NCBI GenBank assembly: GCA_902618205.1
Contig: CACMZL010000004.1
Coordinates: forward strand, 62,001-126,000
Origin: an uncultured Pelagibacteraceae bacterium
GTDB lineage: Bacteria; Pseudomonadota; Alphaproteobacteria; Pelagibacterales; Pelagibacteraceae
Length of the DNA stretch: 64,000 nt
Reading direction: 5' to 3'
A model generated the notes under the pieces. That model saw only the letters and a list, made by a program, of their open reading frames with translations. It was not told where the DNA came from and did no database searches. This document shows, piece after piece, positions 1 through 64,000 of the stretch; position 1 is the stretch's first letter; each line of letters starts with the position of its first letter. The position numbers and the translations under genes were made by a program.

Positions 1-1
1 T

Positions 2-1117
2 GATAATAAAAATTTGGCTAAATATATAAATTCACCAGAGACACCATTTTTTAAGAAGGGTTCAAACTTATATAATCTTGATAAAGCTAGAACATTATCA
101 AATAAATCAGAAGATGTTTATTTGGTCGAAGGCTATATGGATGTAATTGGTTTATCTAAAAATGGAATAGAAAATACAGTTGCAAACTTAGGAACTGCTT
201 TGACAACTAAACAGATTCAAATTTTAAATCAATTCTATAGCCACATTATTATTTGTTTTGATGGTGATCAAAGCGGTTATAAAGCTGCATTAAGAGCCGC
301 GGAAAATATTATTGATGAATTGAAACCTGATAAAAAAATTTCATTCCTTCTATTAGAAAATGATTTAGATCCAGATAGTTACGTAAATAAATATGGTAAA
401 GAAAATTTTTTAAAAATTTCAAATCGAAATTCTCTACCTATACACAAATTTATCTTTGAGTATTACTTGAGCCAGACAAATGAAAATCCTAGCTCGAAAG
501 CTGTTTTTGAAAAAAAACTTAGAGAAATTGCATCAAATATTAAGGACAGTTTTGTTAAAAAATATACTCTAGAGTATTTTCTCGAAAAAGTTTCAGAATT
601 AACACCAAATATTAATTCAATGTTTGGCAAAAATTATAAAAATTCCCCAAAATCTCTTGCAAAAACTAAAAGCTATTATAACGAAACGAAATCATTAAAA
701 TCTTTTGAAATTAAAGAATTCTCATTTTTATATATTTTACTTTTTAAACCAAAATTAATTCATGAAAATTTTCATTTAATAGATAATGTGAAACTATTTA
801 GTAATGAAAATAAGCAATTATTTAACGAAATTTTAGATCAGTCAAAAAATTTATTAAACCTAGATATACAAAAATTAAACGTGGACAGTAATCTTGTTAA
901 AAGAGTTATGAATTATGCCTCAGTTAAACATATAATTTCAAAAAATTTAAAAGATGATGAAAAAATATTAGAAATTTTTACCGAAATTATTCAAGATCTT
1001 AAAAATTTTGAGTTAGAGCAGAGAATATCTGAATTAGAATCAAAATTCTCACAAGACATGAGTGAGACTACCTTTAATGAGATAAAAGCTTTGAAAAAAC
1101 AGCAAAAAAACAACTAA
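2..1117 (+). CDS. dnaG: DNA primase DnaG, C-terminal part (5' end outside window)
   Basis: Primase makes the RNA primers for chromosome replication. The reading frame is open from the window edge, so the N-terminal zinc-binding domain is missing here. Visible are the end of the core (the SPETPFFKKG stretch) and the Toprim motifs EGYMDVI and DGDQSG, which carry the acidic metal-binding residues. The C-terminal part is lysine-rich and would hold the helicase-binding domain. It lies 65 bases upstream of rpoD, the classic dnaG-rpoD order of the macromolecular synthesis operon. Identity is secure from the Toprim region; only the length is unknown. Confidence 0.95.
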   Translation, partial: DNKNLAKYINSPETPFFKKGSNLYNLDKARTLSNKSEDVYLVEGYMDVIGLSKNGIENTVANLGTALTTKQIQILNQFYSHIIICFDGDQSGYKAALRAAENIIDELKPDKKISFLLLENDLDPDSYVNKYGKENFLKISNRNSLPIHKFIFEYYLSQTNENPSSKAVFEKKLREIASNIKDSFVKKYTLEYFLEKVSELTPNINSMFGKNYKNSPKSLAKTKSYYNETKSLKSFEIKEFSFLYILLFKPKLIHENFHLIDNVKLFSNENKQLFNEILDQSKNLLNLDIQKLNVDSNLVKRVMNYASVKHIISKNLKDDEKILEIFTEIIQDLKNFELEQRISELESKFSQDMSETTFNEIKALKKQQKNN

Positions 1118-1144
1118 ATACAAAAAAAATCACATAGATTTTTC

Positions 1145-1150
1145 TATAAT
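1145..1150 (+). promoter_or_regulatory. candidate -10 element (TATAAT) before rpoD
   Basis: A perfect TATAAT lies in the 65-base gap between dnaG and rpoD, 33 bases before the GTG start. No good -35 hexamer is found 16-18 bases upstream (that stretch is A-rich), so in so A+T-rich a genome this may be chance. If real, it would give rpoD its own promoter apart from dnaG. Confidence 0.3.
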
Positions 1151-1182
1151 AGACATTATATAAGTCCTTCAAACTTTTTATT

Positions 1183-3003
1183 GTGGAAAGAATAATAACA
1201 AAATCATTTGCAAGATTAATGGGTCGAGGGATCCACCGTGGATTTATAACTCATGAGGAGCTAAATAAATCTCTAGGAAAAAGAAACTTATCAAGCGAAA
1301 ATCTTGCACAAGCTTTTATTCATATATTAGACGAAAATATAGTTTTAGTAGAAAAAAAATCGGATTATAAAATATTGAGAAAAAAGGATGCATCTTCTAA
1401 AGAAGAGGGCAAAACTTTAGAGAAAAGTGACGATCCGATTAGAATGTATCTTAGAGAGATGGGAGGTGTTGAGCTTTTATCTAGAGAGGGTGAGATTGCC
1501 ATTGCAAAAAGAATAGAAGCTGGAAAAGATGTAATGCTTAATGCATTGTCCCAGAGCCCAATAACGGCGCAACAATTTTTCGAATGGAATGATAAACTTC
1601 AAAAAGATGAAATTTTAGTTAGAGAAATTATTGATATAGATACTAATTATATGGAAGATGAGGATAGTAATAATAACACAAAAAAAAAAGATGAAGAACA
1701 AAGCTCAGATGAAAATAACAGCATCGAAGATGATGAATTTAATCCAACATTGGCAGCTATGGAAACAGAAATTAAGCCAAAAGTTTTACATACTGTGCAT
1801 ATATTAACCAAGGAATATAATAAACTTATAAAGTATCAAAAAGAAAAATTAGAATGTGTTTTAAATTCCAAAAAAATTTCACCATCTAAAGAAAAAAACT
1901 ATCAAAAAATTGTTGACGGAATTCTAGAAAACATTAAATCTTTACAACTTTCCCCTTCTGTTTTGGAGGATCTAGTTCAAAAACACTATTCAGAGAATAA
2001 AAAAATTGTTTCTTTAGAGGGAAATCTTTTGAGACTTGCAATTAATTTTAAAATTTCAAGAGAAGAATTTCTGAAATTTTATATTGGAAATGAAATAAAT
2101 CCTAATTTAAAAGAATTTTTAGATACCAACGAACAATGGAAAAAGTTTTTTCAAAAGAATAAAACAGAATTTAAAAATATTAGAGATAGATTAGTTGAAA
2201 TTAGTAATAAACTTGGGATATCTGTTACTGAATTTAAGAAACTTGTAAGTAGAGTTCAAAAAGGTGAGAAGGAATCTCGAATTGCAAAAAAAGAAATGGT
2301 CGAGGCAAATTTGAGATTAGTAATTTCAATTGCAAAAAAATATACAAACAGAGGTCTCCAATTTCTTGATTTAATTCAAGAAGGTAATATTGGTCTAATG
2401 AAAGCTGTTGATAAGTTTGAATATAGAAGGGGCTATAAATTCTCAACATATGCAACGTGGTGGATAAGACAAGCAATAACAAGATCTATCGCTGATCAGG
2501 CAAGAACAATCAGAATACCAGTTCATATGATAGAAACAATAAATAAAATCGTAAGAACACAAAGATTAATACTTAGTGAATTTGGAAGAGAAGCAACACC
2601 AGAGGAATTAGCCAAAAAATTAAGAATGCCTCTTGAGAAAGTTAGAAAAGTTTTAAAAATTTCCAAAGAACCTGTTTCTTTAGAAAAACCAGTTGGAGAT
2701 GAGGAAGATAGTAGTTTAGGTGATTTTATTGAAGATACAAAAGCACTAGCACCATTAGAACAAGCAATTAAATCTAATTTAAGCGAAGCTACAACTAAAA
2801 TACTATCAACTCTTACTCCTAGGGAAGAAAGAGTATTGAGAATGAGATTTGGTGTCGGAATGAATACTGATCATACACTAGAGGAAGTTGGGCTTCAGTT
2901 TTCAGTCACAAGGGAAAGAATAAGACAGATAGAGGCAAAGGCTTTAAGAAAGTTAAAACATCCAAGTCGATCTAAACAGTTAAAAAGCTTTTTAGAGAGT
3001 TAG
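1183..3003 (+). CDS. rpoD: RNA polymerase primary sigma factor RpoD (sigma-70)
   Basis: This is the housekeeping sigma factor that directs RNA polymerase to -10/-35 promoters. The 606 residues are close to the usual length. Region 1.1 is at the N terminus, an acidic non-conserved region lies near residues 150-190, and region 2 begins near residue 375 ([16 protein letters not shown], then the [14 protein letters not shown] melting helix). Region 4.2 has the helix-turn-helix [18 protein letters not shown]. The start is GTG; the [10 protein letters not shown] terminus fits and no closer ATG exists. It follows dnaG, and its TAG stop shares its last G with the first base of the downstream tRNA. 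Confidence 0.97.
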
Positions 3004-3077
3004 GGCCGTTAGCTCAATAGTAGAGTACTGCATTGACATTGCAGGGGTAGTTGGAGCGTAACCAACACGGCCCACCA
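3003..3077 (+). tRNA. tRNA-Val (anticodon GAC) with aberrant D- and T-loops
   Basis: It folds as a full cloverleaf with an encoded CCA. The acceptor GGGCCGT/ACGGCCC has 7 pairs; the D stem GCTC/GAGT has one G-T pair; the anticodon stem CTGCA/TGCAG encloses loop TTGACAT, giving GAC at 3035-3037; the T stem is GTTGG/CCAAC. The D-loop is AATAGTA, with at most one G in place of G18G19. The T-loop is AGCGTAA in place of the TTCRANY consensus, and the last variable-loop base is A. The 5' base is also the last base of the rpoD stop. The intact stems suggest a functional gene, but an early pseudogene cannot be excluded. Confidence 0.8.
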
Positions 3078-3138
3078 TTACAGACATATCTTCAATTGCT
3101 AATATAAAAAAAATATTGTAATTAAAAGCTTATTTAAA

Positions 3139-3215
3139 GGGCCTGTAGCTCAGTTGGTTAGAGCAGTACACTCATAATGTATTGGTCCCAGGTTCGAGTC
3201 CTGGCGGGCCCACCA
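3139..3215 (+). tRNA. tRNA with CAT anticodon, probably tRNA-Ile2 (lysidine-modified)
   Basis: It has a canonical cloverleaf: acceptor GGGCCTG/CGGGCCC, D-loop with GG, anticodon loop CTCATAA, T arm CCAGG-TTCGAGT-CCTGG and encoded CCA. CAT anticodons occur in initiator Met, elongator Met and Ile2. The paired G1-C72 rules out an initiator. C4-G69 and C5-G68 match the E. coli TilS identity pairs for Ile2, so Ile2 is favoured over elongator Met; that choice is inference. It lies 61 bases after tRNA-Val and is probably co-transcribed with it. Confidence 0.88.
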
Positions 3216-3284
3216 TATAATCAAATAAAATTAGAGGTTTTTATTATCAAACATGATATTTAATAATTTAAATAATCATTAATA

Positions 3285-3740
3285 ATGATACTGAAAATTA
3301 AAATAAAACCAAAAATTTCATACTATATTTCAATATTTGTTTCATCAGTAATTTTTTTTTATTTTGCTTACAAAGGTGTTGTTGCATATTTAATTCATAG
3401 AGAGTTATATGGTGGAGGACTAGATACTTTAGTTTTATTAAGAGCGTCTATTTCTGGAATTATGCTTTTATTAATTCTTTTATTTATTCAGTTTATAAAA
3501 ATTCCAGATTTAAAAAGTCATCGGACAATTCTAAGAGGATTATTTATAGGTTGGACAAGTGTTTTTATAATACTTATCATAGTTAATTTAAGCTCAATTT
3601 ACTTTATTATATTAACTGGCCTAGTATCTTTTTTTTCTTTAATAATATTATTTAGTCTAGAAGACCAAATTAAAGAAGAAAAGAATACTCTTACTGAAAA
3701 AGAAATTTATCTTCTTCAACAATTAGCAAAAAAAAAATAA
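3285..3740 (+). CDS. small multi-pass membrane protein, unknown function
   Basis: I do not recognise this 151-residue protein. It has about four hydrophobic segments (roughly residues 12-32, 50-68, 86-104 and 107-125), a basic N terminus and a charged C-terminal tail rich in K, E and Q (ending QQLAKKK), which is probably cytoplasmic. The ATG start lies 69 bases after the tRNA. Its stop is 6 bases before the CIA30-domain gene, suggesting co-transcription. Composition is like the neighbours. Confidence 0.75.
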   Translation: MILKIKIKPKISYYISIFVSSVIFFYFAYKGVVAYLIHRELYGGGLDTLVLLRASISGIMLLLILLFIQFIKIPDLKSHRTILRGLFIGWTSVFIILIIVNLSSIYFIILTGLVSFFSLIILFSLEDQIKEEKNTLTEKEIYLLQQLAKKK

Positions 3741-3746
3741 TTTGTT

Positions 3747-4307
3747 TTGAAAAGAATAATATTTTTAATATTAATTACAATTTATCAAAACAATAGTTTG
3801 TCAAACGAAATGATATTAGATAAATTAAATAATCCAAACTTAACAAATCAATCTCAACAATGGAAATTTATTACAGATCAAGTAATGGGAGGAATATCTA
3901 CAGGAAAAGTTAAAGTTGAGAACATTAATGGAATTAAATGTTATAGAATGACAGGAAAAGTATCTACAAAGAACAACGGTGGATTTATACAAATTAGAGC
4001 AAAATTAAATCCTGAAATTGATACTAAAGATTATGAAGGAATATACATAAATGTTTATGGTAATGATAAAAATTATAACCTTCATTTGAGAACAGGATTA
4101 ACTCTAGCTCCATGGCAATATTATAGTTATACCTTTTTTTCAAAAAAAAATTGGGATGAAATTAGAGCACCATTTAGTAAGTTCAAAAAATCAAATTTTT
4201 ATCAACCCAAAAGCATATTAGGACAAAATTTAAAATCTGTTGGTTTAGTTGCTGCTTTTGATAATTTTAAGTCTGATATTTGTTTAGGTGAAATAGGGTT
4301 TTATTAA
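3747..4307 (+). CDS. CIA30 (NDUFAF1-like) domain protein, exported
   Basis: The 186 residues start at TTG (MKRIIFLILITIYQ), with a signal-peptide-like hydrophobic N terminus. The rest resembles the CIA30 domain: the opening WKFITDQVMGGISTG, then NGGFIQIRA, DYEGIYINVYGND and a C-terminal GLVAAFDNFKSDICLGEIGFY. In eukaryotes CIA30 proteins help assemble respiratory complex I; the role of bacterial members is not well defined, and the domain is a carbohydrate-binding-like jelly roll. It ends one base from the convergent mlaC. The family call is good, the function open. Confidence 0.8.
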   Translation: MKRIIFLILITIYQNNSLSNEMILDKLNNPNLTNQSQQWKFITDQVMGGISTGKVKVENINGIKCYRMTGKVSTKNNGGFIQIRAKLNPEIDTKDYEGIYINVYGNDKNYNLHLRTGLTLAPWQYYSYTFFSKKNWDEIRAPFSKFKKSNFYQPKSILGQNLKSVGLVAAFDNFKSDICLGEIGFY

Positions 4308-4308
4308 A

Positions 4309-4899
4309 TTATTTGATTAAAAATTCTTCAAGAGTTTTAAATAGTGCATTTATATCACCATCGTTATTTTGAATAATTGAGTTAAATTCTTCCTTTTGAG
4401 TTCTTGCTAAACTTAATCCCTCTACTATTAAATCTCTTATCAAAGGTCTTTCAGGGTTTTTTGTGTAAATTCTCCAATCGATTTTTACTTGAGGTCTTTT
4501 TGAAGTAGCCTCTAAAATACTGTTAACAATAGTGTATTTATCATTAATTTTTTTTTGTGAAACAACATTTATTCTTGGATTAGTATAATCAACTAATCTA
4601 CTTGAAAAGCTTTTTAAAAAGTAACTTTTAAATAATTTTTGATATTTGATTTTCTGTTCGTCACTAATTGTTTTTCGATATTTTCCAAGCGTATACATTC
4701 CTATTCCATTTATATCTACGCTTCGTTCAGCAATAGCATTTAACTTAATTATTTTTGACTCAACAGGGTCTTCACTAGACAATATCAATGCTGCCTCATC
4801 TACAATTTCGTTAATTAATGAGCTTGGATCTTTTGCAAATGAATAATTATTTAAATTTAAAAAAAAATAAATTATAATTAAAAGTCTTACAAATTTCAT
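4309..4899 (-). CDS. mlaC: MlaC-type periplasmic phospholipid carrier
   Basis: The protein has 196 residues with an N-terminal signal peptide (MKFVRLLIIIYFFLNLNNYSFAK). MlaC family proteins carry phospholipid between the outer-membrane MlaA complex and the inner-membrane MlaFEDB transporter. Recognisable parts are GKYRKTISDEQKIKYQKLFKSYF, SRLVDYTNPRI, and KIDWRIYTKNPERPLIRDLIVEGLSLART near the C terminus. It lies 10 bases downstream of mlaA on the same strand, a natural operon. The transporter genes are not in the window. Confidence 0.9.
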   Translation of the reverse strand: MKFVRLLIIIYFFLNLNNYSFAKDPSSLINEIVDEAALILSSEDPVESKIIKLNAIAERSVDINGIGMYTLGKYRKTISDEQKIKYQKLFKSYFLKSFSSRLVDYTNPRINVVSQKKINDKYTIVNSILEATSKRPQVKIDWRIYTKNPERPLIRDLIVEGLSLARTQKEEFNSIIQNNDGDINALFKTLEEFLIK

Positions 4900-4909
4900 T
4901 TTTCGAAAG

Positions 4910-5707
4910 TTATTGATTGTCTAATTCTTCCCAATCATCATCACTTAAAGTTTCTGTCGTTTTATCTACATTTCCTATTTTTCTCGAACGATCTTGTAGA
5001 TATAAACTTCTAACTGATGCATATAAGTCAACAGAGTTTTTCTCTAAATTATCAAATGATTCTAAATTTTTTGCTCTAAAATCTATTCCAGATAAAATTC
5101 TTGAAACATAATAGTCTGCTTCAGAGAAATAGTGCGTATCATTTGCAACAGTTATATTATACCATGCATCACCACCAATAATATTAACTATAGATCCAAT
5201 GGAGTCTCTTACAGTCGTTGGTCCTAAAACAGGTAGCACAAAATAGCATCCCTCTTTTGCTCCCCAAACTCCAAGAGTTTGACCATAATCTTCTTTTTCT
5301 CTTTTTTCTAATCCGTAGTAAGACGCCACATCAAAAATTCCAGCTATTCCTAAAGTTGTATTTATAATAAGTCTCGCAGAATTAACTCCTGCATCCTTAA
5401 ATTGCCCTTGTAAAACATTATTAGGAATTGTTACAACATTGCTTAAATTATTTAATGCATTACTCGTTCCAGATCTGATTGGTTGTGGGAATAACCTGTA
5501 ACCCTTTGCAAGCGGCCTAAAAACAATCTTATCTAAAACTTGGTTAAAAGCAAAGATTCCTCTATTCACCTTTTCAAAGCAATCCTTAACTTCAGTTTGA
5601 CCATTATTTTTTTTTATTTCGAGATTTCCATCGTCACCAGCAATCGCTGCAGATGAGCTGATTGTAAAAAGGATGACAAACAATATTTTGAAAATCGATC
5701 TTTTCAT
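4910..5707 (-). CDS. mlaA: MlaA (VacJ) family outer-membrane phospholipid protein
   Basis: The protein has 265 residues. The MlaA core is clear: DCFEKVNRGIFAFNQVLDKIVFRPLAKGYR, then INTTLGIAGIFDVASYYGLEKR, DYGQTLGVWGAKEGCYFVLPVLGPTTVRDSIG. MlaA removes misplaced phospholipid from the outer leaflet of the outer membrane. The signal peptide ends near SSAAIAGDD and carries no lipobox cysteine; the first Cys lies in the mature domain. Many members are lipoproteins, so this one seems to be processed by signal peptidase I. It is first gene of the mlaA-mlaC operon and divergent from ampD. Confidence 0.92.
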   Translation of the reverse strand: MKRSIFKILFVILFTISSSAAIAGDDGNLEIKKNNGQTEVKDCFEKVNRGIFAFNQVLDKIVFRPLAKGYRLFPQPIRSGTSNALNNLSNVVTIPNNVLQGQFKDAGVNSARLIINTTLGIAGIFDVASYYGLEKREKEDYGQTLGVWGAKEGCYFVLPVLGPTTVRDSIGSIVNIIGGDAWYNITVANDTHYFSEADYYVSRILSGIDFRAKNLESFDNLEKNSVDLYASVRSLYLQDRSRKIGNVDKTTETLSDDDWEELDNQ

Positions 5708-5747
5708 TAAATACTTATAATATAAAATAAAGTATTATAAAATTAAA

Positions 5748-6479
5748 TTGTTCAAAATTATGTCTAAAAATGTTGAAAAAATGACCTTAAATTACTCACC
5801 TAATTTTGATTTAGAAAAAAGAGATAAATTTAAAATTAAATATTTAATATTTCATTATACAGGAATGGTTAGTGAAGAGGGGGCGATAAGGCGTCTTACA
5901 AATTTTAATTCTAAAGTAAGTTGTCATTATTTTATAAAAACAAATGGACAAGTTGTTCAAATAGTTCCAGATTTATATGTTGCTTGGCATGCTGGTTTGT
6001 CTTCTTGGAAAAAAGATAAATTATTAAATTTTAAATCTATAGGTATAGAAATATCTAATCCTGGCCATGAAAATGGTTACATAAGTTTTACAAAAAAACA
6101 AATTATTTCTGTAATTAATTTATCAAAAAAATTAAAAAAAAAGTACAATATAAGTAGGTTAAATGTATTAGGACATTCTGATATTTCCCCACTTAGAAAA
6201 AAAGATCCAGGCGAGAAATTTCCCTGGGAATTACTTGCAAAAAATAAAATTTCTATATGGCACAAAATAAAAAAAAACAATTGTAGAAAATATAGAAACC
6301 AGGAAATAGAAAAAAAAGAGGATATATTTAAATTATTATTAAGGTTTGGTTATATGATTTCATCTAACAAATTTGAAAAAATTAAAATAATTAAAAGTTT
6401 TCAGAGAAGGTTCAGGCCTCAATTAATTAGTGGTGTATTTGACAAAGAATGTTATCAGATATTAAAAACCCTTATTTAA
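5748..6479 (+). CDS. ampD: AmpD-type N-acetylmuramoyl-L-alanine amidase with C-terminal peptidoglycan-binding-like region
   Basis: It cleaves the bond between the muramyl sugar and the peptide of peptidoglycan fragments, usually in cell-wall recycling. The amidase_2 fold is seen in LIFHYTGM (first zinc His), SCHYFIKTNGQVVQIVPD, AWHAGLSSW, SIGIEISNPG and LGHSDISPLRKKDPGEKFPW (second His and the Asp). No signal peptide is evident, which fits a cytoplasmic recycling enzyme. Residues 190-243 resemble a peptidoglycan-binding repeat (SFQRRFRP). The longest frame starts at TTG; ATG codons at 5760 or 5781 are also plausible starts. Confidence 0.9.
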   Translation: MFKIMSKNVEKMTLNYSPNFDLEKRDKFKIKYLIFHYTGMVSEEGAIRRLTNFNSKVSCHYFIKTNGQVVQIVPDLYVAWHAGLSSWKKDKLLNFKSIGIEISNPGHENGYISFTKKQIISVINLSKKLKKKYNISRLNVLGHSDISPLRKKDPGEKFPWELLAKNKISIWHKIKKNNCRKYRNQEIEKKEDIFKLLLRFGYMISSNKFEKIKIIKSFQRRFRPQLISGVFDKECYQILKTLI

Positions 6480-6494
6480 TTGATTTAATAAGTA

Positions 6495-6520
6495 TTGATA
6501 TTTTAAAAAATATTTATATT
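6495..6520 (+). promoter_or_regulatory. candidate rnpB promoter
   Basis: TTGATA (6495-6500) and TATATT (6515-6520) precede the RNase P RNA. The -10 is placed well for a start at about 6527, the predicted 5' end of the RNA, but the spacer is only 14 bases, shorter than usual. The -10 is the stronger half of the call. Confidence 0.4.
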
Positions 6521-6526
6521 TTCACA

Positions 6527-6889
6527 CTGCCAGATAAATGACTTATCGCTCTAATATTTTTAGAGAGGAAAGTCCGGGCTCTACAAAGACACAGTGCCAG
6601 TTAACAGCTGGCGGGGGAGACCCTAGGGATAGTGCCACAGAAAATAAACCGCCTTATCAAGGCAAGGGTGAAAAGGTGTGGTAAGAGCACACCGGCTAAG
6701 TTGGTAACAATTAGCGCATGGAAAACCCCACTGGGAGCAAGACTGAGTAGAGATGACATTGTTAGAAATAACTAAAAGCAGTCTTTGGTTAGTCATCAGG
6801 GTTAGTTGCTTGAGCTTTAAAGTGATTTAAAGCCTAGATAAATGATAAGTTTAAAAGACAGAACCCGGCTTATAGTTTATCTGGCATTT
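6527..6889 (+). ncRNA. rnpB: RNase P RNA (bacterial type A)
   Basis: This is the catalytic RNA that trims tRNA 5' leaders. The universal segments are present: GAGGAAAGTCCGGGCT at 6565-6580 and GACAGAACCCGGCTTA at 6857-6872, which together form the P4 helix. The terminal P1 helix pairs GCCAGATAAA (6529-6538) with TTTATCTGGC (6876-6885). The length of about 360 bases suits an alphaproteobacterial type A RNA. Together with its promoter and the mraZ promoter it fills the 534-base gap between ampD and mraZ. The ends are set from P1 to within a few bases. Confidence 0.95.
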
Positions 6890-6949
6890 CATTAAAATAA
6901 ATCCAAATAATTATTAAATTTTTACACTAGAATTCCATAATATTAGCTA

Positions 6950-6978
6950 TTGACGCTAACAAATAAAACCCATAATAT
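6950..6978 (+). promoter_or_regulatory. predicted sigma-70 promoter of mraZ and the dcw cluster
   Basis: TTGACG (6950-6955) and TAATAT (6973-6978) are separated by exactly 17 bases. This predicts a start near 6985 and a leader of about 29 bases to the mraZ ATG. The -10 hexamer sits between the first and second CCCA repeats of the putative MraZ operator. Confidence 0.6.
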
Positions 6979-6992
6979 CCCATAAAAACCCA
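6969..6992 (-). promoter_or_regulatory. putative MraZ operator: three CCCA/TGGG repeats at 10-base period
   Basis: CCCA occurs at 6969-6972, 6979-6982 and 6989-6992, so the complementary strand reads TGGG three times with 10-base phasing. E. coli MraZ is known to bind TGGGN direct repeats separated by 5 bases upstream of its own gene, the same arrangement. The repeats flank the -10 element, so binding would block the promoter. Matching motif, period and position support the call; autorepression is inference. Confidence 0.65.
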
Positions 6993-7013
6993 AAATTTAG
7001 GATAATATGGTTT

Positions 7014-7469
7014 ATGTTTTTATCTACCTACGAAAACAAATTGGACAAAAAGGGAAGGGTTTCAGTGCCTGCATCATATAGATCATATTTATCAAACATA
7101 GGCTACAATGGAGTAATTTGTTATCCATCATTTAATAACTTATGTATTGAGGCATGGCCACAAGATCGAATTGAAAAAATATCTAATGCAATAGACTCAT
7201 TAAATCCATTTGAAGAAAAGAAAGATTATTTTGCAACATCCATATTATCTGAAAGTATAAATTTACAATTTGATAGTGAGGGCAGAGTTCAAATAACGAC
7301 AAAATTACTAAAACATGCAAGAATTAAAAACAGCATGTTATTTGTTGGTCAAGGCAAAACATTTCAAATTTGGGAACCAACACTTTTCGAAAAATTTAGG
7401 GCAAACGCTAGGAAAAAATCTAATATTAATCGAGCAAGTCTTAAATGGGAAAAACAATTTAATAACTAA
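7014..7469 (+). CDS. mraZ: MraZ, DNA-binding regulator of the dcw cluster
   Basis: The 151 residues contain two SpoVT/AbrB-like half-domains with the typical motifs: FLSTYENKLDKKGRVSVPASYR at the N terminus and INLQFDSEGRVQITTKLLKHARI near residue 80. MraZ proteins form rings that bind repeats at their own promoter and regulate division and cell-wall genes. This is the first gene of the cluster, directly behind the phased-repeat promoter. A good ribosome-binding site links it to ftsZ 12 bases downstream. Confidence 0.95.
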   Translation: MFLSTYENKLDKKGRVSVPASYRSYLSNIGYNGVICYPSFNNLCIEAWPQDRIEKISNAIDSLNPFEEKKDYFATSILSESINLQFDSEGRVQITTKLLKHARIKNSMLFVGQGKTFQIWEPTLFEKFRANARKKSNINRASLKWEKQFNN

Positions 7470-7481
7470 AAGGGGAAAAAT

Positions 7482-8927
7482 ATGACAATAAACTTTAAAA
7501 CACCAGATATTAAAGAACTGAAACCTAGAATTCTAGTATTAGGAGTAGGAGGAGCTGGTGGAAATGCAATCAATGGAATGATTGAGGCCGGTCTTCAGGG
7601 TGTTGAGTTTATTGCGGTCAATACAGATGCTCAAGATTTAAGATTAAGTAAAGCACAAACAAAAATACAAATGGGATTAAATTTAACTAAAGGGCTTGGA
7701 GCAGGTGCAAAACTAGATATAGGTCAAGCTGCTGCAGACGAGTCTTTAAATGAAATTGTAAATATATTGCAGGGTGCAAATATGGTTTTCATAACAGCCG
7801 GAATGGGTGGTGGGACTGGAACTGGATCTGCTCATGTAATTGCTAGAGCTGCAAAAGAACTTAATATTTTAACAGTCGGGGTTATAACTCTACCTTTCTT
7901 ATATGAGGGCCCCTCAAGAATGAGAAAAGCCCAACAAGGCTTAGAAGAACTTCGAAAACATGTTGATACTATTATAGTTGTTCCAAATCAAAATTTATTC
8001 AAGATTGCTAGTGAACAAACAACTTTTGAAGAATCATTTGCTTTATCAAATGATGTTTTGCTTCATGGAGTTCAAAGTATAACTGATTTAATGGTTAGAC
8101 CGGGGCTTATTAACTTAGATTTTGCTGATGTTGAAACCGTCATGAGTTCAATGGGCAAAGCTATGATGGGCACAGGTCAAGCTGAAGGAGAAGGCAGAGC
8201 AGTTAAAGCTGCTGAGTCAGCAATTAATAATCCATTGATTGACGATTATTCTTTAAAAGGGGCAAAAGGACTTTTGGTTAATATCACTGGAGGTAAAGAT
8301 TTAAAATTATTTGAAGTAGATGAAGCTGTGAATAAAGTGAGAGCCGAAGTCGATCCAGAAGCAGAATTAATTATAGGAGCTATAACCGATGATAGTTTGG
8401 ATGGATTAATGAGAGTTTCAATTGTTGCTACTGCATTAGATGGACAACAACCCGAGCCTAAATCAGTAATTAACATGGTACATAGAATTCAAAATAGAAA
8501 TCCAGGTTATTCTGAGTTTTCAAATTCTGCATCAACTCAATCTTTCCAATTTACAAATAACAACTCAATAATTACTAATGGAGCTAACGCTCTTAAAATA
8601 GAGGAAGAAGTGAAAAATGAAGAATTGAGTTCTAAAAGTATAGATACTAATCATGCAAATGAGTCATCAAGCACTATAAATAGTGAGGATTTAGAGCAAA
8701 CCGAAGCACCTGTAGTAAGCTCAGTAAACTCTGAATTTGAAAGCGATATAGATGAGCAAGTATCTGAAAAAAATGGTTTAGAGAATTTTGAGTTGAGTGA
8801 TGATGATACCCCCGAGCTATTTAATTCAGATGCTAACGAGGAGTTATTAACTTCACCACAAGAGATAAACTCTGAGGAAGAAGATGATTTAGAAATTCCA
8901 GCATTTTTGAGAAGACAAAAAAATTAA
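7482..8927 (+). CDS. ftsZ: Cell division tubulin homologue FtsZ
   Basis: FtsZ is the GTPase that polymerises into the division ring. The 481 residues contain the N-terminal [13 protein letters not shown], the tubulin signature GGGTGTGS at about residues 108-115, and the T7-loop region [11 protein letters not shown] near residue 210. A long acidic linker (about 330-465) precedes the C-terminal peptide EIPAFLRRQ, which binds FtsA and other partners. A strong Shine-Dalgarno (AAAGGGGAA) precedes the ATG. It is placed between mraZ and rsmH, whereas most dcw clusters have it after ftsA. Confidence 0.98.
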
Positions 8928-8945
8928 TGGTCTTCAAAAAAATAA

Positions 8946-9938
8946 ATGAATGCCACCATAAATCTGGAAAAACATTTTCCAGTATTACTAAACGAATTAG
9001 TTAGTATTATTTCCCCTCTTTATGGTGGCACATTTATCGATTGCACATTTGGTGCAGGCGGTTATTCAAAAAAGATATTAGAGAATAACTTAAATAATAT
9101 AGTAGCACTAGATAGAGATAATTCTGTAAATAGTATAGCTAATCAATTCCACACAAAGTATAAAAAAAGATTTAAATTTCATAACAAAAAATTTTCAGAT
9201 ATTGATCAAATAAAGGAAGATAATATTAAAGCAATTATTTTTGATCTGGGATATTCGTTAAATCAGATTTCTGATCTGAATAGAGGTATATCTTTTAATA
9301 GCAAAGGCAAACTTGATATGAGAATGGGATTAAATGATTTTTCTTGTGATGATGTAATTTTAAAAATGAGCCAACAAAGTCTTTTTAAAATTTTCAAGTA
9401 TTTTGGCGATGAAAAATATGCAAAACCAATATCAAAAAAAATAGTACAATTAAGAAAAAATAAAAAAATTAAAACTGAAAATTTAGTAGAAATCATTGAA
9501 GGTATAAAAAAAAAGAAAAGTGGAAAAAATAAATCTACTAAAGTTTTTCAAGCTCTCAGAATTTTTGTAAATAAAGAAATAACCGAGCTGATGTATGGTT
9601 TAATAAAAGCCTATAATATTTTGCCAGTTGGTGGTTTAATAGCAGTTGTTACTTTTCATTCTATTGAGGATAAAATAGTTAAGTTTTTTTTTAAAGAATA
9701 CTCAGAAGTAAAAAATTCTTCTAGGTATTTACCAAAAAGTATTTCAACTAAAAAGTATTTTAATTTAACCAAAAAAAAACCAATAATTCCATCATCTAGT
9801 GAGATTAATATTAATCCTCCTTCAAGATCAGCAAAACTTAGATTTGCATACAAATTAGAGAATGGATGTAACTTCAAAAAATTTGTTAGTAATTTTAATT
9901 ACTTACAAGATATAGAAAATTTGAATTTCGATGCATAA
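8946..9938 (+). CDS. rsmH: 16S rRNA m4C1402 methyltransferase RsmH (MraW)
   Basis: It methylates C1402 of 16S rRNA at N4 using SAM. The 330 residues show an N-terminal HFPVLLNELVSII, the SAM-binding GGTFIDCTFGAGGYSKKIL, FDLGYSLNQI, the LDMRMG motif, KVFQALRIFVNKE and the late TFHSIEDKIVK. In most genomes it directly follows mraZ; here ftsZ is between. Its last 8 bases overlap the ftsL start. Confidence 0.96.
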   Translation: MNATINLEKHFPVLLNELVSIISPLYGGTFIDCTFGAGGYSKKILENNLNNIVALDRDNSVNSIANQFHTKYKKRFKFHNKKFSDIDQIKEDNIKAIIFDLGYSLNQISDLNRGISFNSKGKLDMRMGLNDFSCDDVILKMSQQSLFKIFKYFGDEKYAKPISKKIVQLRKNKKIKTENLVEIIEGIKKKKSGKNKSTKVFQALRIFVNKEITELMYGLIKAYNILPVGGLIAVVTFHSIEDKIVKFFFKEYSEVKNSSRYLPKSISTKKYFNLTKKKPIIPSSSEININPPSRSAKLRFAYKLENGCNFKKFVSNFNYLQDIENLNFDA

Positions 9939-10203
9939 AAAAATTCTTATGTTTATTCCAATTATTATTCTTATAATTTCAACTGCTCTTACAAAAAATT
10001 CGACAAAAAAACTAGATAAACAAATTTTTGAAATTCAAGAAGATATCAGAGCTCTCGATGATATTTATGAGTTAGTTTTATTTGATTACAACTATCTTAC
10101 ATCACCAAATAAGTTAATGGAATATTCCAAAATATATTTTGATAAAGAATTAAAAAAAAAAGAAATTATAGATTTAAAAATTTTTAAATTTAATAATGAA
10201 TAA
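9931..10203 (+). CDS. ftsL: FtsL-like divisome protein
   Basis: A 90-residue bitopic protein: a short basic N terminus, one membrane segment (about residues 4-21), then a helical periplasmic part with coiled-coil-like spacing (KLDKQIFEIQEDIRALDD) and a LTSPNKLMEYSKIYF stretch typical of FtsL. FtsL pairs with FtsB and activates the FtsQLBWI complex. Sequence conservation in this family is low; the call rests on topology, size and place between rsmH and ftsI, overlapping both by 8 bases. Confidence 0.85.
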   Translation: MHKKILMFIPIIILIISTALTKNSTKKLDKQIFEIQEDIRALDDIYELVLFDYNYLTSPNKLMEYSKIYFDKELKKKEIIDLKIFKFNNE

Positions 10204-11827
10204 TATTAACGAAAATTTTAAATTTGAAGCAAATAAATCAAATCTAAAAATATCTTTTGAACGTATATCATTTATTTTCTTCATATTTTTTATAATTACA
10301 ATAATTTTTACGTCTAAAACTATCTATTTAGGATTTAAGAAAACAAACCAAACTGAAACTGTGAAAGAAAAAGAGAAATATAGAGCTTCTATCATGGATA
10401 GAAATGGAAATATTATTGCTAAAACTGTACGTGTGACTAATTTGGGCATAAATCCAAACCAACTAATTAACAAAGAAAAATTAAAAATTTCTTTAAAATT
10501 AATATTTCCTGACAAAAATTTTGAAAAGGAAATCAATGGAAAAAAGTTTTTTTATGTCAAAAAGAAGATATCCCCAGCAAAGCTTGAAAAAATAAAATTA
10601 CTGGGAGAAAAATCGTTCAAAGAAGAAGAAAACATTGCTCGTGTTTATCCTAACGGTAATCTTTTCAGTCATATATTGGGACAGATTGATACAGATAATA
10701 ATGGTGTTTCCGGTATAGAAAAATCTTTTGATTATGAGTTAACGACTTCAAACAAGCCATTAAAGCTTTCTTTAGATACTGAAATACAATATTTGATAAG
10801 AGAGGAATTGATAAAATTTCAAGAAATCTTCAATAGTTATGGAAGTACAGCTATTTTAATGAATGTTAACAGTGGCGAGATTTTTTCAATGGTTTCTTTA
10901 CCAGATTTTGATTTAAATGAAAGAGAAGATATTTCTGATAAAAAATTCATCAACAGATCCACAAAAGGTGTATATGAACTTGGATCAGTTTTTAAAACAT
11001 TTACATTGGCTGCTGGTCTTCAACAAAATGTTATCCAAGAAGATACCCTTTTTAAAAATTTACCAAAAAAAATAAAATGTGCGGGAAGGTCAATCTCTGA
11101 ATATGATATGGATATTCCATCTAGTCTTACCGCTGAAGAAATATTAATTAGATCTGGAAATATTGGTTCAATCAAAATTGCTCAGAAAGTCGGGTTAGAA
11201 AATTTTAAAGAGTTTCTAGAAAATTTAGATTTATTAAATAAAATACAATTTGATATAGAGGAAGTTGGAAATCCAATCCCGTTTAAATGGGGAAAATGTA
11301 AATTAGCTACATCGGCGTATGGTCATGGTATAACAACCACACCACTTCAACTTGCAAAAGCCTATGCAATAATTGCAAATGGTGGATATAAAATAAAACC
11401 AACTTTAATTAAAAAAGAGAAAAATTTAAAAAAAGGTGAACAAATAATAACACAAGAAAATTCCAATAAAATTAACGATATATTGAGAAAAATTGTAACA
11501 TCAGAACAAGGCACTGCTAATTTAGCAAATATTGCTGGTTATGAAATTGCTGGAAAAACAGGAACAGCTCAAAAATCTATAAAGGGTAAATATTCTAAAA
11601 AAAAAATAAATACTTTTGCTTCAATTTTTCCAATATCTTCTCCAAAATATGTTCTAATTGTTCTGTTAGATGAACCAAAATTGAGTGAAACTTATATTTA
11701 TGAATATAATGATGGTAAAAAAAGGAAGATAGTAGGCACACCTTTTAATACTGCTGGCTGGACCTCAGTTGAGGTTGCCAAAAATATAATTGAAAAAATC
11801 GGGCCTATTTTAGCCATAAAATATTAA
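10196..11827 (+). CDS. ftsI: Peptidoglycan transpeptidase FtsI (PBP3)
   Basis: It cross-links septal peptidoglycan. The 543 residues contain one N-terminal membrane anchor (about 26-46), a pedestal domain beginning YRASIMDRNGNIIA, and the transpeptidase domain with all three active-site motifs: S264-V-F-K267, S320-G-N322 and K454-T-G-T457. It overlaps ftsL by 8 bases and is followed 11 bases later by the murE/F gene. Confidence 0.97.
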   Translation: MNNINENFKFEANKSNLKISFERISFIFFIFFIITIIFTSKTIYLGFKKTNQTETVKEKEKYRASIMDRNGNIIAKTVRVTNLGINPNQLINKEKLKISLKLIFPDKNFEKEINGKKFFYVKKKISPAKLEKIKLLGEKSFKEEENIARVYPNGNLFSHILGQIDTDNNGVSGIEKSFDYELTTSNKPLKLSLDTEIQYLIREELIKFQEIFNSYGSTAILMNVNSGEIFSMVSLPDFDLNEREDISDKKFINRSTKGVYELGSVFKTFTLAAGLQQNVIQEDTLFKNLPKKIKCAGRSISEYDMDIPSSLTAEEILIRSGNIGSIKIAQKVGLENFKEFLENLDLLNKIQFDIEEVGNPIPFKWGKCKLATSAYGHGITTTPLQLAKAYAIIANGGYKIKPTLIKKEKNLKKGEQIITQENSNKINDILRKIVTSEQGTANLANIAGYEIAGKTGTAQKSIKGKYSKKKINTFASIFPISSPKYVLIVLLDEPKLSETYIYEYNDGKKRKIVGTPFNTAGWTSVEVAKNIIEKIGPILAIKY

Positions 11828-11838
11828 GAAATTTCATA

Positions 11839-14667
11839 ATGATATTAAAAAACTTTTTTAAAAATCTTAAAAAAGATTTTAACAATAAAAGTTTTAGTGG
11901 ATTTGAATTTAATTCGAAAAAAATAAAAAAAAATTATATATTTTTTGCAATACAGGGCAGTAAATTTAATGGAAATAATTTCATAAATGATGCCATAATA
12001 AGAGGAGCTCGAATAATAGTATCAAATAAGTTTAAAACTGGAATCAATAAAGATGTATTATATATAAAAGTAAGAGATCCTAGATTAGCCTTATCAAATT
12101 TTGCTAATAAATTTTATAATAAAAAACCAAATAATATAATTGCCGTAACTGGAACAAACGGAAAATCGTCTATAGTCAATTTTTATCACCAGATATTAAA
12201 ACTTAATAAAAAAAGAGTAGCCTCAATTGGAACTTTAGGTATCAAATCGAATGGTCTTAGTTTAAAACTTAATAATACAACTGCTGATGCTATTACAATA
12301 AATAAAATACTTACAAATTTAAAAAATAAAAAAATTGAAAATGTAATTTTAGAAGCTTCAAGTCATGGACTGCATCAAAAAAGATTACATGGTATTAAAT
12401 TTAACACATCTATATTCACTAATTTAAGCAGAGATCATTTAGATTATCACAAAAATTATAAAAATTATTTTAATTCAAAATTAATTTTATTTAATGAGTT
12501 GACAAAGAAAAAAGGAAATTTGATATTTGATAATGATTTAAAATATTCACAAATCTTTAAAAAAATAGCCAAAAGAAAAAAATTAAATTTACTAAACATT
12601 GGTACATCAGATAGTCATTTAAAAATTAATTCAATTAAAATTTTAAATAACTGCCAACATATAAAGTTTACTTTTCAAAATAAGGAATACCAATTTAAAA
12701 CAAGCCTAATTGGAAAAATACAAATTAAGAATTTGATGATGGCTGTTGCAGCAGCTATTAAAAGTGATCTAAAAATAGATGATATTGTTAAAAAACTTAA
12801 GTATATTAAACCTACAAAAGGCAGACTCGAGATAATCGGAACAACCAAAGATAATTCAATTTTTATTTTAGACTATGCTCATACTCCAGAGGCTCTTAAA
12901 ACTAGTATAGAAAATATCAAGGAACAATTTGGTTTAAGAAAAATTAATATTGTATTTGGATGTGGCGGTGAAAGAGATAAAGAAAAAAGACCAATAATGG
13001 GTAAAATTGCTAACAAACTATGTAATTATATTTATCTTACAGACGATAATCCTAGAAACGAAAATCCAGAAAATATCAGAGCAAGTATCAAGAAATCAAT
13101 TTTACCATCTAAAATGATTGAAATACCATCAAGAAAATTAGCTATAAAAAAAGCAATTTTAAATAGTAAGTCTGATGAGGTTTTAATTATTGCAGGAAAA
13201 GGACATGAAAACACTCAAGAATATATTAAGAAAAATAAATTTTCTGACAAAGACAATATAATAAAATCAATAATTTTAAAAAATAGATTTTTGTCGAATG
13301 ATTGGAAATTAAATATACTTAAAGAAATTTTAAATAACAAAAAATTAGAAAGAATAAAAAATTTAAAAATTAGCACTAATTCGAAAGAACAGAATAATGG
13401 TAAAATTTTCATTGGAATTAAGGGGAAATCTCTTAATGGAAATGATTTTGCAGATGAAGCTCTAAAAAATGGAGCAATATTAGCAATACTTCAAAATAAC
13501 AAAAATGATAATAAAAAAAAGGTAAATGTTAAAAGTACTATAGATTTATTAATTAAATTTTCACAAAAGATAAGAATTTCTTCTAAAGCATCTCAAGTTG
13601 TAATTACAGGATCTTCAGGCAAAACCTCGCTGAAAGAATTGTTAGGACAATGTCTTCAAAAAAATTATTCCACAATATTTTCAAAAAATTCATTCAATAA
13701 TAAATTTGGTTTACCAATTTCTCTAATAAATTTAAATAAGGATACGACTTACGGAATATTTGAAATCGGAATGGATAAAAAAGGAGAAATAGACTATTTA
13801 TCAAAAATAATTAGACCAGATGTAGGAGTCATTACAAACATTAGTTACGCGCATGTCAAAAATTTTAAATCTTTATTGGATATAGCTAAAGCCAAATCAG
13901 AGATTATTTTCAACGTAAGAAAAAATGGCACAATTGTATTGAATAAAGATGATAAATTTTTTGATTTTTTTTCAAATTTAGCAAATAAAAATAATTTAAA
14001 TGTTACTTCGTTCAGTAAACATAAAAATTCTAATGTTAGATTATCTAAATTAAAAAAATCCGCTAAATCTTATATCATTTATATTGATGTAGATTCTAAA
14101 ATTTTTAAATTTAAAATTAATAATAACTTATTACCTTATTTAGATAATATTTTGGCTTCCATAGCAGTTTGTAAAAGTTTAGATATTATTGATGAAATAA
14201 ACAGTAACTTTTTTTCTAATTATAAAATACCAAGTGGTAGAGGAAATATAAAAAAATTCATTTTTGGTTCTAAAAAAGTTAACATAATTGATGAAAGTTA
14301 TAACTCAAATCCATTATCTCTGAATTTCTCAATTAAGAAATTTAATAATTTAAAAGTAAATCCAAATAAAAAATTTATACTACTAGGCGACATGTTAGAA
14401 TTAGGAAAATTTTCAAAAAAACTCCATATTGAAGCTGCAAAAGATATCAATAAGGCAAAGTTCAAAAAGTTGTTTGTTTATGGGAATTATATCAAAGAAA
14501 CATTTAACAAAATTAGAACACAAAAAAGAGGAAAAATACTTAAATCAACTAGTGAAATTCTTAATATGATAAAAAATGATTTAAATAATGGTGATTTTTT
14601 AATGATAAAGGGCTCAAATTCAACAGGACTAAATCAAATAACCAAACAAATTGGATCAAAATCTTAA
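11839..14667 (+). CDS. murE-murF: MurE-MurF fusion: two successive UDP-MurNAc-peptide ligases in one protein
   Basis: The 942-residue frame holds two complete Mur ligases. Residues 1-486 are MurE: GTNGKSS ATP loop, TTADA, ASSHGLHQKRLHG, FTNLSRDHLDYH and DNPRNE, the motif of meso-diaminopimelate-adding enzymes. Residues about 487-942 are MurF: N-terminal NGKIFIGIKGKSLNGNDF, ATP loop GSSGKTSLKELL, FEIGMDKKGEID and DESYNSNP. MurF adds D-Ala-D-Ala to the tripeptide MurE makes. Each half has normal length with no obvious linker. The stop overlaps the mraY start by one base. Confidence 0.95.
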   Translation: MILKNFFKNLKKDFNNKSFSGFEFNSKKIKKNYIFFAIQGSKFNGNNFINDAIIRGARIIVSNKFKTGINKDVLYIKVRDPRLALSNFANKFYNKKPNNIIAVTGTNGKSSIVNFYHQILKLNKKRVASIGTLGIKSNGLSLKLNNTTADAITINKILTNLKNKKIENVILEASSHGLHQKRLHGIKFNTSIFTNLSRDHLDYHKNYKNYFNSKLILFNELTKKKGNLIFDNDLKYSQIFKKIAKRKKLNLLNIGTSDSHLKINSIKILNNCQHIKFTFQNKEYQFKTSLIGKIQIKNLMMAVAAAIKSDLKIDDIVKKLKYIKPTKGRLEIIGTTKDNSIFILDYAHTPEALKTSIENIKEQFGLRKINIVFGCGGERDKEKRPIMGKIANKLCNYIYLTDDNPRNENPENIRASIKKSILPSKMIEIPSRKLAIKKAILNSKSDEVLIIAGKGHENTQEYIKKNKFSDKDNIIKSIILKNRFLSNDWKLNILKEILNNKKLERIKNLKISTNSKEQNNGKIFIGIKGKSLNGNDFADEALKNGAILAILQNNKNDNKKKVNVKSTIDLLIKFSQKIRISSKASQVVITGSSGKTSLKELLGQCLQKNYSTIFSKNSFNNKFGLPISLINLNKDTTYGIFEIGMDKKGEIDYLSKIIRPDVGVITNISYAHVKNFKSLLDIAKAKSEIIFNVRKNGTIVLNKDDKFFDFFSNLANKNNLNVTSFSKHKNSNVRLSKLKKSAKSYIIYIDVDSKIFKFKINNNLLPYLDNILASIAVCKSLDIIDEINSNFFSNYKIPSGRGNIKKFIFGSKKVNIIDESYNSNPLSLNFSIKKFNNLKVNPNKKFILLGDMLELGKFSKKLHIEAAKDINKAKFKKLFVYGNYIKETFNKIRTQKRGKILKSTSEILNMIKNDLNNGDFLMIKGSNSTGLNQITKQIGSKS

Positions 14668-15752
14668 TGTTGTTTGAACTTTTTTCAATTCTAGTAGATC
14701 AATTTAGTTTTTTGAATGTTTTTAAATATTTAACAGTAAGAACTGGTCTTTCTATGTTTACAGCTATGGTTGTTGTTTTTTTAGTTGGAAACCCATTAAT
14801 TAATTTTTTTTCTTCAAAACAGATTCATAATCCAATCAGAGAAGATGGACCTAGCGATCATATAATTAGAAAAATTGGAACACCTACAATGGGAGGACTA
14901 ATAATATTACTAGGTGTTTTTTCAGGAGTATTGCTATGGGGTGACTTATCAAATCCTTACAATTGGTTTTTAATATTTATTGCAGCTTCTTTTGGATTAT
15001 TGGGAGCTTATGATGATTATAAAAAAATAAAGTTAAAAAGTTCGAATGGAATTTCCTCTAAACTAAAGTTCTCTCTACAAATTATTTTAGCTTTGATTGG
15101 TATATTTATACTTTATATCACAAGTAATTCTGATCAAATAAACAATCTATATTTTCCTTTTTTCAAAAACTTAGTAATCAATCTTGGCTGGTTTTTTATA
15201 CCTTTTTATATGTTCATATTAGTTGGAGCTTCAAATGCAGTTAATTTAACAGATGGTTTAGACGGATTAGCAACAGTTCCTGTTATGTTAGTTGCCGCTT
15301 GTTTTGCATTTATTAGTTACGTATCTGGTAACATAATTTTTTCTGATTATCTTCAGATCGCATATATAGAGGGTGTAGGAGAAGCTTCGATTTTTTGTGG
15401 ATCAATAATCGGGGCTTGTTTAGGTTTTTTATGGTTTAATGCACCACCGGCAAAAATTTTTATGGGAGACACTGGATCTTTATCATTAGGTGGTTCACTG
15501 GGAGCGGTTGGTATAATAACTAAGCACGAAATTGTATTAGCAATAACAGGTGGATTGTTTGTTTTAGAAGCTGTTTCTGTAATAGTTCAAGTTATTTCTT
15601 ATAAATTAACAGGTAAAAGAATATTTAAAATGGCTCCAATACACCATCATTTTGAAAAAAAAGGATGGCCAGAGTCAACGGTTGTAATTAGATTTTGGAT
15701 AATTTCTATTATTCTAGCGATGATTGGATTAGCAACTTTGAAACTTAGATAA
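14667..15752 (+). CDS. mraY: Phospho-MurNAc-pentapeptide translocase MraY
   Basis: It transfers phospho-MurNAc-pentapeptide to undecaprenyl phosphate, making lipid I at the inner membrane. The 361 residues form about ten membrane segments. Signature motifs are TPTMGGLIIL, the aspartates in LGAYDDYKK, NAVNLTDGLDGLAT, FMGDTGSLSLGG and the C-terminal APIHHHFEKKGWPE. One-base overlaps (TAATG) join it to murE/F upstream and murD downstream. Confidence 0.98.
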   Translation: MLFELFSILVDQFSFLNVFKYLTVRTGLSMFTAMVVVFLVGNPLINFFSSKQIHNPIREDGPSDHIIRKIGTPTMGGLIILLGVFSGVLLWGDLSNPYNWFLIFIAASFGLLGAYDDYKKIKLKSSNGISSKLKFSLQIILALIGIFILYITSNSDQINNLYFPFFKNLVINLGWFFIPFYMFILVGASNAVNLTDGLDGLATVPVMLVAACFAFISYVSGNIIFSDYLQIAYIEGVGEASIFCGSIIGACLGFLWFNAPPAKIFMGDTGSLSLGGSLGAVGIITKHEIVLAITGGLFVLEAVSVIVQVISYKLTGKRIFKMAPIHHHFEKKGWPESTVVIRFWIISIILAMIGLATLKLR

Positions 15753-17041
15753 TGAAATTAAAAAATGAAACGTTAAGTAAAAATTTTTTAATTTATGGTT
15801 TTGGAAAATCTGGAATTTCATCATTAAAATATTTAAAAAAGAAAAATAGGTGTTTTATCTTCGATGATGATAAAAAAAAAATTAAAAATAAATATAAAAA
15901 ATTTTTTATTTCTAAATCAAAATTATTAAAAAATAATTTTGATTATATAGTTATAAGTCCCGGTATTAATATAAATAGATGCCAGTTATCAAATTATTTA
16001 AAAAAGAACCAAAAAAAAGTTATTACTGATTTTGATATTTTTTATAAATTTAACCCTGAAGTTTTAACAATTACGATTACTGGCACAAACGGAAAGTCAA
16101 CTACAAGTAAGTTACTTTATGATATTTTGAGGAAACACCATTATGATACTAGGCTAACTGGAAATATTGGAAATCCTATTTTAGAGGAAAAAAGAGTTAC
16201 AAAAAATACTATCTTTGTTATTGAGGCTTCTTCTTATCAGCTGGCTTATAGTAAATATTTCAAATCAAAGTTTTCTATAATCATTAATATTTCCCCAGAT
16301 CATTTAGAAAGGCATAATACAATGAAAAATTATGTGTTATCAAAATTAAAATGTGTAATAAGACAAAACGAAAATGATGTAGCAATAATAACAAACACCA
16401 ATTTATTGAAAGACATATTAAGAACTAAAAATATAAAATCCAAAATAATATATGTAAGTAAAAATAAGTATGCATATTTAAAAAATAAATTAAGTAATGA
16501 TAATTTTAAAAATTCAACAAATTTTCAAAATTTAAATTTTTTATTTGAGCTATCGAAACATATGAAACTTAATTTAAAAACTGTAATAAAAACTATTAAT
16601 AAATTTAAACCCTTGAAATTTAGACAGGAAGTGATCCATCAATCAAAATATTTAAAAATAATAAACGACTCTAAGTCAACAACATTATCTTCTACTGTTC
16701 CATTTTTAGAGTCTAATGAAAAAATCTTATGGATCTTGGGAGGATTATTTAAAAAGGGCGACAAATTTAATTTAAATAAAAAGTATTTTAAAAATTTAGA
16801 AGCATATATTTACGGGAAAGATAGACAAGTTTTCCTCAAACTATTTAAAAATAAAATTAAAGTTAATCTATCAAAAGATCTGAGAAATACTCTTAAATTA
16901 ATTCCAAACCTTAAGAATATAAGAACAAAGGTTACAGTTTTATTTAGCCCATCGGCCGCATCATTTGATCAATACACAAATTTTGAAGAAAGAGGTAGAC
17001 AATTCAATATGTTAATTAAAAGATATTTACCAATTGAATGA
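15752..17041 (+). CDS. murD: UDP-MurNAc-L-Ala:D-glutamate ligase MurD
   Basis: It adds D-Glu to UDP-MurNAc-L-Ala. The 429 residues include an N-terminal Rossmann-like region (YGFGKSGISSLKYL), the ATP loop TITGTNGKSTTSKLL near residue 110, EASSYQL, ISPDHLERH, INDSKSTT, and a C-terminal LFSPSAASFDQY motif. It is somewhat shorter than E. coli MurD and very lysine- and asparagine-rich, like its neighbours. It overlaps ftsW by 4 bases. Confidence 0.96.
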   Translation: MKLKNETLSKNFLIYGFGKSGISSLKYLKKKNRCFIFDDDKKKIKNKYKKFFISKSKLLKNNFDYIVISPGININRCQLSNYLKKNQKKVITDFDIFYKFNPEVLTITITGTNGKSTTSKLLYDILRKHHYDTRLTGNIGNPILEEKRVTKNTIFVIEASSYQLAYSKYFKSKFSIIINISPDHLERHNTMKNYVLSKLKCVIRQNENDVAIITNTNLLKDILRTKNIKSKIIYVSKNKYAYLKNKLSNDNFKNSTNFQNLNFLFELSKHMKLNLKTVIKTINKFKPLKFRQEVIHQSKYLKIINDSKSTTLSSTVPFLESNEKILWILGGLFKKGDKFNLNKKYFKNLEAYIYGKDRQVFLKLFKNKIKVNLSKDLRNTLKLIPNLKNIRTKVTVLFSPSAASFDQYTNFEERGRQFNMLIKRYLPIE

Positions 17042-18147
17042 ATAAATATTTTGATACATTTTATGATTGGTGGAAAAACATCGATAAAACAATTTTTTTG
17101 ATAATAAGCTTATTATTTTCACTAGGATTGTTCTTTTCTTTAGTTTCAACTTCAATAATCGCATCAGATAAATTAAACACAAATTCTTACTATTTTTTTT
17201 TAAAACATTTAATTTTTGTTTTAATAGGAATATTTTTAATTTTATTTTTATCTCTACTAGATCAAAAAATTTTAATTAGGTTGTCAGTAGTATTATTTGT
17301 TATCACATTTATAAGTTTATTCTTAGTTCCCTTAATAGGAGTGGAGGTCAAAGGTTCAAAGAGATGGTTAGATATTGGCTCATTGCCTAGGTTTCAACCT
17401 ATTGAAACTTTAAAACCTTTTTTTGTTATTGTTATTTCACTAATAATTTCATTAGAAAAAAAAAACCTTTACATAAAATATCTCTTGAGTTCAGTCATTT
17501 TAGTTCCAATTATAATTTTACTCTTATCTCAACCAGACTTAGGACAAACATTATTAATAATATCTGTTTGGCTTGCCATTATTTTTGTTTCAGGAATAAA
17601 TTTATTACTTTTCGCAATTTCATTATTAGCTGTGGGTTCATTAACTCTATTTTTAGTCTTTTTGGTGCCAAAGTTTGAATACATAAGAATAAGATTAATG
17701 TCATTTTTAGATAATTCTAGCGGTAATAATTACCAGGCTGACAAAGCAAGCGATGCAATATCCAGCGGAAGTTTTTTTGGAAAAGGAATAGGTGAAGGAA
17801 CTTTAAATTCAAGAATACCAGAAGCACATACAGATTATATAATTTCTGTAATTGCAGAAGAATTTGGAGTAATTATCTTAATAGGTATAATATTACTTTA
17901 TTTAATATTATCTTATAGAGTTTTAAAAAAAATAAATTTTACAAAAAATAATAATTTTAAACTTATATTAGTTGGAAGTATTTCAATAATCCTATTGCAA
18001 ACTTTTATTCATATTGGTGTAAATATAAGAATGCTTCCTACTACAGGCATGACTATGCCATTTATTAGTTATGGTGGTTCTTCAATAGTTGGAACATCAA
18101 TTTTAACTGGAATAATATTAAATTTGACGAAAAGAAAATTAAATTAG
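17038..18147 (+). CDS. ftsW: Septal peptidoglycan glycosyltransferase FtsW (SEDS family)
   Basis: A SEDS-family polytopic membrane protein of 369 residues with about ten membrane segments. It polymerises lipid II together with FtsI. Characteristic stretches are GSKRWLDIGSLPRFQPIE, QPDLGQTLLI, the long periplasmic loop with EAHTDYIISVIAEEFG, and MLPTTGMTMPFISYGGSS. Its position between murD and murG is the classical one. Confidence 0.96.
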   Translation: MNKYFDTFYDWWKNIDKTIFLIISLLFSLGLFFSLVSTSIIASDKLNTNSYYFFLKHLIFVLIGIFLILFLSLLDQKILIRLSVVLFVITFISLFLVPLIGVEVKGSKRWLDIGSLPRFQPIETLKPFFVIVISLIISLEKKNLYIKYLLSSVILVPIIILLLSQPDLGQTLLIISVWLAIIFVSGINLLLFAISLLAVGSLTLFLVFLVPKFEYIRIRLMSFLDNSSGNNYQADKASDAISSGSFFGKGIGEGTLNSRIPEAHTDYIISVIAEEFGVIILIGIILLYLILSYRVLKKINFTKNNNFKLILVGSISIILLQTFIHIGVNIRMLPTTGMTMPFISYGGSSIVGTSILTGIILNLTKRKLN

Positions 18148-18148
18148 T

Positions 18149-19225
18149 ATGAAAAATATACTTATAGTAACAGGTGGTTCTGGTGGCCACGTAGTACCAT
18201 CTACCTCTTTGTTTGAACATTTGAAAAACAAATTTTCTGTAAAAATGGTATCTGATTTGAGAGGAAGTAAATATATAAACACTAAAGAATTTAAATATGA
18301 ATTAATAGATGTGCCTAATTTATTTTTAAAACCTTATTTACTTCCAATAAATATTTTTAAATATTTTCTAAACATTTTTCAATCTATTAGATTTTTAAAA
18401 AATAATAAGACAAATATTGTAATTAGTACTGGTGGGTACATGACATTTCCATTTTGCTTAGCTGCATTTATATTACAAAAAAAAGTTCTCTTGTTTGAGC
18501 CTAATAGTGTTTTAGGTAGATCTAACCGCTTTGCTTTGAAATTTTCAACAAAAATAATTTGTTACGATGAAAATTTAAGAAACTTCCCAATAAAATATAA
18601 TTCTAAAAAAGTTATAGTCAAACCCATTTTAAAAAAAGAATTATATAACTTAGAAAAAAATATAATTAATTTAAAAAAGGAAATAAAAAAAATTCTTATC
18701 ATCGGTGGCAGTCAGGGGGCCTCGTTTTTTGATGAAAATATTACTGAATTAATTATCGAAATTTCAAAAAAACGAAATTTCGAAGTTATACAACAAATAT
18801 CAAATATTAATAATTTATCTTCAATAAAAAATAAATATGACAAATCAAATATAAACTACAAATTTATTGAATTTACCAATGATAGTCATGAACTCTACAA
18901 TGGTATAGATTTAGCAATTACCAGAGGAGGCGCAAGCACATTAAGTGAACTTTCATTCTTAAACATACCATTTATTTCTATACCTCTCCCATCTGCAAGA
19001 GATAACCACCAATTCTATAATTCAGAATTTTATTATAAAAAAAATTGTTGTTGGTTAATAAAGCAAAAAGAATTCGAATTTAAAAAATTTTCAAAGATGA
19101 TATTTGAAATATTTAACGATTATAAAAATTATAACGAAAAATTTAAAAATCTTGAGGAAATTACTAAAAAAAATACTTGGAATAATATAAACAATAAGAT
19201 TATAGAAATTATAGATGAAAATTAA
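18149..19225 (+). CDS. murG: Lipid II-forming GlcNAc transferase MurG
   Basis: It adds GlcNAc to lipid I on the cytoplasmic face of the inner membrane. It is a 358-residue GT28 protein with the glycine-rich N-terminal TGGSGGHVVPS, STGGYMTFPF, EPNSVLGRSNR, IIGGSQGASFFDENI, and the UDP-binding AITRGGASTLSELSFLNIPFISIPLPSARDNHQ. It overlaps murC by 11 bases. Confidence 0.97.
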   Translation: MKNILIVTGGSGGHVVPSTSLFEHLKNKFSVKMVSDLRGSKYINTKEFKYELIDVPNLFLKPYLLPINIFKYFLNIFQSIRFLKNNKTNIVISTGGYMTFPFCLAAFILQKKVLLFEPNSVLGRSNRFALKFSTKIICYDENLRNFPIKYNSKKVIVKPILKKELYNLEKNIINLKKEIKKILIIGGSQGASFFDENITELIIEISKKRNFEVIQQISNINNLSSIKNKYDKSNINYKFIEFTNDSHELYNGIDLAITRGGASTLSELSFLNIPFISIPLPSARDNHQFYNSEFYYKKNCCWLIKQKEFEFKKFSKMIFEIFNDYKNYNEKFKNLEEITKKNTWNNINNKIIEIIDEN

Positions 19226-20597
19226 TATCGGAAAAACTGAACTAATTCATTTTGTTGGAATTGGTGGTATTGGCATGAGTGGCTTAGCATTAATAATGGA
19301 TAGTTTAGGTTTTAAAATACAAGGAAGTGACAAATCAGATAATAAAAATCTTAATTTACTAAGAAAAAGAAAAATTCCAATTTATTTAAATCATAATAAG
19401 CAAAATATAAAAAATTGTACTGTATTAGTAGTTTCATCAGCTATAAAAAAATCAAATCCCGAATATAAACAAGCTAAAAAATTAAACTTACCGATATATA
19501 AAAGAGGAGAGTTGTTAGGTCATATAGTTTCTTTAATGAAAAATATTGTTGTGACAGGATCACACGGTAAAACAACAACAACATCAATTTTGTCAAACAT
19601 TATGAACTACGCAAAATTAGATCCGACAATAATTAATGGAGGTGTTTTGAATTCAATAGGAAGTTCGGCAAAATTAGGAAAAAGCGACTGGAGTTTAGTT
19701 GAGTCAGATGAGTCAGATGGCAGCTTTCTACAAATACCTTTTAATTATTCAATAATAACAAACATTGACAATGAACACTTGGATTATTACAGAACTATGA
19801 AAAATTTAAAAAATAAATTCATAGAATTTATTGATAAAACACCTTCTTTCGGAAAGGCTTTTCTGTGTTTAGATGACAGAAATGTAAAAAATATTTTACC
19901 AAAAATTAAAAATAACAATTACTATACATTTGGTTTAAATAAGAAATCAAATTTTCATATTTTCAATATTATTCAGAACAAAAGTTATTCAAAATTTAAT
20001 ATTAAAATAAAAATACCGGGCAAAACAAAAATTATAAAAAATATTTCAATACCTTTGTTAGGTTTGCATAATATAAAAAATGCAACATCTGCATTAGCAG
20101 TAGCTTTTTCAATTGGTGTATCGGATAAAATAATTAAATTAGGTCTCAAAAACTTTAATGGAGTCCAGAGAAGATTTAATTTCTTATTTGAAATTAATAA
20201 AGTGCCATTTTTCGACGACTACGCTCATCATCCAACTGAAATTACATCAGTGTTAGATGGTGTCAGTAAAGTATATAATAAAGAAGAAATAGTTTGTATT
20301 TTTCAACCGCATAGAATTTCAAGAGTAAAAAATTTAAAAATTGAATTTTCTAAATGCTTTAAAAATGCAAACACAGTTTTACTTTGTCCAATTTATAAAG
20401 CTAGTGAAACTATAAAATTAGGATTCCCATATACTTCATTTGCAAAATTAATTGCAAAAAATTCTAAAGTTAATCTGATAATGCTTAAAAATGAAATAGA
20501 TTTAAAAAAAATTACAAAAAACATTGCATTTGGAAATAAAATTTTTATTGCTATGGGCGCTGGATCTATAACAAATTGGGTAAGAAATCTTAATTGA
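19215..20597 (+). CDS. murC: UDP-MurNAc:L-alanine ligase MurC
   Basis: It adds the first amino acid, L-Ala, to UDP-MurNAc. The 460 residues show HFVGIGGIGMSGLALIM at the N terminus, the ATP loop VTGSHGKTTTTSIL, ESDESDGSFL, TNIDNEHLDYY, FDDYAHHPTEI and the C-terminal GAGSITNW. The extended overlap with murG suggests translational coupling. Confidence 0.97.
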   Translation: MKINIGKTELIHFVGIGGIGMSGLALIMDSLGFKIQGSDKSDNKNLNLLRKRKIPIYLNHNKQNIKNCTVLVVSSAIKKSNPEYKQAKKLNLPIYKRGELLGHIVSLMKNIVVTGSHGKTTTTSILSNIMNYAKLDPTIINGGVLNSIGSSAKLGKSDWSLVESDESDGSFLQIPFNYSIITNIDNEHLDYYRTMKNLKNKFIEFIDKTPSFGKAFLCLDDRNVKNILPKIKNNNYYTFGLNKKSNFHIFNIIQNKSYSKFNIKIKIPGKTKIIKNISIPLLGLHNIKNATSALAVAFSIGVSDKIIKLGLKNFNGVQRRFNFLFEINKVPFFDDYAHHPTEITSVLDGVSKVYNKEEIVCIFQPHRISRVKNLKIEFSKCFKNANTVLLCPIYKASETIKLGFPYTSFAKLIAKNSKVNLIMLKNEIDLKKITKNIAFGNKIFIAMGAGSITNWVRNLN

Positions 20598-20598
20598 T

Positions 20599-21507
20599 AT
20601 GGAATTAAAAGATATTGTAGATTTTAAAAATAAATATAATGCAGATCTGTTCTTTAATACTGATATCAAAAAATTTAATTGGTTTAATATAGGTGGTAAA
20701 TCAAAAATCTTTTTTAAACCAAAAAATCTAATAGAATTAAAAGAATTCCTAAAAATATATAATAATAGAGCGAAAATGTTCATATTAGGAATGGGTTCAA
20801 ATGTACTATTTAAAGATAATACTTATGAAGGAGTAATAATTAAACTAAGCAACAATTTTAGTACATTATCAAAATTAAAACCAGACACAATAATAGCAGG
20901 CTCAGCTTGCTCACAAAAAAAACTTTCAGAATTTGCATTAGAGAATGGAATAAGTGGTTTTGAATTTATGTACTGTATTCCTGGTTCAGTTGGAGGAGGT
21001 CTTCAAATGAATTCTGGATGTTTTGGGACAGAATTTAAAGACAGATTAATTTCACTACAATGCATTGATACAAATGGAAATATAAAAGTTATTCCGTCTA
21101 ATAAAATTAAATTTCAATATAGAAAGATAGAATTATACGAAAATTTAATTTTTTTAAGTGCTACTTTTAAAGGTAACTTGTCAAATAAAAATAAAATAAA
21201 AAAATTTATGGAAGAATTGTCTACAAAAAAAAATAATTCTCAACCTTCAAAAATTAAGACTGGAGGAAGTACTTTTAAAAACCCAATCGATCAAACAAAA
21301 AGGAAAGCTTGGGAGCTCATAAAAGAATCTGTTCCAGAAAACATAAATTTTGGAGATGCCAGTATATCAAAAAAACATTCAAATTTTTTTATTAATAAAA
21401 ATAATGCATCATTTGATGAAATGATTTCTTTAATAAATTTTGTAAAAAAAAATGTCAAAGATAAAACTGGGATTAACATTAATTTAGAAATCAAAATTAT
21501 AGAATAA
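20599..21507 (+). CDS. murB: UDP-N-acetylenolpyruvoylglucosamine reductase MurB
   Basis: This FAD enzyme reduces enolpyruvyl-UDP-GlcNAc to UDP-MurNAc with NADPH. The 302 residues contain the FAD-binding LGMGSNVLFKDNTYEGVIIKL, the IPGSVGGGLQMNSGCFG core, QYRKIELYEN and KTGGSTFKNP (the catalytic serine is in this region). Size fits the shorter MurB class. One base overlaps with ddl. Confidence 0.95.
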   Translation: MELKDIVDFKNKYNADLFFNTDIKKFNWFNIGGKSKIFFKPKNLIELKEFLKIYNNRAKMFILGMGSNVLFKDNTYEGVIIKLSNNFSTLSKLKPDTIIAGSACSQKKLSEFALENGISGFEFMYCIPGSVGGGLQMNSGCFGTEFKDRLISLQCIDTNGNIKVIPSNKIKFQYRKIELYENLIFLSATFKGNLSNKNKIKKFMEELSTKKNNSQPSKIKTGGSTFKNPIDQTKRKAWELIKESVPENINFGDASISKKHSNFFINKNNASFDEMISLINFVKKNVKDKTGININLEIKIIE

Positions 21508-22427
21508 TGAAAAAAATTTTAATCCTGGCTGGTGGATATTCGAAAGAAAAAGAGGTTAGTATACAAACTGCAAAAAGTGTTTATTCTGAATTAAAAAAAG
21601 ATAGAAAATATAAAATTAAGGTTGTAAATCCCAATGGGAAATTTGTAGATATATTAAGAAAGTTTAAGCCTAATACAGTATTAAATTTATTGCATGGAAG
21701 ATATGGAGAAGATGGTTATATTCAAGCAATTTTAGAATCAGAAAAAGTTAAATATACTCATTCAGGTGTTTTATCATCCTCTTTAGCAATAGATAAAGAT
21801 CTATCAAAAAAAATTTTTATTAAAAATAATATTTTAACACCTAGGTATCTCAAATTCTCCTACAGAAACAATATAAATAAATTAAAATTAATTAATAATT
21901 TAAAAAAAAAAATTGGTTTTCCTTTAGTAGTGAAACCTCTTAATGAAGGTTCTAGTGTAAATGTATTCATATGTAACAAGAATAATGTTTTAAAAACTTT
22001 GAAAAAGCTAAAAGATTACGGAGAAGTTTTACTAGAAAAATATATACCTGGAAGAGAAATACAAGTTGCTATTTTGGCCGATAAGATACTTGGCGCAATT
22101 GAACTTAGGCCAACTAGAAAATTTTATGATTATGAAGCTAAATATAACCCCAAAGCTAAAACAAAACACATAATTCCGGTGGCAATGTCAAAAAATAAAT
22201 ATCAAGAAGTCACAAAAATTGCTCTAAAAGCACATAAAATTTTAAATTGTAGAGGTGTAACTCGGTCTGACTTTAGATTTTATAAAAATAAGTTTTATTT
22301 ATTAGAGACAAATACTCAACCTGGAATGACCTCGCTATCACTAGTACCAGAAATCGCAAATTTTAATAACATTACTTTCAAAAATTTGATAAAAAAAATT
22401 TTGGAAGATGCTTCAATTAATAAATAA
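21507..22427 (+). CDS. ddl: D-alanine-D-alanine ligase
   Basis: An ATP-grasp enzyme of 306 residues that makes the D-Ala-D-Ala dipeptide used by MurF. Motifs: GGYSKEKEVSIQTAKSV, LHGRYGEDGYIQAILE, YTHSGVLSSSLAIDK, FPLVVKPLNEGSSVNV, and the metal-binding end LLETNTQPGMTSLSLVPEIA. It overlaps ftsQ by 20 bases. Confidence 0.96.
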   Translation: MKKILILAGGYSKEKEVSIQTAKSVYSELKKDRKYKIKVVNPNGKFVDILRKFKPNTVLNLLHGRYGEDGYIQAILESEKVKYTHSGVLSSSLAIDKDLSKKIFIKNNILTPRYLKFSYRNNINKLKLINNLKKKIGFPLVVKPLNEGSSVNVFICNKNNVLKTLKKLKDYGEVLLEKYIPGREIQVAILADKILGAIELRPTRKFYDYEAKYNPKAKTKHIIPVAMSKNKYQEVTKIALKAHKILNCRGVTRSDFRFYKNKFYLLETNTQPGMTSLSLVPEIANFNNITFKNLIKKILEDASINK

Positions 22428-23097
22428 AAAAAAAATATATTTTTATTTGATATCGTTTTTGTTTCTATCAACAATATCAAATAATCATTATGTTAATGGT
22501 TTTAAAAAAAATTTTTTGATCAATAAAATTGATATTCAGATAGATAGAACTTATTTAAAAAAAATTATTTCGCAAAATGCAAAATTCTTACTTAATAATA
22601 ACATTTTTTCTATAAATTCAGAGATTTTGAAAGATAAATTTAATAAGTTAAATTATTTAGAAAACATTGAAATAAAAAAAAAATATCCTTCTACAATAAT
22701 AATTAAAGCTAAAAAAACAGAATATTTAGCCGAAACATTTATAGAAGAAAAAAAATACTTTGTAGGAAGGAATGGTAAATTTATTTCTGCCGAATATCAT
22801 GAACATAAAAATTCTTTGCCAATGATTTTTGGTACATTTAAAATAAAAGATTTTTTAAAATTACAATCGGATCTTGATAGAAATAATATCAATTTAAAGG
22901 AAATTAAAAAATATTATTATCATAAAAATAAAAGATGGGATTTATATTTAGATAAAGAAATTATATTAATGTTGCCAAGCAATAATTTAAATGATGCAAT
23001 TAAAATATTTAAAAAATTTAATTTGAATAATGAAATAAAAATAAAAACTATTATAGATCTTCGAATACCAAATAGAATAATAGTAAGAAATGGATAA
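22408..23097 (+). CDS. ftsQ: FtsQ/DivIB-type divisome protein
   Basis: A 229-residue bitopic protein: short cytoplasmic N terminus, one membrane segment (about residues 10-27), then a POTRA-like domain (FLINKIDIQIDRTYLKKII) and the FtsQ/DivIB domain (YLENIEIKKKYPSTIIIKAKKTEYLAE, FVGRNGKFIS). FtsQ recruits FtsLB to the divisome. The sequence is diverged; position between ddl and ftsA supports it. It overlaps ftsA by 8 bases. Confidence 0.9.
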   Translation: MLQLINKKKIYFYLISFLFLSTISNNHYVNGFKKNFLINKIDIQIDRTYLKKIISQNAKFLLNNNIFSINSEILKDKFNKLNYLENIEIKKKYPSTIIIKAKKTEYLAETFIEEKKYFVGRNGKFISAEYHEHKNSLPMIFGTFKIKDFLKLQSDLDRNNINLKEIKKYYYHKNKRWDLYLDKEIILMLPSNNLNDAIKIFKKFNLNNEIKIKTIIDLRIPNRIIVRNG

Positions 23098-24253
23098 AGA
23101 AAATTATATAAATATTTTTGATATTGGATCTTCTAAAATAAGATTTTCTGTTTTTGATAAAAATTTAAATAGTATATTTTCAGATAATATTTATAAAGAA
23201 AAAGACGGAGATATCATCGATTATTCAAATAAAATTAATAAAATTATAAAAAAAGCAGAAAAAAAAATTTTTAATCATATTGAGGATGTCGTTATCGCTA
23301 CAGATACTAAAAAATTAATTACAATAGATATATCAATAAAAGAAAAATTTGATAATGAAATGCAATTAAATAAAATTTATGAAAACCTTTTAAAAGAAAT
23401 TAAACATTTAATAAATTATAATTATCCAAAACATGAAATAATTCATTTAATTGTTACAAAAGCAATAATGGATAAAAATGTATATTTAGAAATTCCAAAA
23501 AAGAATATTGGTGTTAAAAATATATCGGTTGACTTCAAGCTTATTTGCTTTCCAAAGAAATTAATTGAAAATTTAAATTTAAATTTTACAAAATGTAACC
23601 TTGAAATTAAAAGTATTTTCTGCACGAGTTATTTAAAATCAGAAATATGTTTGAAAAAATTTAATAGCGAAGATATTTCTTTTCTTGAAATTGGATTAGA
23701 AAGAAGCAGTTTAATAATTTATAAAAATCGTAAAATTTCAAGTATTAACGTTATACCTATAGGAGGATTGAGTATAACAAAAGATATTGCCAAAATTTTC
23801 AATATAGAATTTGAAGATGCAGAAAAAATAAAAAAACTTTTTAATAAGTCTGGATCTGAATTCTCATACGATCAAAACTTGATAGAGAGCAATTTGCCGA
23901 TTGTTGAAATAATAAAAAAAAATATTTCAATAGATCTTCTAAAAAAAGTGATTTTGTATAGAGTTCAGGAAATTATCGATTTATCCTTTAAACCAACTAC
24001 CATTAATTCAGTAAACCAAAAACTAAAAAATTTTGATTTATATTTATTAGGTGAGGGATCAAAACTACTTAATAATAATTCATTTCATATAAACGATAAA
24101 TTTGGTTTTAATTCAATCAACTTTTATGATCAATCTGACGTTGATATTTGCAATAATGTACTTTTGTATCATCTAAATAATTATAAAAATCCTAAAAACT
24201 TATTAAAAACAAAGGGTTTTTTTGAAAAGTTTTTCAATTTTTTTAGTAAGTAA
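23090..24253 (+). CDS. ftsA: Divergent FtsA, actin-like membrane tether of FtsZ
   Basis: FtsA links FtsZ to the membrane and activates the divisome. The 387 residues have the N-terminal phosphate loop FDIGSSKIRFSV, the SHS2-like region (IIHLIVTKAIMDKNVYLEIPKK), VIPIGGLSITKDIAKIF and a C-terminal amphipathic helix FFEKFFNFFSK for membrane binding. The second phosphate loop reads FLEIGLERSSLIIY instead of the usual D-x-G-G-G-T-T type, and the adenosine motif is LLGEGSKLL, so ATP binding may be altered. The downstream gene is lpxC rather than ftsZ. Confidence 0.87.
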   Translation: MDKENYINIFDIGSSKIRFSVFDKNLNSIFSDNIYKEKDGDIIDYSNKINKIIKKAEKKIFNHIEDVVIATDTKKLITIDISIKEKFDNEMQLNKIYENLLKEIKHLINYNYPKHEIIHLIVTKAIMDKNVYLEIPKKNIGVKNISVDFKLICFPKKLIENLNLNFTKCNLEIKSIFCTSYLKSEICLKKFNSEDISFLEIGLERSSLIIYKNRKISSINVIPIGGLSITKDIAKIFNIEFEDAEKIKKLFNKSGSEFSYDQNLIESNLPIVEIIKKNISIDLLKKVILYRVQEIIDLSFKPTTINSVNQKLKNFDLYLLGEGSKLLNNNSFHINDKFGFNSINFYDQSDVDICNNVLLYHLNNYKNPKNLLKTKGFFEKFFNFFSK

Positions 24254-24315
24254 TTGTATTTTCTTGTAATATTTATTGAGTATTTCGAGAAGTTTCAATT
24301 TTGTATAAGATTTGA

Positions 24316-25236
24316 ATGTCAATTTTAAATCAAAAAACTTTAGCTAAAAATATATCATTTGATGGAATAGGAATTCACACTGGAAGAAAAGCTAAAATAA
24401 AAATATTACCTGCAAAACCAAACACAGGAATTTTATTTAAGAGAACAGACATAAAAGAGAATAACTTAATTCATGCTAATTACATCAACGTAACTGATAC
24501 CAGATTGTGCACTACAATATCGAATGGAAACGGAGTAAGTGTCTCAACTATAGAACATCTTATGGGCGCTTTTTATGCATTGGGAATTGATAATGCATTA
24601 ATAGAGATAGATTCAGCAGAAGTTCCAATATTGGATGGTTCTGCAAAAGAATTTGTTGAATCATTAAATTCAATTGGCACTGTTATCAGTGATCAACCTA
24701 TAAAAGTTATAAAAATAAATAAAAATGTTAAAATTTATGATGAAGAAAAATTTATATCTATAGAAAAATCTAATGTAACAAGTGAAATAGAATTTGAAAT
24801 AAAATATCAAAATAAATTAATCGGAGTGCAAAAAAACAAAGTAAATGTATTTGAAGATAATTTAAATCATATTCTTAATTCCCGAACTTTTTGTTTGTTC
24901 GAAGACATAGAGAAGTTAAAAAAACTTAATTTAGGCAAGGGAGGAAATCTCAATAATGCAATTGTTGTAAAGGATAATAAAGTGTTAAATGAAAATGGAT
25001 TAAGAAACGATCTAGAATTTGTAAATCATAAGATTCTTGATTGTATGGGAGACTTATTTCTATCTGGATATAAAATTATTGGGTCTTTAAAATGTTCACA
25101 GGGTGGACACAATCTTACAAACAAACTTTTGAGAGAAATATTTAGCAATAAAAGTAATTATTCTTTAATTGAGATTAAGGGCAAACAATTACCGCATACT
25201 TTTGCCAATTATCATAATCTCAAATCAATAGCTTAA
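24316..25236 (+). CDS. lpxC: UDP-3-O-acyl-GlcNAc deacetylase LpxC
   Basis: A zinc enzyme for the committed step of lipid A synthesis, so the cell makes lipid A. The 306 residues contain KTLAKNISFDGIGIHTGRKA, the zinc/active-site STIEHLMGAFYALGIDN, EVPILDGSAKEF, NHKILDCMGDLFLSG (second His and Asp) and a late SQGGHNLTNKLL. A gap of 62 bases separates it from ftsA, where ftsZ would normally be. A promoter in the gap is possible but I see no convincing -35/-10 pair. Confidence 0.97.
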   Translation: MSILNQKTLAKNISFDGIGIHTGRKAKIKILPAKPNTGILFKRTDIKENNLIHANYINVTDTRLCTTISNGNGVSVSTIEHLMGAFYALGIDNALIEIDSAEVPILDGSAKEFVESLNSIGTVISDQPIKVIKINKNVKIYDEEKFISIEKSNVTSEIEFEIKYQNKLIGVQKNKVNVFEDNLNHILNSRTFCLFEDIEKLKKLNLGKGGNLNNAIVVKDNKVLNENGLRNDLEFVNHKILDCMGDLFLSGYKIIGSLKCSQGGHNLTNKLLREIFSNKSNYSLIEIKGKQLPHTFANYHNLKSIA

Positions 25237-25274
25237 AGATTAGATATTTTATATTTATCTGATAAAACATTCAG

Positions 25275-26111
25275 ATGAAGATTAAATTTCTTTTTTCATA
25301 TATTTTACTAATTATCTTTCTAACATCCTGTTCAAATAAAGAAGAGAAAATAACCACTATTAAAGAGACTAATTTAGAATCTCAAATGATTGAGGTTTAT
25401 AATCAAGCCATGACGGAGTTTGAGAGAGGAGATGTTATTTTTGCAGGAAAAAAGTTTGGAGAAGTAGAATTATTATATCCCCAATCTATATGGGCTCCCC
25501 GGGCTGTTCTTATGTCAGCATATGGATATTTTTCTCAAGGATATTATGGTGACGCGATTAATGATTTGGAACGTTTTTTAATAAAATATAAAAATCATCC
25601 ACAAGAAGATTACGCATATTATTTATTAGCATTATGTCATTATGATCAAATAGTTGATGAAAAAAAGGATTTAAATGAAATTCAAAAATCAAGAGAATAT
25701 TTTGAATTAATTATAAATAACTATCCAAATACAGATTACGCATTCGATTCAAAGTATAAACTTGAACTTACAATCCAAATGATGGCATCAAAAGAAATGT
25801 ATTTGGCCAGATATTATATTGAAAGAGAAAAGTGGATACCTGCCATAAATAGATTTAAAAAAGTAGTAAATGATTACGATACTACTATATATGTAGAGGA
25901 GGCTCTACATAGACTAGTAGAACTACATTACAAAGTTGGGTTAATTGATGAGTCAAAAAAATATGCTTCACTACTTGGCTATAATTATCAATCAGGTAAA
26001 TGGTATGAACAATCATATAAATTGATAAATACAAATTACAAAACAAAAAAAGATTTAAAACAAGATAAAAGAAATAGTATCTTAAAAAGATTCAAAAAAC
26101 TCTTTAAATAA
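25275..26111 (+). CDS. bamD: Outer-membrane assembly lipoprotein BamD
   Basis: BamD is the essential lipoprotein partner of BamA in inserting beta-barrel proteins. The 278 residues begin with a lipoprotein signal ending LTSC (Cys at about residue 19). Tetratricopeptide-like repeats follow: YNQAMTEFERGDVIFAGKKFGEVELLYPQS, GYYGDAINDLERFLIKYKNHP, YPNTDYAFDSKYKLELT. It lies between lpxC and ligA; many alphaproteobacteria have recN after bamD, but here ligA follows after 9 bases. Confidence 0.95.
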   Translation: MKIKFLFSYILLIIFLTSCSNKEEKITTIKETNLESQMIEVYNQAMTEFERGDVIFAGKKFGEVELLYPQSIWAPRAVLMSAYGYFSQGYYGDAINDLERFLIKYKNHPQEDYAYYLLALCHYDQIVDEKKDLNEIQKSREYFELIINNYPNTDYAFDSKYKLELTIQMMASKEMYLARYYIEREKWIPAINRFKKVVNDYDTTIYVEEALHRLVELHYKVGLIDESKKYASLLGYNYQSGKWYEQSYKLINTNYKTKKDLKQDKRNSILKRFKKLFK

Positions 26112-26120
26112 AAAATCTAA

Positions 26121-28133
26121 ATGGAAATAAAAAATTTAAAGAAAATATATCGCTTTAAATTAAAAGAGTATATTAAACATAATAAACTTTACTATCAGAA
26201 AAGTCGTCCAAAAATTACTGACTCAGAGTTTGATGATTTGAAAAATGAAATTATAGAGCTTGAGAAAAAACATAAATTTTTAAAAAATAGAAGCTCACCA
26301 AGTCATAACGTTGGATATAAGCCTTCAAAATCATTTGATAAGTATCAACACAGAGCATCTATGCTATCACTTTCGAACGCATTTAATGAGGATGATTTAA
26401 AAAATTTTGAAAAAAAAATATTTAATTATTTAAATAAAAATTTGAAACTAGAATATAGTGTAGAACCTAAAATTGATGGAATTTCAGCATCTTTAACCTA
26501 TAGAAAAAAAAAATTAGTTGCCGGTGTATCAAGAGGAGATGGAAAAATAGGTGAGGTAATAACTGAAAATCTAAAAACAATTAAAGACATTCCTTTAGAA
26601 ATTAAAAATTCAAATTTTCCAGATGATATTGAAATAAGAGGTGAAGTATTTATAAAAAAAAAAGACTTTTTTAATATGAGAGACAATTTTGCCAATCCAA
26701 GAAATGCAGCATCTGGTTCTTTAAGACAAAAAAATCCAGAGGAAACAAAAAAAATTCCATTAAACTTTATTGCATATACTTATGGTTACGTGAAAAATAA
26801 TAATTTTAAATTTCAATCAGAATTTTTAAGTGAGTTAAAAAAATGGGGTTTTAAAACCAACAACGATAATAAAGTTTTTATCGGCATAAAAGAATTGATA
26901 AAATTTCATAAATTTTTTGAAAATAAAAGATTTGACTTAGAGTATGATGTTGATGGTTTAGTTTATAAAATTAATGATATTAATCTTCAAGAACGATTGG
27001 GATTTACATCTAATTCCCCTAGGTGGGCAATAGCTCATAAATTTTCAGCTGATAGTGCCCTCACCGAAGTATTAAATATTGATATTCAGATTGGTCGTAC
27101 AGGCGCATTAACTCCAGTTGCAAAAGTAAAACCAATTAATATTGGGGGTGTAATAGTCTCAAATGCAACCCTTCATAATGAAGATGAGATAAAAAGAAAA
27201 GATATAAGAGTAGGTGATACAGTAAAAATTGAGAGAGCAGGAGATGTAATACCTCATGTAATTGAAGTAGATAAGACTAAAAGAAAAAAAAATACTAAAT
27301 CTTTTTTATTCCCAAGAAAATGTCCATCATGTGGATCTGAGACAATTAAAGATTTTAATAAAGTTACAAAAAAGTTTGATGCTGTGAGGAGATGTATAAA
27401 TGATGGATTTACATGTGAACGAATAGCAATTGAAAAAATAAAGCATTTTATATCTAAAGAAGCTTTAAATATTGATGGTTTGGGAAAAAAAGTAGTAGAA
27501 AAATTTTGGGATTTAAAACTAATTAATAAACCTCAAGATATATTCAATCTGAATTACTCTAAAATTGAAAGATTTGAGGGATGGGGTAAATTATCTACTG
27601 ATAATCTTAAGCGATCAATTGAAAAATCAAAAAATGTATCTTTACACAGATTTATTTATTCTTTGGGAATTAGACACATAGGAAATGAAAATGCAAAATT
27701 AATAAGTGAAAATGTAGTTAATATTTCTGATTTTATACAAATAATTAAAACAAATAATTTTCATAAATTTTCGAATATAAATGGAATAGGAGAAACTCAA
27801 ATAAATTCATTAAAAAGTTTTTTTTCGAACAAATTAAACCTAAGTGTACTTATTGAATTAAACAATATATTAAATATTGAAAGTGTTAATCTGAATAAAA
27901 GTGGAATTTTAAATAATAAAACTTTTATGTTCACAGGAAAATTAGTAGGAATGAGTCGAGCTGAGGCAAAATCGATTATAGAGAAAAATTCAGGAACTAC
28001 TTTGACAAGTATAAGCAAAAATCTTAATTATTTGGTAATTGGAGATAAACCAACTAAACGAAAAATAGACGAAGCAAAAAATTTAGGTATAAAAATCATT
28101 TCACAAGATCAGTTAAAAAAACTACTTAATTAA
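26121..28133 (+). CDS. ligA: NAD-dependent DNA ligase LigA
   Basis: It seals nicks in replication and repair using NAD. The 670 residues show all domains: Ia (YYQKSRPKITDSEFDDL), adenylation with K117 in EPKIDG, OB-fold (IQIGRTGALTPVAKVKP), a Cys4 zinc finger (CPSCG ... RRCINDGFTCER), helix-hairpin-helix repeats (NIDGLGKKVVEKF, NINGIGETQINSLKSF) and a C-terminal BRCT domain. Its last 12 bases overlap the end of the convergent peptidase gene. Confidence 0.97.
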   Translation: MEIKNLKKIYRFKLKEYIKHNKLYYQKSRPKITDSEFDDLKNEIIELEKKHKFLKNRSSPSHNVGYKPSKSFDKYQHRASMLSLSNAFNEDDLKNFEKKIFNYLNKNLKLEYSVEPKIDGISASLTYRKKKLVAGVSRGDGKIGEVITENLKTIKDIPLEIKNSNFPDDIEIRGEVFIKKKDFFNMRDNFANPRNAASGSLRQKNPEETKKIPLNFIAYTYGYVKNNNFKFQSEFLSELKKWGFKTNNDNKVFIGIKELIKFHKFFENKRFDLEYDVDGLVYKINDINLQERLGFTSNSPRWAIAHKFSADSALTEVLNIDIQIGRTGALTPVAKVKPINIGGVIVSNATLHNEDEIKRKDIRVGDTVKIERAGDVIPHVIEVDKTKRKKNTKSFLFPRKCPSCGSETIKDFNKVTKKFDAVRRCINDGFTCERIAIEKIKHFISKEALNIDGLGKKVVEKFWDLKLINKPQDIFNLNYSKIERFEGWGKLSTDNLKRSIEKSKNVSLHRFIYSLGIRHIGNENAKLISENVVNISDFIQIIKTNNFHKFSNINGIGETQINSLKSFFSNKLNLSVLIELNNILNIESVNLNKSGILNNKTFMFTGKLVGMSRAEAKSIIEKNSGTTLTSISKNLNYLVIGDKPTKRKIDEAKNLGIKIISQDQLKKLLN

Positions 28134-29798
28134 ACCGATTAGCCATTTTTTCTCATCTCTATTCAAATATTTAGAAAGCTTTGAGTAAACACTAAGATGA
28201 TAATTAAATAAATAATTTCGTTCTTTTTTTGTTAACATTTTAAAGTTAATTAAGTCTATATCAATGGGTGCCATGGTAAGATTTTTAAATATTAAATTTT
28301 GTTTTAGCTCATCAATATAAATTAGATTTTCAATTCTGATACCATATTGATTTTTTAGATAATATCCTGGTTCGTTGCTTAAAATCATACCTTTTTTTAA
28401 AGTGATAAAGTTATATTTTGAAATTGCCTGCGGCCCTTCATGCACATTTAAAAAAAAACCTACTCCATGACCTGTGCCATGTGCATAATCTAAACCAACT
28501 TTATTCAGAAATTTTCTAGCTAATTTGTCTATTAAAAATCCATTAAAATTTTTATTTATGTCACAAGTTGCTACTGCTATGTGACCTTTCAAAACTCTTG
28601 TAAAATTATTTTTTATTTCATTAGTTGCACTTCCGAAACATATCGTTCGCGTAACATCTGTAGTGCCCCAATTATACTGACCCCCAGAATCAACTAATAA
28701 AATATCGTTCTTCTTAATTTTTCTATTTGTTTTATTATTTGATTTATAGTGGATTATTGCTCCATTCGGCCCCGATCCTGCAACAGTATCAAAACTAGGG
28801 TAAAGATAATTTTTTGATTGCTTTCTAAATTTTTCTAATACTTTCTCAATTACCTTTTCAGTCAAATTTTTTTGATTAAACTTGATCCAATATAAAAATT
28901 TTGTTAATGCAACGCCATCTTCAATATGAGCTTTAATTGTATGTTTTAATTCGATTTTATTCTTTAATGATTTTAGATCATATATTGGATCATATTTAGA
29001 AACTACATTAAATCTACTTTCGATAATTTTTTGATCAAATATTGAGCAAGTATTTTGATCAATACAGAAATTTTTCTTATTTAGTTTGCTTAATACTCTA
29101 AAGAAGCTCTCATCATTACAAAATTCAATATTTTTAAAGATTTTTTTATTGAAATCTTTAGTCTTTCTAAGGCCTGTAAATAAAAACAATTTATTATTAT
29201 CAGTTACAATTAATTTGCAGTTTACTAAAGGACTATTTGGTAGATCTTTGCCTCTAATATTCAATAGCCAGTTAACATTTTCGCTAGAACTAACATACAA
29301 ATAATTAATTTTGTTTTTTTTTAAATAATTTTTTATTTTTGTTATTTTTGTTATTTGAGACTCACCAGTAATTTTATCACTCAAATAATAAAAATTACTA
29401 TTTTTTTTTTTTATTTTATTCTTAAAATTGTACTCAATAGGCACTAATCTTACTTTATTTGCAAAATATTTTATGAGTGTATTCTCAGTAAATAATTTTG
29501 GATCAAAGCCAATTTTTAAGTTAGAAATTTTGTATACATCTTTTGGCCAAGTATCTGGTATTTCTAAAACAGTAAAATTTTTTCCACACTCTTTTTTTGC
29601 TTGAAGAGTATATCTGCCATCAACAAATAAATAATTTGTATTTTTTAAAATCAAAGCAAATCCTGCTGATCCAGTAAAATTAGTTACTTTTACTAAGTTA
29701 TTTATTTTTGAATATTCAGTAAAATATTTATCGTTTTTTGGAACAACGAGCCCATCTAAATTATAACTTAAAAAAAATTTTTTTAGATTTTTAATCAT
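28122..29798 (-). CDS. pepP: M24-family metallopeptidase, Xaa-Pro aminopeptidase type
   Basis: A 558-residue M24 enzyme, likely removing N-terminal residues before proline. The N-terminal half holds two creatinase-like domains (LDGLVVPKNDKYFTEYS). The catalytic pita-bread domain has the metal ligands in DSGGQYNWGTTDVTRT (two Asp), HGTGHGVGFFLNVHEGPQ (His), LSNEPGYY (Glu) and GIRIENLIYID (Glu). It is closest in layout to the long eukaryotic-type XPNPEP1 enzymes. Its ATG overlaps the helicase stop by 4 bases, indicating an operon. Confidence 0.92.
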   Translation of the reverse strand: MIKNLKKFFLSYNLDGLVVPKNDKYFTEYSKINNLVKVTNFTGSAGFALILKNTNYLFVDGRYTLQAKKECGKNFTVLEIPDTWPKDVYKISNLKIGFDPKLFTENTLIKYFANKVRLVPIEYNFKNKIKKKNSNFYYLSDKITGESQITKITKIKNYLKKNKINYLYVSSSENVNWLLNIRGKDLPNSPLVNCKLIVTDNNKLFLFTGLRKTKDFNKKIFKNIEFCNDESFFRVLSKLNKKNFCIDQNTCSIFDQKIIESRFNVVSKYDPIYDLKSLKNKIELKHTIKAHIEDGVALTKFLYWIKFNQKNLTEKVIEKVLEKFRKQSKNYLYPSFDTVAGSGPNGAIIHYKSNNKTNRKIKKNDILLVDSGGQYNWGTTDVTRTICFGSATNEIKNNFTRVLKGHIAVATCDINKNFNGFLIDKLARKFLNKVGLDYAHGTGHGVGFFLNVHEGPQAISKYNFITLKKGMILSNEPGYYLKNQYGIRIENLIYIDELKQNLIFKNLTMAPIDIDLINFKMLTKKERNYLFNYHLSVYSKLSKYLNRDEKKWLIGLIK

Positions 29799-31819
29799 TT
29801 TAATTTCTTTTGATATCTAAGCCATCCTGGACTTCTAATCTCATTTTCAAAATCAATATCTTGATTAAATTCAAAGTCTTCATTTTCGTTATCATTAAAA
29901 CTATTATTTTTTTTGACAAATTCATCTGGTAGTTCATCAACAAATCTAGAGGCAATACTATCCATCCAATCGCCCTGATAAAATCTATTCATTGAGAAGG
30001 AAATTTTAGCTATTTTTTTTGCTCTAGTAATTCCTACGTACGCAAGTCTTCTTTCTTCTTCAAGACCATTTTCGCCTTTCTCTTCAATACTTTTTTGATG
30101 AGGGAATAATCCCTCTTCCCATCCAGGTAGGTAAACAATATTAAACTCCAGTCCTTTAGATGCATGAAGTGTCATTAAATTTACTTTTTCACTCTCCCAG
30201 TCTTGATCTAAAGAAGTAGCTAAAGCAACATGTTCTAAAAAGCTCTCTAAATTATCAAATTCTTTCATTGCGCTTAAAAGTTCTTTAATATTTTCTAGTC
30301 TATTCTCGTTCTCCAAATCTTTTTTATTTTTTAACATTTCACTATATCCAGACTCATCTAAAACTATTTGTAAAAGTTTAATATGATTAATTTTATTTTT
30401 AAACTGATACCTCCATTTTTCCAGTAGGTTTAATAATGAACTCAAGCCAATTTTGGTTTTTGGCTTAATCTTATTAATTTCAATTAATTTTTTTGATGCA
30501 ATTTCTAATGAGCAATATTTTTTTTTTGCATATTCAGATATAGCTTTTATTGTTGTATCTCCTATTGATCTTTTTGGTACATTTATTATTCTTTCAAATG
30601 ACAAATCATCCATAGGTTGACATATACATCTTAGATAAGCAACGCAGTCTTTTATTTCTGCTCTTTCATAAAATTTAATTCCACCAATTATTCTATAAGG
30701 TATCCCAACTCTTAAAAATCTTTCTTCAAACTCTCTAGTTTGAAAAATTGCTCTTACTAAAATTGCAATTTCATTTAATGAATTTTTTTTTTTAAAATTT
30801 TCTATTGATGTACTTATTTCAGTTGCTTCATCTTTTACGTTTCTAAAACAATCTAAAGTAATGAGTTCACCTTCTTCTTGATTTGTGTATAAAGTTTTAC
30901 CAACTCTATTTTGATTATTCTCAATTAATTTTGATGCTACATTTAAAATATTTTGCGTTGATCTGTAATTCTTTTCTAATCTAATTATTTTAGTATTTTT
31001 ATAAGTCTTATCAAATTCTAGAAAATTTTTAATTTCAGCACCTCTCCAACTATAAATTGATTGATCATCATCTCCAACACAACATAAATTTTTATTAAAA
31101 GATGCTAGATGTTTCAGCCATTCACTTTGTATAAAATTGGTATCTTGATATTCATCTACTAAAATGTATTTAAATTTCTTAGAATAAAGAGAAGATATAT
31201 CATTATAATTTTCAAATATTTTTACTGTGTGTAAAATTAAATCACTGAAGTCTGCAGAATTTAAATCGATTAGTTTCTGTTGATAAATATTATAAATTTT
31301 TAAAAAATTTTTTTCTAAGGTTTCCTTTTTTTTTAATATTACATCTTTCGGATAAAGTCCTTTATTTTTCCATTTGTCTATAACCGCCAATATATACTTT
31401 GGAGATATTTTTTTTATATCTATGTTTTCAGCTTTACATATATTTTTAATTAGCCTTACCTGGTCTTCTTGATCTATAATGGTAAAATTTGATTTTAAAC
31501 CAGCTGCCTCAGCATGTTTTCTTAATATTTTAGCACTAATCGAATGAAAGGTACCTAACCATGGCAAGCCAGTTGCATTTGTTTTAAGAAGTTTTGATAC
31601 TCTGACTTGCATTTCTTTTGCAGCTTTATTTGTGAAAGTAACAGCAAGAATTTGGCTAGAAAATGCCTTATGACTTCTTATTATATGTGCAATTCTAGAT
31701 GTTAATACTTTTGTTTTACCTGAGCCTGCTCCAGCCACAATTAAAAGGGGGCCATCAAGATGTAACACCGCTTCTTGTTGCTTTTCATTTAAATTTGACA
31801 AATAATTAGAATTTAACAT
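29795..31819 (-). CDS. uvrD: UvrD/PcrA-type superfamily 1A DNA helicase
   Basis: An ATP-driven 3'-5' helicase for repair and replication restart. The 674 residues contain LNEKQQEAVLHLDGPLLIVAGAGSGKT (Q motif and Walker A), TFTNKAAKEMQVRV, LPWLGTFHSI, LVDEYQDTN (Walker B), CCVGDDDQSIYSWRGA, RLEKNYRST, VNLMTLHASKGLEF and EERRLAYVGITRAK. UvrD, PcrA and Rep are hard to separate by eye. The acidic C-terminal tail (near FNDNENEDFEFNQD) could bind partners. Confidence 0.93.
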   Translation of the reverse strand: MLNSNYLSNLNEKQQEAVLHLDGPLLIVAGAGSGKTKVLTSRIAHIIRSHKAFSSQILAVTFTNKAAKEMQVRVSKLLKTNATGLPWLGTFHSISAKILRKHAEAAGLKSNFTIIDQEDQVRLIKNICKAENIDIKKISPKYILAVIDKWKNKGLYPKDVILKKKETLEKNFLKIYNIYQQKLIDLNSADFSDLILHTVKIFENYNDISSLYSKKFKYILVDEYQDTNFIQSEWLKHLASFNKNLCCVGDDDQSIYSWRGAEIKNFLEFDKTYKNTKIIRLEKNYRSTQNILNVASKLIENNQNRVGKTLYTNQEEGELITLDCFRNVKDEATEISTSIENFKKKNSLNEIAILVRAIFQTREFEERFLRVGIPYRIIGGIKFYERAEIKDCVAYLRCICQPMDDLSFERIINVPKRSIGDTTIKAISEYAKKKYCSLEIASKKLIEINKIKPKTKIGLSSLLNLLEKWRYQFKNKINHIKLLQIVLDESGYSEMLKNKKDLENENRLENIKELLSAMKEFDNLESFLEHVALATSLDQDWESEKVNLMTLHASKGLEFNIVYLPGWEEGLFPHQKSIEEKGENGLEEERRLAYVGITRAKKIAKISFSMNRFYQGDWMDSIASRFVDELPDEFVKKNNSFNDNENEDFEFNQDIDFENEIRSPGWLRYQKKLK

Positions 31820-31850
31820 AAATTTTTATTGTATAAGTCTTATTAGTTTA

Positions 31851-33218
31851 ATGAATAAAATTAAGCAAAACAAAATAACATTTTCATTAATTTTAATAGC
31901 AATTGTAATAACTTTTTCCTCACTTTCTATTTTGTCATTACCAGTTTTATTAAATTATAAAAATAAAGTTGATAAAATAGAAAATAATTTTTATAAAAAT
32001 TTTAAGATTTATCTTAATTCATCTGGGGATATATCTTATAAACCTTTTCCAAAACCACACTTATTAGTAGAAAATGCCTCACTTAGTTTAACTAATCTAT
32101 CAGATAATGATTATTTAATTAATACTTCAAATTTGAAAATTTATATATCTTTAAGGGATGTATATTTAAGATCTTTTAAAAATTTTATTTCTACTGAAAT
32201 CTCAAATACTAACTTAGAGTTTGAATTAGCTGATTTAAAAAAGATAAGAAAACATTTATATGAAAAAGTTAATAAACCAATAATATTTAGTAATTGTAAA
32301 ATATTTTTAACAAACAAAATTAAAGAGGTAATTTTAATTTCCCCTGTTGATAGAATTTTGTATAAAATTAATAATAAATCAAGGATCAAAAATTTATTAA
32401 TTAATGGAAAAATTTTTGGATTAAACTTTAAATCTGAGTGGAAACGAAGTTATGATAATCCGAAAATTGGTTTGCAAAATATAATTTTTTATAACCCATT
32501 AATAGAAATCAAAAATAAATTTGAATTTGAAAACATTAAAAAATTTAATGGCCAGATAGAAATGGAATTCAATCAAGATCAATTTAGATACAATATTAAA
32601 TTTAATGATGGTGCGATTGATATTATTTCTCCAAAGAATAAAAAATTAAATTACTTAATTGATAGCAATATTAGTCTTGCCCCTTTTTACTTTGAAGGGT
32701 CTTTAACAATTAAAAATAAAAAAATTGAAAAAATAATAGATAATATTTTGTCAAATTTATTCATTTATAATCAAACTTACTTAGGAAATTTGAATGGTGT
32801 TTTTAAAATCAAATTAGAAAATATAAATAATAAATTAATAAAAGATGGATATCTTGATTTTAAAATTAATGAAAAAAAAATTAATTTAAAAAAAGCAAAT
32901 TTTAACTTAAAAAAAATTGGCAACCTAGTAACAGAAATTGACTTTGTTGAAAATAATGGAATTATAAAATTTCATTCAAAAAATGAACTAAATATTAACA
33001 ACCATATTGAGTTTGCAAAAGTTTTCCAGTTAGGATCAAAAAAAGTAAAAAATATAGAAAAAATTTATTTTGATTTAGAGAAAAGTATGGGAGAAACTGA
33101 TTATGTCATCACAAATGTTAAGATAAATAACATTGAGAATAAAGAAAAGATGAAAGAAATATTTTTAATTAAAAATGTCCAGAATTTGAGAGCTAATATA
33201 AGAAAAGTTATTGATTAA
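31851..33218 (+). CDS. AsmA-like membrane-anchored periplasmic protein
   Basis: A 455-residue protein with one N-terminal membrane segment (about 11-33) and a large beta-rich remainder. The opening after the anchor (SGDISYKPFPKPHLLVENASLSLTN) and the later INGKIFGLNFKSEW and GSLTIKNKKIEKI resemble the repeat-like strands of AsmA family proteins, which are linked to lipid movement between membranes. Sequence similarity is weak, so the family call is tentative. It is divergent from the helicase (31-base gap) and overlaps the end of fumC by 4 bases. Confidence 0.65.
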   Translation: MNKIKQNKITFSLILIAIVITFSSLSILSLPVLLNYKNKVDKIENNFYKNFKIYLNSSGDISYKPFPKPHLLVENASLSLTNLSDNDYLINTSNLKIYISLRDVYLRSFKNFISTEISNTNLEFELADLKKIRKHLYEKVNKPIIFSNCKIFLTNKIKEVILISPVDRILYKINNKSRIKNLLINGKIFGLNFKSEWKRSYDNPKIGLQNIIFYNPLIEIKNKFEFENIKKFNGQIEMEFNQDQFRYNIKFNDGAIDIISPKNKKLNYLIDSNISLAPFYFEGSLTIKNKKIEKIIDNILSNLFIYNQTYLGNLNGVFKIKLENINNKLIKDGYLDFKINEKKINLKKANFNLKKIGNLVTEIDFVENNGIIKFHSKNELNINNHIEFAKVFQLGSKKVKNIEKIYFDLEKSMGETDYVITNVKINNIENKEKMKEIFLIKNVQNLRANIRKVID

Positions 33219-34603
33219 TTTGGACTAATCATTTTTAAAGGGTCAATGTAGAGATCATAGTCTTTCTCGCTAATCAAACCTGATCTGATAGCTTCCTCTT
33301 TTAATTTTGTATTATTTTTTAAAGCTTTTTTTGCAATTTTTGCAGCATTATCATAACCAATTTTTGGTGCTAGTGCAGTTACTAGCATTAATGAATTATC
33401 TAAATGTTCTTTAATTTTCTTTTTGTTAGCTTTAATTCCTATCACGCAATATAAACTAAAATTCCTAACACAATCAGCTAAAATATCGATTGATTGTAAT
33501 ATATTGTATGCAATCAGAGGCTTGAATACATTTAATTCAAAATGGCCATGACTACCTGCAACAGTTATTCCAGTATGATTTCCAATTACCTTTGCACATA
33601 CCATTGTTACCGCCTCACATTGAGTTGGATTAACTTTACCGGGCATTATTGATGATCCTGGCTCATTCTCTGGTAATAAAAGTTCTCCATATCCTGCTCT
33701 TGGACCTGATCCTAAAAATCTTATATCATTTGAAATTTTCATTAAAGCAACTGAGCAAGAATTTAAAGCTCCTGAAAAATTTACTATTGCATCATGCGCA
33801 GCAAGTTCTGAAAATTTATTTGGAGCAGGTTTAAAATTGATTTTACAAAATTTTTTAATTTCATTTACAATCTTTTTATCAAAATTTTTTTCTGAATTTA
33901 TACCTGTTCCAACAGCAGTTCCTCCTTGAGCTAAAAGGTAAATATCTTTTAAACAATATTTAATTCTCTCTATGCTTTTATTCACTTGTGCATGATAACC
34001 CGAAAATTCCTGACCGAGAGATAATGGTGTTGCATCTTGTAGGTGTGTTCTTCCAATCTTTACAATCTTCATAAATTCTTTACTCTTTTTTTTTAGTGAG
34101 TCATCTAACAATTTTAGACTTGGTAAAAGTTTATTAATTGTCTCTGTTGCTATAGAAATATGCATAGCCGTCGGAAATACATCATTGGTAGATTGAGATT
34201 TATTGACGTGGTCATTAGGATGCACAGGTTTCTTGGATCCTTTTTTGCCTTTAAGAATTTCTATAGCTCTGTTTGCAATAACTTCATTTACATTCATATT
34301 GGTTTGAGTTCCAGATCCAGTTTGCCAAACTTTTAAAGGAAAATTTTCGTCCATTTTACCATTTATAACGTCATTTGAGGCTTTTATGATAGCTTTACAA
34401 ATTTTTGAAGGAATTGATTTATCTTTTTGATGAACTATTGCTGCACTTCTCTTAATAATTGCAATCGATCTTATAATCGAAGAAGGTACTAATATTTTAC
34501 CAATATTAAAAAACTTTTTTGATCTCTGTGTTGAGGCTCCCCAATACATTTCATTTGGTACTTTTATACTACCAATACTATCAAATTCTTTTCTTGTTTT
34601 CAT
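33215..34603 (-). CDS. fumC: Class II fumarate hydratase FumC
   Basis: This iron-independent TCA enzyme hydrates fumarate to malate. The 462 residues have WGASTQRS, VWQTGSGTQTNMNVNEVIANRA, HPNDHVNKSQSTND, GRTHLQDATPLSLGQEF, and the signature GSSIMPGKVNPTQCEA of the fumarase/aspartase superfamily with its mobile-loop serine. It is monocistronic, with a 61-base gap to the divergent hydrolase gene. Confidence 0.96.
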   Translation of the reverse strand: MKTRKEFDSIGSIKVPNEMYWGASTQRSKKFFNIGKILVPSSIIRSIAIIKRSAAIVHQKDKSIPSKICKAIIKASNDVINGKMDENFPLKVWQTGSGTQTNMNVNEVIANRAIEILKGKKGSKKPVHPNDHVNKSQSTNDVFPTAMHISIATETINKLLPSLKLLDDSLKKKSKEFMKIVKIGRTHLQDATPLSLGQEFSGYHAQVNKSIERIKYCLKDIYLLAQGGTAVGTGINSEKNFDKKIVNEIKKFCKINFKPAPNKFSELAAHDAIVNFSGALNSCSVALMKISNDIRFLGSGPRAGYGELLLPENEPGSSIMPGKVNPTQCEAVTMVCAKVIGNHTGITVAGSHGHFELNVFKPLIAYNILQSIDILADCVRNFSLYCVIGIKANKKKIKEHLDNSLMLVTALAPKIGYDNAAKIAKKALKNNTKLKEEAIRSGLISEKDYDLYIDPLKMISPN

Positions 34604-34664
34604 TTATTTGAATAAATAACTAAATAATTTATATACTAGTTTTCAATAATCTTACAGGAGTAAA

Positions 34665-35036
34665 ATGACAAATTTTCAAAAAGTAAAAAATTTTATGGAA
34701 ACATTTGGGCAAGAAGTAAAATCATCACCTTCATTTAGCTCTACCAAAATAAATGAGTTAAGATACAATTTAATTAAAGAGGAGCTAGATGAATTTAGAG
34801 AGGCTTTGGATAACAATGATCTTTTAGAGGCTGCTGATGCTTTAACAGATATATTATATGTCACTTATGGTGCTGGGCATGCTTTTGGTATTAACTTAGA
34901 TGCTTGTTTTGAGGAGGTTCAAAATTCAAATATGAGCAAGCTAGGAAATGATGGTAAACCTATTTATAATGATCAGGGTAAAGTTATGAAAGGTCCAAAC
35001 TATTTTAAACCAGATTTATCTAAATTTATTAAGTAA
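34665..35036 (+). CDS. MazG/HisE-like nucleoside triphosphate pyrophosphohydrolase
   Basis: A 123-residue all-alpha NTP-PPase. The metal-binding pattern EExxE ... ExxD is seen in IKEELDEFREALDNND and LEAADALTDILYVTYGAG. The C-terminal half (NMSKLGNDGKPIYNDQGKVMKGPNYFKPDL) is typical of the phosphoribosyl-ATP-pyrophosphohydrolase-like group found in phages and bacteria. The substrate is unknown; such enzymes often clean up aberrant nucleotides. Shine-Dalgarno AGGAG at 34656-34660. It overlaps the end of ygfZ by 8 bases. Confidence 0.85.
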   Translation: MTNFQKVKNFMETFGQEVKSSPSFSSTKINELRYNLIKEELDEFREALDNNDLLEAADALTDILYVTYGAGHAFGINLDACFEEVQNSNMSKLGNDGKPIYNDQGKVMKGPNYFKPDLSKFIK

Positions 35037-35922
35037 TTTGTAGCCAATCAGGTTTCTTGATTTTTACTTTAGCAGAACCACAATTAAAAGTTTTGCCAAA
35101 ATCAAATTTTTCGTTCTTAACTTTGATAATAGCATAAGGATAATTATCATTTATTAATACCTTTCCTATTTCATCTTTCTCATCTGATATAATTTCATTT
35201 TCTAAATTGCCTTCTACTACTTCAATTGGAAGAAGACGTTTACTCAATTTATCTTTTAACTTAATTCTTGCAGTATTCTCTTGACCCACGTAACAACCTT
35301 TTTTAAAATCTATCGCATTTAATTCATCAAAGTTACACTCGATACCAAAAAGTTTATTTTGAAGTCTTTCTGTATTATTTTGTGGAATACCAATTTCGTG
35401 ACTTAATTTGTAATATTCATTTTTATCCGCACTTTGAAGCCCAAGTTTTTTTAATGATAAATATAATTTTTCTAAATTGGTTACTATTCTTGCTCCAAGT
35501 TTTATGTTTCTAGGATCTAAAAAAATACTATCCTCTCTAAATTTAATTGTACATCCAGCAATAGAACTTGAATTTTCCATATCCAAAAATCTTTCTTTAC
35601 TAATAACTGCAATTACAAATTCATTACTTAGATTTAAAATTTCTACCTTTGATCTAAGTTTGTATAAATTTAATTGTTTAAATAAATTATCTATATTTTT
35701 TTTCTCACAATCTAAAAAATATCCAGACTTATGTTTTAATATGTTGAAGTCATATAAATATTTTCCCTGTGGAGTAAGTAAAGCTGAATAACATGAGTTT
35801 TTTTCATCTACATTGTTGATATTATTTGTAACTATATTTTGAAGAAACTCTTTACAGTCTTCACCTGAGACATATAAAAGTCCTCTGTCCTCCAAGATAT
35901 AAACATTATTTTTTTTCATCAT
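35029..35922 (-). CDS. ygfZ: YgfZ/GcvT-like folate-binding protein (iron-sulfur cluster maintenance)
   Basis: The 297 residues have a GcvT-like N-terminal domain (LEDRGLLYVSGEDCKEFLQNIVTNNI) and the family signature KGCYVGQENTARIK near residue 210, where the cysteine is conserved. YgfZ (IBA57 in mitochondria) acts with tetrahydrofolate in keeping some Fe-S enzymes active. It is divergent from pyrC across a 40-base gap. The conserved signature makes the family call firm. Confidence 0.92.
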   Translation of the reverse strand: MMKKNNVYILEDRGLLYVSGEDCKEFLQNIVTNNINNVDEKNSCYSALLTPQGKYLYDFNILKHKSGYFLDCEKKNIDNLFKQLNLYKLRSKVEILNLSNEFVIAVISKERFLDMENSSSIAGCTIKFREDSIFLDPRNIKLGARIVTNLEKLYLSLKKLGLQSADKNEYYKLSHEIGIPQNNTERLQNKLFGIECNFDELNAIDFKKGCYVGQENTARIKLKDKLSKRLLPIEVVEGNLENEIISDEKDEIGKVLINDNYPYAIIKVKNEKFDFGKTFNCGSAKVKIKKPDWLQIT

Positions 35923-35962
35923 TGATAGATTCTTGAGAATAATATAATAACGATTTCATAAA

Positions 35963-37273
35963 ATGTTAGATCTTATAATAAAGAATGGTGAGTGTTATAT
36001 TGATGGAAAACTCAATAAAACTAACATTGGTATTCAAAATGGAAAAATTACAACTATTGGTGATTTAAGTGATGAACAAAGCAAAGAAAATATTGATGCA
36101 AGCAATTTAATAGTTCTACCTGGTTGCATGGATACTCAAGTTCATTTCCGTGAGCCTGGATCAACTAATGCAGAGGACTTACATACTGGTAGTAAAGCAG
36201 CTATTGCCGGAGGAATTACGAGTGTTTTTGAGATGCCAAATACAAATCCTCCTACTGCGAACATGAAAGAATTTAATAATAAGTTAAGTCTTGCAAAAAA
36301 TAGGATGTATTCAAACTATGCATTTTACTTTGGAGCAACTCCAGATAATTCATCTGATTTGGCAAAGCTTAAAGGTTTAGATGGTTGCTGTGGCGTAAAA
36401 CTTTTTGCAGGTTCATCAACTGGAAATTTATTGGTTGATAAAGAAGAAGATATTGAGAAAGTTTTTCAGAATACTTCAAAAATAGTTGCAGTTCATTCTG
36501 AAGATGAAGAGATAATTAACTTAAGAAAAAAATTAATTGAAAAAGGTAACGTTCATACTCATCCTGTATGGAGAAACGAAGAATGTGCAATGTCATCTAC
36601 TAGAAGGATTGTTAAGATTGCAAAAAGACTTAATAAAAAAGCACACATATTGCATGTTACAACAAAAGAAGAAGTAGATTTTCTTTCTCAAAATAAAGGA
36701 AATATAACTTTTGAAATTACTCCACAACATCTAACAATATATGCACCAGATTGTTATGACAAACTTGGGACCTTTGCACAGATGAACCCTCCTTTGAGAG
36801 ACAAGTCTCATTATGATAGATTGTGGTACGCTATTCGAAATAACTATAATGATACTATTGGTTCAGACCACGCACCTCATTTAAAAGAAAATAAATTAAA
36901 AGAATATCCCCAGTCACCGTCTGGTATGCCTGGAGTGCAAACATTATTACCCGTTATGCTAAATCATGTGAATGATAAAAAACTTACATTAGATCAACTA
37001 ATTAAACTTCTTTGTGAAAATCCAGTTTCTGTATTTGGTATTAAAAATAAGGGATATATTAAAAAAGATTACGATGCCGACTTTACAATTATAGATATGA
37101 ATCGAACAATTGAAATCAAAAATGAAAATATTCACAGTAAGTGTGGATGGAGCCCATTTGATGGTTATAAATTTAAAGGTTCACCAGTTTATACAATTAT
37201 AAATGGTGATATTAAAATGAAAGAAGATGAAATTTTGGGAGATCCAACAGGTAAACCAATTCTTTTTGATTAA
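35963..37273 (+). CDS. pyrC: Dihydroorotase (class I)
   Basis: It cyclises carbamoyl aspartate to dihydroorotate in pyrimidine synthesis. The 436 residues have the amidohydrolase motif MDTQVHFREPGS (zinc histidines), VFEMPNTNPPT, CCGVKLFAGSSTG (in the place of the bridging lysine, GVKLF), AVHSEDEE, HILHVTTKEE, and SDHAPH near residue 310. Allantoinase is related, but the HFREPG motif and lysine region fit dihydroorotase. It ends 1 base from the convergent SMR gene. Confidence 0.93.
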   Translation: MLDLIIKNGECYIDGKLNKTNIGIQNGKITTIGDLSDEQSKENIDASNLIVLPGCMDTQVHFREPGSTNAEDLHTGSKAAIAGGITSVFEMPNTNPPTANMKEFNNKLSLAKNRMYSNYAFYFGATPDNSSDLAKLKGLDGCCGVKLFAGSSTGNLLVDKEEDIEKVFQNTSKIVAVHSEDEEIINLRKKLIEKGNVHTHPVWRNEECAMSSTRRIVKIAKRLNKKAHILHVTTKEEVDFLSQNKGNITFEITPQHLTIYAPDCYDKLGTFAQMNPPLRDKSHYDRLWYAIRNNYNDTIGSDHAPHLKENKLKEYPQSPSGMPGVQTLLPVMLNHVNDKKLTLDQLIKLLCENPVSVFGIKNKGYIKKDYDADFTIIDMNRTIEIKNENIHSKCGWSPFDGYKFKGSPVYTIINGDIKMKEDEILGDPTGKPILFD

Positions 37274-37274
37274 A

Positions 37275-37607
37275 TCATATAGTTTTACTTGAATACATGT
37301 TTACAAGTGTTACACCAACTACAATAAGAAACATACCCAATATAGCTTGCCAACTTAAAGACTGTTTAAAAAAAATATATCCCAATATTGCAATAGTAAA
37401 AATACCAAGTCCACTCCAAGTTCCATAAACAATCGCAATTGGTAATTTATCAACTACAAAAGTAAGTAAATAAAAAGCAGATAAATAAAATCCAGCCAAA
37501 AATACTGTTGGTGTTACTTTTGTAAAGTTTTGAGTAACAGGAAGAAGCATTGTTCCACATACTTCACAAATAATTGCTCCTACTAAAAAAAGATATGTCT
37601 TGAACAT
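37275..37607 (-). CDS. Small multidrug resistance (SMR) family transporter
   Basis: A 110-residue protein with four membrane segments. The conserved glutamate of segment 1 is present (IICEVCGTM, about residue 15), as are the segment 3 motif VYGTWSGLGIFTIAILGYIFFKQ and the segment 4 LGMFLIVVGVTLVNMYS. SMR proteins exchange protons for lipophilic cations, polyamines or guanidinium; the substrate cannot be told here. Its start codon shares one base (TAATG) with the prpE stop, so the two are co-transcribed. Confidence 0.92.
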   Translation of the reverse strand: MFKTYLFLVGAIICEVCGTMLLPVTQNFTKVTPTVFLAGFYLSAFYLLTFVVDKLPIAIVYGTWSGLGIFTIAILGYIFFKQSLSWQAILGMFLIVVGVTLVNMYSSKTI

Positions 37608-39502
37608 TATTTTAAAATATTACTATTTATTAAGTCTTCTTTTATCTCATCAAGGATAGCAGGATCATCAATTGTTGCAGGCATTTTATATTCTTCTTTA
37701 TCAGCAATCTTTCTAATTGTTCCTCTTAGAACTTTTCCAGATCTAGTTTTTGGTAATCTTTTAACAACAATTGCTATTTTAAAAGCTGCAACAGGTCCAA
37801 CTTTATCTCTAACCATTTGCACACACTCTTTTGAAATAGTCTCATTATCCTTAGTAACTCCTGCTTTTAGAGCAATTAAACCAATTGGCAATTGTCCTTT
37901 CAGCTGATCTTTTATTCCTATCACTGCACATTCAGCAACAGATTGATGTTCTGATAGAACCTCTTCAATTGCACCTGTTGAAAGTCTATGACCTGCAACA
38001 TTTATTATGTCATCTGTTCTAGACATAATCCAAATATATCCATCATCATCAATATGCCCTGCATCATAAGTTTGATAGTAACCATTATAATTTGACATAT
38101 AATTTTCTTTATATCTTTCATCTGCATTCCATAAAGTTGGGAACGTACCTGGCGGCAATGGAAGTTTAACAACAATGTCCCCCATCTCATTTGGTTTTGC
38201 TATTGTTTGGTCAGGTTTAATTATTTTTACATCATAACCTGGAACTGCTTTACAAGCAGATCCATATTTTGTTTCTTGCATTTCAATTCCAGTACAATTT
38301 GAACTTATTGCCCAACTAGTTTCAGTCTGCCACCAATGATCAATTACAGGAACCTTAAGTAAATTTTCAGCCCATTTAATTGTATCTGGATCTGCTCTTT
38401 CACCTGCTAAAAATAATGACTCAAATGAACTTAAATCATATTTAGAAAAAAACTTACCCTCTGGATCTTCTTTCTTTATTGCCCTAAATGCCGTTGGAGC
38501 TGTAAACAAAGATTTGATTTTATATTCTGATATTATTCTCCAAAATACTCCAGCATCAGGAGTACCAACAGGTTTGCCCTCAAATAAAAGAGTTGCACAA
38601 CCTTTGAATAATGGAGCATAGACAATATAGGAATGTCCTACTATCCAACCAATATCACTTGCTGACCACCATACATCATCTTGATCAATGTTATAAATAT
38701 TTTTCATTGTCCATTTAAGAGCAACTATGTGACCACCAATATCTCGAACAATCCCCTTTGGAATACCAGTTGTCCCTGAAGTATAAAGGATGTAAGCATA
38801 ATCATTGGCACCCATCTCAACACAATCTTTATCATTCGCTCCAGATAGTGCTTCATCCCAACTTATTTCTAATGGTTTATTTAATTTTACCTCGTGTCCT
38901 TTTCTTTGAAATAATATTACTTTTTCAACTTGGTGTTTTGCTAATTTTAAAGCCCCATCTACAAGTGGTCTATATTCAACCGTTCTTCCAGGCTCAAATC
39001 CACATGATGCTGTAATTAAAATTTTAGCTTTGCTGTCATCAATTCTGCTAGCTAATTCATTTGAGGCAAAACCACCGAATACAACAGAGTGAATTGCTCC
39101 AATTCTCCCACATGCAAGCATCGCAACCACCGCTTCTGGTATCATCGGCATATAAATTATTACTCGATCTCCTTTTTTAATTCCTTGCTTATCTAAAGCC
39201 CCTGCAAATTTTGTAACTTTTTCTTTTAATTTTTTGAAAGTGAACTTTGCTTTACTTTCTGTTATAGGACTGTCATAAATTAAAGCAGTTTTATCACCCC
39301 TTCCTTGATCAATGTGAAGGTCTAAGGCGTTATAGCATGTATTTGTTACACCATCTTCAAACCATTTATAGAAAGGAGGGTTGTCTTTTTTTAAAATCTT
39401 AGTAGGTTTTTTGAACCAAAATACATCTTCAGAAACTTTCTGCCAAAATTCCTCAGGATTTTTTAGAGATTCGTCGTAAATTTCTTTGTAATTTTTATTC
39501 AT
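37607..39502 (-). CDS. prpE: Propionyl-CoA synthetase PrpE (acetyl-CoA synthetase family)
   Basis: An AMP-forming acyl-CoA synthetase of 631 residues. Motifs include YILYTSGTTGIPKGIVRDIGGH (P-loop), WWSASDIGWIVGHSYIVYAPL, HWWQTETSW and the C-terminal RTRSGKVLRGTIRKIAD with the catalytic, acetylatable lysine. The GIVRD and DHWWQTETSW forms resemble propionyl-CoA synthetases more than Acs, which is longer; acetate use is still possible. It is divergent from the proteorhodopsin gene across 214 bases. Confidence 0.9.
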   Translation of the reverse strand: MNKNYKEIYDESLKNPEEFWQKVSEDVFWFKKPTKILKKDNPPFYKWFEDGVTNTCYNALDLHIDQGRGDKTALIYDSPITESKAKFTFKKLKEKVTKFAGALDKQGIKKGDRVIIYMPMIPEAVVAMLACGRIGAIHSVVFGGFASNELASRIDDSKAKILITASCGFEPGRTVEYRPLVDGALKLAKHQVEKVILFQRKGHEVKLNKPLEISWDEALSGANDKDCVEMGANDYAYILYTSGTTGIPKGIVRDIGGHIVALKWTMKNIYNIDQDDVWWSASDIGWIVGHSYIVYAPLFKGCATLLFEGKPVGTPDAGVFWRIISEYKIKSLFTAPTAFRAIKKEDPEGKFFSKYDLSSFESLFLAGERADPDTIKWAENLLKVPVIDHWWQTETSWAISSNCTGIEMQETKYGSACKAVPGYDVKIIKPDQTIAKPNEMGDIVVKLPLPPGTFPTLWNADERYKENYMSNYNGYYQTYDAGHIDDDGYIWIMSRTDDIINVAGHRLSTGAIEEVLSEHQSVAECAVIGIKDQLKGQLPIGLIALKAGVTKDNETISKECVQMVRDKVGPVAAFKIAIVVKRLPKTRSGKVLRGTIRKIADKEEYKMPATIDDPAILDEIKEDLINSNILK

Positions 39503-39647
39503 TTTGATTTGCTATTTGGTGTCATTTTTCTATTGAATTTATGCAACAGGTTGTATTTAATTTTAAAAAGTAAGTAAAATCAACACTTATAACGCGGCAA
39601 AAAGTCTTCAACAAACTAATTTAATTTGATATTAAGCCTCTAACTTT

Positions 39648-39670
39648 GGAGAAACCTTTGTGGTTTGTCC
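39648..39670 (+). promoter_or_regulatory. hairpin in the proteorhodopsin leader
   Basis: GGAGAAACC (39648-39656) and GGTTTGTCC (39662-39670) pair with one G-G mismatch around the 5-base loop TTTGT. It lies about 50 bases before the rhodopsin start and is G+C-richer than the surrounding gap. It could stabilise the mRNA or act as an attenuator; there is no U-tract, so it is not a standard terminator. The rest of the 214-base gap holds a weak TATAAC at 39588-39593 but no convincing promoter pair. Confidence 0.5.
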
Positions 39671-39671
39671 G

Positions 39672-39689
39672 TAGTTTAAATTTAAACTA
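39672..39689 (+). repeat. 18-base perfect palindrome before proteorhodopsin
   Basis: TAGTTTAAATTTAAACTA is identical to its own reverse complement and lies 27 bases before the rhodopsin ATG, one base after the leader hairpin. It could bind a dimeric regulator as DNA. The perfect symmetry over 18 bases is seen directly; the function is unknown. Confidence 0.6.
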
Positions 39690-39716
39690 AAAAAAACTAA
39701 CGAGAGGGAGTTTTTT

Positions 39717-40487
39717 ATGAAAAAACTTAAAATGTTTGCATTAGCAGCGGTGGCTCTATTTGGTCTTACTGGTGCAGCAAACGCAGCAACTGCTATGTTA
39801 GCTTCTGACGACTTCGTTGGGATTTCCTTTTGGGTAATCGCAATGGGTATGGCAGCAGCTACAGTATTCTTCTTCATGGAAAGAAATACTGTTGCAGCAG
39901 GCTGGAAAACTTCAGTAACAGTAGCTGGTCTTGTAACTGGTGTTGCATTCATTCACTACATGTACATGAGAGATGTATGGGTAATGACTGGAGATTCTCC
40001 AACAGTATATAGATATATTGATTGGTTAATCACTGTACCATTACAGATGATCGAGTTTTACTTAATTCTAGCAGCAGTTAAGAAAATCCCAGGAGCAATC
40101 TTCTGGAGATTATTAATTGGTTCGCTTGTGATGTTAATTGGTGGATACTTAGGAGAAGCAGGTTACATCAATGCTATGCTTGGTTTCATAGTCGGTATGG
40201 CTGGATGGATCTACATCTTATATGAAGTATTCTCTGGTGAAGCTGGAAAAATTGCAGCTAAAACTGGAAACAAGCCATTAGCAACTGCATGGGGCGCTAT
40301 GAGAATGATCGTAACAATCGGTTGGGCTATTTACCCATTAGGTTACATTTTTGGTTACCTAGTCGGTGGAGTAGATGCTAACTCATTGAACGTGATTTAT
40401 AACTTAGCAGACTTCATCAACAAAATTGCTTTTGGTCTAGTAATCTGGTCAGCAGCAGTTTCACAAGGTGGAGCACGAGCTAGATAA
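39717..40487 (+). CDS. Proteorhodopsin, light-driven proton pump, predicted blue-absorbing
   Basis: A 256-residue seven-helix retinal protein with a cleavable signal peptide (about residues 1-23, ending ANA). Key residues of the family are in place: D102 (proton acceptor) in YRYIDW, E113 (donor) in LQMIEFY, H80 (the partner of the acceptor) and K236 (retinal Schiff base) in ADFINKIAFG. Residue 110, equal to position 105 of green proteorhodopsin, is Gln, the blue-tuning residue. A strong ribosome site (GAGAGGGAG) precedes the ATG and codon choice is less A+T-extreme, suggesting high expression. A terminator follows. Confidence 0.98.
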   Translation: MKKLKMFALAAVALFGLTGAANAATAMLASDDFVGISFWVIAMGMAAATVFFFMERNTVAAGWKTSVTVAGLVTGVAFIHYMYMRDVWVMTGDSPTVYRYIDWLITVPLQMIEFYLILAAVKKIPGAIFWRLLIGSLVMLIGGYLGEAGYINAMLGFIVGMAGWIYILYEVFSGEAGKIAAKTGNKPLATAWGAMRMIVTIGWAIYPLGYIFGYLVGGVDANSLNVIYNLADFINKIAFGLVIWSAAVSQGGARAR

Positions 40488-40508
40488 TTAGCTTTTAATA
40501 TTAAAAAG

Positions 40509-40544
40509 AGGCGGGTATGATAAAACATACCTGCCTTTTTTTTT
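40509..40544 (+). terminator. rho-independent terminator after proteorhodopsin
   Basis: An 11-base stem AGGCGGGTATG / CATACCTGCCT (one G-T pair) with loop ATAAAA is followed by nine T. It is one of only two clear intrinsic terminators in the window and separates the rhodopsin transcript from the ferredoxin gene. Confidence 0.93.
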
Positions 40545-40621
40545 GGACTAAAAATAGAAAATGCTAAATTTCAAAAATTTGCCGCAGTCGCAAATTAGTT
40601 TATAAGAATTATTTATTAAAT

Positions 40622-40945
40622 ATGGCAAAAATCAAATATATAGAATTTAATGGTACAGAACACGAAGCAGATGTTGCAAACGGTCTTAGTGTAATGGAAG
40701 GTGCTATACAAAATGATATTCCAGGTATAGATGCAGATTGTGGAGGTGGAATGTCATGTGCAACTTGTCATGTATATATTAACGATGATGAATGGTTTAA
40801 AAAACTCCCAGAAAAAGAAATGGGTGAAGATGATATGTTAGATCAAGCCTTTGAACCCAAATCTAATAGCAGATTAAGTTGCCAATTAATCGTCTCTGAT
40901 GATTTAGATGGATTGACAGTTCATATGCCGGAGAAACAAGTTTAA
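40622..40945 (+). CDS. 2Fe-2S ferredoxin (adrenodoxin type)
   Basis: A 107-residue electron carrier. The four cluster ligands follow the adrenodoxin pattern: C40, C46, C49 (DCGGGMSCATCH) and C87 (RLSCQL). The C-terminal QLIVSDDLDGLTVHMPE is typical of the family. It overlaps the reductase gene by one base, so the reductase is its natural partner. Pairing of these genes next to proteorhodopsin is known in SAR11. Confidence 0.96.
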   Translation: MAKIKYIEFNGTEHEADVANGLSVMEGAIQNDIPGIDADCGGGMSCATCHVYINDDEWFKKLPEKEMGEDDMLDQAFEPKSNSRLSCQLIVSDDLDGLTVHMPEKQV

Positions 40946-41961
40946 TGATTAAAACAGATGTAGTCATTATTGGAGCAGGACCCACAGGTTTATTCTGTGC
41001 ACACCAATTAGGTATCATTGGTTTAAAATGTGAAATAGTCGATAACCTCGATAGAATTGGAGGACAATGTATTGAGCTTTATCCTGATAAACCAATTTAT
41101 GATATTCCTGCAGTTCCGGAGTGTACTGGAGAAGAACTTACAAACAATTTAATTGAACAGATAAAACCTTTTAATTTTAATTTTCACTTAAGTGACAGAG
41201 TTCAACAACTAAAAAATGAAAACAATAAATGGTTAGTTAAAACATTAAATGGTAAAGAATTTGAAACACCAAACGTTGTTATAGCAGGAGGTGTAGGCTC
41301 TTTTGAACCAAGAAAATTTCCAACTAAAAGTGCTGAAAAGTATGATGGAAAATCAGTTTTATATTCAATAAAAGACAAAACTATATTTAAAGATAAATCA
41401 GTAGTTATTTTTGGAGGTGGAGATAGTGCTCTTGATTGGGCTATTGAATTATCTAATTTATCAAAAGTAACACTTGTTCACAGAAGAGATGAGTTCAGAG
41501 GAGCTCCTGCAAGTGTTCAAAAAATAAAAGAATTAAGTGATAATAAAACTATTGATTTAATTACTAAACATTCAATTAAAGATGTCAAAGGAAACGGCTC
41601 ATTAGAGAGTGTAGAAATAAAAAGTGAAACAGGTGAAAGTAAAGTTTTAAAAGCTGATTATGTACTAGGTTTTTTTGGCTTAATAATGCAACTAGGACCA
41701 ATCGCAGAGTGGGGTCTAAATTTAGATAAAAAAACAATTCCAGTAAATACTGAGAATTTTGAAACAAATAAAAAAGGAATATTTGCAATTGGAGATATCT
41801 GTACTTATCCAGGTAAATTAAAGTTAATACTTTCAGGTTTTCATGAGGGAGCTTTAGCTGCAAGAGGCTGCTTTAAATATGCAAGACCTGATGAAAAATA
41901 TAGATTTGAATTTACAACTGCATCCAGCACTATCAAAGATAGATTGGGTGTTAAAAAATGA
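40945..41961 (+). CDS. Thioredoxin-reductase-like ferredoxin-NADP reductase
   Basis: A 338-residue FAD/NAD(P) two-domain flavoenzyme. FAD site: VIIGAGPTGLFCAHQLG; NADP site: VVIFGGGDSALDWAIEL; C-terminal FAD site: IFAIGDICTYPGKLKLILSGFHEGALAA. The redox-active CxxC of true thioredoxin reductases is absent, so it belongs to the FNR group (YumC type). It probably passes electrons between NADPH and the adjacent ferredoxin. It overlaps the GST gene by 4 bases. Confidence 0.93.
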   Translation: MIKTDVVIIGAGPTGLFCAHQLGIIGLKCEIVDNLDRIGGQCIELYPDKPIYDIPAVPECTGEELTNNLIEQIKPFNFNFHLSDRVQQLKNENNKWLVKTLNGKEFETPNVVIAGGVGSFEPRKFPTKSAEKYDGKSVLYSIKDKTIFKDKSVVIFGGGDSALDWAIELSNLSKVTLVHRRDEFRGAPASVQKIKELSDNKTIDLITKHSIKDVKGNGSLESVEIKSETGESKVLKADYVLGFFGLIMQLGPIAEWGLNLDKKTIPVNTENFETNKKGIFAIGDICTYPGKLKLILSGFHEGALAARGCFKYARPDEKYRFEFTTASSTIKDRLGVKK

Positions 41962-42581
41962 TAGAATTATTTACTGCTGATACTCCCAATGGGTGGAAAA
42001 TTAGCATAATGCTCGAGGAAATTGATTTTAAGTACAAACTTACAAAAGTTAATCTTAGCGGTGATCAATTTAAACCAGAATTTAAAAAAATAAGTCCATT
42101 TAATAAAATACCTGTAATTATAGATCACGAGAATAATAAGACTGTATTCGAGTCTGGAGTTATACTTATGTATTTAGGCGAGAAAAGTAAAAAATTCTAT
42201 CCTGAAGCAGATAGGCTAGAGATAAATCAGTGGTTGATGGCTCAAATGGCTATCGTGGGTCCAATGATAGGCCAACATCACCAATTTCATTATTATCACC
42301 AAGGAAAAAGTGAGTGGGGAGAAGAAAGATACTTTAAAATCACCAGAAAGATTTACGAAGATCTTGAGTCTAGATTGGCTGAAAGTAAGTTTTTAGCAAA
42401 TGATAAATATTCTATAGCTGATATTGCTACATGGTCTTGGATTGCAAGACATAAAAGACACGATATTGGATTAAATAATTTTGAAAACCTATCTAGGTGG
42501 TTTGTTGAAATTGCTGAACGCCCAGCTGTAGTAAAAGGGTTTAAAGCACTAAATAAAGATGCTGAAATAGATTTTCCTTAA
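41958..42581 (+). CDS. Glutathione S-transferase family protein (Nu-class/YfcG-like)
   Basis: A 207-residue two-domain protein with a thioredoxin-like N terminus (IELFTADTPNGWKISIMLEEI, KISPFNKIPVIID, FESGVILMYLGEK) and an all-helical C-terminal domain (YSIADIATWSWIARH). The TPNGWK motif marks the YfcG/Ure2-like group, which in E. coli has disulfide-bond oxidoreductase activity with glutathione. The link to the ferredoxin and reductase suggests a redox role. It overlaps the end of dksA by 4 bases. Confidence 0.92.
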   Translation: MIELFTADTPNGWKISIMLEEIDFKYKLTKVNLSGDQFKPEFKKISPFNKIPVIIDHENNKTVFESGVILMYLGEKSKKFYPEADRLEINQWLMAQMAIVGPMIGQHHQFHYYHQGKSEWGEERYFKITRKIYEDLESRLAESKFLANDKYSIADIATWSWIARHKRHDIGLNNFENLSRWFVEIAERPAVVKGFKALNKDAEIDFP

Positions 42582-43027
42582 TCGTCAGCGTAAACTTTTT
42601 CTTCTTTTTCGTGCTTTTCTTGAGCTGCAATACAAAGAGTTGCAACTGGTCTTGCCATTAATCTTTTTAAACCAATAGGCTCACCAGTTTCTTCACAAAA
42701 TCCATAAGTTCCATCTTGAATTTTCTTTAATGCACCATCTATTTTAGAAATTAATTTGATTTGTCTATTAATAGCTCTCATCTCTACATTCTTTTCAGTG
42801 TATGAACTTGCTTGGTCAACTATGTCAGCTGATGCACTATTATCATCCATTGACGCCTGAAAAATCGCCTCATTATTAGATCTCTTTAAATCTTTTTTCC
42901 ACTCCATTAATTTCATCTTAAAATATGCTAAATGTTTAGCACACATGTATTTCTCTTTTTCTTTTGGAGTATAAGTTTTTGAAATTCTTACCATACCTAG
43001 CTGTTTTGAGTTGGTGAATATATTCAT
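42578..43027 (-). CDS. dksA: DksA-family RNA polymerase regulator
   Basis: A 149-residue secondary-channel regulator that works with ppGpp. The coiled-coil tip has the acidic DxxDxA motif (ADIVDQAS, residues 67-74). The zinc-finger region reads GFCEETGEPIGLKRLMARPVATLCIAAQE: C111 and C132 remain, but the partners of the Cys4 site are T114 and A135. Reduced-cysteine DksA forms are known in alphaproteobacteria. A stretch of extra basic N-terminal residues precedes the usual domain. Confidence 0.93.
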   Translation of the reverse strand: MNIFTNSKQLGMVRISKTYTPKEKEKYMCAKHLAYFKMKLMEWKKDLKRSNNEAIFQASMDDNSASADIVDQASSYTEKNVEMRAINRQIKLISKIDGALKKIQDGTYGFCEETGEPIGLKRLMARPVATLCIAAQEKHEKEEKVYADD

Positions 43028-43067
43028 GAATAAATGAGTGTCAAGAACGGTTTATTCATATAGATTG

Positions 43068-44393
43068 ATGAAAATGGCTTTAAACAAAAGAAATATAAAT
43101 AAAATTTTTTATATTTTTGTAACGACTCACTTAATTCTATGGACATTTGTTCCTACGATCACAAACTCAAATTTACCTTTGGATACAATTGAAGCTTTGG
43201 CTTGGGGGAGTAATTTAGATTGGGGATTTAACAAACATCCTCCATTAAGTGCGTTTTTTCCAGAAGTTTTTTTTCAAATATTTGGGCCACAAGATTGGGC
43301 TTATTATTTTTTAAGTCAAATTTTTGTAGTGATATCTTTTTTGATTATTTTTAAATTATCGCAGGAAATTCTTAATGATGGCACTTTGAGTTTGTTATCG
43401 GTTTTTCTTATTGAAGGGATATACTTCTATAATTTCACAACTCCAGAATTTAATGTAAATGTTTGCCAATTACCTTTTTGGTGTTTAACAGTTTATTACA
43501 CTTGGAAAATATATATTAGTAAAAAAATTGAGCTTTATGATTGTATCTTGTTAGGAGCTGCAGCAGCGTTTGGAATTTTATCTAAATATCTTTTTATTTA
43601 TTTATTAGTCGCAATAGATTTATTGTTTGCATATTTATTATTTTTTAAAAAATCAAAAAAGTTTGATTTTAAATATTTAGTTTCTTTAGAAGTATTTTTT
43701 GTAATTTTAATTCCGCATATAATTTGGTTATTCAATAATGATTTTATTACCATTAAATATGGTTTTGCTCGTGCAGGCTTGGATGAAGGGCAGATGATTA
43801 ATCATCTTAAATATCCATTGATATTCATATTAAAACAATTTGGTATTTTAGTGCCATTTTTAATACTAGTCTGGCTACTAATAAATAAAATTCCAAAAAA
43901 ATTTAATTTAAAAGATGAAAAACTTTTATTTTTAATATTTATTAATTTGGTCCCAATTATTCTGGTTTTTATGACAGCTTTAATAACCGGATCAAAAATT
44001 AGAACTATGTGGATGACTCCTTTTTACCTATTCTTTGGAACTTTATTTATTTACCTTTTGAAAACTCAAATAAACATTAAGAAACTAAATTCTTTTTTAA
44101 TAGGATTTATATTTTTATTTTTATTATCTCCAATTTTGTATGGTTATGTCTCAATATCTCAGACTGATAAAAGGACTGATTATCCTGGTAGAGACATAGC
44201 TATAAAAGTTCAAATGGCATGGCACGAACAACATGATGAACCTATTAAATATGTGCTTGGTGATGAATGGGCAGCTGGAAATTTATCATATCACATTAAT
44301 TCAAGGCCTATTTGGAAAGGCTTTGTTACAAAGCAAAAATTGAATTCATTTGATAAATATATGTGTATTGATAAGATTTGTGTTGGATCGTAG
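43068..44393 (+). CDS. GT39/ArnT-like membrane glycosyltransferase
   Basis: A polytopic protein of about 441 residues with ten or more membrane segments. The first luminal loop holds the acidic pattern LDTIEALAWGSNLDWGFNKHPPLSAF, typical of the dolichyl-phosphate-mannose (PMT_2) family, which uses lipid-linked sugars. The longest frame begins at GTG 43038, but ATG at 43068 is the likelier start. It lies upstream of a 34-codon gene and a GT2 that could make its lipid-sugar donor. The acceptor is unknown. Confidence 0.85.
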   Translation: MKMALNKRNINKIFYIFVTTHLILWTFVPTITNSNLPLDTIEALAWGSNLDWGFNKHPPLSAFFPEVFFQIFGPQDWAYYFLSQIFVVISFLIIFKLSQEILNDGTLSLLSVFLIEGIYFYNFTTPEFNVNVCQLPFWCLTVYYTWKIYISKKIELYDCILLGAAAAFGILSKYLFIYLLVAIDLLFAYLLFFKKSKKFDFKYLVSLEVFFVILIPHIIWLFNNDFITIKYGFARAGLDEGQMINHLKYPLIFILKQFGILVPFLILVWLLINKIPKKFNLKDEKLLFLIFINLVPIILVFMTALITGSKIRTMWMTPFYLFFGTLFIYLLKTQINIKKLNSFLIGFIFLFLLSPILYGYVSISQTDKRTDYPGRDIAIKVQMAWHEQHDEPIKYVLGDEWAAGNLSYHINSRPIWKGFVTKQKLNSFDKYMCIDKICVGS

Positions 44394-44395
44394 AT

Positions 44396-44500
44396 ATGAA
44401 ATTCAATAAAAACATACTTTTCATCGTCTTCATTGTTGTAATAATAGAGCTGTCTGGACATGGAATTGTAGCCTCTTTGCTGAGGTTGCTTGCAAGTTAA
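44396..44500 (+). CDS. 34-residue single-span membrane microprotein
   Basis: A small open frame (ATG at 44396, TAA at 44498-44500) encodes MKFNKNILFIVFIV, then VIIELSGHGIVASLLRLLAS. It has a basic N terminus, one hydrophobic span (about residues 7-18) and a short amphipathic tail. It begins 2 bases after the GT39-like stop and ends 4 bases before the GT2 start, exactly filling the gap in the operon. No function is known to me. The tight placement argues for a real gene. Confidence 0.6.
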   Translation: MKFNKNILFIVFIVVIIELSGHGIVASLLRLLAS

Positions 44501-44504
44501 ATAA

Positions 44505-45374
44505 ATGAAAATTACTATTTTAACACCAGTTTACAATGACTGGAAATCAGCTTCAAAATTAATTGAAGAAATAAATACAATTGTAAAAGACTTAGATGCA
44601 GAATTTTCTCTTGTTATTGTCAATGATGCATCAACTGAGGAAAAACCAACCTCTATCTCCAATACAGAAAATTTATTATCGATTGAAATTTTAAATATTA
44701 AAAACAATCAAGGACATGGAAGATGTATTGCAACAGGACTTAAACATATATTTCAAAATAAAGAATTTGATTATGTAATTCCAATGGACTCTGATGGTGA
44801 AGATAGACCTGAAGAAATCAAAAGTTTTCTTGAGTACATAAAATATGATGAAGGAAAACCAATTGTTGGAGAAAGAGTAAAAAGATCTGAAAATTTCATT
44901 TTTAAAACTTGTTACCATTTACATAAAATAATCACTTATGTATTTACTGGTCATTCGATAAAATTTGGAAATTATACATGTCTTCCAAAGTCAACTGTTG
45001 AGAAATTAATAAACGATAAATCTACTTGGTGCAGCTTTTCAGGAGCATTGGCAAAATTAGAGAAAGATAGATCTTCATCTCCATCTATAAGAGGAACAAG
45101 ATATTTTGGTCCTTCTAAAATGAGTTTTAAAAATTTAATTAAGCATTCTTTAGCAATCATAGCTGTTTTTAAATCTACAGTTATTATTCGATCTATTTTA
45201 TTTTATGCTATTTATTTAATCTTAATGGCTGATTACATAAGTATTGTTACAGCTATCCCCTTAGCTCTAATTATAATGTTTGGATTATCAGTTGTAATGA
45301 TTGGAAGAAGAGAAAATTTAGAGGAATTAAATAATTCTTTAAATAATATTGGAAGTATTGATACTATAAAATAA
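44505..45374 (+). CDS. GT2 glycosyltransferase, polyprenyl-phosphate sugar synthase type
   Basis: The 289 residues start with a GT-A domain: ITILTPVYNDWKSASKLIEEI, FSLVIVNDAST, the metal-binding PMDSDGEDRPEEI, and GERVKRSENFIFK. Two C-terminal membrane segments (about 225-265) resemble the DPM1/ArnC-like proteins that attach a sugar to a polyprenyl phosphate. It could make the lipid-sugar donor for the upstream GT39-like enzyme; that link is inference from order. Confidence 0.87.
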   Translation: MKITILTPVYNDWKSASKLIEEINTIVKDLDAEFSLVIVNDASTEEKPTSISNTENLLSIEILNIKNNQGHGRCIATGLKHIFQNKEFDYVIPMDSDGEDRPEEIKSFLEYIKYDEGKPIVGERVKRSENFIFKTCYHLHKIITYVFTGHSIKFGNYTCLPKSTVEKLINDKSTWCSFSGALAKLEKDRSSSPSIRGTRYFGPSKMSFKNLIKHSLAIIAVFKSTVIIRSILFYAIYLILMADYISIVTAIPLALIIMFGLSVVMIGRRENLEELNNSLNNIGSIDTIK

Positions 45375-45390
45375 ATTAACATAAAAAATT

Positions 45391-46401
45391 ATGAAAAAAA
45401 CTTTACTAATATTATCTGTATGTTTGTTCTTATTTTCAAATTTTTCATATGCAGAAAAACAACATACAAAAATGAAAAAAAAAGAGAAAAGAGATTTTGC
45501 ACATTTCGTGCTCAAGGCCCAATTAGACAATAAAATGGTTTTTACTAAAAGAAATGTACCTAATCGTGAAGGTCTGTATAAGTTTTTTGATAAATTCGAG
45601 GATAATATGGGTGTCTCTGAAAAAGGAATTGAATTTAATTTAAGTTATTCAGACATAGGTGACAAGAATGATTGGGCCAGATGGGGTAAACCTGGTTTTG
45701 CTCAAAGGTTTCAAATTATGGAGCCTTACAAAGAAACTACAAAAAAAGGCAAAACAAAATGGTATAGGATTGCTTATTTTATTTCTAATGAAATAGATAC
45801 TGAGCAACATAATATTTCTTTATTTGATTTTAAGATGCTTTATGGAAAACCTGAAAAAGCAGTAGGACCTAGTTTCAACTATAACAATAATAAATTTATT
45901 TGGTTATTTAATGGTCCTAATTATAGAGTCACTAAAAATGAAGTTGGCGAGCAATATAACTTTGAAAATTATGTTGTTCATTTTGATAAAAAATTTAAAC
46001 CACTAAAAGGAAAATGGGTAAATATTTTAGTCAATGCTAAATGGGCAAAAAATGGATTTTTACATTTATGGATTGATGGAAAGTTAAGATCTAGTTATTT
46101 TGGAGATGTATTAGGTGGAGCTTCTAGTGTTAGATTTAAATTTGGACCGTACAGAAATTATATGACTGCTGCCACAGATAAAGGTTTAAAAATAAAAGAT
46201 GCAATTATTCGTTATTCTAACGTTGGTAAAGCTGATACCTGTGATGAGTTATGGAGTGGCTGTGACGAAGTAAAAGGACAACTAAAAAATCAATCTCAAG
46301 TTCATGGTGCAATTGGTGTTGCTCTCTGTAAACCAGCTGACAAAGATAAAGAGGGCACTTGTGAAGATCTCGGCTATCCAGGAAACCCTAGACCTTTTTA
46401 A
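45391..46401 (+). CDS. Exported jelly-roll protein, polysaccharide lyase-like
   Basis: A 336-residue protein with a signal peptide (about 1-21, ending SYAE). The core resembles the concanavalin-like Polysacc_lyase family: GIEFNLSYSDIGDKNDW, RFQIMEP, WYRIAYFISNEIDTEQHNISLFDFK, KGKWVNILVNAKWAKNGFLHLWIDGKL, FKFGPYRNYM. The C-terminal tail has four cysteines (TCDELWSGCDEV, ALCKP, TCEDLGY), likely disulfide-bonded. It may cleave or bind a polysaccharide; catalytic residues cannot be assigned by eye. Its stop abuts the umuC end. Confidence 0.7.
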   Translation: MKKTLLILSVCLFLFSNFSYAEKQHTKMKKKEKRDFAHFVLKAQLDNKMVFTKRNVPNREGLYKFFDKFEDNMGVSEKGIEFNLSYSDIGDKNDWARWGKPGFAQRFQIMEPYKETTKKGKTKWYRIAYFISNEIDTEQHNISLFDFKMLYGKPEKAVGPSFNYNNNKFIWLFNGPNYRVTKNEVGEQYNFENYVVHFDKKFKPLKGKWVNILVNAKWAKNGFLHLWIDGKLRSSYFGDVLGGASSVRFKFGPYRNYMTAATDKGLKIKDAIIRYSNVGKADTCDELWSGCDEVKGQLKNQSQVHGAIGVALCKPADKDKEGTCEDLGYPGNPRPF

Positions 46402-47679
46402 TTAAGCTCTAATTGTTGGTAAACTATAAAAATCAGCTGTATCTATCTTTGAGTTATAATCCCTTTTCATACTCCAAGACTTTCTAACCCCAGCACTTGC
46501 AAGACTTAGTGTGGATCTACCATATCTATAATTTGTATTATCAATTGATCTCATTAATCTATTAATTCTCTCGTCTTTCGCTGATGAAAATAGGTTTTCA
46601 TTATTTTCAGCGTCTGTTAAACCGGTTAGCATCACTCCTGCTTTTTGATAACGATGTCCTTTCCTAAAGATTACTTTTAAGACAGATAAAGCATTTTTTA
46701 CGATTTCTATACTATTGTTAGTTGCTATAGGAAAATCAACAGTTCTGGAGTTTGAATAAAAGCCAAATTGTTTTTGAAATGGACTTGTTCTAACAAATAC
46801 CATAACTGCTTTTGCAACAAGGTTTTCAGATCTTATTTTCTCTGATGCATTTAAACAATAGCTAGCAACGGCTTCTTCAAGTTCCTGAAATCTCTCTATT
46901 CTTTTTCCAAATGATCTTGATACTACGCAGCTTTTTCTTTTCGATGCAGTTTTTTCTAAATCAATACAAGGCACACCTCTAAGTTCCATTGCGGTTCTTG
47001 AACTTAGAACATTTGAAGATTTTTTAATCCAGGTATTTGATTTATTTTTTAATTGTTTAGCATTATAAATTCCGTTTTTTTGATAAAACTTTGTCATTTG
47101 TCTTCCAACACCCCAAACATCGTTAATATCAATTTTTTCAAGAATAGGATCAAGATTTTCTATTCCAATTAGACTTGTAACACCTGATTGTTTTTTCTTA
47201 GCTATATGATTTGCAACTTTGCTTAAAGTTTTAGTTTTAGCTATTCCTATACTTGTTGGAATACCAGTCCACTTTAAAACTGTTTCCCTAATTTCTCTTC
47301 CAACTTGCTCTACTTCATTATCAGAAAAATTTGATAAATCCATAAATGCTTCATCAATTGAATAAACCTCAATATCAGAGTTAAATCTTTTTAAAGTTCT
47401 CATTACTCTTCTAGATAAATCTCCATACAAAGAATAATTTGATGAGAATACTTGTACATCATTTTTTATAATAATATCTTTTGCTTTAAAGTAGGGCTCA
47501 CCCATTTTAATTCCCAAAGCTTTTGCTTCAGTAGATCTTGAAACTATACAACCATCATTATTAGATAAAACTACAACAGGTTTTTTTCTTATTTTTGGAT
47601 TAAATAATCTTTCGCAAGAGACATAGAAAGAATTACAGTCAACTAGTGCTAATTTTTTAGTGTACTGAATGTATGACAT
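46402..47679 (-). CDS. umuC: Translesion DNA polymerase V subunit UmuC
   Basis: A Y-family polymerase of 425 residues. Seen are ALVDCNSFYVSCERLFNP (catalytic Asp and steric gate region), VVVLSNNDGCIVSRSTEAKALGIKMG, YSIDEAFMDLSNF (the catalytic Asp-Glu pair), GIPTSIGIAKTKTLSKVANHIAKK and VWGVGRQMTKF. With processed UmuD it copies damaged DNA in the SOS response. Its start overlaps the umuD end by 23 bases, so the two are translationally coupled. Confidence 0.96.
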   Translation of the reverse strand: MSYIQYTKKLALVDCNSFYVSCERLFNPKIRKKPVVVLSNNDGCIVSRSTEAKALGIKMGEPYFKAKDIIIKNDVQVFSSNYSLYGDLSRRVMRTLKRFNSDIEVYSIDEAFMDLSNFSDNEVEQVGREIRETVLKWTGIPTSIGIAKTKTLSKVANHIAKKKQSGVTSLIGIENLDPILEKIDINDVWGVGRQMTKFYQKNGIYNAKQLKNKSNTWIKKSSNVLSSRTAMELRGVPCIDLEKTASKRKSCVVSRSFGKRIERFQELEEAVASYCLNASEKIRSENLVAKAVMVFVRTSPFQKQFGFYSNSRTVDFPIATNNSIEIVKNALSVLKVIFRKGHRYQKAGVMLTGLTDAENNENLFSSAKDERINRLMRSIDNTNYRYGRSTLSLASAGVRKSWSMKRDYNSKIDTADFYSLPTIRA

Positions 47680-48052
47680 AGGTGACTACTCCCCAAATAA
47701 AAATATCTTGTTCTTCATTAATTAAAATTCGATCAGAAAATTCTTTAGATCCTGACGTTAAAAATTGTTTATCTTTTTCTTTAACCAAAGTTTTAACGAC
47801 GAGTTCATCATGAACATTTGCTATGACAGTTGAAAAATTTTTTGGAGTTAAGCTTTTGTCTACAACTAATAAATCACCATCATTTATTCCAACATCCACC
47901 ATTGATTTTCCTTGAACTCTTATGATGAAAGTTGCTGGAACATTTTTGATTAGATGTACGTTTAAATCTATATCTTCTTCTATGTAGTCAGTTGCAGGGG
48001 AAGGAAAACCAGCTCCTGCTTTGTGTAAATAATAAGGTATTGTTAGCTTCAT
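47657..48052 (-). CDS. umuD: UmuD, self-cleaving partner of UmuC
   Basis: A 131-residue S24-family protein using the ATG at 48052 (MKLTIPYYLHKAG). It aligns with E. coli UmuD through AGFPSPATDYIEEDIDLN. The nucleophile S50 (GKSMVDVG) and lysine K87 (ELVVKTLV) are present, and the predicted cleavage is between A14 and G15; the same 35-residue spacing from the cleavage Gly to Ser holds in E. coli. It has no helix-turn-helix, so it is not LexA. A frame extends upstream to a non-ATG codon, but that would run through the SOS box. Confidence 0.94.
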   Translation of the reverse strand: MKLTIPYYLHKAGAGFPSPATDYIEEDIDLNVHLIKNVPATFIIRVQGKSMVDVGINDGDLLVVDKSLTPKNFSTVIANVHDELVVKTLVKEKDKQFLTSGSKEFSDRILINEEQDIFIWGVVTYVIHSVH

Positions 48053-48056
48053 AAGT

Positions 48057-48071
48057 GTTCTTGTTTTGTTC
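48057..48071 (-). promoter_or_regulatory. SOS (LexA) box before umuDC
   Basis: GTTC-TTGTTTT-GTTC on the + strand (GAAC-N7-GAAC toward umuD) exactly matches the alphaproteobacterial LexA-binding pattern GTTCN7GTTC. It lies 4 bases before the umuD start codon and just downstream of a predicted promoter, where a bound repressor would block transcription. Confidence 0.85.
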
Positions 48072-48074
48072 TTA

Positions 48075-48103
48075 TTAGTACATGAGTTATACAATAGTGT
48101 CAA
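48075..48103 (-). promoter_or_regulatory. predicted umuDC promoter
   Basis: On the minus strand a perfect -35 TTGACA (48103-48098) is followed after 17 bases by TACTAA (48080-48075), a weak -10. The start would fall within the SOS box near 48068. The -35 is convincing, the -10 less so. Confidence 0.55.
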
Positions 48104-48126
48104 TTAGGTTGTATTTTGAGTCTGTA

Positions 48127-48148
48127 AGTGAATCAAAAGTGAATCAAA
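48127..48148. repeat. two tandem copies of an 11-base unit
   Basis: AGTGAATCAAA occurs twice head to tail in the intergenic region between umuD and the GFA-family gene. It lies upstream of the predicted umuD -35. The 11-base period would place both copies on one face of the helix, as for an operator, but this may be chance duplication. Confidence 0.5.
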
Positions 48149-48269
48149 ACGAGAACATCGAAACAAGATTTAGTATGACTGTGGATAACTTTAACAAGTT
48201 ATAGTTTATGAAAATATGAGTTAAAAGTTTAAATGCAAAGAATTGTCAAAAAATTTAAAAGATAAAAAA

Positions 48270-48632
48270 ATGAAAAAACTAACATGTCATTGTGGTGCGG
48301 TTGAAGCGGAGGTTAATGTTCCAGATAAATTTGAAAAAGTTTTAAGATGCAATTGTTCTGTATGTAAAAGAAAGGGCTATGTTATGTCTCCGATTGGAGA
48401 AAATGATATGAAGATTACTAAAGGAGAAGACAAGTTAACTTTATATCAATTTTATACTAACACAGCTAAACACTATTTTTGCTCTATCTGTGGAATTTTT
48501 ACACATACAAGGCCAAGAAGTAATCCAAAATTACATATGATAAATATTGCATGCGTTGAAGGAGTTGATCCTTTCGAATATAAAGATGTTTCAATTAATG
48601 ACGGTAACAATCATCCCCTAGACCAAAAATAA
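48270..48632 (+). CDS. GFA/CENP-V family zinc protein
   Basis: A small protein of about 120 residues with the GFA fold. Zinc ligands appear as LTCHCGAVEAEV, LRCNCSVCKRKG and YFCSICGIFTHTRPRSNP. Some members are called glutathione-dependent formaldehyde-activating enzymes, but the function of most is unproven. The frame extends to a TTG at 48243; the ATG at 48270 is the likelier start because MKKLTCHCGAV is the usual N terminus. The 217 bases before it hold the umuD promoter, SOS box and tandem repeat. Confidence 0.88.
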   Translation: MKKLTCHCGAVEAEVNVPDKFEKVLRCNCSVCKRKGYVMSPIGENDMKITKGEDKLTLYQFYTNTAKHYFCSICGIFTHTRPRSNPKLHMINIACVEGVDPFEYKDVSINDGNNHPLDQK

Positions 48633-48638
48633 AATTAA

Positions 48639-49565
48639 ATGAATTTAGTTGAGGATTGTTTAAATAAAGTAAAAAAAGATTGTTATAAGTTTATTAAAAC
48701 ACAAGAAACATCTTCTGATAAATTTAAAAACAAAGACAAAATGCTTAAAGATTATCTTGTACCAATGAGTTTTTGGATTGCAAAAAAAACAAATTTTAAG
48801 AAACCTTATATTGTTGGTTTAACAGGAGGTCAGGGCACTGGAAAAACTACTATAAGCTCTATCTTAATGATAATTTTAAAAAAATATTTTAAGTTAAAAG
48901 TTTTCAAAATATCAATTGACGATATTTATAAAACAAAGAATGATAGAATAAAGTTATCAAAGAAAGTTCATCCATTATTATTAACAAGAGGTGTGCCAGG
49001 AACTCATGATATAAATTATATGTCTAGCTTTATTAAAAAAGCAAACTCTAGAAAATTTAGATCAGTTATATTACCCAAGTTCGATAAGGCAATTGATGAC
49101 AGATTTACAAAAAAAAATTGGTACAAAGTAAATAGCAGACCAGATGTAATCATTTTCGAAGGTTGGTGTGTTGGAGCAAGACCTGAAAACTTAAAAACAT
49201 TAAAAAAAAGTGTTAATAAGATGGAAAAAAATTATGATAATAAATTAATCTGGAGAAAACACGTTAATGACCAGTTAAAAAAAGGATATAAAAAACTTTA
49301 TAGTAAGCTCGATTGTTTATTATTTTTAAGGGCAGAAAATTTTAGTTTATTACAAAAGTGGAGAGTTATTCAGGAAAAAAAACTTAAATTAAAAAATAAG
49401 AATAAAAAAACAAAACAAAAAATTATGACAAAAAAGGAAGTTTTAAACTTTATGCAAACTTACCAGAGAATTACATTGAATATGTTTAAATATGCGCCAA
49501 AATACGCATCTATAGTTATTAAATTAAATTCTAATCATCAAATTAATTCTGTAAAGTATAACTAA
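48639..49565 (+). CDS. D-glycerate 3-kinase-like P-loop kinase
   Basis: The 308 residues contain a P-loop (YIVGLTGGQGTGKTTISSIL), FKISIDDIYKTKNDR, HPLLLTRGVPGTHDI, PKFDKAIDDR, and VIIFEGWCVGARPE. This set matches the plant GLYK / yeast YGR205W kinase family. D-glycerate 3-kinase makes 3-phosphoglycerate from glycerate, a route for glycolate or serine carbon. The substrate is assigned by family resemblance. It directly precedes the TolC-family gene (1-base overlap). Confidence 0.82.
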   Translation: MNLVEDCLNKVKKDCYKFIKTQETSSDKFKNKDKMLKDYLVPMSFWIAKKTNFKKPYIVGLTGGQGTGKTTISSILMIILKKYFKLKVFKISIDDIYKTKNDRIKLSKKVHPLLLTRGVPGTHDINYMSSFIKKANSRKFRSVILPKFDKAIDDRFTKKNWYKVNSRPDVIIFEGWCVGARPENLKTLKKSVNKMEKNYDNKLIWRKHVNDQLKKGYKKLYSKLDCLLFLRAENFSLLQKWRVIQEKKLKLKNKNKKTKQKIMTKKEVLNFMQTYQRITLNMFKYAPKYASIVIKLNSNHQINSVKYN

Positions 49566-50857
49566 TGAAAAAAATATTAATAATAATTGTTAGTTTTTTT
49601 TGCTTAACAGCTCAATCGTTAGCTGTCACATTATATGATGCATTAAACGAAACTTATAACAATAATAAACAATTGAATGCTGAGAGAGAAAATATAAAAG
49701 CATCAGAAGAAGATCTGAATATTTCTAAAGCTGATTATATGCCTTCTTTGAGTTTAAGTGGATCTAAAAGCCTTGAAGAAACAAATAAACTAACAAATCA
49801 GAGTGGAGGTGATGCAACAATTAGCGATTCTGATCCATTCACCACATCCATAAAATTAGAGCAAACCTTATTGGATTTTGGAAGAGACCTTAATTATGAA
49901 AAGAATTTGATAGGTTTAGAACTTTCAAAAGCAATATTATTTAAAAAAGAACAAGATATTCTTTATAGTGCTATAGAAGCTTTTACATCTGTAATTTTAT
50001 CAAGAGAAAAAGTTGCTATTAATAGACAAAACTTAAACTTACTTATTAAACAACTTGAAAATGATAAAGTTAGATTAGATAGAGGACAAATAAAAACTGC
50101 AGATTTATCACAAACTGAATCTTCTTTAGCTGGAGCGAGCGCTCAACTAACTCAGGCAAGAAGTGAATTAATGATTAACAAATTAAATTACGAAAATATT
50201 ATTGGTAAACTTTTAAATACAAATGAATTAAAAAAGACAAACAGAGCAATTGTAGGAGTTCCAAGTGAACTTAGTACAGCAATCAATTTAGCAAGAGAGA
50301 ACAACCCAGATATAATGATCGCTAAAATAGAATTAAATCAGTCCGAAATGGATATTGCTATTGCTGAAAGCGACCTAAAACCTAACGCATCTTTATCTTT
50401 AGAAAGATCATATGCTGAAGATTTTAGTTCAACTTATGATCAAAGAGAAAAGGATACACTTAAAGCAACAATTAGCTGGCCATTTTATTCAGGTGGGAGT
50501 AAACGTGCTAAAATAAACAAAAATACAAATCTAAAAACTAGAAAAATTTTATTATTTGAAGATGCTGTAAAAAATACTGAAAAGAATGTTGGAAGCGCTT
50601 GGTCAAATCTAGAAGCATCAAAAAGTTTTTTAAATTCTGTAAGATCTCAAGTTAGAGCAGCAAAAATTGCTAATGAAGGTATATCTGCAGAATATGAAAG
50701 AGGTTCAAGGACAACGCTAGATGTTATTCAATCAAACACTTTGTTGTTGGCTGCAAAAATTTCCCTAGCAGAATCTGAGAGAAATAATCTTATCGCCCAA
50801 TACAATGTTCTAAAAGCTATTGGTTTATTGAATAGCGAATACCTAAAACTTAAGTAA
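49565..50857 (+). CDS. TolC-family outer-membrane efflux channel
   Basis: A 430-residue protein with a signal peptide (about 1-20, ending SLA) and two long alternating helical halves with outer-membrane strands. Typical elements are LYDALNETYNNNKQLNAERENIKASEED, PSLSLSGS, VILSREKVAINRQNLNLL, the mirrored second half NNPDIMIAKIELNQSEMDIAIAESDLKPNASLSLE, and YERGSRTTLDVIQSNTLLLAAK. It exports toxins or proteins with an inner-membrane pump, not seen in the window. Confidence 0.92.
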   Translation: MKKILIIIVSFFCLTAQSLAVTLYDALNETYNNNKQLNAERENIKASEEDLNISKADYMPSLSLSGSKSLEETNKLTNQSGGDATISDSDPFTTSIKLEQTLLDFGRDLNYEKNLIGLELSKAILFKKEQDILYSAIEAFTSVILSREKVAINRQNLNLLIKQLENDKVRLDRGQIKTADLSQTESSLAGASAQLTQARSELMINKLNYENIIGKLLNTNELKKTNRAIVGVPSELSTAINLARENNPDIMIAKIELNQSEMDIAIAESDLKPNASLSLERSYAEDFSSTYDQREKDTLKATISWPFYSGGSKRAKINKNTNLKTRKILLFEDAVKNTEKNVGSAWSNLEASKSFLNSVRSQVRAAKIANEGISAEYERGSRTTLDVIQSNTLLLAAKISLAESERNNLIAQYNVLKAIGLLNSEYLKLK

Positions 50858-50889
50858 TTTAACGATTTTAAGCTATTTTGAGAAATATA

Positions 50890-50917
50890 TTGCTAATGAG
50901 AACAAAATGTGTACATT
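50890..50917 (+). promoter_or_regulatory. tentative recA promoter with overlapping SOS-like box
   Basis: TTGCTA (50890-50895) and TACATT (50912-50917) are 16 bases apart. Between and over them GAAC-AAAATGT-GTAC (50900-50914) matches the alphaproteobacterial SOS pattern GAACN7GAAC at seven of eight positions. The position would suit repression of recA. Both parts are imperfect, so the call is tentative. Confidence 0.45.
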
Positions 50918-50964
50918 TAAATCTATGATTCGAGTGTTAAAAAAAGCAAAAAAAGAGGCAAAAA

Positions 50965-52089
50965 ATGACTAAAAATAACCTAAAAGTGGTGAAAACCGCA
51001 AAAGATAAAGAATTGGAAAACAAAGAGAAAAATAAAGCATTAGACGCAGCAATCAGCCAAATTACAGATAGCTTCGGAAAAGGCTCAGTAATGAAGCTTG
51101 GTGAGCAAAAAGCTATGGATGTTGAGTCTATCTCAACTGGATCTTTAAGCTTAGATCTTGCTTTAGGGATTGGTGGATTACCAAAAGGAAGAATTATTGA
51201 AATTTATGGACCAGAGTCTTCAGGAAAAACTACTTTAGCATTACAAGTGGTTGCAGAAGCTCAAAAGGCAGGCGGAATTTGTGGTTTCGTTGATGCAGAA
51301 CACGCTTTAGATCCAGTGTATGCTAAGAAATTAGGAGTAAATACTGAAGAGTTGCTAATTTCTCAACCAGACACAGGTGAGCAGGCTTTAGAAATTACTG
51401 ATACATTAATTAAATCTGGCTCAATGTCAGTTCTTGTTGTGGACTCTGTAGCTGCATTAACGCCAAGAGCTGAAATCGAAGGCGATATGGGTGATACTCA
51501 TGTTGGTTTGCAAGCAAGATTGATGTCTCAAGCATTGAGAAAATTAACAGGCTCAATTTCACGAACTAATACAATGGTTATTTTCATTAACCAAATTAGA
51601 ATGAAAATTGGTGTTATGTTTGGAAGCCCAGAAACAACATCGGGTGGAAATTCTTTAAAATTCTACTCGTCAGTTAGAATGGACATTAGAAGAATTGGAG
51701 CAATCAAAGATAAAGATAATATCGTTGGTAACACAACAAGAGTTAAAGTTGTGAAAAATAAAGTTGCTCCACCATTTAAAGTTGTTGAGTTTGACTTAAT
51801 GTATGGAAAAGGAATTAGTAAAGTAGGGGAACTAATAGACCTAGGTGCTAAAGCGGATATTGTAGAGAAATCTGGAGCTTGGTACGCTTACAAAGGTGAA
51901 AAAATTGGTCAAGGTAGAGAGAATGCTAAACTTTACCTTGAACAAAATCCTAAGGCCGCTGCTGAAATTGAAATGGCAATCAGAGAAAAGGCTGGTGTGA
52001 TCTCAAAGAAAATTGAGGGGAATCCACTAAGTGAGGAAAAAGTAGAGGCTCAAAAAAAAGAAGAAGAAATTCCTACTAAAAAAAATTAG
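50965..52089 (+). CDS. recA: Recombinase RecA
   Basis: It drives homologous recombination and stimulates self-cleavage of LexA/UmuD. The 374 residues have the Walker [13 protein letters not shown] near residue 82, [13 protein letters not shown], the Walker B region [21 protein letters not shown], loop L2 region [17 protein letters not shown] and a charged C terminus ([17 protein letters not shown]). Codon use is less A+T-biased than neighbours, consistent with good expression. A terminator and alaS follow. Confidence 0.98.
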
Positions 52090-52108
52090 CAGATAACTTT
52101 TAGTTATT

Positions 52109-52137
52109 AAAAAGGCGCTCGAAAGGGCGCCTTTTTT
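52109..52137 (+). terminator. rho-independent terminator after recA
   Basis: AAAGGCGCTC and GGGCGCCTTT pair across a GAAA tetraloop, followed by a T-run. It lies 22 bases after the recA stop, so alaS must have its own promoter in the next 50 bases or depend on read-through. Confidence 0.93.
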
Positions 52138-52186
52138 CCCTTCAGAGGTGTAGACATCAATAGAAAAAGCTGTATTTTAACAAAAT

Positions 52187-54850
52187 ATGGCAAAAACATT
52201 AAACGAGATCAGATCAACTTTTTTAAATTATTTCAAAAAAAATGATCACAAGATAGTTGAGTCTAGCAATTTAGTTCCAAATAATGATCCAACATTAATG
52301 TTTGCAAATTCAGGCATGGTCCAGTTTAAAAATGTTTTTACCGGATTAGAAAAAAGGGATTATCAAAGAGCTACTACTTCTCAAAAATGCGTAAGAGCAG
52401 GAGGCAAACATAACGATCTTGAAAACGTTGGCTACACTCCAAGACACCATACATTTTTTGAAATGCTTGGAAATTTTTCTTTTGGAGATTACTTCAAGGA
52501 AAGGGGAATTGAACTTGCTTGGAATTTAATTACTAAAGATTTTGGATTAAATAAAGATAGATTATATGTAACAGTATTTCATGAAGACGATGAAGCCTTC
52601 AATTTTTGGAAGAAAATAGCGGGTTTTAGCAACGATAGAATTATTAGGATATCAACTTCTGATAATTTTTGGTCAATGGGCGAAACGGGCCCTTGCGGAC
52701 CTTGTTCAGAGATATTTTATGATCATGGAGATCATTTAAAAGGTGGTTTACCCGGAACCAAAGATGAGGATGGCGATAGATATATTGAGATATGGAATTT
52801 AGTCTTCATGCAATTTGAGCAAGTTTCAAAAGATAAAAGAATTAATCTTCCAAAACCTTCTGTAGATACTGGAATGGGTTTAGAAAGAATTGCAGCATTA
52901 CTTCAGGGCACACATGATAATTACGAAACAGATCATTTTAAAAAATTAATTGGTTCGATTTCTGAATTTACAAAAGTAAAACAAGATGAAAATAATTTAT
53001 CAAGTTTTAGAGTAATTGCAGATCACTTAAGAGCTAGCTCATTTCTTCTTGCAGAAGGAGTACTACCTTCAAATGAAGGTAGAGGTTACGTTCTTAGAAG
53101 AATAATGAGAAGAGGAATGAGACATTCTCATTTGCTTGGTTCTAAGGAACCAGTCTTCAATAAAATCTTTGATACATTGAAAGATGAAATGAAAGGAAAT
53201 TATCCTGAATTAGAAAGATCAGAAACTTTAATTAAAGAGACATTAAAAATGGAAGAGGAAAAATTTTTAGTATTACTTGATAGAGGGATTAAAATTTTGA
53301 ACGATGAAATTTCAAAAATAAAAAAAGTTTTACCAGGTGAAGTAGCGTTTAAATTATATGATACTTATGGTTTCCCGTTAGACTTAACAGAAGACATTTT
53401 AAAAAATAAATCTTTGACCGTTGATCAAAATAAATTTGATGAGTTAATGAAAAAGAGCAAAGAGCTTGCAAAACAAAATTGGAAAGGTTCTGGAGACGAT
53501 TCTGAAGAAGAAATTTGGTTTGGTATAAAAGATAAAATAGGACCTACAGAGTTTCTTGGCTATGAGTTTAACCAATCAGAAGGAGTGGTGTTATCAATAA
53601 TTAAAAATAATAAAGAAGCACAAAATATTTCAAATGGTGAGGAAGGGATAATTATTACTAATCAAACCCCTTTTTATGGAGAGTCTGGAGGACAAGTTGG
53701 AGATCAAGGGACAATAGTATCTGGTAATTCAGTATTTGAGGTTACAGATACTCAAAAAAAACTTGGAGATTTGTTTATACATCATGGAATTCTAAAATCT
53801 GGAGAGATTAAGATTAAAGACGTTGTAGAAATGAAAATAGATATTGAAAGACGTAACAATCTTAAAGCATATCATTCTGCAACCCATTTATTACATGAGT
53901 CTTTGAGAAGAACATTGGGAAAACACGTTATGCAAAAAGGATCTTTAGTTGCGCCTGATAGACTAAGATTTGATTTTAGTCATATGAAACCAATTACAGA
54001 AGATGAATTAATAATTATTGATAAATTAGTTAATGAATACGTAAAAAACAAAACTGATGTAACTACAAGAATTATGACACCAAAAGCTGCCATTGAAAAA
54101 GGTGCTTTAGCTTTTTTTGGTGAAAAATATGGAGAAGAAGTGAGAGTAGTTTCTATGGGAGCGGAAAATAACTCTTATTTTTCAACAGAATTATGTGGTG
54201 GAACACATGTAAAAAATACAGGTGATATTGGAAAATTTAAAACTATTAACCAATCCTCAATAGCTGCTGGAGTTAGAAGGGTTGAGGCTTTAAGGGACAA
54301 ACAACTCGAAATATTCTTAAAAAACAAGGAAAAAATGTCAAACCTTTCTGCACAAAAGGATGAAGAAAGTATTAAAGAAGTGTCTGCTCAAATAATTAAA
54401 TTAGGTGGAAAACCAAATCTAGAAAATAAAGATACGAAAGGATTAATTAAAGATCTGAATAAACAACTAGAACAATTAAATGTTCAATCAGTTTTAGCTG
54501 ATAAAACAAAAAACATAATTAAAGATGAAAATATAAATGGCACTCAAGTTAGATTACAAAAAGTTCAAGATTTATCTACAAAAGACCTAAGAAAACTCGT
54601 TGATGTAGGTAAAAAAGAGCTGGGTGAAGGAATAGTAGTAGTATTTGCAAATAAGGATGAGAAAGTTGGTCTTGCTGTAGGTGTAACAGAAAATTTAACA
54701 AATAAATACGATGCAGTTAAATTTGCAAAACTAGGATCTGAAATTATTGGTGGAAAGGGCGGTGGAGGCCGTAAAGATTTTGCACAGGCCGGAGGCCAAG
54801 ACTCAAATAAAATCGACGAAGCTTTAGAAAAAATAAAAACCTTAATTTAA
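52187..54850 (+). CDS. alaS: Alanyl-tRNA synthetase AlaS
   Basis: It charges tRNA-Ala and edits mischarged Ser/Gly. The 887 residues contain the class II core ([40 protein letters not shown]), the editing-domain zinc ligands [13 protein letters not shown] and ELCGGTHV, and a C-terminal glycine-rich segment [18 protein letters not shown]. The recA-alaS order is widely conserved. Its final 9 bases overlap the end of icd. Confidence 0.98.
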
Positions 54851-56056
54851 TTTTTGTTTTAAACTTCCATCAATTACATCTAAAAACTGGTTAGTTGTTA
54901 AATATTTTGTAGAAGGACCAATAAGTATTGCCAAATCTTTGGTCATTGATCCTGATTCAACTGACTCAACACATACTTCTTCAAGTGTTTTGGCAAATTT
55001 AATTAACTCATCATTGCTATCTAACTTTCCTCTGTGCGCCAAACCTCTTGTCCAAGCAAATATAGATGCAATTGGATTAGTTGATGTTTCTTTACCTTGC
55101 TGATGCATTCTAAAATGTCGAGTTACAGTTCCATGAGCCGCTTCAGCTTCCATTGTTCTGCCGTCAGGTGCCAATAAAACGCTAGTCATTAAACCTAATG
55201 AACCATAACCTTGAGCAACGGTGTCTGACTGAACATCACCATCATAATTTTTACAAGCCCAGATATATTTACCATGCCACTTCATTGCACAAGCAACCAT
55301 ATCGTCGATTAACCTGTGTTCATAAGTTATATTATTTTTTTCAAATTCTGATTTAAAATCTTTTTCAAAAATATTTTGAAATATATCTTTAAATCTACCA
55401 TCATATTTTTTTAGTATGGTATTCTTTGTTGATAAATATACAGGCCATTTTTTTATTAGGCCGTAATTGAAACATGATCTTGCAAAGTCCTCTATTGATT
55501 TATCTAAATTATACATTGAAAGAGCAATACCTGGTCCTGGGAAATCAAATACTTCATATTTCTTTTCATCACTTCCATCTTCTGATGTCCATTTAACTTC
55601 TAATTTACCTTTTCCTGGAACTAAAAAATCTATGGCTCTGTACTGATCACCAAAAGCATGCCTTCCAATAATTAACGGATCTGTCCAAGATGGGACAAGT
55701 TTAGGAATATTTTTACAAATTATTGGCTCTCTAAATACTGTTCCTCCAATAATATTTCTTATTGTTCCATTCGGTGATCTCCACATTTTCTTTAATTTAA
55801 ATTCTTCAACTCGCGCCTCGTCAGGAGTAATAGTTGCGCATTTGATACCTACTCCATTCTTTTTAATTGCATTAGCACAGTCGATGGTAATTTTGTCATC
55901 TGTATCATCCCTGCTTTTCATTCCTAGATCGTAATACTCAATGCCTAAATCTAAATAAGGTAGAATTAATTTGTTTTTGATGAATTCCCAAATTACTCTT
56001 GTCATTTCATCGCCGTCTAGCTCGACAATGGGATTTTTTACCTTAATTTTGCTCAT
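54842..56056 (-). CDS. icd: NADP-dependent isocitrate dehydrogenase, eukaryote-like type
   Basis: A TCA enzyme giving 2-oxoglutarate and NADPH. With the ATG at 56056 ([23 protein letters not shown]) it has 404 residues, as expected for the homodimeric type found in eukaryotes and alphaproteobacteria rather than E. coli Icd. Substrate residues are in [21 protein letters not shown] and [32 protein letters not shown]-binding [13 protein letters not shown] follows. The longer frame to 56101 would add residues outside the family pattern. Confidence 0.96.
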
Positions 56057-56130
56057 TTTTTGATGTATCTTAATAATTGAATTTATACTTTTTATATACA
56101 TATTAATCCAGAATTATCAATTGAACGATT

Positions 56131-56778
56131 ATGATAGACAAAATTTTTCCAAAGATTCATAACGAAGGCTATAAATTTATAGTAATTTTCGTAGTAGCAA
56201 CGATCATTCTATATTTCATTCATGGTTTTTTAGGTTTCATAGGATTGGTTTTAAGTATTTGGTGTTATTATTTTTTTAGAGATCCAGAAAGAATTCCAAT
56301 AAATGATGAGAACTATTTAATAAGTCCTGCTGACGGATTGGTTTTACAAGTTTTAGATACAAACGGACCAAAAGAATTGGGCCTTGAAAATAAAAAATTT
56401 AAGAAAGTAAGTATATTTATGAATGTATTTGACTGTCATGTGAATAGATCTCCATGTTCAGGAAAAATTGAAGAAATTTTATATAAACCAGGAAAATTTA
56501 TTAATGCATCTCTTGATAAAGCTAGCGAAGACAATGAAAGAAATTATTATAAAATTAAAAATTCTCATGGAGAAGACATAATTGTAGTCCAAATAGCAGG
56601 ACTGGTTGCACGGAGAATAGTAACAGATACCTCAGTTGAAGAAAATGTCGATCAAGGATCTAGAATAGGGATGATTAGATTCGGAAGTAGAGCAGATTTA
56701 TATTTTGAAAACTATGAACCATTAGTAAAAGTTAATCAAAGAGCAGTTGCTGGAGAAACATTGATAGCTAAAAGATAA
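56131..56778 (+). CDS. psd: Phosphatidylserine decarboxylase proenzyme (short type)
   Basis: It makes phosphatidylethanolamine. The 215 residues include an N-terminal membrane pair (about 18-55), YFFRDPERIPI, SPADGLVLQV, FMNVFDCHVNRSP, and the self-cleavage site in MIRFGSRADLYF, where cleavage at Gly-Ser creates the pyruvoyl group. It matches the short Psd class common in alphaproteobacteria. It stands 1 base upstream of pssA, so the two steps of PE synthesis are co-transcribed. Confidence 0.95.
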   Translation: MIDKIFPKIHNEGYKFIVIFVVATIILYFIHGFLGFIGLVLSIWCYYFFRDPERIPINDENYLISPADGLVLQVLDTNGPKELGLENKKFKKVSIFMNVFDCHVNRSPCSGKIEEILYKPGKFINASLDKASEDNERNYYKIKNSHGEDIIVVQIAGLVARRIVTDTSVEENVDQGSRIGMIRFGSRADLYFENYEPLVKVNQRAVAGETLIAKR

Positions 56779-57576
56779 ATGGAAAATCCAAAAAAGAATA
56801 TAAGACTAGTTTCAAATAAAAATTCAAGAGTTATTTTGCCAAATATTATGACACTGGTTGGAGTGTGTATTGGCTTAACTTCAATTAAATTTGCATTTGA
56901 TGGAAGATTTGAATTATCCGTTATTGCAGTTTTAATTGCCGCAATTATTGATGGTTTAGATGGAAGAATTGCAAGATTAATTAAAGCCACATCAAAAGTT
57001 GGAAAAGAATTAGACTCATTAACTGATGTAATTAGTTTTGGAGTTGCACCAGCATTCATAATGTATTTTTGGGCTCTAGATAATATTGGCAGATTTGGTT
57101 GGTTAATATCTTTAATATATGTAGTTTGTGTTGCCTTAAGACTTGCAAGATTTAATGTTTCAACAGGAGGTGAGCCTTCTTGGAGAGATAACTTTTTTGA
57201 AGGTATTCCATCACCAGCAGGAGGAGTATTAGTTTTAATGCCATTGATTTATAGTTTAAGTGAGGTTCAGTTTATAACTATTAATAAAAATATAATTGTT
57301 CCATCTTTATTCATTATTATTTCTGTACTTTTGATAAGTAAAATTCCCACATATTCTTTAAAAAGAATCGTAGTTCCAAGAAGTACTTCAATATTTCTTC
57401 TATTTGGAATAATTTTATTTTTTGGTTTGTTGCTAATATATACCTTTAATACAATTATAATTTCAGGAATTATTTATTTACTAATGATTCCAGCGAGCTC
57501 AATCCATTACCTATTTTTGAAAAAACAAAATAAAGAAAAAGATGATAGCGTTGATCATCACGAAGATATTTTGTAA
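56779..57576 (+). CDS. pssA: CDP-diacylglycerol-serine O-phosphatidyltransferase
   Basis: It makes phosphatidylserine, the substrate of Psd. The 265 residues form 6-8 membrane segments. The CDP-alcohol phosphotransferase motif is complete: DGLDGRIARLIKATSKVGKELDSLTD. Other typical stretches: ITINKN and a basic cytoplasmic N terminus. It overlaps the downstream glycosyltransferase start by one base. Confidence 0.95.
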   Translation: MENPKKNIRLVSNKNSRVILPNIMTLVGVCIGLTSIKFAFDGRFELSVIAVLIAAIIDGLDGRIARLIKATSKVGKELDSLTDVISFGVAPAFIMYFWALDNIGRFGWLISLIYVVCVALRLARFNVSTGGEPSWRDNFFEGIPSPAGGVLVLMPLIYSLSEVQFITINKNIIVPSLFIIISVLLISKIPTYSLKRIVVPRSTSIFLLFGIILFFGLLLIYTFNTIIISGIIYLLMIPASSIHYLFLKKQNKEKDDSVDHHEDIL

Positions 57577-58490
57577 TGAAAGAGAATGCAATTATTTCTC
57601 TAGCAGATTCTAATTACTTTGAATTGCTAAATGAATTAATAGATTCTATTAAACAATTCAATCACAGTGAAAAGGTTGCTATTTGTATACTTGATGCGGG
57701 TTTAACAGAGGAGCAAACTGCTCTTCTAAAAAATAAAGTAGATGAGATCAAAAAAGCTGAATGGGATATTGAGGTTCCACAATCTAAAGTTAAAGGTAAA
57801 GAATGGCTAAAAAGTCAGGTATCAAGAGCTTTTCTTCCAAAATATTTTCCTAACTATAAAAAATATCTGTGGATTGATTGTGATGCTTGGGTTCAAGATT
57901 GGAGTTCAATAGACTTATATTTTAAGGCTTGTGATAATGGCAAGCTAGGTATTACCCAGACAATGACACCTGGATATAGAATATTAAGTAACGTTAATTG
58001 GTTGTTTGGAAAATTAGCCATTATAAAATCTCAAAATTTTAAACATGCTATTAAATCTAAAATTGATATTAATAAAGCAAGAAAGTTAGCATTTGCTCCG
58101 CATATTAATATTGGTGTTTTCTCATTAGAAAAAGACTCTAATTGTTGGAATGTTTGGCAAAAAAATTTAAAAAATACTCTTAGTCATGGCCAAATATTTG
58201 GTTCAGAGCAACTAGCAATAAATATATGCGTATATATTGATAATGTAGATGTTGAATTTCTTCCTCATAATTGCAACTGGTTGGCCAGCAACTTACTTCC
58301 AAAGTTTGATGATAAGAATAAAATTTTCGTGGAACCTTTTTTACCAAATCATAAAATTGGAATTATACATTTGGCTAGTGGGATTAAAGTAAATGATAAA
58401 GATATGAGAAACGAAAAAAATCTAGAGATAGAATTAAATACTTTGGATAATAATAAAATCTCAAAATCTTTAAGGTTTAAAACTAATTGA
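57576..58490 (+). CDS. GT-A fold glycosyltransferase (GT8-like)
   Basis: A 304-residue cytoplasmic protein. It begins AIISLADSNYFELLNELIDSI; the nucleotide-sugar motif is KKYLWIDCDAWVQDW (D-x-D), followed by PHINIGVFSLEKDS and FGSEQLAINICVYI near the C-terminal part, a pattern seen in GT8-like transferases. It is probably co-transcribed with pssA and rlmE. The substrate is unknown. Confidence 0.75.
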   Translation: MKENAIISLADSNYFELLNELIDSIKQFNHSEKVAICILDAGLTEEQTALLKNKVDEIKKAEWDIEVPQSKVKGKEWLKSQVSRAFLPKYFPNYKKYLWIDCDAWVQDWSSIDLYFKACDNGKLGITQTMTPGYRILSNVNWLFGKLAIIKSQNFKHAIKSKIDINKARKLAFAPHINIGVFSLEKDSNCWNVWQKNLKNTLSHGQIFGSEQLAINICVYIDNVDVEFLPHNCNWLASNLLPKFDDKNKIFVEPFLPNHKIGIIHLASGIKVNDKDMRNEKNLEIELNTLDNNKISKSLRFKTN

Positions 58491-59098
58491 AAAAAAATAA
58501 AATCTCAAAAAATTGGATTAATAAGCAGAGAAGAGATATTTATGTTAGACAATCAAAAGTTGAAGGATATAGATCAAGAGCTGTTTATAAATTAAAAGAA
58601 ATAAACGAAAAATTTAAATTTTTAAAAAATAATATATCAGTAATAGATCTTGGAGCTGCTCCTGGAAGCTGGTCTCAATATATATCAAGTAATTTAAAAT
58701 GTAATAAGCACTTAGCAATAGATTTAAAAGAAATAGAAGAAATAAAGAATGTAAAAATTTTAAAAGGAGATTTTACGGATACTGAGCAACAAAATAAAAT
58801 TAATAATTATTTTGGTGGAAAAATTGACCTAATTATTTCAGATATGGCAGTCAATACTACGGGAAATAAAAATCTAGACTCTATGGTAACTGGAGAATTA
58901 GTTTTAGAAGCTTTGGATTTTGCTACAAAAATGATGAAGCCAAATGGCTATTTTGTCTCAAAATTATTTATGGGAACTTCATTTAATGAGATAATTGCAT
59001 TTTCAAAAAAAAATTTTGTAAAATTTAATGTCTATAAGCCTCCCGCAAGTAGAAAAGACTCTAAAGAAAGTTTTTTAATCTGCAAAAATTTAAGATAG
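58487..59098 (+). CDS. rlmE: 23S rRNA Um2552 methyltransferase RlmE (FtsJ/RrmJ)
   Basis: It methylates the 2'-O of U2552 in the ribosomal A-loop. The 203 residues start at TTG overlapping the upstream stop, then WINKQRRDIYVRQSKVEGYRSRAVYKLKEI, the SAM motif VIDLGAAPGSWSQYI, ISDMAVNTTGN and YFVSKLFMGTSFNEI. The catalytic tetrad K-D-K-E is plausible: K42-region, D117-region, K and E in the C-terminal half. Only 37 bases separate it from guaB. Confidence 0.93.
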   Translation: MKKNKISKNWINKQRRDIYVRQSKVEGYRSRAVYKLKEINEKFKFLKNNISVIDLGAAPGSWSQYISSNLKCNKHLAIDLKEIEEIKNVKILKGDFTDTEQQNKINNYFGGKIDLIISDMAVNTTGNKNLDSMVTGELVLEALDFATKMMKPNGYFVSKLFMGTSFNEIIAFSKKNFVKFNVYKPPASRKDSKESFLICKNLR

Positions 59099-59135
59099 AT
59101 ACTTTCAATTTTTTTAGAATCGTTTATATAAGGAC

Positions 59136-60200
59136 ATGGATCCTATCAAAGAAGCGCTCACTTTCGATGATGTAACTTTAGTACCAAATTATTCTGAAAT
59201 TTTACCTTCAGAAGTAAAGACAGAAGTTAAATTATCAAAACACTTAAATATCTCTATACCCCTTCTAACTTCAGCAATGGATACTGTAACAGAGTCTAAT
59301 ATGGCTATTTCAATCGGTAAAAAGGGTGGAATAGGTGTTATACATAGAAATTTATCAATAAATGATCAGATAAAAGAAATAAGAAAAGTAAAAGCAAAAA
59401 AAATGTTAGTTGGTGCAGCTGTTGGTGCAAGTTTAAACGAACACATAAGAGCTCAAAAGATTTTAAAAGAAAATATCGATTTAATTGTTGTTGATACAGC
59501 TCATGGCCACACAAAAAAAGTAGCTGAAATAATAAAAAAAATTAAAAAAATTAAACCAACTAAAACAGCTTTATGTGCAGGTAATATTGCTACAGCAGAA
59601 GCAGCTAAATTTCTGATTAAGCAAGGAGTAGATATTATAAAAGTTGGAATTGGACCAGGATCTATATGCACTACAAGATTAGTTGCCGGGATTGGAGTTC
59701 CACAGTTAAGTGCAATTTTAGATGTAAAAAAAGGTATGGGCAAAAGTAAAACAACATTAATAGCTGATGGAGGTATCAAATTTTCTGGGGATATTGCAAA
59801 AGCACTTGCAGCAGGAGCAGATGCGGTGATGATTGGATCATTATTTGCAGGAACAGATCAGGCTCCAGGTAGAATTATAAAAAGAGGTGGTAAATTATTT
59901 AAAAGTTTTAGGGGCATGGGATCTATTGGAGCAATGAATAAAGGATCAGCAGATAGATATTTTCAATCAAAACAAAAAGATACTTCAAAATATGTAGCAG
60001 AAGGTGTTGAAGGTTTTATTAAATACAAAGGCACAGTTGAAAAAATAATCTACCAACTAGTAGGGGGTTTAAAATCATCAATGGGATATTTGGGTGCAAA
60101 AAGAATTAAAGATCTTAGAAAAAAACCAAAATTTGTCAAAATTACTAAAGCAGGTTTTTATGAAAGTATGGTACATAACATAGACGAAATAAAAAGATGA
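59136..60200 (+). CDS. guaB: IMP dehydrogenase lacking the CBS domains
   Basis: It oxidises IMP to XMP, the first committed GMP step. At 354 residues it is about 130 shorter than usual. The barrel passes from SINDQIKEIRKVK straight into LVGAAVGAS near residue 90, where the tandem CBS (Bateman) domains are normally inserted. Catalytic parts are intact: C178 in GPGSICTTR, DGGIKFSGD, the flap RGMGSIGAMNKGSADRYF with Arg-Tyr, and EGVEGFIKYKG. It overlaps the next gene by 4 bases. GMP reductase has a similar length, but these motifs are IMPDH-like. Confidence 0.93.
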   Translation: MDPIKEALTFDDVTLVPNYSEILPSEVKTEVKLSKHLNISIPLLTSAMDTVTESNMAISIGKKGGIGVIHRNLSINDQIKEIRKVKAKKMLVGAAVGASLNEHIRAQKILKENIDLIVVDTAHGHTKKVAEIIKKIKKIKPTKTALCAGNIATAEAAKFLIKQGVDIIKVGIGPGSICTTRLVAGIGVPQLSAILDVKKGMGKSKTTLIADGGIKFSGDIAKALAAGADAVMIGSLFAGTDQAPGRIIKRGGKLFKSFRGMGSIGAMNKGSADRYFQSKQKDTSKYVAEGVEGFIKYKGTVEKIIYQLVGGLKSSMGYLGAKRIKDLRKKPKFVKITKAGFYESMVHNIDEIKR

Positions 60201-60631
60201 TAAAAAAAATTACCTTAGCAATAATTTTACTTTTTACTTTAATTTTTAATGTTAACGCGGAGAAAGTTAATTTTTTTGATGAAGCAAAAAATCTTTATGA
60301 AAATGAAAAATATGAAGATTCAAAATTTTTATTTCAAAGAAATATTGTATACAATCCCAAAGACTCAAAGTCATATCTATATTTAGCAAAAATATTTAAA
60401 AATGAAGAAAACAAAATAGAACTGGAAAAAAATATAAATACAGTCTTACTACTCGAGCCAAACAACGAAGAGGCAATGTATCTATTAATAGATATTGAGT
60501 TAGAAAGATCTAATTTTTCTAAAGCAGAAGAACTTAGAGAAGATTTTAAGAAAATATGCTCGAACCTTTGTGATAAAATTGCATCTATTAACAAACGCCT
60601 AAAAGAGTTTGAAAAAAAAGATGCGTCTTGA
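60197..60631 (+). CDS. exported TPR-like small protein
   Basis: A 144-residue protein with a signal peptide (about 1-21, ending NVNAE) and two to three tetratricopeptide-like helices: [43 protein letters not shown] and [29 protein letters not shown]. It is probably a periplasmic scaffolding protein. It sits between guaB and guaA, overlapping both, but nothing suggests a role in purine synthesis. Confidence 0.75.
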
Positions 60632-62180
60632 AAATAATCTAGATAAAATTTTAATAATCGATTTTGGGTCTCAGTTTACACAATTAATTGCAAGAAAAGT
60701 AAGAGAATTAAATGTTTTTTGTGAAATTATAAGTCACAACAAACTTAAAGACTACAAAAATGAAAAAAATGTGAAAGGCATCATTTTATCAGGTGGTCCC
60801 TTAAATGTTTACCAAAATAAAAAAGTTAAATTCAATAAAAGTATATTAAGCTCAAATATTCCAATTTTAGGTATTTGTTTTGGCCACCAGATAATCTCTA
60901 AAGAATTAGGAGGTAAAGTAAAACGAGCAAAATCAAGAGAATTCGGGTTAGCAAAAGTTTCAAAATTAAAAAAAAGCGCTTTGACTGAAAATTTCTTTTC
61001 AAAAAAATCTACCAATGTATGGATGAGTCATGGAGATGAGGTAATTAAATTACCTAAAGGTTTTAAAGTTATAGCAAAATCCTCAAATTCAAAATTATGC
61101 ATGATAGAAAATATAAAAAAAAAAATATATGGCATACAGTTTCATCCAGAAGTTTCCCATACAGTTAAAGGCAAAGTAATATTAAAAAACTTTGTAATTA
61201 AAATTTGTAAAATTAAAAAAAATTGGACATCGAAAAATCAAAAATCCAAACTTATGCAGCAAATTAAAGAACAAGTTGGAAATTCTAAAGTAATTTGTGC
61301 ATTATCTGGTGGAGTAGATAGTAGTGTAGTAGCAAAATTAATTAGTAATGCGATTGGAAAAAACTTAACTTGTATATTCGTTAATACTGGTCTGCTCAGA
61401 AAAAATGAAGAAAAACAAGTAGTAAATACTTTTAGAAAAAAATTTAAGTTGAATTTAATTTATATAAATGCTGAACAATTATTCATTAGCAAATTAAAAA
61501 ATGTAATAGATCCAGAAAAAAAAAGAAAAATTATTGGAAATTTATTTATCAAACTTTTTGAAAAATACGCAAAAAAAATAAAAAATGTAAAATTTTTAGC
61601 CCAAGGAACTCTATACCCTGATCTAATTGAAAGTAAGTCTGTCACAGGAAGTCAAACTTCAAAAATTAAGTCTCATCATAATGTTGGTGGTTTACCAAAA
61701 AGAATGAAATTAAAATTAGTTGAACCATTGAAGTATTTGTTTAAAGACGAAGTTAGAATGTTAGGTTTAGAATTAAATTTAAGTAAAGAAATTATTTCTA
61801 GACATCCTTTTCCTGGTCCAGGTTTAGCCATTAGAATGCCAGGCATAATTACTAAAGAAAAAATAAAAATTTTAAAAGAAGCAGATAATTATTTTGTAAA
61901 TGCATTAAGAGAACACAATCTATATCATAAGATATGGCAGGCTTATGCCGCATTACTACCTGTTAAAACAGTTGGTGTAATGGGAGACAATAGAACCTAT
62001 GAATATTTATGCTTGCTAAGAGCAATAACATCTGAAGATGGAATGACAGCAGATTATTTTCAATTTAATAAATCATTTATGCAAATGGTATCAAATAAAA
62101 TTGTTAACAACATTAGAGGTATAAATAGAGTAGTCTATGATGTGACCTCTAAACCACCAAGCACTATTGAACTAGAATAA
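60621..62180 (+). CDS. guaA: GMP synthase (glutamine-hydrolysing) GuaA
   Basis: It aminates XMP to GMP. With the ATG at 60621 it has 519 residues. The glutaminase half has [28 protein letters not shown], the nucleophile in GICFGHQII, and FHPEVSHT; the ATP-PPase half has [14 protein letters not shown]; the C terminus ends [15 protein letters not shown]. The frame extends to a TTG at 60609. Either start overlaps the TPR gene. Downstream of guaB, it completes GMP synthesis. Confidence 0.97.
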
Positions 62181-62200
62181 AAATAAATTATAATTTTACT

Positions 62201-62620
62201 ATGAAATATTTACACACAATGATCAGAATTTCTAATATAGAGGAATCTTTAAAATTTTTTTGTGATGGACTGGGTTTAAAAGAGAAAAAAAGAATGGAAA
62301 ATGAAAAAGGTAGATATACATTAATTTTTTTAGCTGCACCAAACGACAGTGATGCAGAAATTGAACTTACTTATAATTGGGATGGAGACAACTTAGGAGA
62401 GGGATCTAGAAATTTTGGTCACTTAGCTTATAGAGTTAAAAATATATACGAAATATGTCAAAGACTAATGGATATGGGTTATACAATAAATAGACCACCC
62501 AGAGATGGCCATATGGCATTTGTGAAATCACCAGATAAAATATCAATTGAAATACTTCAGGAAGGAAATCTTCCTCCCAAAGAGCCTTGGTCATCAATGG
62601 AAAATACCGGAACTTGGTAA
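62201..62620 (+). CDS. gloA: Lactoylglutathione lyase (glyoxalase I)
   Basis: A 139-residue vicinal-oxygen-chelate protein that detoxifies methylglyoxal as its glutathione adduct. Motifs: HTMIRISNIEESLKFFCDGLGL (metal His), IELTYNWDGDNLGEGSRNFGHLAYRVKNIYEIC (Glu, His) and SIEILQEG (Glu). The set of ligands fits the nickel/zinc GloA type. It ends 2 bases from the convergent TerC-family gene. Confidence 0.95.
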   Translation: MKYLHTMIRISNIEESLKFFCDGLGLKEKKRMENEKGRYTLIFLAAPNDSDAEIELTYNWDGDNLGEGSRNFGHLAYRVKNIYEICQRLMDMGYTINRPPRDGHMAFVKSPDKISIEILQEGNLPPKEPWSSMENTGTW

Positions 62621-62622
62621 TA

Positions 62623-63234
62623 TTAAAAATATTTTATATATTTTTCATTAATATTTAAAATTTCTAAATCGACTAGTCCACCTATTACTAATTGAATAGC
62701 AACCAATAATATAAAACCTAAGCCTATATAAGCTATCCACAAATGTTTTTGTATATAATTTGCTAAATAAGTAGCTAAGGCTCCAGTAAGAACTACTGAT
62801 AATACTAAGCCAAAAATCATAAAACCAAAATTACCTTTGGCTGCACCCACAACGCCAATAACGTTATCAAAACTAATCGTAATATCTGCAAATAACACTT
62901 TGTAAATACTTTTGATAAATGAAGGTTCCATAGATTTCTTTTTAGGAGACTTAATTTTTTGAATTTCAAATAAATCTTTTCTTAAGTCATTAACAATCCA
63001 AATTAAAAGTAATCCACCAAGAATTTTAATGAAGTAAAACTTAAATAAATATGTTGCAAATATTGCAAATATAACTTTGAAAACTAATGCTCCAACTACT
63101 CCCCAGAATATTATTTTTTTCCTATTTTTTGGGACAAAATTAGCTGCTATTAATCCTATTATTATTGCATTATCTGCCGCAAGAATAATATCTATAAATA
63201 TAATTTGCAGTAAAATGAGTGATTGTTCGATCAA
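62623..63234 (-). CDS. TerC-family membrane protein (YjbE-like)
   Basis: A 203-residue protein with about six membrane segments. The family's acidic intramembrane motifs are visible: IFIDIILAADNAIIIGL at the N terminus and DITISFDNVIGVVGAAKGNFG near residue 120. TerC-type proteins are linked to metal ion export, notably manganese. The 112-base gap upstream, shared with the divergent TRAP gene, shows no clear promoter. Confidence 0.9.
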   Translation of the reverse strand: MIEQSLILLQIIFIDIILAADNAIIIGLIAANFVPKNRKKIIFWGVVGALVFKVIFAIFATYLFKFYFIKILGGLLLIWIVNDLRKDLFEIQKIKSPKKKSMEPSFIKSIYKVLFADITISFDNVIGVVGAAKGNFGFMIFGLVLSVVLTGALATYLANYIQKHLWIAYIGLGFILLVAIQLVIGGLVDLEILNINEKYIKYF

Positions 63235-63346
63235 GATGTTATTATAATAGTAATTATTTATTATTTTTCAATAAAACATCAAAAATATTTATTGATTTAA
63301 GTTTTAATACATAATGAGATATGTTTTTTAGAAATATGGAGGATTT

Positions 63347-64000
63347 ATGAAACTTTTCAAAATTTTGCTCTCTGTTTTATTTTCTGTTCTTTTAACTGCT
63401 AATGCTTTTGCCGCAGAAAAATGGGATATGGCACTTGCATATGGTGCAAGCAACTTCCATTCTGCTAATGCAGCTGAATTTGCTAAAAATGTTTCAGAAA
63501 AAAGTGGAGGGAAATTAACAATAGTAACACACCCAGGTGGATCTCTATTTAAAGGTGGAGAGATATTTAGGGCTGTTAGAACTGGACAAGCTCAAATTGG
63601 TGAGAGATTTATGTCGGCTCTAGGTAAAGAGGATCCGTTATTAGAGATTGATTCACAACCATTTCTTGCGACATCTTATGATGATGCTATGAAACTGTAT
63701 CAAGCATCTAAGCCTGCAATAATTAAAGGTCTAGATCAAAAAGGTCTTGTATTTTTATACGCTGTGCCATGGCCTGCGCAAGGTCTTTATAGTAAAAAGG
63801 AAATTAATAGTGTTGCTGATTTAAAAGGTTTAAAATTTAGAGCATATAATTCTGCAACTATTAGAATGGCCGAGTTGACAGGTATGGCTCCTACAAAAAT
63901 AGAAGCAGCTGAAATAAGCCAAGCATTCTCAACTGGTGCGGTTGAAAGTATGATTACTTCACCAACTACTGGTAAGAACAGTAAAATTTGGGAAAATGGA
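63347..64000 (+). CDS. dctP: TRAP transporter substrate-binding protein DctP-like (3' end outside window)
   Basis: The 218 codons up to the window edge are open. A signal peptide MKLFKILLSVLFSVLLTANA is followed by the mature start EKWDMALAYGASNFHS. DctP signature parts: FAKNVSEKSGGKLTIVTHPGGSLFKGGEIFRAVRTGQAQIGE, IDSQPFLA, and LKGLKFRAYNSATIRMAELTGMAP, where the Arg that binds the carboxylate of ligands is present. A strong GGAGGA lies at 63338-63343. It would capture an organic acid for a sodium-driven TRAP transporter, whose membrane subunits should lie downstream. Confidence 0.93.
   Translation, partial: MKLFKILLSVLFSVLLTANAFAAEKWDMALAYGASNFHSANAAEFAKNVSEKSGGKLTIVTHPGGSLFKGGEIFRAVRTGQAQIGERFMSALGKEDPLLEIDSQPFLATSYDDAMKLYQASKPAIIKGLDQKGLVFLYAVPWPAQGLYSKKEINSVADLKGLKFRAYNSATIRMAELTGMAPTKIEAAEISQAFSTGAVESMITSPTTGKNSKIWENG

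Follow-up and report, generated by a model that had tools for sequence, protein, structure and literature searches.

Can a chromosomal tRNA of a free-living bacterium hold its elbow together through contacts other than the standard ones and still serve in translation? In tRNA generally, T54-Psi55-C56 and G18G19 are regarded as close to universal, and SAR11, which is free-living, is commonly counted among the most abundant bacterial groups in the sea. The question is raised here by a tRNA-Val(GAC) gene at the end of rpoD in an uncultured member of the Pelagibacteraceae, within a stretch of 64,000 nucleotides that we refer to as the window. The original prediction, made from the letters of the window, was of an intact tRNA in which the loops that form the elbow have been changed jointly, and that reading is supported and extended by the comparative analysis presented here. 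Passages of PMC4810234 and PMC7912444 describe the canonical bacterial elbow as built from G18-Psi55, G19-C56, and a trans Watson-Crick/Hoogsteen pair between U54 and A58. No description of the variant elbow was found in the open-licence PMC literature, and the term T-loop does not occur in a study of SAR11 tRNA signatures (PMC3937112).

Results

An intact tRNA-Val(GAC) with other residues at the elbow

The features of the locus are collected in Table 1. ARAGORN calls a tRNA-Val (gac) at 3003-3077, and the match to Rfam RF00005 (3003-3074) scores 53.6 bits against a gathering score of 29, which places the sequence within the tRNA family. Its assignment as tRNA-Val(GAC) follows from the GAC anticodon, the 7-base loop, A73, and the CCA, by sequence and by ARAGORN. 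As had been read from the window, the stems are intact and the CCA is encoded, with an acceptor stem of GGGCCGT/ACGGCCC, a D stem of GCTC/GAGT that contains one G-U pair (G10-U25), an anticodon stem of CTGCA/TGCAG, and a T stem of GTTGG/CCAAC. The cloverleaf is also the minimum-energy fold of the molecule (-28.6 kcal/mol, z -3.3, ViennaRNA).

It is at the elbow that the window tRNA departs from the canonical form. The loop residues named in the original prediction (A18 and G19 in the D-loop; A54, G55, and T58 in the T-loop) are all present, giving A18-G55 and A54-U58 in place of G18-U55 and U54-A58, and these residues offer no substrate for Psi55, m5U54, or Gm18. Common to both elbow types are the size of the T-loop, G19-C56, a purine at 57, a purine at 18, and the intact stems; the 7-base D-loop of the window tRNA is short, as it is in some canonical relatives. 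A G19-C56 pair is possible between G at 3020 and C at 3057. The A15-A48 combination and the G-T pair in the D stem, also listed in the original prediction, are present but are not specific to the altered elbow: A48 and G10-U25 occur in L121 and L126, which have normal elbows, and because A48 and U25 are shared by canonical congeners, we rejected 15-48 and G10-U25 as parts of the switch.

The window tRNA-Val scores lower against RF00005 than the adjacent tRNA-Met (53.6 versus 72.7 bits), and covariance models that expect TTCRA give lower scores to tRNA genes of this kind. In the source genome, which is 97% complete in 28 contigs, 32 Rfam tRNA matches yield 31 ARAGORN tRNAs, 30 of which have a TTCRA T-loop; the sole exception is the window tRNA-Val(GAC). 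Another tRNA-Val(GAC) elsewhere in the genome would have weakened the case, and none with a GAC anticodon is found among the 31. The only other tRNA-Val among them has the anticodon TAC. A partial Rfam match of 33.1 bits (G000:C1:280359-280416), for which ARAGORN makes no tRNA call, was left out of the 31. Two further RNAs in the window lie above their Rfam gathering scores, namely a class A RNase P RNA at 6530-6888 and the SAR11_0636 sRNA at 48107-48196; the sRNA match supports treating the source genome as SAR11 (Pelagibacter-like).

Table 1. Coordinates of the tRNA-Val(GAC) locus and its neighbours in the window
Feature	Position	Strand	Evidence
tRNA-Val(GAC) gene with alternative elbow and encoded CCA	3003..3077	+	Sequence, ARAGORN, Rfam
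D-loop AATAGTA; A18 at 3019, G19 at 3020	3016..3022	+	Sequence; A18 replaces G18 in every fully read variant relative
Anticodon GAC within loop TTGACAT	3035..3037	+	Sequence, ARAGORN
T-loop AGCGTAA (A54 G55 C56 G57 T58 A59 A60)	3055..3061	+	Sequence
rpoD stop codon TAG; final G is tRNA base 1	3001..3003	+	Sequence, relatives
tRNA-Met(CAT), downstream, canonical elbow (comparison)	3139..3215	+	ARAGORN, Rfam

Conservation and two paired switches within SAR11

We denote the genus of the source genome as g1, its family as f1, and another family of the same order as f2. Of 397 genomes from the order, 224 contain the exact pattern, a GAC-anticodon tRNA with the T-loop AGCGTAA; g1 accounts for 222 (out of 271 genomes) and g7 for the other 2. 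An open T-loop pattern was then applied to the 49 g1 genomes without the exact one. It recovered AGCATAA in 3, an intermediate in 1, and a canonical T-loop in 11; nothing matched in the other 34, of which 30 are only 82-89% complete. Among the first 22 relatives retrieved with the gene, 19 have the identical tRNA, and a 341-base query around it shows 80-89% identity in the ten longest relative matches. Finding the same gene across many independent genomes rejects an assembly error. This spread through g1 and the 30 ordinary T-loops of the source genome also make the departure more than a chance feature.

The stems have been maintained while their sequences changed. Across 38 distinct SAR11 tRNA-Val(GAC) rows, 16 of the 24 bracketed pairs show two-sided change and all four stems are 100% paired; base changes within the acceptor, anticodon, and T stems are compensated. 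A pseudogene is rejected on this compensation, and the earlier argument against simple decay is borne out both by the covarying stems and by the spread of the T-loop through the genus. In the variant relative L105, an energy-only fold gives a different 3' hairpin. As a separate observation, a tRNA-Val(GAC) with C33 instead of the usual U33 occurs at L097:1569-1643 and in the phage loci L158, L161, L174, and L408.

Within the same alignment, the joint alteration of the loops resolves into paired replacements. One switch takes 18-55 from G-U to A-G and the other takes 54-58 from U-A to A-U, with G19-C56 unchanged. The canonical combination (G18/T55 with T54/A58) is present in 26 of the 38 rows and the doubly switched one (A18/G55 with A54/T58) in 11, and the single remaining row, L124 from genome G221, is an intermediate in which 18-55 has switched and T54/A58 is retained. 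The two pairs are therefore separable. Neither of the mixed states G18/G55 and A18/T55 occurs among the 38; position 54-58 is U-A in 27, A-U in 11, and broken in none, and G19 and C56 are invariant throughout, in line with the expectation that this pair can still form.

Elbow history beside rpoD

A canonical copy at this place in related genomes had been named as a finding that would speak against the original prediction. Such copies do exist, in six g1 genomes (L332, L341, L342, L343, L350, and L353), and rather than undermining the core reading they point to switching in place between two elbow types. Among 23 g1 genomes examined at rpoD, tRNA-Val(GAC) starts between 1 base inside and 21 bases past the rpoD stop in 16, 10 of which have the variant and 6 the canonical elbow; it lies 252-1385 bases from rpoD in 3 others and outside the stretch examined in 4. 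The one-base overlap of the rpoD stop codon with tRNA base 1 is shared with G082 (L332) and G190 (L353). If the tRNA were cut free at its 5' end, the rpoD stop codon TAG would be truncated.

On an rpoD DNA tree of 29 rows, picked to include canonical and odd cases rather than as a random sample and with the intermediate counted as variant, 9 changes are required to explain the elbow label, and well-supported branches force 5 or more of them. Many forks of this tree are open, and the label is no more clustered than shuffled labels (244 of 500 shuffles were as low); an earlier protein tree yielded no such change count. On these sequences, the same rpoD-side gene appears to have switched its elbow repeatedly. 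As the tree is of one gene in a possibly recombining group, the changes may mix mutation with exchange.

Switched elbows in other tRNAs and other bacteria

The 18-55 switch is also seen on other SAR11 tRNAs. A tRNA-Phe(GAA) with A18/G55 and T54/A58 is present in G141, G143, G151, and G161, four genomes of two genera (loci L374, L375, L410, L424, and L443, with the T-loop TGCGATT or TGCGAAT). In G141, G143, and G161, reading every covariance match (16, 18, and 16 places) revealed no second tRNA-Phe; the search, which scored 150 candidates in each genome with an E limit of 1e-9, is not a full census. Because translation would depend on such a tRNA-Phe if it is the only one, this gene content supports a functional 18-55 switch and argues that the switch would be compatible with translation. 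A tRNA-Tyr(GTA) with A18/G55 lies at L429:2778-2863 in the g7 genome G075.

Among 289 genomes of the class, a Val(GAC)-like match is found in 229, and among the matches listed from beyond the SAR11 family, all those readable as tRNAs carry TTCRA in the T-loop. Across 397 genomes of the phylum, a search for A18/G55 tRNAs with one form of D arm finds them only in the window's own genome. A genome collection described as covering 84,980 species, scanned once with a pattern that excludes the SAR11 D stem, returned 34 loci, comprising 18 tRNA-His, 3 tRNA-Phe, 1 tRNA-Val(GAC), 6 imperfect tRNA-like sequences, and 6 chance matches. The variant tRNA-His genes (17 of the 18 called by ARAGORN) come mostly from Daviesbacteria, Gottesmanbacteria, Levybacteria, and similar records, the three tRNA-Phe loci from Gribaldobacteria and Nealsonbacteria, and the tRNA-Val(GAC) from Obscuribacterales.

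Viral tRNAs and the 18-55 rule

Viral contigs searched for A18 together with AGCRTWA gave 35 loci, of which 20 are ARAGORN tRNAs (Val, Lys, Asn, Met, and Ile), 4 are tRNA-like, and 11 are chance matches. A scan with residue 18 open and G53/C61 required gave 22 loci, all already among the A18 finds. When A18 is given (7-base D-loop, one D-stem form), G55 follows in 76 of 78 distinct viral tRNAs among the matches listed; when G55 is given and 18 left open, A18 follows in 76 of 78 and G18 in none, again among the matches listed, the two scans covering largely the same contigs. Larger viral pools, partly preselected in that they include loci chosen for G55 or A18, give G55 with A18 in 87 of 89 and A18 with G55 in 86 of 88.

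The association also holds for tRNAs that no query pattern selected. Among 564 of these parsed from viral and non-SAR11 loci, A18 is present in 93 of 94 with G55 (25 loci) and in 1 of 470 without it, residue 18 having been guessed by script from the D-loop sequence, a procedure by which unusual D-loops can be misread. Over all 631 viral tRNAs parsed, A18 accompanies G55 in 151 of 153, the remaining two being one G18 and one unclear, and it occurs in 5 of the 478 without G55, all of which have T55. The window tRNA obeys the same rule of A18 whenever 55 is G.

Of the 151 viral A18/G55 tRNAs, 123 have T54/A58, and the 54-58 pairs in the viral survey are U-A and A-U, rarely A-A, C-A, or G-G. Since A54-T58 is found with G18/T55 in 12 distinct tRNAs, all four combinations of the two switches exist. 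A60 accompanies A54-T58 in 60 of 63 tRNAs. There are also A18/G55 tRNA-like sequences with G54/G58 (11) and C54/C58 (4), few of which are called by ARAGORN.

Some viral loci are nearly wholly converted, with G55 in 12/12 parsed tRNAs at L262 and 14/15 at L235, loci selected for at least one converted tRNA; most parsed tRNAs also have G55 at L286 (10/12) and L296 (12/14). In eight named or uncultured phage regions fetched by similarity, A18/G55 is found in the tRNA-Met of Erwinia phage Cronus and in one tRNA-Met of Brevundimonas phage Kikimora, and several tRNAs (Ile, Val, Asn, and Thr) of an uncultured 634-kb phage (L405) combine A54/T58 with a normal G18/T55; the other five regions have neither G55 nor A54/T58. 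In these surveys, both switches recur outside SAR11: phage tRNAs carry them, as do the tRNA-His, -Phe, and -Val genes of some uncultured bacteria.

Discussion

We consider it probable, at roughly 80%, that the window gene encodes a functional elongator tRNA-Val(GAC) in which the contact between D-loop and T-loop is made by substituted tertiary pairs. It can be hypothesized that purine 18 remains intercalated between residues 57 and 58 and touches 55, with an A18-G55 contact where G18-Psi55 would be, and that the T-loop is closed by A54-U58 rather than by the reverse-Hoogsteen T54-A58. The L-shape would then be kept without m5U54, Psi55, or Gm18, and G19-C56 would keep the outer face of the elbow, for which passages of PMC4810234 describe a role in reading by the ribosome and other partners. 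Because A60 usually goes with A54/U58, another closure of the T-loop is conceivable, and covariation does not separate an A54-U58 pair from a rearrangement of A60. From its spacing, the tRNA may be cotranscribed with rpoD and cut out of that message. It would decode GUU and GUC alongside tRNA-Val(TAC).

The closest parallel comes from the laboratory. The Steinberg group (Zagryadskaya 2003, 2004, as cited in PMC7912444) reportedly selected suppressor tRNAs in vivo from randomised D/T-loop libraries, in which U at 55 is said to go with G18 and G at 55 with A18; a "purine trap" is reportedly the subject of Doyon 2004. By that account, the suppressors and the SAR11 tRNAs share the same two 18/55 states. 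The suppressors are laboratory clones; in SAR11, by contrast, many species have the pair fixed in a chromosomal gene, together with the 54-58 swap. The selected suppressors are said to keep the reverse-Hoogsteen U54-A58, for which the window tRNA has A54/T58 and the intermediate L124 has T54/A58. A more distant comparison is the eukaryotic initiator tRNA, given as A54-A58 in passages of PMC7912444, which has A54 in common with the window tRNA and differs from it at 58 (U in the window), 55, and 18.

Loss of the Psi55 synthase TruB might have removed the selective value of U55 and so let A18-G55 elbows arise. The TruB_N domain (PF01509) was not found in any genome tested of g1 (14), g8 (6), g9 (2), g10 (1), or g12 (1), and it was found in g5 (2/2), g6 (2/2), g7 (5/5), g11 (1/1), f2 (6/7), other members of the class (13/13), and controls (14/14). 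Of 12 genomes located via the His- or Phe-variant loci (0.3-1.3 Mb, completeness not given), 11 likewise gave no PF01509 match. Against this stands TruB-bearing g7, which carries the variant Val(GAC) (G130, G189, and G361) as well as the variant tRNA-Tyr (G075), and the Obscuribacterales genome with the variant Val(GAC) has TruB too. In the other direction, only the G103 copy is variant among 11 g8 Val(GAC) genes matched, and of the 11 of 271 g1 genomes with a canonical Val(GAC), the four tested all lack a TruB match. TruB loss is therefore neither required nor sufficient, and as sole cause it is rejected, since g7 has both the enzyme and the variant. We regard it as rather unlikely to be the explanation, and yet such a loss may ease the elbow switch.

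A wider proposal would make 18-55 and 54-58 independent, freely combinable switches by which phages convert single tRNAs or entire sets of them to evade host enzymes or nucleases that read the elbow, with SAR11, several genera of which seemingly have lost TruB, flipping their own tRNAs under the same pressure. Taken as a whole, this is a conjecture that we hold to be decidedly doubtful.

The variant gene could also have been spread horizontally as a phage-derived tRNA. A Val(GAC) with this elbow is present on viral contigs, and one g7 and one g1 tRNA are identical, yet the g7 rpoD is only 66-67% identical to the window rpoD. However, the window tRNA is unmatched in 50,697 phage records at E 0.01, on which import from known phages is rejected. 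Moreover, the canonical L122, from g1, keeps the acceptor and anticodon stems of the window tRNA, its differences being confined to the D-loop, the T-loop, residue 48, and the 52-62 pair, and the canonical L126, from G082, agrees with it in the acceptor stem and overlaps the rpoD stop in exactly the same way. Phage-derived spread is, on balance, very unlikely.

Under relaxed selection, tRNA-Val(TAC) would read all GUN codons and a dispensable Val(GAC) would be drifting to loss. Val(GAC) is absent from the covariance matches read in eight genomes (92-99% complete) without a pattern match, where all matches were read in G075, G141, G143, and G161 and the best 3 or 4 in G091, G142, G151, and G166; seven of these genomes, all but G142, showed Val(TAC). 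From this, Val(GAC) appears dispensable and a poorly working copy could be tolerated, Val(TAC) probably covering all GUN codons in such relatives. The 34 g1 genomes without a Val(GAC) match by pattern, mostly the less complete ones noted above, fall on the same side. Drift is nevertheless a highly improbable account of a T-loop that is the same in more than 200 species despite diverging surrounding DNA, of compensated stems, and of loop changes that are paired and not random.

As improbable is a specialised tRNA outside ordinary translation, for which the staphylococcal cell-wall tRNA-Gly is a comparison case, with an elbow tuned to avoid EF-Tu or the ribosome: just one of the 31 tRNAs of the genome is affected and relatives can do without Val(GAC), but the same switches sit on many phage isoacceptors and on tRNA-His and -Phe of uncultured bacteria, the 18-55 switch alone is found on tRNA-Phe of other SAR11, and in some congeners this very gene, at an unchanged position, has the ordinary elbow.

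A functional tRNA-Val(GAC) with substituted tertiary pairs would mean that a chromosomal tRNA of a free-living bacterial group has fixed other tertiary contacts and, on the tree of one gene, has changed them repeatedly in place. The elbow changes of SAR11 could then be viewed as natural experiments on what the elbow requires and on Psi55, and the swaps in phages and uncultured bacteria make the rules reportedly drawn from laboratory selection testable with natural molecules. A part of tRNA that textbooks hold constant appears to have more than one working version.
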